From Chondrosia reniformis (lineage: Eukaryota; Porifera; Demospongiae; Chondrillida; Chondrillidae), in assembly GCA_947172415.1 (NCBI GenBank), contig OX359201.1, positions 5,568,501 to 5,632,500 of the forward strand: DNA of 64,000 bases, written 5' to 3'. The notes under the pieces are model-generated. The model was not told the origin of the DNA, ran no database searches, and saw only the letters and a list, made by a program, of their open reading frames with translations. The position numbers and the translations under genes were made by a program. Positions 1-64,000 of the stretch are shown in pieces (positions within the stretch are counted from its first letter, which is position 1; the number at the start of each line of letters is the position of its first letter).

Positions 1-299
1 TGTTTTTGGCACCCAGTTTCATGAAAGATGGAGCCCCCCACTTTTTAAGAGTTGCTACCACACCTGCCTGGGATCAACTTTACACTCAGTAAAGTGATGC
101 TAAAAATTAGCATTACCAATACATTCCCAACTACAACATTGCAAAGCAAATTAGCAACCACTCAAAGGAAGAAATTTAAAGCTTAGAACAGAATATACAA
201 ATTTAAGAACTTGTTTGAACTCCCAAAATTGTCATATAAAACCTTAATATATATTTCTAAATTATTATATACATGCATGTTGTTATATATTCCAATTAT

Positions 300-374
300 A
301 TAGCTATAAATTATTTTGTACCGTAGTTTGATAATTCCCGCTAGTCACGTGATTAACACGAGTTTCACACAAAA
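300..374 (+). promoter_or_regulatory. WDR46 core promoter region
   Basis: This short AT-rich leader holds a TATA-like stretch near 303-310 and an E-box CACGTG at 346-351, about 24 bp before the WDR46 start codon. Assignment as a promoter rests only on position and these motifs. Confidence 0.4.
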
Positions 375-3300
375 ATGGAGAAGTTACAGAGTAGAGACAG
401 AGAGAGAGACAAAGAAGAGCACAGAAAGAACGTGCTTGCATTAAAGGATCCAAACCTCAAGCGTAGACTTAAATATTACAAGAGAATCAAGAACAAGCCC
501 GATACGAAATCTGTGCGTAACAAGAAATTAAAGCATATTTTGAAATCACAGACAAGTAAGGCAGAACGTGCTGCAGCGAAGGCAGCAAGGGCCGAACTAC
601 TTCTACTTGAGGATCCAGGGTGAGGGCTAGTTGATTACGTTGCGGTAGTTCTTACTGCCTATTAACTGTCGTATTTATCCTTGAATTGTTTTATATAGTT
701 TTCTGGAGCCGGAAGGTGACTTGGAGAAGACTTATAAAGTAAAACAGAAGGACATACTGAAGCAAGTTGATGTTGCTAGTGCAAGCAAGGTGTGACTCCA
801 TCTAATGTGATTTTTATGGACGTACGTATGTACTACACTATAATTATATTCTGATGTAATCTACAGCACTTTGAACTGTCATTGGACCAGCTGGGGCCGT
901 ACCACATAGATTATTCTAGAAATGGAAGGTGATTATTGTCTGTGTATATATCTAGTGGATACATCATTGCACATTTTCTACTGTATATTATATCTGTCAT
1001 TATTGTTGCCAGATTCCTGTTAATTGGTGGTAAAAAGGGTCACCTAGCAACCTTTGATTGGACAACTAAACGGTTGGGCTGTGAGTTCCAAGTTCGTGAA
1101 ACAGTCAGAGATGTTCAGTAAGTCTGATATGTTGGAAAGCATGTATACAAATGGCAATGATAATACACCATATAAAGCTGTACAATTCAATATTACATAC
1201 GTATCTACGTGAGTAGACACTTTCCGTAAGTCAAACTATTTCTTCATTTAATAAATCAGAAGTGGTTAACAAATCACATGTACGTAGATATGATTGCATA
1301 AACAGAGGACGTTCATCTTACGGCCCATTAGCATATTTTCAGGTATAGTGAATAATCACATTTAATCGTACCAGTGATATAGCCTTTGCATAAGCTAAGT
1401 GTCATTAGCCCCATATATGGTGTGTGTAAATATGGTTGTTATACAATTATAACAGGTAATAACTCTGATCCCACTTGAACTGGATTACCTATGTATCACT
1501 ATGTATATGGATAATCCTACTTGTTCTGTCTACTCTGTAATAAATTAAGAAGCTTATAGGGAGATAAACGTGGAAGGAGCTTTGGATGAGGATACAGGAG
1601 TTATCTCTTTCTTCTTTTGCTCCACTGGGTTTAGAAAGCTGTTTCTGGGAATTCCACCCTTCATCGGTGACCCTGGGAATCTTTGTATTTTATTATTTTA
1701 CTCAAATTTACTGCGACCCTTATAAAAGACAATGTCTGCTATTCACGAATGTGTATTGTATTACTTTGTGAATATAGTTACGTAGATTTCTGTTCTCCTG
1801 TGTATATACAGTCAACTCCTGATATAACGAACACCAAAATCCCAGCATAATTGTTCTTTATAAAAGAAGTTCTTTATAACCGAATGTACTTTATTTGTAT
1901 ATAACTATATAAATAAACTACTCATCAGTGCAGTATGAATACAGTAGAATGCTTACAAAATTAAAATTACGTAAAATAGTATATTAATGGTACTCAGGGT
2001 GGACTTTTCAACTGAAAATTTGTCACAAATACCCTTCTCCTTCCTCCCTTTATCCACTTCGTCCAGTAACTTCGGTTTAAGAATGATAAATACAGCCGTT
2101 TTTGGCTTCACACATACATAATCATAAGTTAACACGTTCGTTATAATAGAAGTTTGTTTAGGGTTGTTTGTTATAAACAGAAGGAATTGAATGGACAGGA
2201 AATTGTTTTTTGACAATCGTTCGTTATAACCCAAAATTCGTTATGAGCGAGTTCATTATAAGTGGAGTCAACTGTAATAGTATACAACTTCTGCTGGGGC
2301 TAGCAAAGTACTTCACTATACTTAGACATTCACTATAAGCGATTTTATTATAATGAGATTCTACTGTAGTTAGATTTCTGTTCTCCTCCTCTGCATACAG
2401 ATATCTCCACCATGAGTTGATGTTTGCCGTAGCACAGAAGGAGTATGTCTACATATATGATAACAGTGGCACGGAACTACACCAACTGAAGCAGCACAAT
2501 CGCGTCAACAAAATGGTGTTTCTCCCATACCACTTTCTACTTGCGACTATAGTGAGTACTGTACAAAGTGACTGGAACATTCCATGTAATATAAGACGGT
2601 ACAATGACATGTAAATGATCCCATTTCCATAGTCCCTTTACTCTAGCAAGTGTTACTTGCATCCTAAATGGCTACACTGTAAATACGCATGTCTTGCAAG
2701 GAGGATCTAAGGTGAAGGGTGCTATTCCCAATGTCTGGCCCAGTGGAGGCAAAGAAGATAAGAAGACTCTTGTATCCTCATCCAAAGCTCTCATGATTTA
2801 GTTCCCTATAGTCCTTTTAGCATAGAATAGGTATAGTACGTATATAGGGTGTTAGAGTACTCAAGTGGGGGGCAGGGTCACAAAGGTCACTAGTTCAAAT
2901 TCAAATATTACGTATACTCTCTAGTCAAATCAAGTGCTCACAATCTTCCCACACTCATTTATGCATGCATCCATTGGTGAATGGTTAAGTCAAGTGCAAA
3001 TTATGGCTTAGTTGAATGCTTGGCTTGTATGTAGTACTACTGTATTGTATATAGTACTACTGTATTGTATATTGTACTACTGTATTGTATATAGTACTAC
3101 TGTATTGTATATAGTACTACTGTATTGTATATTGTACTACTGTATTGTATATAGTACTACTGTATTGTATATAGTACTACTGTATTGTATATTGTACTAC
3201 TGTATTGTATATAGTACTACTGTATTGTATATGGTGTTACTGTATTGTATATAGTACTACTGTATTGTATAGGGTGAATATGGTATTCTGAGGTATCATG

Positions 3301-6300
3301 ATGTCAGTACTGGTGACTACTTAGCCAACTACAGGACAAAACTGGGCTCCTGTGATGCAATGGCACTCAACCCCTACAATGCTATTGTCCACACTGGACA
3401 CTATAATGGTAAAGTGCTGCAGGGTCTAGTACATACGTATACATACGGTCACCTTGAGCTCTTTATAATATTGACATGTTTAAAGAGTATTGTATTGAAA
3501 TGTATGTAAGTATTGCATTCTGATTGCTTTATATTAAACACGTAAAATCCTTTTAAACCTTCCTTTCATATGACTGTCCTCTGGTTCATTATGAAAAGGT
3601 AATTAGATTGGTGTGTGGTGTATTTGGTTGCATTTATTCAAAATACGTAGTAAATATAACATTTCAATACCAACTGTTTCATGAATAATCACTCAATTCA
3701 GCACATATACTGCAGCTATAGTATTAATACAAGTTATAAGCACTATCTACCCCTATATAGTTAAACTGTAACGTATAAACAGACTAGAGCTTTATTGTTC
3801 AGTTTTACTGTTAAGTTTGAGCTGATCAACACTTGTTAGTTGCAGTTAATCTTCATGTCCACATACTTTAGGGACCTGGTGCTGGTTGTGAAGGTATTCC
3901 ATACTATTCCTTTCCAACCACCTGGTATAGTGTTATGTCTGTATACACCATTTAATGCAGCATGGAAGCATCTGTTAAACCACCAACCACCAGCTTCATA
4001 GTATTCTGCACAATTATTTGACCCTTTGTCATTATCTCTGTCATAAGTACTAAACTGCATCCCATCAAGGCTATGACCAGATGTCATACTGTCTCCAGCT
4101 GTGCCTGAATATCCTGAAAATTCTAGAGTGTAATTACTAGCAGAATTCCCTACCATAAAGAAGCTGTACTGTGCATACTTTGATACTCCATTGAAGTCAG
4201 CCATATCAACACGAAGAGTACATGTTTGTTGTCTGGTAGTTAGACAGTGTATGTTCTCCAAGCCTAGCCAATATTCACCACGTGGGTTACCAAATCCATG
4301 GACATAGTCTCCCCATCCACGTTGGAAATCAACTGATCCATCCATTCTTCTCTGTATGGTGGTCCAGCGACCACTCATATCACAGTAGACCCACATGGGC
4401 TGAAAGCATCCAGGGTCAATCAGATAGACTCCAGACTGAGTACATCCTCTAGAGTACACCTCCTTACAATCTTGAGGGAGTCTTGGAGTGTACAGCCTGT
4501 CAGGAGAGCCTAAGAAGAACAATAAACTAGATGAATAATTTAAAACACCATTTTCCTACATGCTATGTCTATTCTGTAAAAAAGCCTATAGGGGAACTAA
4601 ACCTGGAGAGAGCTTTGGATGAAGATACAGGAGTCTTTCTTTCTTCTGCCCCACTGGACCAGATGGCTGTTTCTGGGAATTCCACCCTTCATCAGTGATC
4701 CTGGGAATCTTTGTCTTTTCTTGTTCTTTTGTGAATCCTTGGCTTGGTGAAGCCAAGATGTACAGTACTGATGATAATTTGATTTATAAACCACAATTCC
4801 AGTTACCCAATTTTGTCCATGCTACTTACGTACATTGTCCCCTTGTTTGGTGTACCATCATGATAACTGACAGAAAGAACAACAGATTTCCAATCATCTT
4901 ATTTCTCTGAATCAGATGTTGTTTGCTGAACTGTTTTAAGTGGCTATATATTTTCATTTTATTGTGTTTATTAGTAAAACCATTTTCTATAAGAATTAGA
5001 AGGTATTTTTAGTTTGAATTTATTTAAATGCACTTTATATTAGTTTCTACAGTTAGTGTTCTAGACATGTTCCATTGAAGCTACGTATATATATTGCATG
5101 TGTATCTGTTACTTATGGTGTTATACAACACAAAGTAATTCATCACAAACCATCCGGGACTCGGAAAGGATCAAAAAGAAGAAAAAAATTCCCAGCGTCA
5201 CTGATGAAGGGTGGAATTCCCAGAAACAGCTGTCTGGCCTAGTGGAGAAGAAGACAAGTAAAAGGAGAAAAATCTTAATCCACAGCTCTCACTAATTTTA
5301 GCTCCCTATAGGTCTTTTTACTGTAGAATCTAAAGTATGTAGATGCATCATGTAAGTAAAACTTTATGTTAAATTATTCATGTTTCCACACCTGCTGTAC
5401 AAGGTATATACGTGCCACTCATCTGAAACCTGCTCTCCCTTCTTGTTAAGGTACTGTTGCTCTGTGGAGTCCAAATGTCAAGACCCCTTTGGTGAAGATG
5501 CAGTGTCATAGAGGAGCAGTGAGGTCCATAGCCATTGATCAAGGAGGCTACCACATGGCTACATCGGGGATGGATGCACAGCTGAGAATATGGGACATAC
5601 GGAACTACAAACCAGTTCACGAGTACTTCACTCCACGACCAGCTGATGCCATGGACATGAGTCAGAGAGGTTTGCTTGGGCTGGTGGCTGGAAAAGATGT
5701 CCAAATATGGAAGGAAGCTGTGAAGGTGAAGCAGAAAGCACCTTACATGCAGCATAGACTGAAATTTGATGGGTCCAGCCTGCAGTTCTGTCCCTTTGAG
5801 GATGTACTTGGCGTGGGACATGCAAAGGGTTTCATAAGTCTTCTTGTTCCAGGTAAGATAGAAACCACTAGATTCTTCACATAACATATGTAAATAGTCG
5901 TTGTTTATCCGTACTATTGTACTACTGGTCAGTTGATTTGTTCTTACTCTCTGTTCTCAGGCGCTGGAGAGCCCAACTACGATGCGCTGGAGGTCAACCC
6001 GTATCAGACAAAGAAGCAGAGACAAGAATCTGAAGTGAAGCAGTTGTTGGAGAAGGTGAGGAATCATTCCTTCAGCTCTTTTGTCTCTAGTAAATCTCAA
6101 TTTACGTACATACGTATGCATATACATACATACATAATAGAGTAAGGATTCCTTCTAACTTATCTTTCGAAAGATGACCCTTTCAAAACTAACATACATA
6201 CGTGTATGCATATGTATGTATATACGTAAGTATACCATCTATTGGGAATCGAATATGAACATATATCTAGGTATGTAGTGCTGTGTGAAGGCCAAGATAT

Positions 6301-7334
6301 CCCATTTTGTTGTTAATTATTATAATTGGTCAAATACTTCTATGTCTGTAAATGTTACAGGTTTCCTCTAATTATGTTGATGTTATCTTTGAAAGGGTTC
6401 CTCTTCGGTCTCTTTTATATATATAAATATATATAAATATTATATTGTTAACTTCAGGTATTTAGTACTCAGTAAAACTTTTGTATCCTCATCCAAAGCT
6501 CTCACTAGGTTTAGTTCCCTATAGGCCTTTATCCTAAAGTAGATGTAGTCTATACCTATATAAGAAAAATGGTGTCTTAGATTAATCATATATACAAATA
6601 TGTATGCTTCTCATACTCTAAAGAATGTATTTAGTTTGCTATGTCAGCACAACTGAAGAGGTGCAATTGTCTCCTTGATACTCGTAGATCCCTGCTGATG
6701 TGATCACGCTGGACCCAACAGATATCCTTCACGTTGACAGGGCTGACACTGAAACCATTCAAAAAGAAAGGCAGTTGGAAAAGGAAGCTAATTTAGCTTT
6801 CAAGAGAGAAAAGGAGATGCAAAAGACAAGAGGCAAGACAGCACCTCACAAGCTGGCCAAGAAGAGGCAGGTGGAAAAGGAAAGGAAGAAAAGGGTCAGT
6901 TTATTAGGCTTGGTACATATGGATTTATTGAAACGTTAGAAGGGATATATATTATACATAAATATAAGTATTATTCTACAAAAGTATGTATGTACATCAG
7001 AAATGTATATATTATAAATAGTTTCTCATCTATATCAACTAAGATTCTAAAAAACATACACATGTAAAGTCTAAAATCCTTCTCGTATATACGTATATAC
7101 TGTGTTCTGATGGGCTTATATTGGAAGCATTATAATGTGTAAAGTGGGAGCTAGTGCAGTATCCAGTATCACTGCATGTGGTACTACATGGATCTCTTTT
7201 TAATATAGGAGTTAGCCAGAGCTCGTATGATTGCAAAAATGGAGGAGGAAAAGAAAACAAAAGTTGAAGAGGAGAGTAAAACACCTTCAGCATTAGACAG
7301 GTTCAAAGCTCCCTCAAAACGAAGAAAACATTAA
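375..7334 (+). CDS. WDR46: WD repeat protein 46 (Utp7/BING4 family), 10 exons
   Basis: Nucleolar WD40 scaffold of the small-subunit processome (UTP7 in yeast), needed for 18S rRNA maturation. Exons: 375-619, 699-789, 867-928, 1013-1117, 2401-2551, 3273-3408, 5451-5852, 5961-6055, 6688-6894, 7209-7334; phases agree at every junction and give about 539 aa. The N-terminus is Lys/Arg-rich (exon 1). WD blades run through exons 3-7, for example [13 protein letters not shown] and [15 protein letters not shown]. The BING4-type C-terminal region follows ([18 protein letters not shown]), then a basic tail ending [11 protein letters not shown] 375 is the first in-frame start of exon 1. The acceptor of exon 6 is the last unit of a 20-bp minisatellite, and intron 6 contains a fibrinogen-domain exon on the opposite strand. 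Confidence 0.93.
1540..1700 (-). repeat. SINE-like dispersed repeat, minus copy
   Basis: Diverged copy of the family described in full at 55350-55595, in inverted orientation, inside WDR46 intron 4. The head block (GGAATTCCCAGAAACAG on the minus strand) is still recognisable. Confidence 0.7.
1809..2274 (-). mobile_element. pogo/Tigger-type DNA transposon remnant
   Basis: Lies in WDR46 intron 4. Terminal inverted repeats start CAGTCAACTCC at 1809 and end in the matching complement at 2274, flanked by TA on both sides as expected for Tc1/mariner-pogo elements. Both ends are rich in GTTATAACGAA-like words. On the minus strand a frame reads [18 protein letters not shown] followed by [10 protein letters not shown], the helix-turn-helix of the CENP-B/Tigger DNA-binding domain. 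Only about 466 bp survive and there is no DDE catalytic domain, so it is an internally deleted, immobile copy. A second related terminus (CTCATTATAATAAAATCG on the minus strand) ends near 2366. Confidence 0.75.
2690..2845 (+). repeat. SINE-like dispersed repeat, plus copy
   Basis: Copy in WDR46 intron 5 carrying the box-A-like word TGGCCCAGTGG at 2736-2746 and the tail block ATCCTCATCCAAAGCTCTCA. Confidence 0.7.
3030..3272 (+). repeat. 20-bp minisatellite abutting a splice acceptor
   Basis: About 12 units of TACTACTGTATTGTATATAG. The last bases alternate ATAG/ATTG with a period of three units, suggesting a 60-bp higher-order repeat. The array runs directly into exon 6 of WDR46, and its terminal TATAG is the splice acceptor. 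The open reading frame through it is an artefact of the repeat. Confidence 0.9.
3836..4509 (-). CDS. Fibrinogen-related domain exon (ficolin/tenascin-like), nested antisense in WDR46
   Basis: A single terminal exon encodes a nearly complete fibrinogen C-terminal (FReD) domain of about 224 aa. Visible hallmarks: [10 protein letters not shown] near the start, the MWVYCDM strand, [18 protein letters not shown], the calcium-site word YDRDNDKG followed by [17 protein letters not shown], and a C-terminal Cys (DMKINCN stop). An acceptor TTCTTCTTAG precedes it, and the exon starts with two bases of a split codon, so at least one upstream exon (signal peptide or other domains) should exist; I could not find it. 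An AATAAA on the minus strand at about 3790-3796 lies just past the stop. FReDs act as secreted lectin-like or adhesion modules. It is either a small nested gene or a captured exon; the frame is intact. Confidence 0.75.
4570..4762 (-). repeat. SINE-like dispersed repeat, minus copy
   Basis: Near full-length copy just upstream of the fibrinogen-domain exon. Read on the minus strand it runs from the GCCAAGGATTCAC head to the CCTATAGGC tail. Confidence 0.75.
5145..5335 (+). repeat. SINE-like dispersed repeat, plus copy
   Basis: Near full-length copy in WDR46 intron 6 with TGGCCTAGTGG in the box-A position and an AG-rich middle. Confidence 0.75.
6470..6545 (+). repeat. SINE-like dispersed repeat, 3' fragment
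   Basis: Only the tail block (ATCCTCATCCAAAGCTCTCA, then GTTTAGTTCCCTATAGG) remains, in WDR46 intron 8. Confidence 0.65.
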
Positions 7335-7475
7335 ACGTTACATGTCATAGTATATACGTAAATCTGTATATTCTTAAAGATGAATTTTAAAACTCAAAAT
7401 GAATAATACTTGTGTTAGTGTCAAGCAATGGTTCATTGAAAAATGGGTTCATAGTTCATAGTTCATTTTGGACTC

Positions 7476-10400
7476 CTAAACATTGATAATCTCCCCGGAG
7501 CAGCAGGTACATGGAACCATTAGGTTGCCATGGTGACCAGTGCTAGTGTAGACAGGAGGTGAAAGCTTTTCCAGCACACATCTGAGTGTTTCCTTGGTAA
7601 CCATCTCGCTACTGTCCTCTTGGACCTGTAATGAAGGATCCTCCTCCGCTTGCCTGCCCTCTACCACAGGAGAGTGGAGAGGGTGGACGAATGCCTCCGC
7701 TGCTTGCTGTATCTGTGCCAGCTTGTCCTATAAAATAGCAAGTACATTTAGCACTATAAAATATATAGCAAGCTCATATAGAACTATAAAATATATAGCA
7801 AGTACATTTAGCACTATAAAAATTTACTAATATTAGGTACATATCTCTAAGATACTCCCCTATATATACATAGATACTACTATAAGGGGCACTCATCTAA
7901 TATTACACTGCACATACATAAGGTTGAGCCTGTTATGATTAATTAAATGTAGCACTGAGGAAAACCTTGAACAGATAATCTTCTTTGCTCAAAGACTGCT
8001 TCAGTGCAAATGCGTAAGTGTACATCATTAGTCACATGTATATTCTGTCAACAATTATCATCTGTCAATAAACTAGGACCAGTCAAGAACTAATCAACAA
8101 GGATGCAGTATCTGTCAACAGTTAGCCTATGACAATCCTCTAGCCTGTCAAGTCATTTACATTTATCTATTTATGTTTAGCCAACTGCTGACCTCTAATT
8201 CACTTCTCTCTTTAAGTAGCTTATCAATAAAACTGTCCTTTTCCTGTATTTTCTCCTTCAAAGCCTTCCTCTTGTTATGATACAGCTCTATGTATTCTGC
8301 AATCGTAGCATTCTCTCCTTCCAACTGCACAGTAATATACTCATATTCCTGAAGTCTGTCCACCAAATCAGCATTCTGTGACATCACCAATGTGAACCGA
8401 TCCTAAGGATGGGGACAGGGAGAAGGAGAGGAATAGATATGGAGATAGGGATGGGGATGGAGATAGGGATAGGGATAGGGATAAAGCAATAGCAACGGAA
8501 ACATACATGTAGGACAAACAATAGCTTGAAATATCAATATCAATACTTTAAACACATTTCATACAAACAAAGACATTTAAATCATTACTATGCAAAGACT
8601 ATAAGTGGGAATTTATGACGGCTTGAATATTCAAAAACGTAACTATATGTAACTTTCCAAACAAAATAATTTGAATAAAAAGATTCATTATGTATGTATA
8701 TAACTTTCAATATATTGTTGGGTACCTGAAGGGCTGTAAAGTTGCTAGACAATTCTAAAATTTGATCCTGAGTCACATGATTGTCATGTGATTCGTTAGC
8801 TTCTTCATGCAGTGAGAAGGAATGAAGCTGTTCTGTTAAGGTGTCCTTTTCGCTAGCCAGCTGTTGTATTTGCTGGCCCATATCTTCCCTTTCCTGGAGG
8901 ACAGTCTGCAGCTTGTGAACAAGGGAGTCTCTCTCAGCTTCAACATTCTTCAAACTCTGCTTCATTAGAGTATCTTCCTCAGTTAAGAGTCCATCCACTG
9001 TCTCCTGTCCACTCTTGCTGATTTCCGTGCTCCCATCAGCCTCCTCCTCCCTCTCCCTCCCATCCCCCGCCTGACGGTGTTTGGCCAGTTCTGTGCGTAA
9101 AACTTCAATCTGTTCATTCAGAAGAGACACCTGCTGTCCGTGTGTAGTAGATGCTTCCATCAGCTTCTTCCTACCATATTGTTCAGTCTCCAAATCACTT
9201 GCTAATTCCATATTCTTGTGTGACTACATGAAAACAGCAAAATTGAAATTAATATGACCAAATTTGAAACAATTTATTTGATGAAATGAAATAAATAGGC
9301 ACTTTATTTATAACAAAGAAATTAAGATCAAACTTGGAAAATTAAGCTGGTCAATATGAAACAGTAGCCATTTTTTGCTAAATCTGAACTCTATGCATGC
9401 ACTTGAGCTACAACATACAGAATTTCCACACTAATGTCCTCTATATTATGTTTATGGCCTCTTAGGTACCATTCTCATTTACCATAATTTAACCTCTTAA
9501 AGGTACCATTCTCATTTACCATAATTTAACCTCTTAAAGGTACCATTCTCATTTACCATAATTTAACCTCTTAAAGGTACCATTCTCATTTACCATAATT
9601 TAACCTCTTAAAGGTACCATTCTCATTTACCATAATTTAACCTCTTAAAGGTACCATTCTCATTTACCATAATTTAACCTCTTAAAGGTATACTTATATA
9701 CCCTTCTCATTTACCATAATTTAACCTCTTAAAGGTACCATTCTCATTTACCATAATTTAACCTCTTAAAGGTACCATTCTCATTTACCATAATTTAACC
9801 TCTTAAAGGTATACTTATATACCCTTCTCATTTACCATAATTTAACCTCTTAAAGGTACCATTCTCATTTACCATAATTTAAAGGTATACTTATATAGAT
9901 TTTTTTAATTTGGTTTAGCCAGACTGATGGTGGCCTACAAGCTCATTGGTTTAGATGGCCCCTCCCACAGGAAATGGGTTGGGCTACTTTAAACCAACTT
10001 GTTCTCACAGGAACATGTATGCACAGTAGTACAATTTAGATAAGGGTGAATAGACTGGGCCAATGTTGGGTAACTGTTTCTTTTTCCTTTTTTCTCTTTT
10101 CCTTCAACCAAATGGAACAGTCTGATAATCACAGACTACATCTCAAATTGGTTTACCTATATAGGCCTTCACTAGTCTCATACACATCCCCAACTTCTGC
10201 AAGAATGGCTGACACCTCGGAAGGTTGGGTCTGGGAACCATTTGCATATTCCTTGGCGATAATTGCGCAATATCACATGATGGGCACATGATGGACACAT
10301 GATGGGCACATGATGGGCACATGATGGACACATGATGGGCACATACATATGACACATGTGACTTGCTCGTTATTATGCAGTATCTACAATCTGATTGGAG

Positions 10401-13400
10401 TCCACGGATTGCCAGACTCTGCCAAGAAAAATGCACATAGTCCCCAGATCCATCTTCCACACCTTGGAAAATGGCGGCCAGAAGTTAGGGATGGGTATGA
10501 GACTAGGCCTTCACAGGTCTATGAGTCCGTTATAACTTTCAGTTTCCCCAGTCATGACCAGGATCTCTAGTCGGAGCCATTGGCATTGCTTATGTACATA
10601 CCATCCATGAATGTTTTATTTGAAATGTAATCAGAAATTGACTAAAAAGTACAGTATGTTCATAGGTACCATTTTAACAAATTCATCTTGTAGTTCAATC
10701 AGTTGAGCTTTAAGTTCCTTATTCTGAGCTACGGCACTGATGAATGAGAAACAATATATATAGGGTGAAATCTCATCAATTCAAACTAGTTTGAAACAAG
10801 AATGTATTCATGTGTATATATGTTCAAATTAACTAAGTTATTAGATAAAGTAATTCCTTAATATATTCTGTTATAGCAACAAATTTCAAAAGCATTTCAA
10901 AAGTATTTAAATATTTGAATTTTAAGTAATGATATCCAAATGCATATACATTTTTATAAAAAATTCTTCAAAAACCAAAGAAGGCCTAAATATGGAATCA
11001 GTAATTTATAATTACACTAAAATACTAGAACATTCTTTCCTTTACAGATAAAAAACAGCTGACTCACAAAAGTTATTAGATCATTGTTAAATGTAATGAT
11101 TACAACATTCTGACCTAAACTAACCCATCAAAATATGCAAATAGGTTTCTGGGTTACTTGGAGAGTGGATACATGTGACTAAGAATTAGAGATTGATCTG
11201 AGCTTTGTGCTAATAAGGGTAATTCCCTATATGGTTATGTCAGTACGTACGTAGCATACATAATATTACAGTACATGATATAATCAGAATTGTTCATGCA
11301 CAATGGCAACAAGCAGACTCACTGATGCTACAGGACTGATACTAGGAAGGTGCTACAGGACTGATACTGGGAAGGTGCTACAGGACTGATACTGGGAAGG
11401 TGCTACAGGACTGATACTGGGAAGGTGCTACAGGACTGATACTGGGAAGGTGCTACAGGACTGATACTGGGAAGGTGCTACAGGACTGATACTGGGAAGG
11501 TGCTACAGGACTGATACTGGGAAGGTGCTACAGGACTGATACTGGGAAGGTGCTACAGGACTGATACTGGGAAGGTGCTACAGGACTGATACTAGGAAGG
11601 TGCTGCAGGACTGATTGCACAATTATCTGAATGCAGTAAATGGCATTGTATACATTCTACTTCAAAGAAAGATGACTTCATTAATGCATTATGAACTAGG
11701 GAATATCATAAACCTGTTGCAATCAATATTTCTATCCATGCAAGTGCATGGGTTTCTAGATTACTTTGAAGATGACTGACTCTCCAAAATATAAAACCAT
11801 GAATGATCTAGACTTTGTGTCAATAATCCCGAAAGTTATGTCAGCATATTTAGATACTCAGATGGTTCACATACATACTGTATATAGTTATATGATATAT
11901 ATCATTTCGATATGACTATGATTAGTAGTATGACTATGGCTGGCCTTTCTCAACATGTAAAAATATGGTAATGACTTTATAATATGTAAATGAAGGATGT
12001 CATTCCCAGAAATAGCTGTCTGGCCTAGTGGAGAAGAGAAGTAGAAGGATAAAACTCTTGTATCCTCATCCAAAGCTCTCACTAGGTTTAGTTCCCTATA
12101 GGCCTTTAATCTTAAATAGATGTAGCATGTTGAACATTATGTGTTCGGTTATTCATGGTGCAGGATGTTTCTAAAGACTGACCGACTGAGAGCTTCCTTG
12201 TCATGGTGTACGGTCTCAAGGAGGGTCTTGTGGTCGATGGACTCACTGCTGAGTCTACTTAATTGCATCTCTAGATCAGCACATTTTGAAGTTAGCTGTG
12301 AAGTAACCCTATAATGGGGAAAGTACATTCAAATGACATGTAACACTTTCTGTCCATGTATAGCCAATTAACACTAGTAAATTGGTTTTACGTTTATTTC
12401 ATTTTTAGTTCATATAAGCAACTAATAAAGTTTTACACACGTACGAGAAGCTGAATTCCTGCTAATAAAATGTAGATATGATATACATAAATTAGTATGT
12501 GGTATTTTAGATAACACATCCATATATGTACAAAGGTCACCACAATGTGTATATCTGTATGGAGAGAAATTTTAGGAAATATGTGTATACGTATATGTAT
12601 GGAGAGAAATTTTAGGAAATATCAGAAGCTAGCCTGTATTCCACCTAATATGGAGTTGTTTAGGAATGATGATGGAAATAGATATACTGTATATATGGAA
12701 ATAAATTACTGTATATATGGAAATAGATACACTGTATGTAATAAAACCATGACAAGGCACACACATTCACAGTAATCAACAGTAATCACCTAACTTCATC
12801 AGGCACACAGGCAAGGTGTTACATCATATCAATCAGTTAAAATCTAAATATAACAGTTACACACATTAGGTCCCTGTTTGTAGTAAAGCTAATTCATTAG
12901 AACATTCCATAATGGGATTGAGGATATAAAGTTAAATCAGTTTCCTGTCAAAACCATCCCATGTATTGCTATTTAGCATAATTCAATTACTTACATTACA
13001 TGGATGTGTTATTACAAAGTCTCATTTCTTTAATGTATCACTTAAAATAGTTTAATTGGGCCAGTTTACGTATAATCAGTAAAGAGAGATATGGTTAGAT
13101 TTAGAGATGTAGATGAGCATTGCTGAATAGCACAACACCTCTTATAATATACATATATTCAACCTTCACTTTTGTTACTCTTTCACATAATAGAATATTT
13201 TGAAAGTAATGATGATTACATCACAGGAATTCTCTGAAAATCACTTTCCTTATTGAACCTTCCCCCTTGCAAAGCATTCCTTACTTGACTCTGTGTATAT
13301 TGGAGTTCAAATTACAGAGTGTAAGAGTTGAAAAGTTTTTACTGAATGCAAGCATGCCATTGAAATCTATGGGATATAGGAACTACCTCTGGCAGGTGAC

Positions 13401-16400
13401 AACTGCATTTCTAAGAAAACGCCTCTCACCTTAGACATGTTTGGAGATATTACTTTTACTTTGAGTAGGATGTTGACATCTGTAGACTGGGGTACACAAC
13501 AATGGGATGGCGAGGTAACCATGGTGATGGATACTTGTAGCTAGGAATATCACACTGGAGGATAATCCAATAACACCAAAATGCTGAGTCATGTAACAAA
13601 GGTCAGAGGTAGTGCTAATGTGTGGCAAGTATCAATTAATGAATAATTTGAACATGAAGAGAGAAGATATAAAAACCACTATAGCAATTAAAAGATAACC
13701 CAATTTAGGTAAAAGAATGTAATTACCTTATAAATTGGTGCCATGCATAATTGCAAGGTATCTCCTTCACATGGAACAAGCTTAAAATATGCAAAGGATT
13801 TAGGATAAAGAGATAACCAGAGCCATTATGTATGTAGGTACATGGATAACTAATATTATAAGTCAAATTCTGAAAACACAATCAATCATCAGCCAATATC
13901 TACTTTAGGTGGGATGGTCCAAAACTTTTACTTAACAACAGAGTAGAAAACAATAGGATAATATCAGTTAATAGTACAGTATCCTTCAATTGACTACAAA
14001 GATGGGAATCAATTAGAGATCCAAGGCGACAGTTCAGTATCACCAGTATGTACTTTCAACATTATGTAACTAGCTGTACTGTGGTGGCATGTGTACCATG
14101 TTGACAGTTTAATCTATGACAGCTGCTACTGCTGAACATTCTTTCCATTCAGAGGCTGAATGAAATATTTCCTCAATGCATTATCAATTTAATGCTATTG
14201 TTGAGGTGCAGTATTCCCTTTGTGTGATCATATTACTGCTGCACTGGCCCCACAGTTATACCTGTACTAACTCCATAGTGCAGGTTTAACATGCGCAATA
14301 TTACAGCTTTTCTTTATAACTGCCCTTTAATCCTTCTAGATTAGAAATTTCGATGACTGTCAGTAATAATTTTCACATATACATCTTACACATTGTAGAT
14401 TAATAATTACATATGTGATAGATGAAATGATGTGATTGTATAAATATCCTTTCAATTTAAATAAGGTGTTCAACTTTTATTTCAATAAGGTTTACAGTAA
14501 GGTTTGCTTAAACCAAATCAACAGAATTTCTCCTTTTTAGATCTGGTAGGGTGATAGATGATAACAACACAGCCTTGTAAAAAGGTTAATTGAATAAAAT
14601 AGGGTTCTGTGAATTTTCTTAAATGATTGAATTTCAGTACAGCACTGCTAATAGAAATAAGTGTAGACATGTGAGTGATATACTCATGGGAATATCTATC
14701 CTTTTGTGGTTACAGGAGAATATTGCTAACCTGGCTACATTCATAAGCAGCTGACAAATAACATTTAAAACATTCTACATTCCTAAAACACTTGAACCTG
14801 GCTACATTCCTAAAACACTTGAAACAGTTTATCTTGATCCTGCTCAAGATAAACTCTGGAATCCAAAGCTGCATGACCAAGTGTTTATACAATTATTTGT
14901 AGAATTTTAGAGGAGAAAGTGAGTATCCATTGACAGTTGTTAAGAAGAGGTAATCTGGGCATCCCTTGTCAGTGACCAAATTAGTCTGTATACACAATGT
15001 AGTAGAATGTATACTAATCTTGTATGTAATGTACTATGGGATGGCAGGGTACCATCAGGATAACTATATACCAGCAGGTGGGACATTCAGTAAAACTAAC
15101 ACAAATAACACAGGTCAAAGTTCAGTGTAATTGATTGTATCTTAGGGGGAATGAGACAAAAATATGTATTCAAATGACGATACAACATGGTATAGGGAAA
15201 TCCACAAACAGTGTGTCTATTGCTATGGGATAAGGAGATCCCCAGATAACATGTTTGTTACCATGCTCCTCCAACATCCTACTACACAAAGTTCACCACA
15301 GAAATACAACTACCCACCTTTGACCTTACATGGTTTTCTGTACGTAAATCAGGTGCATGTAGTTTAATGTAAGTGAATATGTAGATATCTCCTGCTAAGT
15401 ATTAAGGAATAGAACACATCCTCTATACAGTGTATGTACATACGTACATATGCAGACTTATGGCTACACACATATGTAAACATACGATGTGTGTTCACGA
15501 AAAATATACAAACATCATATTCATACAGATTTAGTTAACATTAATACGACGATTAAGGAAAATAATTGGTGGAGACGGTTTTGGACTGATTACTTGAGTA
15601 AAACCTCAGAGCTTTGGAAATGAGGATAAACTCATCTTTTTGGGGCACCAAAGGCAAAGGTTTCAGAAATTAGGTTTAGTATGGCTTCCTGTTGGTAACT
15701 TGGTAACTTTTTTCTCTAATGGGCCAGACAGCTGTTTCTGGGAGTTTCTCCCTTATCAATGAATCTGGGAGTTTCTCCCTTATCAATGAATCTGGGAGTC
15801 TGTATACACAATGTAGACATGTATTCTCAGTATGTATGGTACTTGAGAGGTCTGTGGGATGACCAAGCTTGATATGCCATCTTCAGGTCAACATCTCATT
15901 AATAAAGGATAAACATTTATACATAACCCTCACATGGGCATAGTATTAGAATGTGATCTGTATATACTGTACGTATAGACATAATAGTCTACAGTCTGGA
16001 ATGACTACAATAGAGGGACCCCACAGACACTACACTATTTGTACTTAATTTAAACTGTAAATTCCTAAGCAGCTAATGAGCAATTGAGGCACATGTGACA
16101 ACCTGTAATGCAGTCAAAAGTCAATTTAAAATATCACCATTCTGAAATTACACCCTATTTTTAGTAATATAATTATAAATATAAAACTAGGAATTTATAG
16201 TTTAAATGCACCCCTGTACACTTAGTGGAATTAGATGAGGTAAGTGAATTTGAACATCCTGATAGCCTGTTATTGAAATACATAGCAGAATCTTATGTAT
16301 GGAGACTTTAATGTTTTCAGACACAAACTGAATTGAATTTTAGTGTATCACAAAAATCCTCCTACAGTACATCAAAAACTTAACAAATTTGGGCACTTAC

Positions 16401-19400
16401 ATACATAATATACAGAAAACACACAATTGAGTCTCTAAGTAGTTTGACTTCAATGGCCAATTAATTGAACCACATCAAAACAAATACATCCTATTAGAAT
16501 AAATCATTTTCTGGCACTGTGGAACACTTGCCTACTGTAGCTTAATCTGGGAATTCACTTTCCTAAGGGACCACTTTAGCTTGTGTGCCTGATGTAGTAG
16601 AATGCAAACTAACCATCTATTCTGAGTATATTGGTACTATGGGATGTAAGCTCAGTACTATGGGATGTCATGGTATACTGGTACTATATATATAGGACAT
16701 AAGCTCAGTACTATGGGATAGCTGGGTATACTGGTACTATGGGATGGCAGGGTATCAATAGGATACCTACCAACAGGTGTGACATCCAATTAACTAACAA
16801 GAGTCATGTAGCACAGGTCAAAGGTCAGCAATGGACTGCATTAATGAAAACATGTGTATTCAGATGATGATTCAACATGGTATAGGGAAATCTCCAAACA
16901 GTGTGTTTCTATTGAATAGAGAGATTCCAAAACTATATGTCTCTGTTGATATGTTTCTCCAATAACATCCTACTACACAAAGTTCAACACCTACATTTGA
17001 CCTTACATGGTTTAATGTACATCAGGTGCATGTAGTATTGGGAAGTTGAACATTTCCTCTATATAACGTATGTACACATGTACATATAGACCTATGGCTA
17101 CATACGTACATACGTATGTGCACATGAAAATCTACAACACCGTTTTCATACAAACATGGTTAACATTAATACGTACGAGGTTAGGAAGAGATACTTGAAA
17201 TAGACAGTTTTCCTTGACTTAGGGAAAACCTATAGACAATCAATACTATACAAGATCCTGTGCTGGTAATGTAGTCACTAGCGATGCATAAGAATAGAAG
17301 AGTAAGGATTTCTTCTAACTGCGTCGAACTTATATTTGGAAAGGATCATCTTTTGACTTTGGGAGCGTCTAGGACGCGTTTTTTTATTATTCTTTCTGCC
17401 AGATGTTTCGACCCTGGGGGTCTTCTTCAGTGACTCACAGTGCGCCTCTAGATGCTCCCAAAGTCGAAAGATGATCCTTTCCAAACATAAGAAGAGAGTT
17501 TGGATGAGGATACTAACTAATCATAATACTGGGTCAGATAGCTGTTTCTATGAATTCTACCCTTTGTCATTGACCCTGCGAGTCTCTGTATACAATGTAG
17601 TGAAATGTAGACCAGGATGTATTGTGAATTAGTATGGTACTTAATTTTTTTAATATTACAACATCTAGTATGTGAGCGGTTGTATGTCATTTGTATGAGC
17701 CATCCAGGCAGAGTATACCACAGAGGCTTCTTCAGTGACTGACCCTAGGGTCCAAATGTCCGACTCTCAAGAAAATGACTTGTGTCTCTGGATGCTCAAA
17801 AGACTAAAGATTTAGAAGAAATCTGTATCATCTAAAGAGATTGGTTGATTTTTTCCTTATTTGGAATGACACTCCTCAGGCTATATAGTACTGTTATTGC
17901 ACAATACCGGCTGGAACTACGTACTCTTCCTCTTAGGAATGGACTTGTGTTTCAAGCACTAACACAAGGGGCCTCACAGCTGTCAGTGACTACAGGATAT
18001 AGGAGTGGCATAGGGAATACTACATATATAACATCAGTGCAGTCCAGCCATTACTACTTAGGAATAACTAATTTTCTCTTCTTAAATGCAACAGAATGTT
18101 GGCTGTGTGTGTATATGGCCTCTGGGCTAATAATTTTACCACCTCAGTAAGATAAGAGAGCTATTTCTAGGAATACCATCCCTCTGTAGGAAATGGTTAG
18201 ACTGTCAGCAGTAATTTGTAATTAACCAAAGCTGACCATTCAGAGTGTACATATGGGTACATTGCAGGAGCTTGTGTGGGATTCACTAATATGGTATGGC
18301 AGCACAGGGAGGAACTAGTTAATCATGACATCATGACATATCACATATCATCACACCCATTACAAATGTCACTATTTATAGCCACAGTGCTCAGGAGTGG
18401 GGATGCTAACTTTGTGTAGGAATATTGAATGTTAATGTACTAAAATGGCCTGCAACAATTGGGATTTAGGAGACTCCTGTTTCAATAGCTTACATATCAA
18501 CTACACTTAATACACACAATCAAGCAAGAGTGCAAGCGTGACCACACAATGTGCTTACACAAGTGTGACAAGTGGGACTTACACAAGGTACAGTACTTAC
18601 AACTACAAAGTGGTACGGAAGTATGTCAATAAGGGCAGTAGGGGTCATTGGGAAAGGGAAATCCCCATGGATTCCCACTATTGCAGGCTTGAAGATATAT
18701 TTGCTGACTGGCCTGTAATGGCTGTCAGACTAGTTTATGAAGTATCTTCAAGTTATGACAAAGAAACTGGTTAAACAATCAATATCAATAAAATGGCAAT
18801 GTTATAAAGTTTTAGAGTTTAGATAAATAACTATTATAATAATTAGTAGCAAAAAGTTTTTTATATTCTTTGCAACACAGAACTACTACAGGAATTCTCC
18901 AAAGGATCAAAAAGACATATTAAAAGACATTCATGAGTGCGTAGGAGGGAAGTGATGTCACTCAATTAGAGAGTGGCTAGCTTAAATAAGGATATGAGAG
19001 AATTGGGGTCCATCATCAGGTGCATCCCTCTGGTGCAGGCCAGCCAGACAGACTGGAGCCATCAGCCATGAGAGCAAGGCATGCTAGGACTGTGGTCATA
19101 TTACACAATCAAATAATTCAATAAAGGACACACAATTCAGTAGACATTCAATGATAAGGTCAAAGGTCATACACAATTGACATTCAAGTGATAAGGTCAA
19201 AGGACAGGTAACTGAACACTAAAATGATGGCAATGAAGTCAAGTATCTCATTTAGTCTGGGGAGGTATTTAGTCATTAGCTACTAGGCATCCAGTAATTA
19301 ATATGGAAGGATGAAAAATAGGGTAGGATGAGAATAAGAAATATGGGGTCATGATAAAATGACAATTATCAAAATGGATGCCACAAATTCCTTATAGATA

Positions 19401-22400
19401 TATACATATAGTAACACATCAATCTTATCTCTATCCAGAAGAGAAGATATTTCTTCAAGTGAAGCTCTCCAATCACATAGCGGGATTCACTTGAGTAGAA
19501 TTATCATATGAGCATACATGTAATTGAGAGGTGTGACATAATGATTAGGAAGTGGCATGGACCTACTCCACAAGCTCTTTATTGTGATAGAGTTGCTGGT
19601 TGAGCTGCCCACGAAGACTGTCAACCTCCTTCTCTAGATCAGCCATGTTCTGATGACTGTCCTCAATCTCCTTCTCTTTAGCAGCAGTAGCTTCTTCTAA
19701 AGAAAAGATTGCCATCACAAAGGAGAGGAAATCATTGCATGCATTCCTTCACTTTCGTCTTATCTGACAGTGTGTTTTGAGAACTGTTATCACACATACT
19801 AAACTTATTATGGAAATACCAGTCATGGGGTACTGGCGTTCCATATTTGGATGAAATCAGAGACCTAAGTCCATTCACCTTGGTAACTTTCAGCATGTTG
19901 AACTGCTGACTCAGCCATTTTCAGCTTTTCTTTTAATTCATCTTGCTCACAGAGGGATTCATTTAACTATTGAATAGATTTATCTTATAATGAAACACAT
20001 GATATACTTACATTAATCCTTTATGTAAAATGTATTTATGGTTTAATAGAAAAGAAGAGTTGGTGTGGCAATTTTGGCAGAGCACTGATGGGCATTGACC
20101 AACAGTGCATGAAGGAACAAATTAGCCAGTAAATCTAACAACCACTTCAAACAATCTGCTGGCTCAGCTACCACATTCATTCATAATTACAAAGCTAAGA
20201 AGTGAACACTCTGTAAAGGAATTTTAAAGTTAAATTCCCAAAGTGCATATTCAGTTTGTCTAACATTGTTTTTCAAGTGTAACTACTATTAATCTATGTA
20301 TAAAGGCAAGTCAGTATTCATAGTTAAAGTTCATTTCAATTGTGAACACTTTCATTGCTGTTAACGATACTCTCTCTCAATTGAAACTGTATTATGAAAA
20401 ATTGAAACTTCATAAAGCCACTTAGCTAGAGGAAGTGAAAGGTACTACATACCAGTCTCAGCTTCACTAGTCATATGTGCAGGTACACATAAAATTCATG
20501 GAAAGTGTAAATACTCACCTTTGAATCGTAGTCCAGTTTCTGCTGTTCCAGCTGTTGTTGCAACGAAGTCAAGTGATCGCTCAACTCATCCCTACTAACA
20601 TTCAACCTCTGAATTGTAGTCTTCATCTGCAGAACAACAGGCCGGCCATCACCATGGTTACCAGGGTCATATTTACAAGTCTGACTACTCCCATGTTGGG
20701 ACAACAGAATTTCCTGTTTCGACTATTAACTGCCCTGATTAACATTATGCACATATATGACTGATGTCTACATCTGACGTCTACATAGGTTCACTTATAT
20801 CAGCAAGGAACCCAAATAGTGAAATAGCTAGGTCATTACTGCAAGTCAATACACACTTGGGTAGTATTTTAATCATTGACCTGTGGTCCTGTTGTAATCA
20901 TTAAAGAAACAGTTGTGACTCAATTGGGGGGGCATTGATGTAAAAATAATATTTGTAAAAAATGACCTTTTCCTTTTCTTCTGCCATTCTTTGGAGCTCC
21001 TTTGAACTCCCTCTTTCCTTTCCTGCAGGTTGGGAGCTTTGCAGTATTGTGTAGTGGTTTCTCAGCTTCTCAACTTCATCTGTTTTAGATCGTAGTTTAC
21101 TGACCAATTCTTCGTTCTCCATCTTACTCTCATCTACTACCAACCTGCAAGGATTCCCAGGAAAAAGGCGCACTGTAACAATGACACTCCCACCCACACC
21201 CCAGCTTCCTAGGAACACCACGCCCAAATGCCACACCCACACTAAACATACCTAATCCAACAGACACAGAAGCAGATCTGGAAACTTTTAAGGAGGGGGA
21301 GGGCTTAGTAAAATAGGAGCGTGACAGAGAAAGGCTATGATGTGGTTTGGGAGGTATTTTGAAATAAGGCTAATACACAGAGAGGATGAGTCGACACCCA
21401 AAGCACCCCCTCTAATATGCCACAGCCACTCAGACGATTGGATATGGTAAGGTCAATAAATATATCAGATAAAATAAGATGATAAGCGGCAATCAGTGTG
21501 GGCCAGAGAATAGTAAACAGCAGACAAACCAGGATCACAAGATAAGGAAGGACCACATGTGACCTAAGTCCACCTACCTTGGTAACACCACCTCCAGCAT
21601 ACATACAGATTGTTTTTTTCCAATAATGAAATCACAAATCAATTATACACACATCCATTGGTTGACCCTAGAAGTGTCTTAATCACCTCATTCTGACCAA
21701 CTCATTTTGGTACTTGGTGTTGACAGTAGATGTCTCCTGTGTCTGTCTGGTCAGCTGGTCCAGCCGATCCAACAATCCCTCTCTCTCCCTCTCCAACTCC
21801 TCTTGTTTGGTCTTGGCTGATTGCAGATACAACTGACAAGAACCATAGGTTTCTATGGCAACCAAAACGGAACAACAAAGCTATAATGCCAAGGGACCGC
21901 TCTTGGGAACCCCTCCATAGATTTCCCCTACCTCTGACAGCAGACCTGACAATTTAGTTAATTAATTTTAATTTTAATCTAAATTTAATACATGTATCTC
22001 TAATTTATTTCATTGATCATGTTTTAGTAATTTACTGTAAAGGAGCACTTAGGCACTCTTTAATTTTACTTCAGATGTACACAATCATTTCACCCTTTAA
22101 AAGATATATAAGAATGTAAGCTTTAAAAGTGTACAGAGACATTAGGAGAGTGGGAGTGTTCATGTATAAGACACTTGAGACTACGTAGTTCATATATGCC
22201 CACAATACACAGGCAAGTGAACATTGTCAGCATAAATTACAGACCACAGACTGTGGCTCAAAAATGCAAGAAGCACTAGAAGGTCTGCCCCTGGTACACA
22301 TGTTTATATGATTCATACATAACAACTACTAATGGATATAAGGTAACAGGTGGCCTGTGAGATGGGCTGTTTTCAGTGGATAAACAAAGTTACAACCAGG

Positions 22401-24549
22401 GGACTGATAGAAGAGACACACTTCAAAATGCTCTTATATGGCAAATTAATGTCCCTGATACTTGAGGGAAGGTCTTGTCAGTGTACTTGTCACATTATCA
22501 GCATATCTGTGGTGTCAGTATAGTTTTCCAATAATGATAATAGGATCACACAGACATTCCAAGTAGCTTACTTACGAATACCTGACAATTAAGTCAAGTG
22601 ACATCAACACATCAACACACACCTTCTACTTCTCCCAGCTGTCTCCTCAGATTGACAACCTCTTCCTGTAAATTAGTCTTCTCAGATACTAGAATGTCTA
22701 CAGTCTGAGAATAAGCCTGCATAGACCAGAAACCATTGAAGGAGAACTCAATATATTAGTAATACTACTACCACAGCAAATGATGTCTGTAGCTGTCATC
22801 AGGTAATCTGTAATGATGTCCGCCTACCTTCACTTGTTCCTCTAGGCCTGATCTCTCTTTGGTATACTGGCTTTGAAGTGCATCCATTATCTGAGAGCAG
22901 AAAGGAAATGGAGTCAGGAACTTGTGAACTAGTGTCAGACACAATGGGCATATTTCTGAGGAAAACTGTGTTAAAATATTACATTCCAGTGTAGATAAAT
23001 CTCACTCCTTGGTTAAAGGTATTAATACCTGTGTCTGTTTGCTATATGCCACAGAAATGATTTGAATAGACACTCAACAAACACATGCTTAGAATAATTG
23101 ACATATCCACACCTGCAAGGTCTACCCCTGATGTACTATCAACCCTGGTGAGAAGACCTACTATATAACATATTAGGTATAGGCTTTCAAAACATGATGG
23201 AAGTATGTAATGCTACTTGCCATGGAGCCTGAAAGGTCAAGGATTCTGAAAAGATCAACAAGAAGACAAAGCTTCCCAGGGTCACTAATGAAGGGTAGAA
23301 TTCACAGAAACAGCTGTCTGGCCCAGTGGAGAAGAAGAAGAGAAGGAGAAAATTCTTCTATCCTCATCCAAAATTCTCACTATGTTTAATTCCATATAGG
23401 CCTACTCTTATGTGTGTAGATGTAGCATGAAATAAAAATGTTATATTCTTGTATTACTGTAGTACATGTAATGAAAAGGACTGCTGATGGAAGGTGGAGT
23501 TGGCTGTAACAACTCACTTTCTGTGACCTTTCCAAGTCACTGGCTGCCTTCTCTCTGATCATCTCAAAGTGTTTCTCCTCTGAAATCATGGCTCTCTCCT
23601 GGGCATTAGACTGCTGCTCTTCAGTTGCACTAACTACCTTAGAAACAGTGTCCGACCTGAGAGAGGGGGGAGAAGGAGAGGGGGGTTAGGGAGAGAGAGA
23701 GAAAGGAGAGAGGGGTTAGGGAGAAAGAGAGAGAGAAAGGAGAGAGGAGTTAGGGAGAAAGAGAGAGGAAGAAGGAGAGAGAGAAAGTAAATTGAAATAT
23801 ACCACTTCCACAAAATTGTTTTGAGTACATATATACGATATCCTCATCCAAGGCTCTTTAGGTATGCCCCAAGTAACTAGTCTAAGAAAATTGTGATTTT
23901 AAGTCTCCTTATGCTTCCTTATCTTCATAGGCATCATAACCATACTTGGAATACAGTTCTAGATTGTTCATTACATCTCTCATCTAGTCATGTCAACACC
24001 TCCCTATTTAATTAGTGGATTTCCCCTGCTGATAAAGACCCTGGGTCAGGTTATCCATCAACTTCAATGTATAGGCATAAAACATGATGTCATGTATACA
24101 GTCAGCATACTGCAGTGATGCAGGACCATTCCATTCCTTATCAGCATCACAATCATCAGCCTCATGACTTTCAAGGGGAAGAGAAGCATGTGGATGGTGT
24201 GAGATCTTTGTCTGGAACTTTCTTAGCTATAAAAAAAGCCATTTAGAGAGGATAAATTAGACAGTAGAAGAGGTTACATCAGAAAAGGTTGAGTGGAAAA
24301 GGGTTGCATCACAAAAGCGCGTGAAGTATGAATGGCGAATACGTATGCAGAGTTCTATGTGTTCTTTAATCTTAACAATTCATTTGAATTTTAATTGGGA
24401 GGTCACTAGCTGAATAGCTACTACTAAGGCATCCAATGTAAATAATGTTAAAAGGGGAAAACACTTCATAATGCTTATCACCATTGACATACCTTCTTCC
24501 TAGCTAGGGCTAACTTCTTAGACTTATCCATTGGTACTCGTTGAGACAT
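7476..24549 (-). CDS. GOLGA2: Golgin GM130, 15 exons
   Basis: cis-Golgi coiled-coil tether that binds p115 at its N-terminus and the GRASP65 PDZ domains at its C-terminus. Exons in transcript order: 24549-24493, 24226-24111, 23656-23518, 22890-22828, 22716-22623, 21816-21687, 21144-20967, 20626-20519, 19966-19879, 19696-19567, 12308-12183, 10736-10670, 9223-8726, 8402-8193, 7727-7476. All phases match, about 751 aa (human about 1000). Diagnostic similarity to GM130: basic N-terminus KSKKLALARKKLRKF; VDILVSEKTNLQ; ALSRAVAQNKELKAQLIELQ; NATIAEYIELYHNKRKALKEK. The C-terminus GEIINV fits a PDZ ligand. The frame of exon 10 runs on to a TAG at 19563-19565, but a GTAGGT donor just before it gives the conserved junction (NKELVE/VTSQL). 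The intron to exon 11 is 7.26 kb. Short extra exons could have been missed. Confidence 0.88.
7732..7825. repeat. Short tandem repeat, about 3 units
   Basis: Three units of roughly 36 bp built on ATATAGCAAGTACATTTAGC, just upstream of the last GM130 exon, in its final intron. Confidence 0.7.
8407..8485. repeat. GGGATA-type simple repeat
   Basis: Purine-rich GGGATA/GGGATGGAGATA run immediately upstream of GM130 exon 14. In the transcript it is a pyrimidine tract ending at the acceptor, so it may serve as an extended polypyrimidine tract. Confidence 0.7.
9465..9885. repeat. 37-bp minisatellite in GM130 intron 12
   Basis: About 11 units of a 37-bp repeat containing CATTCTCATTTACCATAATT, with a variant spacer TATACTTATATACCC inserted at regular places. 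Confidence 0.9.
10275..10345. repeat. 11-bp tandem repeat
   Basis: About six units of ACATGATGGGC, alternating GGGC and GGAC, in GM130 intron 12. Confidence 0.85.
11322..11612. repeat. 25-bp minisatellite in GM130 intron 11
   Basis: About 12 nearly identical units of 25 bp (GGTGCTACAGGACTGATACT then GGGAA). The high identity points to recent expansion. Confidence 0.92.
11985..12125 (+). repeat. SINE-like dispersed repeat, plus copy
   Basis: Copy in GM130 intron 11, antisense to the gene, with TGGCCTAGTGG at the box-A position and the CCTATAGGCC tail. Confidence 0.7.
13470..13640. repeat. Diverged copy C of an intronic segmental duplication
   Basis: Shares words such as CAATGGGATGG and GTCATGTAACAAAGGTCAGA in the same order as copies A (14995-15560) and B (16605-17185), but is the most decayed. 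Confidence 0.5.
14995..15560. repeat. Copy A of a ~570-bp intronic duplication
   Basis: Colinear with 16605-17185: ACTATGGGATGGCAGGGTA, CAACATGGTATAGGGAAATC, ACATCCTACTACACAAAGTT, ACCTTACATGGTTT and GGTTAACATTAATACG-like blocks occur in the same order with moderate divergence. Confidence 0.8.
15600..15800 (-). repeat. SINE-like dispersed repeat, degraded minus copy
   Basis: Retains GGGCCAGACAGCTGTTTCTG and a short tandem duplication of GGGAGTTTCTCCCTTATCAA. Confidence 0.6.
16605..17185. repeat. Copy B of a ~570-bp intronic duplication
   Basis: Colinear partner of 14995-15560, offset by about 1.6 kb. Its left part additionally carries a local repeat of GGTACTATGGGAT words (16630-16760). Confidence 0.8.
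17335..17485. mobile_element. Small inverted-repeat element (MITE-like)
   Basis: The 32-bp arms at 17335-17366 and 17454-17485 (beginning TTTGGAAAGGATCATCTTT) are reverse complements with one mismatch. Related words recur at 6140-6180 and near 63320, so this is probably a dispersed family. No coding capacity. Confidence 0.7.
17495..17600 (-). repeat. SINE-like dispersed repeat, degraded minus copy
   Basis: Recognisable TTGGATGAGGATAC, GGGTCAGATAGCTGTTTCT and CATTGACCCTG blocks in the usual order. Confidence 0.6.
23225..23420 (+). repeat. SINE-like dispersed repeat, plus copy
   Basis: Near full-length copy in GM130 intron 3 with TGGCCCAGTGG in the box-A position. A further 3' scrap of the family lies at about 23840-23875 in intron 2. 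Confidence 0.75.
23660..23790. repeat. GA-rich low-complexity tract
   Basis: GAGAGAGAAAGGAGAGAGG-like purine run just upstream of GM130 exon 3. On the transcript strand it is a long polypyrimidine tract before the acceptor. Confidence 0.8.
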
Positions 24550-24566
24550 TGCTTAATCACATAAAA
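24550..24566. promoter_or_regulatory. 17-bp gap between divergent start codons
   Basis: The GM130 ATG (24549-24547, minus) and the EF-hand-like gene ATG (24567-24569, plus) are separated by only 17 bp. Each 5' UTR must therefore either be almost absent or lie inside the other gene's first exon, giving overlapping antisense leaders. Confidence 0.7.
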
Positions 24567-26382
24567 ATGGCGGAAAGTGGGCAATTTCAAGAACGAAAAA
24601 ATGAGCCAAAACATGGAAATAGGAGTAACAGAGTTGGGTTTGATGAGAAGGAACTTGAAGACCTGTTTAAGGAATTCAGCTCATACGAGAACTTGACGCA
24701 GGGTACCGTCGATTTGAGTAAATTGGAGTTTATATTTAGGTGTATGGGGTTCTCAGAAGACAGAGCTTTAGAGCTAAAGAATGAAGCCAGTAAAATAAAA
24801 GGTACGAATTTTGGGGATGTAAAATATTTTAAAAGTGTTTTCCAGTTTATTAGATTTGTCAAATTTAGCTTTTTCAACAAAATCTATTTTATATAATATC
24901 TCAATATATATAACAAGGTATGTCAAATTACTATTAACCTTTTTTAAGCAGCAGTGGAATTGTCAAGACATTTGACTTGGAAGCATTTCCGTAACTTTGT
25001 TCAAGACATACCGGATCTTCCTCCAGAATGGCCTTCTCACGAGAATGTAAAGGATGCCTTTTGCGTGTTTGAACAGGAAGGGCATGGCTTAATTCATGCC
25101 ACCCAACTCAAAAGGTTCATGACAAAGGCCTTGGGCAATGATGATGATGAAGAAAAAGGTAAGAGAATAAGAACTACTCTCATCACCAGTTGTTGTAATC
25201 CCTAAGATTTTAGGCCCCACAGACAATCAAGATTCTCAAATTTTGAGATTAGTTACGTATGTCACCTATCTATTTAAAAATATTTTCTCTAGAAGTTGCT
25301 AAGGGATGGGGTAACTGGGTAAACATGTTATCTTTGTCATATGATACAGCCTGTTCTTCAAGCAATGTAAACTGCTTTCCATATTTGACCACAATAGAGA
25401 TTATCACTGATTACACAATTGTGGTAGTAACATGTTAATTTATACTGTTTGAATGCTACCTTTTGCAGTGGATGAGCTCATAGCAAATGCATGCGAATTT
25501 CTTGGTGATGATTTGATAAATTATAGCGGTGAGTTGTATACATATGTACATGTATATGAATCTATCTGTTGAACTCCACAATCCTGACTTGATAAACATA
25601 TAGTTCAGCTAATGTTTATCTGCATTATGATGTTTGGGCTGAAATAGAAAGTAAAATCGGATTGCATGAGGTTTCAAAATCAATACAAATCTTAAACACT
25701 GGTTAAAACTACCTTTTCCTTATAAGGCATTTGCCAGATTAGGCAATAGGATTGAAAATGCTTTGTTTCTTTTGGAATTCATGCTATACATTCATTGCAT
25801 AGTGAAAAAATGGAAGTTAATTGCACTAAGCCTGTTCAAAGGTTATTATGGATATTATTACACCCGACCAGCCAAGTGACCAAAGTCTAATCTTGGCTGG
25901 GGGACCAAAGTCCTATTAAATGGCAACCAGTCATTGCCTCCCATTCCTTGGATTATACAGGTCTCCTTCCAGAGGCGGCCTTTATGCATGCTATAATTAC
26001 GTTATAGTAGTGCTTCCCTTTGTAGTTGTTAATTAAAAAGAATTTAGTGTGGCTAAATATAGTAACACAACATGTTTATCCACAAGTTTTTAAATTCCTT
26101 CAGAAACCTTTTGCAAAAATTGAAAGCTGTGTGTGTTATTAGGTGTAATGTTTCCTTTATCATTTGCAACCCTTTTGTAATTGAAAAAATACTTAATTCT
26201 ATTGAATAACACAACACAAAGAATTCATAAGTAAGCTCTGTGTAAACATATATTAATTATTATTGTACAATTACAAGTCTTTCTGTATAGCTAGCCATGC
26301 TTATATTGTTTACTTTCAATACACAGAATTTGTCGACTACATAGAAGAGAACTACAAGAAAATAAACACAGGGAAGAAGTAA
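24567..26382 (+). CDS. Calmodulin-like EF-hand protein with degenerate loops, 4 exons
   Basis: Exons 24567-24801, 24952-25158, 25469-25528, 26327-26382 give about 185 aa with matching phases. The fold pattern is two EF-hand pairs: KELEDLFKEFSSYE with TVDLSKLEFIFRCMGF, and VKDAFCVFEQEGHGLI with LINYSEFVDYIEEN. The calcium loops lack the canonical DxDxDG, so calcium binding is doubtful. Length and spacing resemble EFCAB2/DRC8 of the dynein regulatory complex, but I am not certain of the orthology. The exon 2 acceptor is a triple AAGCAGCAG, each AG staying in frame. An AATAAA at 26454-26459 follows the stop. The upstream TTG-initiated extension of the frame is not needed; ATG 24567 is preferred. 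Confidence 0.8.
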
Positions 26383-27648
26383 AAGGAGTGTGGACTGCAT
26401 TTTTAATTTCCATAATTTTGCATATTGAAACTGAGTAACCAATTGATTTGTAAATAAACTTGAAAGTGTACACTTCATTTTGTTATGATCATTAACTGTT
26501 TGATAATCTGTTACTATAGTCAAGTGGTGAGTACAAGTGGTATGGACTAAAAGGTTATGCACATGGTATTGCACAATACCCTAGACAACCTTTGCATGTG
26601 GCTAAAGGTGAAGACATGATTAAAAACTTCACTATATAGCCGGGAGATTAATAACAATTAAACAGAACATTTCAACAGCTATGCATTGGATCACTATATT
26701 ATATTATATTCTATAATGATGGATATAGGCATTGAAACACTGGAATATTGTTTCATTATGTACTTAGGCTAGGAGAATAAACCTATTTCAGCAATAGTAT
26801 ATACATATTACATTAATAATTGTATTCCTTTATATGACTTTCTTAGATCAAACACACAGCCATTGTAACAATACAGGAGGAAGTAAAGAGCTATTGGGAG
26901 GTGAATGTGCTGTGTGGTAACCACAAAAACATATATATATACCTAAAATGTACTTGTAATATTACAATTGTAATTGCATTCCTTAACTAATTAAATGACC
27001 TTTTTCAACTATAAACAACACATTCAGTGATACATATATAGAAACAGATACTTTGAGGTGACTATGGACACAATGGCCCGGGCTTTTAAAGGCTCTTAAT
27101 GAGGCAGAACCTTATGCACACTGATGTTTCAATCGGCAGTATCCAATAGTTCATATCAGTATAATGTACATTGCTTCCAAGCCAAGGATTCATAGAAGAT
27201 CAAGATAAAGAAAAAGACAAAGACTCCCAGGATCACTTATGAAGGGTGGAAATCCCAGAAACAGCTGTCTGACCCAGTGGAGAAGAAGATGAAAGAAGAC
27301 GAAAGAAAGTAAAAGAAGAAAGAAAATACTCCTGTATCTTCATCCAAAGCTGTCTTCAGGTTTAGTTCCCCTGTAGGTTCTTCTACAGAATATGCTAAAA
27401 GGTATATTAGATTTTTCATTGCTTTTTATATTGCAAACAAAATAAGCTAAAAATAGTAACATTCAAGTGAAGTCTATTGTAGGAATGTGTATTATACTTA
27501 ATTGAAAAAACAACCTGACATTCACTTTTGAACATCATAATTAACACAATTACCACACACTGCCCTAACCACAATAATATAGAGATACAGATTCATCTTA
27601 ATGTTGACAAAATATATGGTAATACATTTATAAAGGTCACTATTACAG
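26383..27648. other. Intergenic region between convergent EF-hand and DHRS7B genes
   Basis: About 1.27 kb holding the EF-hand gene polyadenylation signal (26454-26459) and one SINE-like copy (27180-27400). I see no other gene or structured element. Confidence 0.6.
27180..27400 (+). repeat. SINE-like dispersed repeat, plus copy
   Basis: Full-length copy of the subfamily with TGACCCAGTGG in place of TGGCCCAGTGG. It carries an extended GAAGAAGATGAAAG-rich middle. Confidence 0.8.
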
Positions 27649-30600
27649 TCAGTCATGATGACGCTGTTGTAGTTTAGCTCGTTTTACCAGTATCCAATCC
27701 AACAGTCCCGGGAACAGATACTTGAGATGGACTGCCGCTTTAGTGGCTGCACCAGCAACAGTAACCTCTCTGTCGCAATGCTGTATTGTATCTAGTATCA
27801 CCATAGCAACCGCATCAGGTGACCTTCCCTTGGCTGTGGTGTCATCCAGCACTGTAAACGAGACATACATTAATTATCTATACCATGATTTTATACATAT
27901 AGTTATTACAGTGTTGTACATAACGTTTCTTAAATGTCTGAGATAACCAGTTAAATGTCGCATTCAAATTGAAACTGAAGTTCAAGGTTTTGTCAGTTAA
28001 TAGTTGTTTTATATGAAATTAAATCTTTAGCTATAAATGCAATCATTGATTAATAATCTCAGTTTTTTTGAAAGGAATATTATACTTTTCAGGTCATTTA
28101 CAAAAATTAAGATAAGGGACAATAAATTTTACGTATCAATTTAGGCAGTAAGCAATGACTCCTTTAAATACATATATAAAATGTGTACTTAGCTATAGTA
28201 TACTTATGAAAGTGCTTATACTGTACTTAGCTATAATATACTTATGAAAGTGCTTATACCGTACTTAGCTATAATATACTTATGAAAGTGCTTATACCAT
28301 ACTTAGCTATAGTATACTTATGAAAGTGCTTATACTGTATTTACTTAGGTATAATAGGCAACCACTTGCAGCTAATTACACACATTATACCTAATATGCA
28401 CTTCCCCTCCAAGAGGGAATTAATTGCAAACCATAATTTTATTATCTCAAATGCAAACAGAAGCCATATCATGCCAATTGATGCCAGGCTGACTTCATGT
28501 TGAGTGTGGTCTCAACTGTAGACACTGATTACACCTTATCAGTTCCAATTATTAACTAATGTACATCCAACATATCACAGGCTATAAAAAGGCAGAAGTT
28601 ATAAGTTACTATGATCTCTTGGTCTATGTACATATTAGGAAGGGCTAAGGTACTTTACACTATTGAATGACTAATAAATTCCCTACAACAATACCCAAAA
28701 ACTAGAGGTCAAAGGAGACATGTTCTAAAAATAGTAACACAACATGTTTATCCACAAAGAGGTCATCTCCACACAAATTGAAAAGCCACTCTGCTAAGGA
28801 AATGTTGAACTTCTAAATGTTGGTTAATGTCCGATTTATTACAGGCTAGAATTCCATTTCTAAACACTACTTTTGTCTAAAATGGTAATCAATACTATTA
28901 TGTTTGTTTTGCTCTAAATTGGAATTTTCAGAGTTGAGATCACATTCAGGTATATATATACAAAGGCATTTTTATATGTTATCACATTATAGACATAATG
29001 GGTGGTTAATCTAATTGTTGTGATTGCACAATCCTCTCTCACTTACTGCCATGTGTTGACCCATCTCCGCGAAGGGCATTATGGGACAGATGTGTTCGTA
29101 TGTATCCTGGACTAATTACACTAACAGAGATACCCTCTGCAGTCACTTCACATCTAAGAGCATCAAAGTAACCTTGCAAGGCGTGCTTTGAGGCTGAATC
29201 TAAGTAAAAGGCAAAAACAGGTTTTAATACAAACAGTACAAAGTAAATGTCCACTTTCATTTAAAAAGTGAGAAATTTTAACCAACTTTCTGACCTTTAC
29301 TATATTAAGATTATTAAAATAACAAGGGCAATTAATAATTGCATACCAGGTACAGAGTAACACAAGGAAGAGACACAATATTATTCCTATGTGATTTGGT
29401 CAGAAGTTTCTAAGAACATGTGCATAAAAGGTATTTGTATTCATAATGATTTATCTATTAGATGTAATGCAATCCTCATGAATGTTGCATAATAGGCAAC
29501 CAGAGCATAAGGAAGAGTAAAGACTGACTCAGCTAGTTTGTCAGGAAGATGACAGAGCAGTAGGATTAACAACAGAAAAGTTGGATTAACAACAGATCAG
29601 GTAGATTGACCATAGAGCAGTTGGATTAACAAAGGTGGTACTTACAAGAGGTTCTGTTTGGTATTCCAATCATGCCCTGCACGCTGCTGATAACCACAAT
29701 GTGACCAGATCTCTTGCTCACCATTGAAGGCAACAGTGCTGCATGAGAGAGGAGAAGAAATAAACTTTCTATTTAACCAAGCAGGTCATGTAATACAGTA
29801 TCAATTAGCAGATCAAAGTTGTTCAATGAAATTAAAAATGGCAATTTACTTTCAAAAGTGAACAATTAATTCCAAGCTTATGCTAAAGAAGTACCAAATG
29901 AAAGATTAACCTTTTGTAAGGGTAATTGTGCCAAAGTAGTTAATCTCCATAACTCTTCTGTCCACTGCTATGTCCGTATCCAAGGCCAGACTGCGGGAAC
30001 TAATACCAGCATTGTTGACTAGTACATCCACCCTACCATATATGGCAATGGCCTCCCTGACACATCTCTCAATGGAGTCTGGTTGCCCGAGGTCCAGTTG
30101 TATTACATGAGGAGTGTGCTGTCCTGAAGAAGTGTGGGTCGTCAGGTTACTTTGTAGAAGTTTCAACTGATGAATGCTTCTGTTGCATAATATCAATCTA
30201 GCTCCTTCCTTGTGAAAGAGCTTAGCACAAGCTAGAATGAGACAAGAGAAAATTTAGTGAAGTTAAATACTTTTGCTTTCAATAATCTACCTAATAAATT
30301 TAGTGAAGTTAAATACTTAGTTTTCAATAATCTACCTAATAAATTTAGTGAAGTTAAATACTTCGTTTTCAATAATCTACCTAATAATTATTTATTACCA
30401 CTTTGTTTGGGGACATTGACAGTAATTAAGATCTTAGCTAGTGGCCTCCCCAATTAAGTAAATATTTAATTCACTGGGTCATCAGTGTACATGCAGTCCA
30501 GTGGAGCAGAAGAATAAAGAAAGACACTTGTAACCTCATCCACAGCTCTCACTAGGTTTAGTTCCCTATAGGCCTTTTACTGTAGAATAGGCGTAGTATG

Positions 30601-30850
30601 TAGGGAAATGGTGTTTTAGATTACTCTTGTAAAATGAGTCAGTCTTAATGTCAAGGCTCATCATATAGTGTTTGCAGTTGTGTCATCTGTCACCTTCTCC
30701 TAATCCAGAGCTGGCTCCTGTTATTAAAACAACTTTATCTTTGATTGAGTTTCTTCTGTACCATCTGAGGACTTTAGAAACAAAGTAAAAAATGCCGATA
30801 GAAGATAGCCCATATATTAAAATGTTTGATATAACGGTCAAGGTAGCCAT
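27649..30850 (-). CDS. DHRS7B: Short-chain dehydrogenase/reductase, DHRS7B-like, 5 exons
   Basis: Membrane-anchored SDR oxidoreductase. Exons in transcript order: 30850-30694, 30231-29911, 29738-29646, 29199-29047, 27851-27649; 308 aa. An N-terminal hydrophobic segment (about residues 5-25) is followed by KDKVVLITGASSGLGE, the TGxxxGxG cofactor site. VDVLVNNAGISSRSL is the NNAG motif, HIVVISSVQG carries the catalytic Ser, and YSASKHALQG is the YxxxK pair whose Tyr codon is split across an intron. ISPGYIRTHLS follows. The C-terminal extension ending LVKRAKLQQRHHD resembles DHRS7B, which in vertebrates acts in peroxisome/ER ether-lipid metabolism. DHRS7 or DHRS7C are alternatives. Confidence 0.85.
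28165..28345. repeat. 38-bp minisatellite
   Basis: Between four and five units of a 38-bp repeat containing TATACTTATGAAAGTGCTTA, in DHRS7B intron 4. Confidence 0.88.
30250..30392. repeat. 45-bp tandem repeat, three units
   Basis: Three near-identical units around AATTTAGTGAAGTTAAATAC in DHRS7B intron 1, right beside the exon 2 acceptor. Confidence 0.85.
30490..30610 (+). repeat. SINE-like dispersed repeat, plus copy
   Basis: 5'-truncated copy in DHRS7B intron 1 starting near CAGTCCAGTGGAG and retaining the full tail block. Confidence 0.7.
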
Positions 30851-31079
30851 TTTTATAGGTTTTATATGATTTTATCAATCTAAACTACGCAACCACAACC
30901 GGGGATTGGAGATTGGGATCCGCCCACGCACAGATTGTGTTCAGCATCCAGTTTTTTCGATAATGTGTGATTTTTACTTTCCAAAAATTGTAAATTACGG
31001 AAGTAATGATAGGTCAAATAGCATTGACGATTAATAATTATTTGTATACCTAGTTATTACGTGTGGATATCTATCAAAG
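30851..31079. promoter_or_regulatory. Bidirectional promoter DHRS7B / TRAF-like A
   Basis: Only 229 bp separate the divergent start codons. No TATA or CRE motif stands out; the assignment is positional. Confidence 0.5.
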
Positions 31080-33019
31080 ATGAATCTAGACGGAAGTGAT
31101 GGTACGTATCTATATAATGACCGGCCCATTTGTTGGTCGAAGTTACTGACTAACTATTTACTAGTCTAACTAATACTAGTCTAACTAATATAGTCGCGTC
31201 GTTGCGTATAGTAATGAGTTCTCATTCAGTAAAACCTGATCCAATTGCTAGAACACCTCAACTACAGCCGGACCAGCAACTCCTGGATAATGTGAGACAA
31301 ACGAACGAGGAGGACGACTTTTGTGAAGAGCGTGTAAAGGTGAAAGCAAGGTACGCAAACAGATGATACTCAATATATCATATGAATCGATAATACACAT
31401 TTGGCGAGACATTTGGCGCGTGCATATGTAGGCCTATGTGTATCTCCTCTATCCAACGCGAGCTAGAGACTACAAAATTGTGGTCCTGAGTTTACAGATG
31501 CTTATGACCCTTTATTAAACCATACTTAATTTTGACAGGATAGTTGTCAGAAAGGTTATAGGGTTATTATATAGGCATAGCCGACTGCATGTGCGCGTGG
31601 TGCGTACAAACACAGAAGTGATGTGTATCTTAAGCCTATAACTTAGAGAGTACACGGTAGATATAAACATATACTACTCTTTATACACGTTCTGGTACAT
31701 GTAGCTTGAAAGGTAAACGTTGCACAATTTGTGAATGGGAAAAATGCGGGTGCAGAACCCTTAACGAAGCAGTCGAAGAATCTAAGGTAGGTAATTGATA
31801 TGTGAAAGAAAACCGTGCGTATACAAGAAATTCTATTGACCCTATATATATAGAAGTAAATAATTAATCCAAAGAATTGAAAGATGATCATGAACTTCCA
31901 AAAAGATAGAAGTAATTATGCTGATTCAACCCCTTCCTGCAATTATTAAAAAATGTGAATTGAAAGTCGAGCAACACTGTCCACACATATACATTTGACT
32001 GTTCACACTTTCATCTACTTTATATAGTAATTTATTTTATTTACTAACAAATTGTAGTCCACTTTAAGAATCCCTGATGGAAGTATGCAGTCAAATAGAA
32101 GTCAGAGTGCTCTGTGTATTGGAATTAGCAGCTCCAGTCTGATGCAACACGTAACTTCCCAGAGTAACCACCCAAGGGTCACGCTCCCTGTGCAAGAGAC
32201 AACTGAGGGAGCGTGTTCTGGTTTGACAGAGTTAGTTCTACCTAAACAACATTTGACAGCCTTTCCTGGATTATGTGTGCAACGACCTGAACCATTGACA
32301 CTTATGGAGAACAAGGTAATAGAGTTGGAGGACAGGTGTAATGCTCTATCAATGCAAAATAGAGAGCAATATTACCAGCTGCAGCAAATTCAGAATACCA
32401 GCTACAATGGTACCTTTGTTTGGCGCGTTGCAGATGTAAGAAGGTTGCAGAGAGAAGCAAAGTTTGGAAGAAAAGCTATTGATAGTCCACCCTTCTACAC
32501 TGGTAGAACAGGCTACAAAATGTGCCTTCGGATCTACCTGAACGGCGATGGGACGGAGCGGGGAAGTCATGTTTCGTTGTACTTGGTGCTCATGAAAGGA
32601 GGACACGATGCTCTGCTACACTGGCCCTTTGACGCACAGGTAAGCTTGCGACTATGAGTGGAAGGATCTTTTAGGTACGAGTGTTTTGCTTAGCAAGTAC
32701 ATTTTTTGCTGTTCCCTTATCGGGTAGACTATAACTTACAGATCTATAACCGTGTAAGACTATTGGCCTGCCTTTGATTATGTAGGTCTCTTTTATACTT
32801 GTTGATCAAGAAACAAAGAACAACATTGCGCATACTTTCATTCCTTCTGATTCTCCTACGAGTGAAAGTTTTCAAAGGCCAAGAGAAGACATGAATGTAG
32901 CCTCAGGTTGTCCTCGGTTTGTCCCTCTTGCTCACCTGGAGGAAGGAAGCAGCTTTGTGAAGGATGATGTGATGTTTGTTAAGTGCATTGTTGACATTTC
33001 CAACATAAGGCATCCCTGA
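31080..33019 (+). CDS. TRAF-like protein A without a RING, 5 exons
   Basis: Exons 31080-31101, 31212-31350, 31705-31786, 32058-32639, 32786-33019; 352 aa. The protein has an acidic N-terminus, a small Cys cluster (RCTICEWEKCGC), a short coiled coil (MENKVIELEDRCNALS) and a complete TRAF-C/MATH domain: YNGTFVWRVADVRRLQREA, then GYKMCLRIYLNGDGTERG, ALLHWPFDAQ, and a last exon ending DDVMFVKCIVDI. The MATH domain is very close to vertebrate TRAF2-type sequences. TRAF proteins are trimeric adaptors downstream of TNF/Toll-type receptors. Lacking a RING and the canonical zinc fingers, this protein resembles TRAF1 in layout and would act as adaptor or decoy rather than ubiquitin ligase (inference). 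First of three tandem TRAF-like genes. Confidence 0.85.
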
Positions 33020-33364
33020 ACAGTATACAACTAGATTTACTAAAGGATTTTACTGGAATGTCACTTTTATTGTAATACACTATTTTATAATTATTACCGT
33101 TTATCATAATTTTTAGCTTATTTATTCACACAAATGTTGCTCTGCTGTAATGTATATATTAAAAGCAAGTATTGTAAATGTGGTTTCTCAAAAATAGCTA
33201 TATGTTGGTATACCGGTAGCGGCCATTTATAATAGAACTCGCGGTATTATCATAGACTACTGTATTCTGGTGAAATCCCTCATTCTTTAGGCTAACATAA
33301 TCTATATATATAGATACTCTTTCGTCAATTATCGTCATTCTCTTTCTGTCCCTCTCCGACCGAA

Positions 33365-35391
33365 ATGAATCAAGTAAGGCTCGCTCCGGGAGTTGAAGTA
33401 CGGGAATGTTACCTCTGTACTCATTGTAAAAACCTTTTGAAAAATCCTGTTCAAACGACAGAAGGAGACAGACTTTGCGAAGAATGTTTCCATGACATTT
33501 CCAGGTACAATATAAAACCGCGACTAGGCCGAGAATTTGTAAGACTCGTACTCTTTTGTTTCACCTTAGGCTAAGAGACCACTTTTGCCACGAATGTCGC
33601 ATTAATGTGGATCGCTTGAAAGTACGTATATGTAGTTTACATATTCCTTCTTAAACATGGTTCGTTAGTTTTAAACGTATCTTAATTGGATTTACAGTAT
33701 TATGAAGACAAAGCGATTAATCGAGAAGTATCTGTTGTTCGAGTTAGATGTTCCTATCCTGAATGCGAATGGATTGGAAAGTTTAAGGATTTTGAAGTGA
33801 GTATTGTCGTAAACACGTTTAGCCCTAGCTATACTCGTATAGCTATATAATGTTTATATATTTGTCGTCTTTTGGCTTCTAGAGCCACTGTCGGGAGTGC
33901 TTACATCAGTGTGTGGCTTGTGAAATTTGTGGTGGACAATTTCAAAAGGGAGAAATTGATGGACATAAGCTGAGTTGCAGGACAGTCTCTCCTGCCTCCT
34001 CTCATTGTAGTAGTCATGAAATGATCGTTAATCATGTTTCTCAGGTAACTAGCATTATTGCATATTTTGTGTTTTAATAATAAATTTCTCTCTAATGACT
34101 ATATAACATAGAGACCATCTTCCAGAGCTTATCCTACACAATGTCCAAACTGTAACTCATCTCTCTTCATTGTGAGTTATATATAAATATTGTATATCTA
34201 ATTTATTGCAGCTATATTCTAAGTATTTTATATATCATTACTATCATTACTGTAGAAACTGGGTTCAAAGGTCTTTGAAACCATATTCATCCCTGTAAGT
34301 TCTTCTTAATGATAATCCTTGATTTCTTCTAACGGTGCATCTCTGCTCACTCACTGTAGGAAGAGGAGAGGCAGAAGGATGATTTAGCTCCCATTGAGCC
34401 TGCAGAGAGGAACAGATCATTGCTTAGCAACCCAAGCAGTGAGGATAGGGAGACGACATCCCCCCAGGATGGCAATTTGCAACGAAACCAAGCAGAGAAT
34501 ATCACAACACGCTTTGTTCCCAACACCGGTCCTTTACTGGAAAATTGTCAAGATGTAAGTCCATATGTAATTGCTTTAGCCAAAATGTTAACTTGGTTGA
34601 ATTTCTGCTATATACAGTTTTATGGAAAAACATATGATAAATCCACTTGTGTGCATGTTTACTGTGAAGCCAAACCATCCACTTCAGACCATGACTTTAA
34701 ACAGCTTACCCAGAGGATATCTGATATGGAGAAGAAGCACTCAATACAGGATCAGCGAATTGGCAATCTTGAAGATTCAACTACCTCAATACACTACTGT
34801 ATGGTTGAGGAAATTCACTCTGTAAAGGAATTACTTCAGAGCACGTACAATGGCAATCTTGTGTGGAAAGTTAAAGATATAGCCAGACATTGCCGTGAAG
34901 CTTCTCGTGATAAAGATTTCTCTGTATCCAGTCAACCTTTCTTTACAAAAAGATACGGATACAGAATGCGCATTGTTCTTTATCCCAGTGGCAAAGGAGA
35001 AGGGAATGATTGTTTATCATTGTTTCTCTGCTTGGAGAAGAGTGAATATGATGACTTACTCCCTTGGCCAGTTAGCCTGAAGGTGCATAATGTTAATGTA
35101 CTGTATATACCATTATTATAAAATACATTTTTGGTTCCCCTAAAGTGACTCAATTGATCATTTTATTTGTAGATATCTTTTGAGATGTTGGATCACGATC
35201 AAGTTGAGCAAAAGGAACACATCCAACATACAATGACAGTCACTTGTACAAGACCAACTTCAGACCCAGACAAGGATTTACTATATGGCGTTACAGATTT
35301 TGCTCACGAGAATGTCCTGACTTTAGACAATTATGTTGTAAATGATGCCATCTTTATTAAATGTGCTGTAGAACCAGCAGTTGACTCATAA
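33365..35391 (+). CDS. TRAF family protein B with degenerate RING, 9 exons
   Basis: Exons 33365-33504, 33570-33621, 33698-33796, 33883-34044, 34112-34171, 34256-34294, 34360-34554, 34618-35082, 35173-35391; 476 aa. Order: RING-like segment (residues about 14-60: CYLCTHCKNLLKNPVQTT, then DRLCEEC and HFCHEC), TRAF zinc fingers (RCSYPECEWIGKFKDFESHC, then CVACEICGGQF), linker, coiled coil (ISDMEKKHSIQDQRIGNLED) and TRAF-C/MATH (YNGNLVWKVKDIARHCREAS). At the third and fourth zinc-ligand positions, where TRAF6 has CGHR, this protein has EGDR, so classical RING E3 activity is doubtful. Introns are tiny (61-100 bp). The 63-bp intron 34555-34617 is a multiple of three without stops and could be retained. 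Confidence 0.9.
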
Positions 35392-35908
35392 ATTTTGTTT
35401 TTGATTACATTTTTTCTTTTGTACAAGAATCTATTTTTAGAATTACCTTTTGAGGGCATGGAGCATTTATTTGTGTAATATACTAGTCTTAGAAATATTT
35501 TCCATATTTAGATAATATTTAAGCATTATTACCATTTTGGTAATCAGGGGATGAAATGTCGCCCAAGCAGTCTGGCTGGCTGTGTACGAGTCTCGCTTAG
35601 CCCAGGCCGAAACGGTGTTCCATAAGTCCGCTATCTGCACAAACGCTCCATGGCCAGGCGCCAACCATGAACGTCATCAAGTGAATTTAAAAAATGAAGG
35701 CGAGGGTCTGGTTCACGAGACTATACATAAGCAGGCACGGACTATGAGATCACTAGCTAATACACCCAGGTTGGCCCAGGCGGTCTCAAATATTAGTTTA
35801 TAAAGGCCGGTAACGTAGCTGAGGGTATTTGACATGAATAAGCCGCTGCGGCTTGATGACTAGTCGAGTACAACTTGTCTAGGCTAGGTAGCTACACATA
35901 TAGCTAGC
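35392..35908. other. Intergenic stretch between TRAF-like B and C
   Basis: About 0.5 kb with no recognised gene. The part from 35560 to 35820 is less AT-rich than its surroundings. The start of copy C (35909) lies just downstream. Confidence 0.4.
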
Positions 35909-37608
35909 ATGAACATACCCGAAGATCCTAGTTCTCAGTTCCACCAGGCCCAGGAGTCTACTGGACCTGCAGAGCTAGTTATCAACAGGCGGATCCAACT
36001 TGGTGATTCAGCTTCTAATGAGACTGAGCTGGTAGCAAATGTTAGCATCAACCTAACTAGAATCCCCAAGGATAAAAATTCAGAGAATTTAGATCAAGCG
36101 CCGACAAGACCGGAGACACCAAAGTATGATGAAAAATTACTGTCCAAAGTTAGGGCACTTGAAAGTATTATTAAATGTTTGCTTACGAATTTTTCTAATT
36201 TGAAATCGCAACTTTCACATTCTCTGCCCACTTTTTTTGACGGCACTTACCTGTGGAAGATCCCTCATGTAGAGAGACAACGAAAAGAAAACGTCTTTAT
36301 CGACAGTGCCCCTTTTTATACGCTCTATTGGCTGAGAGTGCAGATGATATGAGGAAGAGTCTCCAGTGCTTAGAAAGTTGGTGTGAGGAATGGTCCGTTG
36401 AGATAAATGTGGAAAAGAGTGCGGTAATGCACATGAGGAAAAGAGGGGTCAATAAGTGTGCTGATCATTTCAGTATTGGTGAGAAGGAGCTCCCATGGGT
36501 GTCTACTTACAAGTACTTGGGCTGTATGGTGGATGACAGTTTGGGCTGCTCAAGTATGGTGGAGCATCGGGTGGAAATGGGGTCTCAGGCATTAGGTGCT
36601 TGGCTGCGGAGGTGTCGGGAGTCAGTTGGGGAGGTGAACGGCAGGTCGTTTATGCAGTTGATGCAGTCACTGGTGGAATCCGTGTTGTTGTATGGGGCAG
36701 AGATCTGGGGTTGCCATCAGAAGTTAGATGGGTTGAACCAGCTACAGTTAAGGGCCCTGAGAATCTTCTTTGGGGTGGGTGTGCGCCACCCAAAGGTATC
36801 CCTGATGATGGAGGCTGATGCTTTCCCGGTGGTCTGGCTTGCAAGGGTGAGATGTGTTACATTCTGGTTGAAGGTTATGACGAATCCACTGTTTGAAGGA
36901 AGGATTTTGAGGGCAGCAGTGTTGGAGGCGGCTAAGAGTGGTGGAGGTTGCAGAATCTGAAAAAATACCTGGAATGTTTTGGTTGGGGTGGAATCGGTGC
37001 CAAGGAGGTAAAAGGGCTGTCATTTAGAGAAATCACAATGATGTTGCAGGCTTGTGCGAGAAGGAAGGTGGAAGATGAATGGGATGGTGAACTAGTCACA
37101 AAACCCAAGTTGGCCTTGTTGAAACTTTTGAAGGAGAAAGGTGGTGAATCTCGATGTTTAGATGTGGCAGATAAGGGTAAGAGACGGATGATGATGATGA
37201 TCAGGGGTGGGACAGCCCCACTTAGGATTGAATGTGGAAGGTGGAGGGGTCTCGAGAGAGCGGAGAGAACATGTGGGGAGTGTGATTTGGGGAAGGTGGA
37301 AGATGTACAACATTGGCTGCTGGAGTGCGAGAGATGGAAGGATGAGCGGGTGGACCTTTTTCAGTCTTTGTCACGGGTAGCACTGGGGTTTGATTTGATG
37401 ACTGATGATGATAAACTATTTGCCATTCTGGATCAAGGATGCAAGCATCACTCAATCCTTAAGATTATTTTGAAGATGTGGACTGCTAGATTTAGTTGAC
37501 CTTTTTGATTGATGACTTGATGTTTTGTTGAACTGATTTATTTGTCATGATGTATTGGTGTGTGCCTCATAGGACAGTCTGTCCTAGTGCTATGCATGTG
37601 GCACGTTA

Positions 37609-37642
<34 letters not shown>

Positions 37643-38164
37643 TACGGCTAAGACTGGTTACAAAATGTGCCTTCGGATCTATCTGAACGGCGATGGGACG
37701 GAGCGGGGAAGTCATGTTTCGTTGTACTTGGTGCTCATGAAAGGAGGACACGATGCTCTGCTACACTGGCCCTTTGACGCACAGGTAAGCTTGCGACTAT
37801 GAGTGGAAGGATCTTTTAGGTATGAGCGTTTTGCTTAGCAAGTACATTTTTTGCTGTTCCCTTATCGGGTAGACTGTAACTTACAGATCTATAACCGTGT
37901 AAGACTATTGGCCTGCCTTTGATTATGTAGGTCTCTTTTATACTTGTTGATCAAGAAACGAAGAACAACATTGCGCAAACTTTCATTCCTTCTGATTCTC
38001 CTACGAGTGAAAGTTTTCGACGGCCAAGAGAAGATATGAATGTAGCCTCAGGTTGTCCTCGGTTTGTCCCTCTTGCTCACCTGGAGGAAGGAAGCTGCTT
38101 TGTGAAGGATGATGTGATGTTTGTCAAGTGTATTGTTGATGTTGCCAACATGTGGCATCCTTGA
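35909..38164 (+). pseudogene. TRAF-like copy C, coding exon split by a LINE insertion
   Basis: A long first exon starts at ATG 35909 and encodes an acidic N-terminus, a coiled coil (LLSKVRALESIIKCLLTNFS) and the start of a MATH domain (FDGTYLWKIPHVERQRKE, then FIDSAPFYT). There it is interrupted at 36322/36323 by a 1.3-kb LINE. The MATH sequence resumes after the insertion at 37647 (GYKMCLRIYLNGDG) to a donor at 37784, and the last exon is 37931-38164. The exon therefore now runs into LINE sequence and a stop, so a normal TRAF-C domain cannot be made unless the insertion is removed by unannotated splicing. The right-hand 509 bp is about 97% identical to copy A including the intron, unlike the left part, which is clearly diverged. 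Confidence 0.8.
36323..37640 (+). mobile_element. 5'-truncated LINE (non-LTR retrotransposon)
   Basis: Starts inside the reverse transcriptase just after the catalytic YADD region: ESADDMRKSLQCLESWCEEW, then VEINVEKSAVMHMRKRG. KYLGCMVDD and QSLVESVLLYGAEIWG follow. The C-terminal part has a zinc-knuckle-like CGECDLGKVEDVQHWLLEC and stops at about 37499. The frame shifts once near 36950, so the copy is dead. The tail is (TAA)n from about 37607. A 6-bp target-site duplication TATACG flanks it (36317-36322 and 37641-37646). Truncation at the 5' end and the simple-repeat tail are typical of target-primed reverse transcription. The clade (CR1/L2 or I-like) is not settled by eye. Confidence 0.85.
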
Positions 38165-38302
38165 TCATGAACGCTATAGGTTTCATGTATAAATTAAAAC
38201 TTTACCTATTAATGTTAACGTTTTTGAGTGTTTTCATTTTATTGCATGTACTCCCAAAACAATTCATGATGCTATCAACATTGAGAGTTGACTACTGAAA
38301 CC

Positions 38303-38341
38303 CATACATACATACATACATACATACATACATACATACAT
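38303..38341. repeat. (CATA)n microsatellite
   Basis: About ten CATA units in the 3' flank of TRAF-like copy C. Confidence 0.9.
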
Positions 38342-38429
38342 GACTGCAACTCATAATTTCCTACTGCACATAGTGAGAATTTCAGATGCAGCACAACATA
38401 TGAATATATTTATGAATTTGGTTGGTCCA

Positions 38430-38800
38430 GAAAACAGTCAGTGTTCATGAACATGTCAAGGATTGAACATCAATGTTCATGAACATGTCAAGGATTGAAC
38501 ATCAATGTTCATGAGCATGTCAAGGATTGAACATCAATGTTCATGAGCATGTCAAGGATTGAACATCAATGTTCATGAGCATGTCAAGGATTGAACATCA
38601 ATGTTCATAAGTATGTCAAGATTAATGTACTCATGATTAAACATCAATGTTCATGAGCATGTCAAGGATTGAACATCAATGTTCATAAGTATGTCAAGAT
38701 TAATGTACTCATGATTAAACATCAATGTTCATGAGTAGGCCTAGATTAATGTACTCATGATTAAACATCAATGTTCAAGAGTAGGCCTAGATTGAACAAC
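38430..38800. repeat. 32-bp minisatellite with palindromic core
   Basis: About 11 units containing AACATCAATGTTCATGAACA. The core TGTTCATGAACA is a perfect palindrome in the first units and decays to GTTCATGAGC or GTTCATAAGT in later ones. Confidence 0.88.
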
Positions 38801-38889
38801 ACTGTTCAAGTGGATGTTAGGATAAATATTACTCTGAATTCAATTTTAGAATCCAAACAATCAAATAACAGCTAAAAGAGTTGAATAAT

Positions 38890-40114
38890 TCATGCTTTCT
38901 TTGCTGTCTTTATCTTCCTTGGCCTCTGGCTTGCTAAAATTGCACTGGCTCGCCTCACAGCAGGCTATGTATGTAGAGAGACAGAGCATTGTGAAATGAA
39001 AAGTAGCAATAATTTCAGTTCAGCTGATACTTCTACTGTCACGTTACATCAATAAGTAATGAGTTAAAATAGTCTAACTACATTGGGATATCACAGCCAC
39101 ATGGCAACCAATATCACAGCCACATGGCAACCAATATCATAACCACATGGTAACATCGCCCATAATAATCCTTTTTAGAAATTCAAATTAAAGGTCAAAT
39201 GAGGATCATAAAATGTGTCATCTGTCAAATGTCTATTTTGACTGTTACAACTGGGGATGATGGCATATACTAGCTATTCAGGATCCAGTGATTATGGGAT
39301 GTCTGTAGTTCAAGCCCAGGCCATGGCAGCAGATTTTCAGTGACAGCACCCCCTGACAACAAACGCTGCCCAATGAACAGATAAACTGATTACTGACCAA
39401 TTTAATGACTGATTTACTGTATGTGTGTTTATATATACGTATGTTGCATGTATATGTACTGTTACTGGCCTCCCTGAAAAGTAGTCCCCTGGACTAAGTG
39501 GAGTTTCTGCCTAATAATCTAATTGGATCATTCAGTGCAGGGAACCAGTTCGCTTATAACAGGTTTTTTGTCAAATGACATTCATCACACTCAAAATTAA
39601 AATAAGTTCCTCTGAGTAATAAAGTGTATGTAAAGTGTTTCTCATAAAATGGGGAATGTACTGATGTTCTTACCTCAATTAAGTCTCTTCTATACCCAGT
39701 TTTTCCCAACTTCCTTCTGATGGTTCTGTACACTCTTCTCCTATCTCTTGAGAGACGTGTTGCAACAAATAAAGTCTTTGGCCTGCGGACGTACTTTACT
39801 CTCTTTGTCAGCAGTTCCACTCCCTTGTCTCCAGCACTTCTCATTCCAACTGCCTTTCGCCGTACCATGCTGTACTTGTATGAGTGCTTGTTGGCCAAGT
39901 TGTTGGGCTCCTAATGTCAGGAGGAAACAATGTGCTCAAGCACCATTAAACACTTCTTTACAAACACAGACACATTAGGGTTACACACATTGCTATGACA
40001 AGGTTAGCCGCTGAGATTGGCTCTGTAACTTACCGAACTAAAGATTCCACAATTCTTCTTTACTAGAAAACAAGACGAGCTTCTTATACACATCCATTGA
40101 AGTTCTGCCGACAT
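38890..40114 (-). CDS. RPL28: 60S ribosomal protein L28 (eL28), 3 exons
   Basis: Structural protein of the large cytosolic ribosomal subunit. Exons in transcript order: 40114-40034, 39910-39674, 38964-38890; 130 aa (human 137). It starts MSAELQWMCIRSSSCFLVKK, continues with EPNNLANKHSYKYSMVRRKA and RRVYRTIRRKLGKTGYRRDL, and ends RRASAILASQRPRKIKTAKK before the final Ala, matching eL28 throughout. All introns are phase 0. A pyrimidine run CCTTTTTACGC lies on the minus strand at about 40130-40140 and could be a 5'TOP start, as usual for ribosomal protein mRNAs. The promoter carries the E-box/CRE pair at 40251-40268. Confidence 0.95.
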
Positions 40115-40250
40115 TTTGAACCTAAAAGCGTAAAAAGGTATACGAAACCTTTAATTTTGAAGTTTTTAGTCCACGCATCACACTTTAAGCAAGGTTTAGA
40201 CTGAACTTACTTGGTACCACTTACTTGTGCTCTGTCTTTCTATCCTCTAA

Positions 40251-40268
40251 CACGTGGCGATGACGTCA
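40251..40268 (-). promoter_or_regulatory. RPL28 promoter E-box/CRE composite
   Basis: CACGTG (40251-40256), two bases, then GATGACGTCA (40259-40268), about 140 bp upstream of the RPL28 start codon. The same pair in the same orientation occurs at 41841-41860. Confidence 0.6.
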
Positions 40269-40269
40269 C

Positions 40270-41107
40270 CTATATTTCGCAACTAAGTGAAACGGGTCGG
40301 ATTTAGTTTTGTTTGTACACATAGTAAACCGCATTGCACTTGTGCCTGGGTGAGTGATTCATAAAGCATGTGAAAATGTGAAACTAATATAACGAACATG
40401 CATAGACCTATTTACAATACTACTACCTTTAAATTTAGGCATACATTTATTTAAAGAGTTAGATCATGATGTATATAACTTTAGGCATGAAGCTAAACTA
40501 ACAATATTTTAAGCATAAATCTGAATCCAAGAAATAATTAACATTAATTGAATGCTCATGTTTATATAGTCAGTATTCAGTGGTTAAGTCTGAAACCAAA
40601 GTGGAGTAACCATTATCAAGAATAATTTATGAACATGTATAAATTTTATTTTCTATATACAAACATGGTCCCAACATGAAAATTCAATAATGGCGAGGTT
40701 ATATAGTTTGGGAAAATATTTCATTGTACATAAAACTTTCAGTCAAACTCACTCAAAGGCCTTTGCATTTAAAATACAGCCGATGAATAGGTAGATTTTG
40801 AAGTGACAAAAATGTGCTTTTTTCATCAATTAAATTTAAGTTTCAAGGATCAGTGATTGGCTATGCCATAAAACTATTACAAGACAACTCATTCAAATGA
40901 TAAGAGCATGCTACACAGTAATATAATTAGTACTGTCAAATGAACAACTTCATGAAAACAATCTGCATATATCATAATATTGTTATACAATCTGCATTTC
41001 ATAAAAGTTCAAGACACATGCAACAGCTCCTCCTAATCCTACAGAATGAAAATACATGAAATATAATGATACTATGTTTCATATCATAATAATTGACTTA
41101 ACTTGAG
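40270..41107. other. AT-rich gap between RPL28 promoter and GC-rich RNA candidate
   Basis: About 840 bp without a recognised gene, repeat or long ORF on either strand. Confidence 0.5.
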
Positions 41108-41762
41108 AAAAATAGATCTTGAAACTGGTCATGTACTTCTCTCAGCACAACTCAAGTAGAGTTGCCCCAGGGCACACCACGAGGAGGTGAAAGTACATCG
41201 TGCCCCACCCCACAGCGTTGACACTAACTATTGTGTAACAGAAGCTGTAACTGCGCAGTAATCTGCACTCATGGAGTTACTAGCCATGACATAGGAATCG
41301 ATCAGCGTTAGCCTCACTTTCAGCCTATGCCAAGTCCGACCCTCCCGAACCGCAAACTGCCCCGATGAGAATCAGTGTGTTGCCACACCTTTAACTCCTC
41401 AGGATCGGATGACATCCTTGAAGTGGGGACTGGCGAAACAACTACCCAAATCAGGTGTCGACAACCGACTTCAACTTACATAGTTACGTGATCACCTCAA
41501 TCTCCGTGCCGTCAGACCCCAGCCGAAGCCAGAGCTAGTGAGGACCAATCCCAAGCACCAACCCTCCCACTGAGTTCCTGATCAGATTGCATATCCAACG
41601 TGACACCAGGCCGCATTCTCGGCTCGCTGGCGGAGCCGAGGGGAATCCTGGGTCTACTTGTCTAGCGCTCCGAACAGGACTACTCGGGATAAGGAAAGAC
41701 CACCGTCAGGCACAGAAACTTTAGCAATCTCACGCGTCAAGTAAGCCACTGGGGGTAAACTG
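41108..41762 (-). ncRNA. Candidate structured non-coding RNA (unrecognised family)
   Basis: A sharply bounded stretch of about 640 bp, clearly richer in G+C than the AT-rich flanks, without a coding frame of note on either strand. Perfect short hairpins are visible: CAACTC/GAGTTG with a 5-nt loop (41148-41164), GGGCAC/GTGCCC closing 41170-41205, and CTCGGCTC/GAGCCGAG with a 7-nt loop (41618-41640). I place it on the minus strand because a TATAAAA (41785-41791), an E2F-like site (41806-41818) and an RPL28-like E-box/CRE pair (41841-41860) lie to its right in that orientation. A T5 run on the minus strand (41108-41112) could be a pol III terminator. I compared it by memory with rRNA, 7SL, 7SK, RNase P/MRP, U snRNAs and U3 and did not recognise it. 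A spliced lncRNA or snoRNA host is also possible. Confidence 0.45.
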
Positions 41763-41784
41763 AAATTTTTCACACCTCGCCATC

Positions 41785-41860
41785 TTTTATACGGCTGCAT
41801 TCAAATTTCCCGCGAAAACTCCTTATTAGGAATTTCCGGTCACGTGTTGAGATGACGTCA
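41785..41860 (-). promoter_or_regulatory. Compound promoter of the RNA candidate
   Basis: On the minus strand, moving downstream: the CRE/E-box pair (GATGACGTCA at 41851-41860 and CACGTG at 41841-41846 as read on the plus strand), a TTTCCCGCGAAAA E2F-type palindrome at 41806-41818, then TATAAAA at 41785-41791, about 25 bp before the presumed start. Transcription to the right (plus) is also possible. Confidence 0.5.
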
Positions 41861-43257
41861 GCAATAATTATAAGCTTCATACCAACTTTCGCAAGATACA
41901 AAATGGCTGACGAAGTGCTGCTAAATTGAAGAGGCGCGAGATCATCGCAGTCCTTAGTGAATTTGAGAACATTCCAAATTTGTGATGCCTAAAGAAGTCG
42001 TCTGTCGAATCTCTCTGAAGCTTTCTTAATCTCACGCTTACCAGCAGTTAAACGTTATTAAATCTGTAAAACGCTTAAACCGATCGCGATGAAGCAGAGA
42101 TTTGTAAATTGTGCTCAAAGAATTCTGTGACAGTTTATAGCAGTAATAAGATAGGTTTAGTGTCTACAGAGACAAAATGTGGGAAGAACTACAGTTACAG
42201 GCCAAAACCAGATGTCATCAGAATCGCAAGGACTTTTGGTGTGAGGACTAGACATCTTCTTGAACTTTCGAGTGGTGTCAGCATCTTCAATGTCACCTCT
42301 TTTTTAGGTTTATTATATATTAAATTTGCACTTAATTATGTTATTGTTTTTGTAATGCATTTGTTGTTTTTGTACTTATGTATTATATATATGGATCAGA
42401 ATTATATACATTTTTTCTACTGACTGTGTATACATTCTAATTTTATGATTCAGGAAAGAAATTATTCATAATTATAGATTAATGTATATGAATGACAACA
42501 GTATATATGTATACCTGTACGTGAAAGGCTAGGATCGCAAGATCAATTGCAATTTTTATGTCCATATTGTGTGCAGCCAAATTAGTGTTAACACTTTTAC
42601 ATTATATACAATATTAATTTTTGGTTCATATATATATATATATACAACCATCCTAGCTAGAAGTGTTGTGTGCATATTTGTATAATATAGATAATTAGCC
42701 TACATAGTATATGATGTGAACTTACTGCAATATTATATCAGAGAGTACGGTAGTACTCTCTATGTAGGGATGGTACGGGTTGTTTCGTTTTCCCCATACA
42801 TTGGTATAGGAGCGAAATTCCGAATTAGGCTGAAAATCGCCAAAACGAGACTATGTAGAGTTGAATATAGAACAAACATGCTATAAATTGGCCTTGAAGG
42901 CAAGCGACCGTGTATCGTTGGTAAACGAACGAACTTTGAAATCTCCCATTTTCGTTTTCTTCTTCTTCATCTTCTTCTTCTTCATCTTCTTCATCTTCTT
43001 CGCCCGCTGTAACTAAAAAACGAAATAAGCCTTCGGACTACTTCTTAATCGAAATTACTCTAAATTTTCCGAGCTGTATTCTTTTGTAGAAGCGAGAGCG
43101 ATAACGCTATTATTGAGTATGACAGTTTTCATGGCTCAAGAGTCAAGACCTCAATAAATTCGCCATTTTAATGACGTCATAATCAGTCGAAGATTGCAAA
43201 ACCAAAGTGGTTTAAAATACAACGAATTCCTAGCTTATGCTCCATAAAAAGTACAGA
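41861..43257. other. CpG-containing flank with no recognised gene
   Basis: Several short ATG frames on the plus strand (41900-42120) all stop quickly. A frame at 42109-42423 shows no family resemblance. A small perfect hairpin AGAGAGTAC/GTACTCTCT lies at about 42741-42762, a TCTTCT-rich tract at 42955-43003, and CRE-like TGACGTCA near 43172-43179. The word TGTAGGGATGG at about 42764 recurs inside the palindrome at 43258-43510. Confidence 0.4.
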
Positions 43258-43510
43258 AACTAGAGAACAATAAAAATTTTCTACAAAAATAGTGAAGATG
43301 TAGGGATGGCACAAAAAGCATAGAAACAAGAAAGGGATGTTACACAGTGAAGCATTAGCTATGCATGAATCCTACAAGCAAGGGTGTTGTATGATTCGTG
43401 CATATATAGCTAATGCTTCACTGTGTAACATCCCTTTCTTGTTTCTATGCTTTTTGTGCCATCCCTACATCTTCACTATTTTTGTAGAAAATTTTTATTG
43501 TTCTCTAGTT
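43258..43510. mobile_element. Foldback element with perfect 105-bp arms
   Basis: Left arm 43258-43362 and right arm 43406-43510 are exact reverse complements over 105 bp. The spacer (43 bp) itself pairs partly. No coding capacity. The right arm lies 72 bp past the NDOR1 stop codon and contains an AATAAA on the minus strand (43494-43499), so it probably forms part of the NDOR1 3' UTR. Perfect arms mean recent formation or homogenisation. MITE/foldback is the likeliest class; a hairpin-RNA locus is the alternative. Confidence 0.85.
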
Positions 43511-43581
43511 AATGATTAATTATCACAGTAACACATAAGAAAATATGAGGTGAAGATGACTGTACAATCTACTAAACAGAG

Positions 43582-49136
<5,555 letters not shown>

Positions 49137-49255
49137 CTGCTGCGTAGAATGGTTTCATTCAATTATCCTCGTCAGTTGCTGCAGGATGTGGTAAGACATT
49201 TGTGAATGGCAGGTAGTGTACAGTAAACCTACTTGTGGTTGAGCAACTAAAAAAT
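49137..49255. promoter_or_regulatory. Bidirectional promoter NDOR1 / UROD
   Basis: 119 bp separate the divergent start codons of NDOR1 (minus) and UROD (plus). No TATA box is evident. Sharing of regulatory elements is inferred from the distance. Confidence 0.6.
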
Positions 49256-52223
49256 ATGGCGGACTACACGAACGATAGGTCGTTTCCAGAGATGAAGAAC
49301 GACTTGCTCTTAAGGGCCGCGCGAGGCCAAGAGGTGGAGAGGGTGCCGGTATGGGTGATGAGACAGGCGGGACGATACTTACCAGGTAGGTCGCCAATGG
49401 AGGCTGGGTGTTTATCATGTCCAACGCTAGCTAGCTGTTATCACTGTAGAGTTCAGAGCTTTGAGAGCAGAGAACGAGTTCTTCAAGGTATGCCAGACTC
49501 CAGAGCTTGCATGTGAAATTACACTTCAGGTACGTTTCCTGCTTCAGTAATATCTCCATTTAGTCATATCACTCCATTACCGCCGAACCATCACTGTAGC
49601 CCATCAACAGGTATCCAGAACTGGATGGATCGATCATATTTAGCGACATACTGGTCATCCCTCAAGCACTCGGAATGAAAGTTGAAATGATTCCCGGAAA
49701 GGTCAGCTCGTGCTCCTAGCTGTAGACCCTGTAGAAATATATACGTATGTGCAATGTAGGTTAGGCCGTTAAAACTACAGTACATAACTAATACCTATAT
49801 TTACATATACACGCTTAATATACCACTACTTTATGAATTATTGTCTCATGTCTTCTGACAGGGTCCTAGTTTTCCATCTCCACTAGTTAACCCAGATGAC
49901 ATTGGCAAGTTGCAGTATCCGGTTGACATTTCCAGCACACTGGATTATGTTCTAAAGGCCATCACTCTGACAAGACAGAGGTTGGAAGGTCGTGTACCCT
50001 TACTGGGTTTCTGTGGAGCTCCAGTGAGTAGCTCTCCACTGGAAGGAGACATTTTCACATTTTAGTGTCCAGACAATACTAATTTGATGTTGTCTAGTGA
50101 AGTACTTGGCATGATGTCGAACATAAAAATCCAAGTTTGACTTCATATCTGGAAAGGATATAGGACCTACATATGAAATTGTGTGTGGAAATTGTGTATA
50201 GAGACCCTAGATTTAGCACAGAGAGCCACGGACTCATAAAAGATCAACAAGAAGACAAAAGATTCCTAGGGTCATCAATAAAGGATGGAATTCTCAGAAA
50301 CAGCTGTCTGGCCCAGTGGAAAAGAAGTATAAAAAGAGAAGACTCTTGTATCCTCATCCAAAGCTCTCACTAGGTTTAATTCCCATAGGCCTTTTCCTCT
50401 AAAGTACAAAGATGTAGCAAGTTGGAAATGGTGTGTATTAGGTATTCATGTAAAAGAACTATTTCCCCTCAATAGTGGACGCTAATGGCTTATATGATAG
50501 ATGGTGGAGGCAGTAGTACATTCAGCAAATCAAAGGCATGGCTCTACAGGCACCCTGAATCATCCTTCAAGCTGCTAGATATCATTACTGAAGTTTGCAT
50601 TAACTTTCTAGTAGAGCAGGTCTATGCTGGTGCTCAAGTGAGTGTAAATTGTCAGGAACTTACAATAACACTAACAATTGCATTACATTGAAACCAATTC
50701 GCCCTTGAAACCAAGAAACTACTTCAAGCTGCATATTAAGTTTCATTTTTGAGTATTCTATACTGTTTAGTTTATGGAGATTGTCCATTGGTGTAAGTAT
50801 ATATGTGCATTGTGTCACATTAATCTTCTTGCCATATAACCATTACTTCCTTTTAATGTATTTCCATTATGGCAGCCTATTAGAGTTGAGATATACACTT
50901 CTGCTATACAACACAGCTTCCTTATTGTATCTGTTCATAGATGGTTCAAGTGTTTGACTCTCATGCTGGAATTCTGGGTCCTCAAATGTTTAGCAAATTC
51001 TGTTTGCCCTCCTTGGCTAAGATAGCTAAGGGAGTGAAAGAGAGACTAGGTCAAAGTGCAGTCCCCATGGTAAGCCTGTCAAATTGTACGTAAACAGTGG
51101 CATTGTTACCAGGTTATCCCCTTTTAGAAAATTACTTAAAATTTATTAAAGCATATAATTTTTGCAAGTCTAAACAAGTGATTTAATTACACAAAGTGAT
51201 GTAAAGTCATTCCTTTTACGTCAGGTTGTATTTGCGAAGGGAGCTCATTATGCTATGGAGCATCTAGCAGATACAGAATTTGATGTCTTGGGAATCGACT
51301 GGACAATGGATCCTAGAAAGGCCAGACTTGCAGTTAAAGGAAAGGTCCTTCAGGGAAACCTTGATCCCTGTGCATTGTATTCCTCTACTGTAAGTAGACA
51401 TGCAAGAAGAATCTTTTTGAATGTAGAGCTGATGAAATCTGATAATTGCAACCACAATTATTAAATTGAACAGTGCCTTGCCCCTACAAGTTTAGTTATT
51501 GACCACAAAGATATCCTAATATGATGATACATAAATAATTGCACTGCATGTAGAGAGGGAAACATTATTTCATTAGCCAAACATTCTATCAAGGAAAATA
51601 CCAGAAACTGCTGATATATATATAATAGTATGTAAGTACTGTTACTACAGTACCACAGTGCCACATTCATATATAACCTACTTAGAAGACTTATTCTCAA
51701 AGCCATGGTACCCCTTGAAATTTGCTCCCCTTGATAAAATCTCACCCCACCCCCCTCTTCTTGAATGTCAGTAGGAATGATTTCAACATAAGAATAATGA
51801 GTTATGCAACTTAGAGCTAATTAGTTAAATGCTTACCATTTTTTGGAAACTGTTTGCATTTTTAGTAATTCGTTTTGTCTTTGTGTGGGAATTAGCAGTT
51901 CAGGAACTAATACTTACTATTTATATCTTTGTTTTCATCTAAATGCCAGAATAAAGCAACACCTACATGCAACGTGGACTAAGTCATTGAGTAATTAGCA
52001 CCTTAAAATGATCTAAATATTATATCTACAGTTCCATCACTAATTATTGTTATATCATCTCCTTTCATAGAATGACATAAATGAAAGGGTCAAAGATATG
52101 ATGACAGAGTTTGGTTTGAGCAAACACATAGCCAACCTGGGACATGGCATATACCCTGACATTAGCCCCGACCACATGAAATCTTTCCTGGAAGCAGTTC
52201 ACAAATACGGACAAAGTCCTTGA
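49256..52223 (+). CDS. UROD: Uroporphyrinogen decarboxylase, 8 exons
   Basis: Cytosolic haem-pathway enzyme that converts uroporphyrinogen III to coproporphyrinogen III by four decarboxylations. Exons 49256-49385, 49450-49529, 49600-49701, 49862-50023, 50476-50637, 50941-51069, 51225-51389, 52071-52223; 360 aa (human 367). Signature [14 protein letters not shown] near residue 30, [35 protein letters not shown] with the catalytic Asp, [47 protein letters not shown] and [11 protein letters not shown] are all present, so the enzyme looks functional. A polyadenylation signal AATAAA lies at 52332-52337. The gene ends 163 bp from the convergent PLPP6 stop. Confidence 0.96.
50205..50425 (+). repeat. 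SINE-like dispersed repeat, plus copy
   Basis: Full-length copy in UROD intron 4, in the sense orientation, with TGGCCCAGTGG and the tail ATCCTCATCCAAAGCTCTCA. Confidence 0.78.
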
Positions 52224-52386
52224 TCATAAAATGTATTTGTAAATGATTTAAATTCAATTTCAATGTAAGTATATTGATACGTAAAGAATGGTTGTATTAT
52301 AAGAAATGCAAAGAAAATTACATTATACATAAATAAAATGACCTGGCAGATATACAGCATATTATCTTTAAATTGTTTCTAAAAAA

Positions 52387-52971
52387 TCAAGTGAAGAAAA
52401 AATTATGTATTCTAAGGGAATGAAGTACTAGATTTGTACACCAGGCGATAATGAACCCGGCTAAAACTCCAGCTATCACGTCGCTTGGGTGATGCCGTCC
52501 CATCAACACGCGCGAGGCACTGACACACAAGGCCCAGGCGTACATCATCAGCCCCACTCTGCTGCCAAACCAGGGGGCCATGAAAAGGGCAACTGCTACC
52601 GAGCGGGACGCATGTCCTGATGGAAAAGCATAATTATCCACTTCAGATACTTGCCACATAATTCTCCCTTCGTTGGCCGAGGGCCGAGGTCTCTTAAAAT
52701 AAACTTTTATTGGCGCAACTAAAACAATATCAATTACAAGCAGTATAAAGAGATACAATGAGATGATTCTGGCTTCTTGGTGATCCACAAACAGAAATGT
52801 AATGATACTTGCCGCAAACCATAATACGCCGTGACCAGTGAGTTCGCAAAGGAGACACACGTAGTATATAAATTTCGGCAACTTGTTATTTTTATGGCAA
52901 ACAAAGAGAAAATCTAGCATTTTAGCATCTAACGCCAGTAGCGATTGGGCTAGAAAATCCAAAAGCATCAT
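52387..52971 (-). CDS. PLPP6: PAP2-type polyisoprenoid diphosphate phosphatase, intronless
   Basis: Integral membrane phosphatase of the PAP2 superfamily. PLPP6 dephosphorylates presqualene and other polyisoprenoid diphosphates in ER/nuclear membranes. A single uninterrupted 194-aa frame contains the three PAP2 motifs: KVYFKRPRP (motif 1), FPSGHASR (motif 2) and SRVLMGRHHPSDV (motif 3, catalytic His and Asp). Several hydrophobic segments flank them (for example GVLWFAASIITFLFV, LYLFILLVIDIVLV, VIAGVLAGFIIAWC). It is the only intronless gene in the window, which could reflect retroposition long ago, although vertebrate PLPP6 is also largely intronless. The start is the double Met at 52971. Head-to-head with RB1CC1. 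Confidence 0.9.
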   Translation of the reverse strand: MMLLDFLAQSLLALDAKMLDFLFVCHKNNKLPKFIYYVCLLCELTGHGVLWFAASIITFLFVDHQEARIISLYLFILLVIDIVLVAPIKVYFKRPRPSANEGRIMWQVSEVDNYAFPSGHASRSVAVALFMAPWFGSRVGLMMYAWALCVSASRVLMGRHHPSDVIAGVLAGFIIAWCTNLVLHSLRIHNFFFT

Positions 52972-53256
52972 ACTGAACTGGCAGACATGCTAGTGCTTGC
53001 TGGACTTGTGAGTAATTCAACTGCACGGGATTGATTCTAAAAATAGCACTAAGGGGAGGGGGTATTTGGGCGTGGTAAGTTAATCGACAATTCCAAACAG
53101 GTGAAATCAGCCTATTCAGCGCGCGGTTTGATAGACTCATTAGACTCTTCTAAGAAAATGGCCTCCTCCTAGTAAGGCTACGTCAGCGAAAATGACTCAT
53201 CCTTTGTTAGTATAATATGGAAACATTTGAAAGAAGAACAAATTCGATACAACAAG
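52972..53256. promoter_or_regulatory. Bidirectional promoter PLPP6 / RB1CC1
   Basis: 285 bp separate the divergent start codons. An AAAATGGCCTCC word (53156-53167, YY1-like) and TACGTCAGCG (53180-53189) sit in the middle. Positional inference. Confidence 0.5.
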
Positions 53257-56200
53257 ATGTTGAAAATCTTTCAAGCGAATTCTGGTTCCTTCATCCAGGT
53301 CAATGAAGACATTTTGCCCTCCCAAAAGTACGTTAACTTTCCAGTACCTACTGTATAAGTTACAGTATATGATAACTTAACTGTGTTCACGATACTTTAT
53401 TTGAGTTACTCTTACTCGGGCTTACCTAACTTTGTAAATTTAGTTAATTTACCATATCCGTTTGTCGCTATTCGGCTGCTGTTGTTTAGAATGCGACACC
53501 GCTACCTAGAAACATCTGTCTTGTGGTAGACTTGACAGGATTATGTCCTAAGCGTGTGAGTATATCAGTGACTCACCGAATTCTGAGAGTATTTTACGGT
53601 CGAGGGTATTTGTATAAACTTTACTCAATCTTTGCACATAAATTTGGTACTTTTGTTAATGTAACAACATAGTGCTAAGTGTATAGTAAAAACGGCTATT
53701 AAAGGCACATGGAAATCGTGCTCAGGTTTTGAAGAAAGAGACGAGAGTAAATGTTTCAAATGATGTCATCTTGATTTGTCGGCCATTTTAAATTATTGGT
53801 ATTACCATATAGGGTGTCAGAACTGTGGGAGGAGGTGAGTGTCAGTTTGGGGGTGGGGTCTCAGGATGTAATTCTAATGACTCTGGAGGGACAGCTGATG
53901 GACAAGTCGCAAATCATTGCTTCCTACACTTCTGGGACAGTAAGTCACATGACACTAAGTCACATGACAAGTCACATGACTGGGAAGCCTGTAAGACCTT
54001 CCAAACAATAAATAGCCAGTCCTATTTCATCAACCTTTTGAAATTATAGAATATATAGAATTATAGGCTTTTGCCTGTACTTCGTATATTATAAACAACT
54101 ACTATTGCAGTACAGTAAATGTCAAAGAGATTATTGAAGTAATGATATAAAACAAAAATCACAAAAACAATCAGCTATAAATTTAAAAGCAATAATTAGG
54201 TAGGTAGGTAGTCCACCTTTAACAGATTTAGGTATTATCTTCCTAGTGTATATACATATTATAAATATATACATAGTTACTATTGGATTGTTGAGCTTTT
54301 GTATTAGAAGTTACAATGTCATACTGAGTTAGATACGTAGGTATACAGGCAGTTAATCATACTGAGTTAGATACGTAGGTATACAGGCAGTTAATCATAC
54401 TGAGTTAGATACGAAGGTATACAGGCAGTTAATCATACTGAGTTAGATACGTAGGTATACAGGCAGTTAATCATACTGAGTTAGATACGAAGGTATACAG
54501 GCAGTTAATCATACTGAGTTAGATACGTAGGTATACAGGCAGTTAATCATACTGAGTTAGATACGTAGGTATACAGGCAGTTAATCATACTGAGTTAGAT
54601 GCGAAGGTATACAGGCAGTTAATCATACTGAGTTAGATACGAAGGTATACAGGCAGTTAATCATACTGAGTTAGATACGAAGGTATACAGGCAGTTAATC
54701 ATACTGAATTAGATACGAAGGTATACAGGCAGTTAATCATACTGAGTTAGATACGTAGGTATACAGGCAGTTAATCATACTGAGTTAGATACGTAGGTAT
54801 ACAGGCAGTTAATCATACTGAATTAGATACGAAGGTATACAGGCAGTTAATCATACTGAGTTAGATATGTAGGTATACAGGCAGTTAATCATACTGAGTT
54901 AGATACGAAGGTATACAGGCAGTTAATCATACTGAGTTAGATACGAAGGTATACAGGCAGTTAATCATACTGAGTTAGATAAGGTATACAGGCAGTTAAT
55001 CATACTGAGTTAGATACGAAGGTATACAGGCAGTTAATCATACTGAATTAGATACGAAGGTATACAGGCAGTTAATCATACTGAGTTAGATACGAAGGTA
55101 TACAGGCAGTTAATTAATCAGTGACAGATCTAGACTAAACTAATATGGCTGTGACTATCAATATTGATGTTAATGGGATTTATGTAAGGAAATAATGATA
55201 TGTGATATGGATTCCTTTGTACATTGTTGTACTGATATATGTATACTGAAAAATTGATTTTGGTGATAAATTATCAATTTGGTTTTAATTACTTGGACAT
55301 CCATATCAAAACAGTTGAGTTGCTGAAGTCAAAGTTATCAATAGCTTACATGAGAGCCAAGGATTCACAGAAGATCAAGATAGAGAAAAGACAAAGACTC
55401 CCAGGATCACTGATGAAGGGTGGAATTCCCAGAAACGGCTGTCTGACCCAGTGGAGAAGAAGATGAAAGAAGGGAAAAGAAGGAAGAAAAGACTCCTGTA
55501 TCCTCATCCAAAAGCTCTCTTCAGGTTTAGTTCCCCTATAGGCTCTTTACAGAATAGGCATATAGCATGTAGGAAAATGGTATCTTAGATTTTTCATGAA
55601 CATAACAAAATTATATTTATACGTATGTATGTGTGTATGTAGTGGCCATTTTCTCCTCTTTCATCTCTTTCTATAAAACCATCTGCATTTGTGTGTGCTA
55701 TTTATGTCACACCCCTTCCCCTTCCCCGCCCCTTTGCAGGAATCTAAACCCATTCTTGTATTTGTCCGTCCATGGTTACACTCAACATCACCTCCTCGTT
55801 TAAAGGCAGGCAACTTTCAAGGTACGTACATACGTACGTATAATATAATCTCATCCACATATCATAACGTGCACACTTTCACTGCCCATCAATGTACACA
55901 CAGCTAAACCTGTGTGAACCAGTTCTGTGAGTTGCACCCTTCTCTTCATCAACAGATATCCTCCGACACAAAAGCATAGATGAAGTGTGTAAAAAGCCTC
56001 ACGCATTATTGCAGGTTATTCAGGTGCGTTTGAAGCCAGTAAATCTACATATATGTCTCCCATGTAGGAATTATTAACAGTCCGTATTAATCTGTCTTTA
56101 AGTGCCATTGCAGTGATTTTATCATTTGATTACTTTTATGAAGGAATTTGAGCGACAGGGTGAGAGTGTGACTGACTATTATGACACACTACTAAAGGGA

Positions 56201-59200
56201 CAAGATTTACAGGTCAGAGCTTGGAAAGCTGTACAGAAAAACTGCAATAGCACTTTGGAGTAAGTTCTTTTAACTCACTAGGAATATTTTATACCATTTT
56301 AAAAGGACTTATTATTACTAAGGAATTACGTATGTACACAACTCATTTTAAGTATTCATTCTTTGATTTGACTTTTAAGGGTGTGTTAATCAAATTTTTT
56401 GCTTCAATTTTTGTTTTATACATAATATTAGGACTTTTAGGAATCAAATGAACTGCCTAAAAGTGGAATTTTCTGAGTTCCAAAAGAACGTGGACACCTG
56501 GAGACAGCATTTGAGGGATTTTCCACAGTCCTTGAAGCTTTTAAAGGAAGTGCTCGTTCCCTCTTCACTGTCAGCTGGGACAAACGGCAGCACTGACCTT
56601 ACCTTGTATGAGTGGATCAGCAGACAAGACCCAAACAGCAACTTGCAAGAGTTTGCAGGTGATTGCGAGAAGACACTCGATAGTGTAAGTCTGAAGTGAG
56701 AAATAAATTTATTAATGTACATACATACGTTAGTATATAGGTCTAATTTAATTAGCAATCAATAAATTCACTTTATCTCTATTAGTCACATTTTTCATTA
56801 GTAAGACTGTCACATTCACATGCATAATCCAAGACTTTTTTTCCCTAAAGATATGGTTTGCATCAATACATATAAGGCTAGGGAGAAATAGACTGTTTTC
56901 ACACCTTTTCTACTGGGCCAGACAGCTGTTTCTGGGAATTCCCCTAATCCTTACCCTAACCCTTCATTCTGTACAACTTAAAGATTAATTTAATTGTGTC
57001 TTTACTCACTCCAGCTTTTCACAAGCAGCCATGTGGAGGAACTTTTGGCCAAATCAAAGGAGATTGTTGGTATGATTTTCTATCTCTCTCAAATGTGTCT
57101 GTTTTCTAGATAAATGGGAAATGTCTAATTTCACTTGTACAGAGGCTGTTGACAGTGACCCCGACAGTATACCAGGCTGGTCTCAACGTTACCAAGAGCT
57201 GCAACGGTTTGGTGCAGAACAACAAGAGTTGCTGACGACTCAGTTATCTTTAGCCAAGGTACGTTGAACTGTCCTACTGTCTTCATCACCTGCAATAATT
57301 CCTGAGCATAAATATTGTTATTGCATTTTTAGACACTTAAAGTATTAAATGATCTCCCATCCAAAAGACCTATAGTTAAACTAGGGTATATATGTACATA
57401 GTAAGGTAGATACATATGTATAATGTATGCGTTCCATTTTCCTGCACGTAAAGAGCTAACTGATTAGGACAGTTCACTGCTATTGATACACTATGATACT
57501 ATCTTGAGCAATTAAATGAGCCACCTTGAGACCCAGGTCATTCCCACCCTAGTCACACCCCCAGTCACACCCCCAGTCACACCCCCAGTCACACCCCCAG
57601 TCACACCCCCAGTCACACCCCCAGTCACACCCCCAGTCACACCCCCAGTCATACCCCCAGTCACACCCCCAGTCACACCCCCAGTCACACCCTTACAATA
57701 TGTAGACCAGCTTTACCATAGATACACACTGTTAGATTACCAAACACTTTGACTACTATTTGACCTTCTTGCTATCAGCCAACAAAGAAAAGATCCATTC
57801 TACATCACTGATAATTAGAGTTGTGAATAAGAACCTTTGTCTTGTTTGATGTGTTTTTACGTATAGCTTCACTTGACAGTTTTACTGCTCTTTGTTGAAG
57901 GAGGAGTTATGTCTGTCCATTGGTATTGATATTGTTTTACGTGCTTCATTTACAGACGGCAAAGGTGACAATGGAGAATGCTCTTAAGTCGGGAGAAAAA
58001 TCTCTGTTGATTCAACTGAAAGAGACACAGAAACAGACACTTGTTATGATGGTCCAGAATGACCAAATACTAAGGTACGTACCTATATAACATGACATGA
58101 CATGACATGACATGACATGCAATTGTACACCTACCTAATTGATTGGATTTCCTGCTGAATCATTTGACAGACAAAAGCTACAGGTGTGTTTAGACTCAAG
58201 GAGGAACCTGGTTATCAATGTTCATAAAAGATTACAGTGAGTTGTAACAGTAATTATTACAGTATATATATGTATGTACGTACGTATATACCTTAATTTG
58301 GATACGGTTTGCAGTGGAGTAATTACATGGAATGGCTATGGCAAGCCTCTGATGTATGTACGTACCTTTATATACATTAATATTAGGATACTGATTTAGA
58401 CAATTAGAAATATTGAGTCACAGGCTCATGATGGTCACATGACTGTCACATGATAAACAATCCCTTATTTTAGATGGATTACTGAAATTCAGGAAGGAAT
58501 GTCTGAGACTAGCAAGAAAGGCTTATTTGCAAGGGAACAGCTAAAGCTAATCAAAAAGAAGTTAGTTTGACCATGTATCTCTGTCCTTAACTGTTCTCTT
58601 TGTCTTTGACTAGTTCTCTGCTAACTGACCTGACTAGTTTTTGTCTATTGAATCTTTTGTATATTAAATAACATATAACAAGGTAGTCTGGCTTGCTAAT
58701 ATCCCCTACTTCCTGCCAGCCACCGATAATTGTGTGGGGGCGAGAAAGTAGGGTCTAGCAGAAATGTAAATATCACACCTCGCCTCGACCAATCAGTTTA
58801 CAGCTACTGATTTCACACCAGTAAACGGGCGCCTACATGGGAGGCCAGTAGTACGAGATACCTGCGGCTGTCCATGTACTCGAGTATATTCTTGCTCTTT
58901 CTGTACTTTTGAGGGCTTCCTTTAGGCACAAATCACAAGACACTTCAGCTGAAACCATCGTCAGACCGCCGTAATTTGTATGTACGCTGCGGGGTGCTTA
59001 TCCTTGAGGTGTGGCATTTACATTTTCTGCTAGACCCTACTTTCTCGCACCCTTGCAATTATTGGCAGCAGGCAAGAAGTAGGGGATAGCAAGCCAGACC
59101 AATACAAGGAGATTTTTGTATTATTAACTTAAAAATGCTTAATTTTCCTTTAGGATGAGCATTTTAGGTAAAATTTGTGAATCTCCTCAGATTTTAGTTG

Positions 59201-62200
59201 AGATAATGGGAGAAATAATCAGAAGAAAGGAATCAACAGAAGCTATCAGAAAAGTGAGTCAATACAGGTCTCTGACCCATATCACACCCTGTATCATCAA
59301 TCCATCCCATGGTCTGATCCCTTGATGTATTTTAGTTGACAACCTCTTTGGATGAAGCGTTACAGGAGTGGAAGACAACTGAGAAAGAAAGACGACGGCA
59401 TTTTCTTAATGATTGTGGTGACCACTTTCTAATCAAGTTATTTCCTGGGGCCAATGAAAAACCCTTTTCACCTCGAGTAAGTCCAAGCAGTGTAACATAT
59501 GGCGTAATTTTTTCCAGTTAATATTTGATTATCATCATAGCCTTTGCACAGCTCATGCCTGAGGGTGTGCCTGAGGGTGTGACTGAGGGTGTGCCTGAGG
59601 GTGTGCCTGAGGGTGTGCCTGAGGGTGTGACTGAGGGTGTGCCCCTGCTCCTCCTGATAGGCTCTGTGCAATTAACTCCCTTTGTTCAGTGTAATATGTA
59701 GACGTGTATCAATCCCATCTGATAGATTGAAATGGCCCCTGACTGTAATTGTGTCATTTGTAATTAAATATCTCATTTTTGCTTTAACACGGGCCATGTG
59801 TACGTATGTCATTCGTGTGTTCTTTAATTTTAATTTCTCCCTTCGTGCATGCTGCTCCATGTTATCATCTGTATCTGCCCACTCCAGGTAATGGATGGTG
59901 GTAGGTTGGCCCTCAGTGTACCAGAACTGGACTCAACTGAAGCTAAGAGCATGGTTACCAAGTTACCCAAATCACTGGCAGACTCTTTCTGGTAAGTATA
60001 TACGTCTACCTAGCCACACAGGCCTATTTAAAGATATATACGTCTACCTAGCCACACAGGCCTATTTAAAGATATATACGTATATGTATGTATGTATGTA
60101 CATAAGTGGGATAATTAGCATATACTTTCCCTTGAAATGAACCGCTGAGTACGTACATGACACATTTGTGTGGATTGTGTATATGTATTATATGGTTTTA
60201 TCTGTACTTTGTGAATTTAGTAGGATTTCAGTCCCCCAGCCAAGATAAATGTTTAGTCCCTTGGCTGGCTTGATAATGACTATTCATATTGCTTGTAAAT
60301 TCTTAGCAAACTTTACAATCAGATCACTTTATAGCTGCTTGACCAATAAAAATCCTCTAGCTTTGACAGACTTACTAGTACAATAATGTCTGTAAATGAC
60401 TTACCATGAAGCACTATACTTACAGTACTAGTAAGTCTGTCAAAGCTAGACGATTTTTATTGGTCAAGCAGCTATAAAGTGATCTGATTGTAAAGTTTGC
60501 TAAGAATTTACGAGCAATATGAATAGTCATTATCAAGCATTTATAAGGTACATGCAGTACTTTCCTATTAAATGTTATGGATATCTTTATTTCAATTCCT
60601 TTTAGGAATCGAACCCAGTTATTGCTGCCAGACCTGTTTAAAACTGGTTCTAGTGTCTCTCAATGCTCAGACCTCTCCGAGGAGCTCCCAGTGAACCCAG
60701 GTTTGGAGGGAAGTCTTTTTACTAGTGCTTCCGAAGACAATTTGTTGAATTTGAAATCAAAATCTGATGCAGTAGCCTTTGGGCAAGAGTTAGCAAGGGG
60801 AGAAATACAGAAGTTAGAAAAGGAGGTATCGCTGCTAATGTCTAAAGTCATAAAACTGGAATCTGAAAACGACTCCCTTAGGCATTTGAAAGAAGAAAGG
60901 AGCTTGCAACAGAAAGAGATAGAATCTTTGAAGCAATCTACTTTAGAGTCGTGCAATGCTATTGTACAGCTCACAAGAGAGCTGGAGCTAGTGAACACTG
61001 CAAGAACTTGCTTAAAGGACCAGGCGACTGATCTGGAGGCGACGCTGTCCACTTTGAAGAGAGAGAAAGCATTAGCAATGGAGCAGGGAGATGAAGCAAC
61101 AAGGCAGAAATGTGATGCAATAGAGCAGAAAGATGTTTCAATAGGACAACGAGATGAAGCAATAAAGGAGAGAGATGAAGCAATAAAGCAGCGAGATGAG
61201 GCAATAAAGCAGCGAAATGACTTTCAGCTAGAAAAGGATGAAGAGATGCAAAGATCATTTGGAATGAGCCAAAAGGTGATAGACGACTATAAAGTTCACC
61301 TCGAGAAATTGAATTTAGAAAGAGCTAGTCTAGCTGAAGAAATAGCCTATCTTAAAGACTGCAGCAAAGAAGAACAAATGCGACTCTTGAAACAAAAACA
61401 GACCCTGGAGGAGAAGGTTGGAGGACTAGAGGTACAGTTGAAGGATGTTTCCAGCACCCATGAAAAGCTACTAGCTGAACACCTAGTTCTGAAAAAGGAA
61501 AATAGCACCTTAGAGATGGATCTCCAAAAATCTAAGAGTGAAATTGCTGAGAAGACAGAAAAGCTTTCTGCTGCTGTAAGACAGTTGGATGCAACTTCTG
61601 AAAAAGAGTTATTGCTCACAGAACAGTTGAATAAGCTAGCCATGCAACTGAAAACTGTCAAAACTGCTCTAGTTCACACACCCAGTCTGGATAGTGGTTT
61701 CCAGGAATTCCAGCACCCGGTAGAATACATGGACCATCTCCTCACGGAGGCAAGTGTGCTAAGTGAGGGCATCGCAAGCATTAACAACACGCTCATCCAA
61801 ACTGAGAACAGTAACATTGACCTTCGAGACAAGCTGCAGCGACTTGAAGATGGAAGTAGGCAAACTAGACAAGACTATGAAGAAATTCGATTACAGCTAG
61901 AACGCACATCGCAGACCCTTCAGAGAAGAATTGAAGCTCTTGAGGAGGAAAAGAAAGCAATTCTGGCTGAGTCTTTGCAAAAGCAGGAAGCACTAAAGCA
62001 GTCTTCGCATGAGATTACTAAACATGAGGCTTACCAGAAGAAGAGTGAAGAAAGGCTGCAGAATCTGATGGCTGAATTTGATTCACTCAGAGCAGAACTG
62101 GAAGAGAGATCGTTAGAGAGACAACAATTACAAAAAGAATTACATATCAATAGTGAAAGGTGCAACTGTTTGGAGGAGAAACTCAAGCGTTCCCAACAGG

Positions 62201-63869
62201 AAAATCTAGACCTCTCTGAAAAGGTAGTAATAATAGTAGAAGAAAATAAAAACCTGAAAGAGAAGCTCCAGGAATGCAAGGAAAAGCAGAAGAAAATGTT
62301 AGCTCAAAAGAAAAGACTTGAAGACGACTTCAAAGAGTCAAAAAGCCAATATTCTGCTCTGAGTGATGTGAAAGTAGCACTGACTAGCCGAGTAAAGGAA
62401 CTAGAAAATGATGTTGACAGTTTAAAAAACCAACTAGAAGACAGCAAAAAGGATTCTAAATCTTGCTATCAAGAGTTGGAGCGGAGCAAGCAATACCATA
62501 AGGATCAAGTTAGAGAGATCACTGAATTGAAAGAGAAGTACTCGTTTCTGAGGAGAGAGCTTACACAAAAGGAGTTTGAATTGGACCAGGCTCTGAAGGA
62601 AAGAATGGAACTAGAGAGGGACAAAAAGGAACTCCAAAGAAGCATGGATAAGTCAACCACAGAAGACCAAGTTAAGGACACGAAGTATGTAATATATTTA
62701 CTAAGCATGCCCTGTAGAGCCAGAAGTAGTGGTGAAAGATGATTCCATAGATTTTGGTATTTGGCCAATTTTATTTCGACTGTTCATTTGCGTTAATGAC
62801 ATGCAGGGTTAGATATGCTTCTAAACGATTCAGTGGTTCATAAGTTGATAGTCAGCTATAGCAGTTAAAATCCCTGACAACCTTTTCAACTATATATTTG
62901 TTAAAACCCTTTAGCTTTGTCTTAATGCGTAGAAGTACAGTACATACGTACGTATTCACATATTGAACAGTAAAGTACATACATACATGAATACACTGTA
63001 TATGTATATATCCTCACCCAAAGCCCTATATACGTATAGGTTTTCCCTGAATAGTACATAAGTCTCTTCTAAATATTTTTCCTTGGTCTCATATTGATGT
63101 CAACCAAATCTATAGTATTAGATTATTTATAATATACCTCAAGATATATACAGTGTATAATACTTGTATTGTTTTAGGGGAACTGCAATGGCCCTGTCAG
63201 TGTATTCTGAGGTGGATGGTGATAGCGATCCTACAGACAGATCTTCCATTACGGTGAAGATGAATGAGTAAGTTTCGTATGTTCAGAGTACACATAAAAG
63301 GGACGTGCTCTGCCTGATTTCTTCTAACTGCAGCAAACTTATATTTTCGATCGTTTTTTCATTTTTGACTTGTTGAAGAGTAAAGATGTTGTTTCTAACC
63401 TCTGTATATATACTTAGCTGTAGGAACATTAACAATATGTATACGTATAGTCTGTCAACTCTGTAGAGGTCTAATATACTAGTAAATTATAATGACCTAA
63501 GCACTCCAGTGAAATCTCATAAGCAGTGGCCATCTTAATTGCCCATGAATATGATTATGGAAGAATCCTGCTTAATTAAGCTACCATCAAACATTTCTAT
63601 AGATGCTTTCTTCAATATTATGTATATCTACAAAGTACGTACATGTGATCTGTTTTGATTCATTTTTGCAATTTTCAGCTAAATATGTGATATCTTTGTA
63701 GTTTAATGCCAGGTGACACGGCTGTGTTTGTTGCATCCAAGAACCACATCACACAGAAAGACAATTACATTGCTCTTACATTTGACAAGAGGCTGTATTA
63801 TATAGAGGCTGAGTCAGTCAAGTCTTTCAAACTTAATCTTGCCTCAGAATCTGTAGCCTTTGGGAAAAG
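53257..63869 (+). CDS. RB1CC1: RB1CC1/FIP200 (Atg11/Atg17-like), 18 exons visible, 3' end outside window
   Basis: Scaffold of the ULK1 autophagy-initiation complex. Exons 53257-53327, 53813-53939, 55740-55821, 55956-56023, 56144-56259, 56432-56684, 57015-57069, 57143-57258, 57956-58074, 58171-58236, 58315-58353, 58474-58560, 59154-59253, 59336-59476, 59888-59991, 60606-62684, 63178-63267, 63702-63869; phases match, at least 1293 aa. Residues 1-94 form a ubiquitin-like domain (MLKIFQANSGSFIQVNEDIL, then VILMTLEGQLMDKSQ). An ATG17-like helical region follows (TLYEWISRQDPNSN). The 2.08-kb exon is continuous coiled coil (about residues 570-1200). The last exons start the C-terminal Claw domain: MPGDTAVFVASKNH, then KDNYIALTFDKRLYYIEAES, which binds FIR motifs of cargo receptors such as p62 in mammals. 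A donor GTTAGC at 63870 shows that more exons lie beyond the edge. Confidence 0.88.
54315..55112. repeat. 38-bp minisatellite, about 21 units
   Basis: About 800 bp of a 38-bp repeat (AATCATACTGAGTTAGATAC, then GTAGGTATACAGGCAGTT), mostly differing only at one site (GTAGG or GAAGG). In RB1CC1 intron 2. Confidence 0.95.
55350..55595 (+). repeat. SINE-like dispersed repeat, reference copy
   Basis: Best full-length copy of a family with about 17 copies or fragments in this window, both orientations. Order of blocks: GCCAAGGATTCACAGAAGAT head; CTCCCAGGATCACTGATGAA; GGGTGGAATTCCCAGAAACG; TGACCCAGTGG (other copies TGGCCCAGTGG, identical to the pol III box-A pattern TGGCNNAGTGG); an AG-rich spacer; ATCCTCATCCAAAAGCTCTC; GGTTTAGTTCC (box-B-like); CCTATAGGC tail. 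About 240 bp, no ORF, no terminal inverted repeat seen. A tRNA-derived SINE is the likeliest class, but box spacing is longer than in tRNA and no A-tail is evident. Confidence 0.7.
56905..56960 (-). repeat. SINE-like dispersed repeat, short fragment
   Basis: Only the TTCTACTGGGCCAGACAGCT and GTTTCTGGGAATTCC blocks remain, in RB1CC1 intron 6, shortly upstream of exon 7. Confidence 0.6.
57540..57692. repeat. 12-bp minisatellite (CAGTCACACCCC)
   Basis: About 12 units of CAGTCACACCCC in RB1CC1 intron 8. Because the period is a multiple of three it creates a spurious Pro/Thr/Val-rich frame. Confidence 0.93.
58686..59099. mobile_element. TIR element (MITE), about 414 bp
   Basis: Long terminal inverted repeats of about 95-100 bp (58686-58780 and 59000-59099) share GTCTGGCTTGCT, CCCCTACTTC and CGAGAAAGTAGGGTCTAGCA. 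The interior is moderately GC-rich and non-coding. Inserted in RB1CC1 intron 12. Confidence 0.88.
59556..59648. repeat. 12-bp minisatellite (TGAGGGTGTGCC)
   Basis: About eight units of TGAGGGTGTGCC/TGAGGGTGTGAC in RB1CC1 intron 14. Confidence 0.92.
60268..60538. mobile_element. Foldback element with 114-bp arms
   Basis: Left arm 60268-60381 and right arm 60425-60538 are reverse complements with only two mismatches. The spacer is 43 bp. Non-coding. It ends 67 bp before the acceptor of the large RB1CC1 coiled-coil exon. Architecture (arm length, 43-bp spacer) matches the 43258-43510 foldback although the sequences differ. Confidence 0.85.
61085..61225 (+). repeat. In-frame 21-bp coding repeat in RB1CC1
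   Basis: Several 7-residue units (GQRDEAI, KERDEAI, KQRDEAI) form a local tandem repeat whose length equals one coiled-coil heptad. Confidence 0.8.
63000..63060 (+). repeat. SINE-like dispersed repeat, 3' scrap
   Basis: TATCCTCACCCAAAGCCCTA followed by TATAGGTTTTCCC resembles the family tail; heavily decayed. Confidence 0.4.
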
Positions 63870-64000
63870 GTTAGCTACAAGCAATTGTGTTTTAATTGAC
63901 CAATTAGTAGTTTCAATATATTGTGCATGAATGTAGGTATTATAGGCAATATATACGTACAAGAATCCTTTTAAATTGTATACATTTTGTGTAGTTCAAA

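Follow-up and report, generated by a model that had tools for sequence, protein, structure and literature searches.

Multicopy genes for a predicted structured RNA in the kidney sponge Chondrosia reniformis appear to end in an HDV-like ribozyme

Replication-dependent histone genes are multicopy, carry E2F-like sites and form a 3' end without a poly(A) tail by stem-loop/U7 processing, and the genes for 7SK, RNase P and the U snRNAs encode structured RNAs behind a TATA box. The fold of the HDV-like ribozyme is likewise already known. The available portions of PMC8256844 and PMC4035085 place the HDV-like ribozymes of retroelements at the 5' end of the element, where they free what lies downstream, and the available portion of PMC8256844 describes the CPEB3 ribozyme as single, intronic and located within a coding gene.

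The sponge ribozymes reported here have the same nested double-pseudoknot, UCCUCGU-type L3 and J4/2 C as those of the retroelements (R2, L1Tc/SIDER and drz-agam) and are also multicopy, but they follow a conserved RNA, at its 3' edge, and would release what precedes them. As with CPEB3, a cellular HDV-like ribozyme is found in an animal genome, in this case in hundreds of dedicated non-coding loci. The ribozymes of one sponge family, family 3, pass the Rfam model RF02682 (HDV-F-prausnitzii), whereas those of families 1 and 2 match RF02682 and RF00094 (HDV_ribozyme) below both cut-offs; unlike the members of these models, the sponge ribozymes are linked to predicted non-coding RNA genes. Histone genes resemble the sponge loci only in how they would work: both are multicopy, with E2F-like sites and a non-poly(A) end, but the sponge loci are non-coding and their end is predicted from self-cleavage. 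In contrast to 7SK, RNase P and the U snRNAs, the sponge RNA body has no Rfam match and a sister family has an intron. We know of no precedent for a multicopy class of cellular RNA genes with self-cleaved 3' ends. The available parts of the literature on HDV-like or self-cleaving ribozymes in sponges, taken outside subscription journals and preprints, do not describe ribozyme-ended non-coding RNA genes, and neither do the accessible portions of PMC7761336 and PMC13188248. Within the same scope nothing was found that joins the HDV ribozyme to Amphimedon, and the literature on Chondrosia non-coding RNA, judging by its titles, concerns other matters.

A G+C island with a candidate minus-strand RNA gene

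The window, by which we mean the whole 64-kb stretch analysed, is C13:5568501-5632500 on chromosome 13 of C. reniformis, whose genome comprises 117.4 Mb in 15 contigs. Its strongest G+C island lies at 41108-41762, where the original prediction had noticed an abrupt rise in G+C. Indeed, G+C is 0.521 in the island compared with 0.377 in the whole window and 0.286 in the 500 bp below the island, and among 12,669 sliding 655-bp segments (step 5) only 13 reach 0.521, all of them beginning at 41101-41166, over the island itself. The island was also said to hold no useful ORF, and we find that its longest stop-to-stop ORF has 62 aa and the longest ATG ORF on its minus strand 34 aa; with no long ORF, a reading as a protein-coding exon was dropped. 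All three hairpins that had been pointed out are present in the sequence. Those at 41170-41205 and 41148-41164 are P1+P3 and P4, respectively, of the HDV-like ribozyme described below, and the third (CUCGGCUCCGCCAGCGAGCCGAG, 41618-41640, minus strand) lies inside the RNA body. The folding energy of the minus strand has a z of -2.75, with none of 20 shuffles equally stable, and that of the plus strand a z of -1.49, with 1 of 20 equally stable.

On the minus strand, a TATA box (TATAAAA, 41791-41785) stands 30 nt before the A at 41761, the predicted start, of the initiator-like TTCAGTT at 41758-41764. Upstream of these are the E2F-like motif CGCGGGAAA (41806-41814, minus strand), the E-box CACGTG (41841-41846) and the CRE TGACGTCA (41853-41860); we take the motifs to be what these names (initiator, CRE, E-box, E2F-like) imply. 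Among the 72 aligned family 1 copies described below, 69 could be scored for the promoter, L041, L047 and L050 being unanchored, and TATAAAA is found in 59, TCAGT in 60, the CRE in 64, the E-box in 65 and the E2F-like pattern in 47. The T5 run noted at the far end is there as well, at 41112-41108 of the minus strand (+651), and no other stretch of at least four T occurs on that strand within the 655 bp. It lies 3' of the ribozyme and might serve as a backup stop; such runs are common but not universal, since 54 of 69 copies have one within ~45 nt 3' of the ribozyme and 15 have none there.

A search of the whole 64-kb window against Rfam gave no match at gathering scores, leaving the RNA family as unrecognised as before, and a tRNA/tmRNA search found none. 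With E values up to 10, the region 40900-42100 matched three HDV-type models and two others, HtrA thermometer (E 6) and SBWMV2 (E 8.5), which we consider to be at chance level. As for RNase P RNA (RF00009), its sole genome match is elsewhere, at C6:7092698-7092995 (161 bits), and 7SK (RF00100) has no match in the genome, but none in the control genomes either. What stands of the predicted structured-RNA gene is a minus-strand gene of no recognised family that would start near 41760 behind a TATA box; the class to which it had been assigned is not supported.

Copies of the island and an intron-bearing sister family

A DNA search shows that the entire island recurs across the genome: among 436 candidates, the 40 copies that were scored have 98-100% identity. 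For this family, family 1, a 48-base upstream probe found 71 places, compared with 0 for the reversed control, and a probe from the 3' end found ~81 dispersed copies, on all 14 chromosomes. In 21 copies with flanks, conservation expressed as 25-column means is 0.98-1.00 over +1 to +625 and 0.94 over +626 to +650; upstream it is 0.70-0.94 at -149 to 0, 0.54-0.69 at -349 to -150 and lower further out. We also aligned 72 copies, leaving out one short second match in L031. Most columns from +50 to +625 have at most one deviating row, and the predicted mature RNA body (41207-41761, minus strand; ~555 nt between the initiator A and the predicted cut) is near-invariant. Deviations climb from 7 of 72 rows at +632 to 17 of 72 at +640 and then remain high, a limit that coincides with the end of ribozyme P2 at +632. 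The flanks gradually lose similarity, which extends no further than -863 and +1028 and has no common ends. A constant core amid old, drifting flanks suggests that the core is under selection, is homogenised by gene conversion, or both.

Two observations concern possible splice signals in this family. A stretch 3' of the ribozyme at 41013-41062 (ATTTTCATTCTGTAGGATTAGGAGG, minus strand) is partly conserved in the 21 copies (25-column means 0.85 and 0.64) and resembles a splice acceptor. In L104 (C4:1883900-1885150), a divergent relative in which P1 is damaged, an intron-acceptor-like TTACTTTTCTAG stands ahead of GCATAGGC; this locus may show that family 1 once had an intron, or may be a decayed copy.

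A genome search with RF00094 gave 81 matches, none of them above the cut-off, and sub-cut-off matches were also seen in 4 of 14 control genomes. Five of the six RF00094 places examined (L080-L084) belong to a second family that shares this ribozyme and of which a 3'-part probe counts 336 copies and a 5'-half probe 319. In these loci, two exons separated by a variable AT-rich insert lie between a TATA box and the ribozyme, and the flank diverges beyond the latter. The insert is 70-125 nt long, with the donor TCAG/GTT and acceptors such as TTCTTTTCTTATAG, and GT...AG intron signals are present in 33 of the 34 loci examined. Across the 29 with full sequences, identity is 92% in the exons and 62% in the introns. 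The predicted spliced RNA, measured between the initiator A and the cut, has 557-582 nt (median 575) in the 27 of 29 copies that were measurable from the initiator, compared with 555 nt in family 1. Furthermore, the two families have in common a block of 45 columns (41331-41374, minus strand, in the window copy) with a local alignment score of 48, against 32 for the best of 500 dinucleotide shuffles, and because of this block we regard them as paralogues.

The sixth RF00094 place is different. Its match (L085:237-304; C10:1258136-1258203, minus strand) has 25 bits and lies outside all three families, and nothing matched at E values of 1 or less in a separate scan of L085. A SAM_alpha match at L086:672-774 (24.2 bits, gathering 36), upstream of the gene in L086, was taken as chance.

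The U2 snRNA has six matches in the genome, all outside the locus, and each of the three examined has ACCACAA upstream. None of the 10 family 1 and family 2 promoters that we compared has this element, U2 being the sole snRNA in the comparison. Together with the introns of family 2, this favours families 1 and 2 being pol II genes.

Anatomy and covariation of the HDV-like ribozyme

A complete HDV-like nested double-pseudoknot occupies 41206-41131 of the minus strand (+557 to +632). It matches RF02682 with 26.6 bits, RF00094 with 25.0 and RF01787 with 18.8, all below gathering scores. Read by hand, however, every part of an HDV ribozyme is found: a P1 of 7 bp that starts with a G-U pair at the cut, a P2 of 8-9 bp, a P3 of 3 bp, the loop UCCUCGU, P1.1, P4 and a J4/2 with its C. 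The motif therefore seems to be an HDV-like ribozyme, predicted to cleave itself between 41207 and 41206. A ribozyme core probe found 430 places in the genome and none with the reversed control, a number close to the 81 plus 336 copies of families 1 and 2.

We assessed the pairing in 59 distinct ribozymes of families 1 and 2 (58 distinct forms and L109). The column of the catalytic C in J4/2 is invariant (59/59), and 94.7% of 1645 cells are paired, compared with 35-48% in slid controls, a comparison that favours a structure read from the very sequences tested. Against shuffles, which can be inflated by the relatedness of the copies and are less firm than the slid control, 110 cells are changed on both sides compared with a mean of 45.4, and the covariation is 0.206 compared with 0.123; none of 500 shuffles reaches either value. 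Two of the five pair measures are not above the shuffles, namely the number of pairs with a double change (178/500) and the pair types (500/500). Double changes are absent from P1, P3 and P1.1, and the covariation sits in P4 and P2. Indeed, the two common polymorphisms of family 1, at +598 (33/72) and +601 (36/72), are both in P4 and keep its pairing. Some positions do lose pairing: of the 59 ribozymes, 38 lack the outer P2 pair (columns 9/89) and 21 the P4 pair 47/68, and P1 is damaged in a few copies (L104, L123).

The RNA body was folded from two sets, the 62 family 1 rows left once identical and gappy ones had been taken out of the 72, and 28 distinct rows of the 29 in family 2. In the family 1 consensus fold, a predicted terminal stem joins the 5' start (ACCCCCAGUG, 41747-41756, minus strand) to bases adjoining the cut (CGCUGUGGGGU, 41207-41217, minus strand). 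The consensus fold of family 2 has a different terminal stem, CAACUCUG/CAGAGUUG, with a mismatch in L087 and without its outer extension in L094, L097 and L099. A long-range pair of family 1, 93/178, occurs as G-C in 47 rows and as A-U in another 14 of the 62; the other double changes in the body of this family are mostly those of single rows. Each family has six pairs with double changes (19 and 22 cells) compared with 0-3 pairs (0-5 cells) in slid controls, although the folds were derived from the same alignments that were used for testing, which favours them. Compensatory changes, which the original prediction had proposed as a check, are thus found between copies and between families.

Predicted 3'-end formation, competing readings and a third family

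We hypothesize that these loci are pol II genes for an abundant structured non-coding RNA whose 3' ends are made by self-cleavage of the ribozyme. We think this likely, with a reservation because the 3' limit of conservation falls near the ribozyme's end without matching it exactly. As read from the DNA, the TATA/initiator promoter would start a minus-strand transcript near 41761, and the transcript of family 2 would be spliced. The RNA would fold so that its two ends meet in the terminal stem, giving a compact molecule with paired ends. The ribozyme (+557 to +632), once transcribed, would cut just 5' of itself and release an RNA of ~555 nt with a 2',3'-cyclic phosphate and without a poly(A) tail. 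The many copies could provide a large dose, like rRNA or histone genes, and because of the E2F-like sites the RNA might perhaps be made in dividing cells. Its copy number, its structure and the lack of an ORF lead us to favour, with low confidence, a role as the scaffold of an abundant ribonucleoprotein.

In the main competing reading, the hundreds of dispersed copies on both strands are those of a non-autonomous mobile element, resembling a SINE or a retrozyme or else a DNA unit. It would bear an HDV-like ribozyme, spread by itself and make an RNA without a host role. The homology spans no more than ~1.9 kb, which would suit a mobile unit, and HDV-like ribozymes are known from retroelements in the available portions of PMC8256844 and PMC4035085. 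However, the layout is not that of retroelements with a 5' ribozyme, since here the ribozyme is at the 3' edge with conserved sequence upstream of it and drifting sequence downstream. The TATA box is kept though it lies outside the transcript, and the intron of family 2 is kept as well. Upstream and 3' probes count similar numbers of places (71 and 81 in family 1, 319 and 336 in family 2), which indicates that few copies are truncated, and the flank similarity of family 1 fades without common ends. We therefore regard a mobile element as an unlikely source of these copies.

The original prediction favoured a pol III type 3 gene, with a promoter like that of 7SK or RNase P, that stops at the T5 run; on this reading the ribozyme-like fold would be a structural domain only. 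Conservation nevertheless breaks at +632 to +640, ahead of the T run at +651. The TATA box at -30 would suit pol III, as would the lack of a T4 run within the first 650 nt and the run of at least four T that 54 of the 69 copies carry behind the ribozyme, but the other 15 lack such a run, and 650 nt is long for such transcripts. The promoter motif set, the GT...AG intron of the sister family (33/34 loci) and the lack of the ACCACAA element of the three U2 promoters also speak against pol III, which we consider quite improbable. Similarly, the 3' end at 41108 that goes with it is not borne out, and the best placed 3' end is the predicted self-cleavage at 41207/41206. We give hardly any credence to a viroid- or delta-like replicating RNA with DNA copies scattered in the genome: it would explain a compact folded RNA that carries an HDV-like ribozyme, but the ribozyme matches are confined to one strand, the loci have promoter motifs and introns of their own, and an exact 23-base ribozyme probe, which detects close relatives only, has 0 matches in viral contigs. 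Bacterial and archaeal genomes, searched with the same probe, gave 0 matches as well.

If these loci are indeed pol II genes whose 3' ends are made by self-cleavage, this would be a further route for pol II genes to finish an RNA, beside cleavage/polyadenylation and snRNA- or histone-type processing, and a host role for HDV-like ribozymes outside mobile elements. It would also point to an abundant RNA particle in an early-branching animal, whose RNAs poly(A)-selected transcriptomes would miss.

RF02682 gives 61 further matches in the genome, 59 of which are above the gathering score; among the 14 control genomes, 8 have sub-cut-off matches and none has a match above the cut-off. These define a third family, with a TATA box of its own, present at 80 places by probe. 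In the three pieces from which its layout was read (L129, C4:8165700-8166380; L130, C14:1201340-1201690; L131, C1:1386080-1386360), TATAAATA is followed by ~286 nt of conserved RNA and then by the ribozyme, which scores 47.3 bits in L129 and 44.5 in L130 (cut-off 44). Similarity drops just upstream of the TATA box (L129 compared with L131) and just after the ribozyme (L129 compared with L130). Outside P3 and its loop, family 3 showed no clear similarity to the other two families, with best local scores of 15 and 17 taken without shuffles. An apparently unrelated RNA with the same layout is the best argument for the ribozyme as a 3'-end module. On balance we lean towards the HDV-like ribozyme being a general 3'-end signal in this sponge, which would replace poly(A)/snRNA-type processing in at least three families of abundant structural non-coding RNAs that lie outside Rfam, with ~500 copies by probes (81 + 336 + 80).

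Elsewhere in the window, a tandem array of a 38-bp unit repeated 21 times with 96% matches lies at 54319-55114, and there are further arrays, for example at 11326-11615 (25 bp x 11.6) and 9464-9882. At 36501-37500, the GC skew is +0.42 to +0.46 and G+C is raised to 0.46-0.52 over 1 kb.
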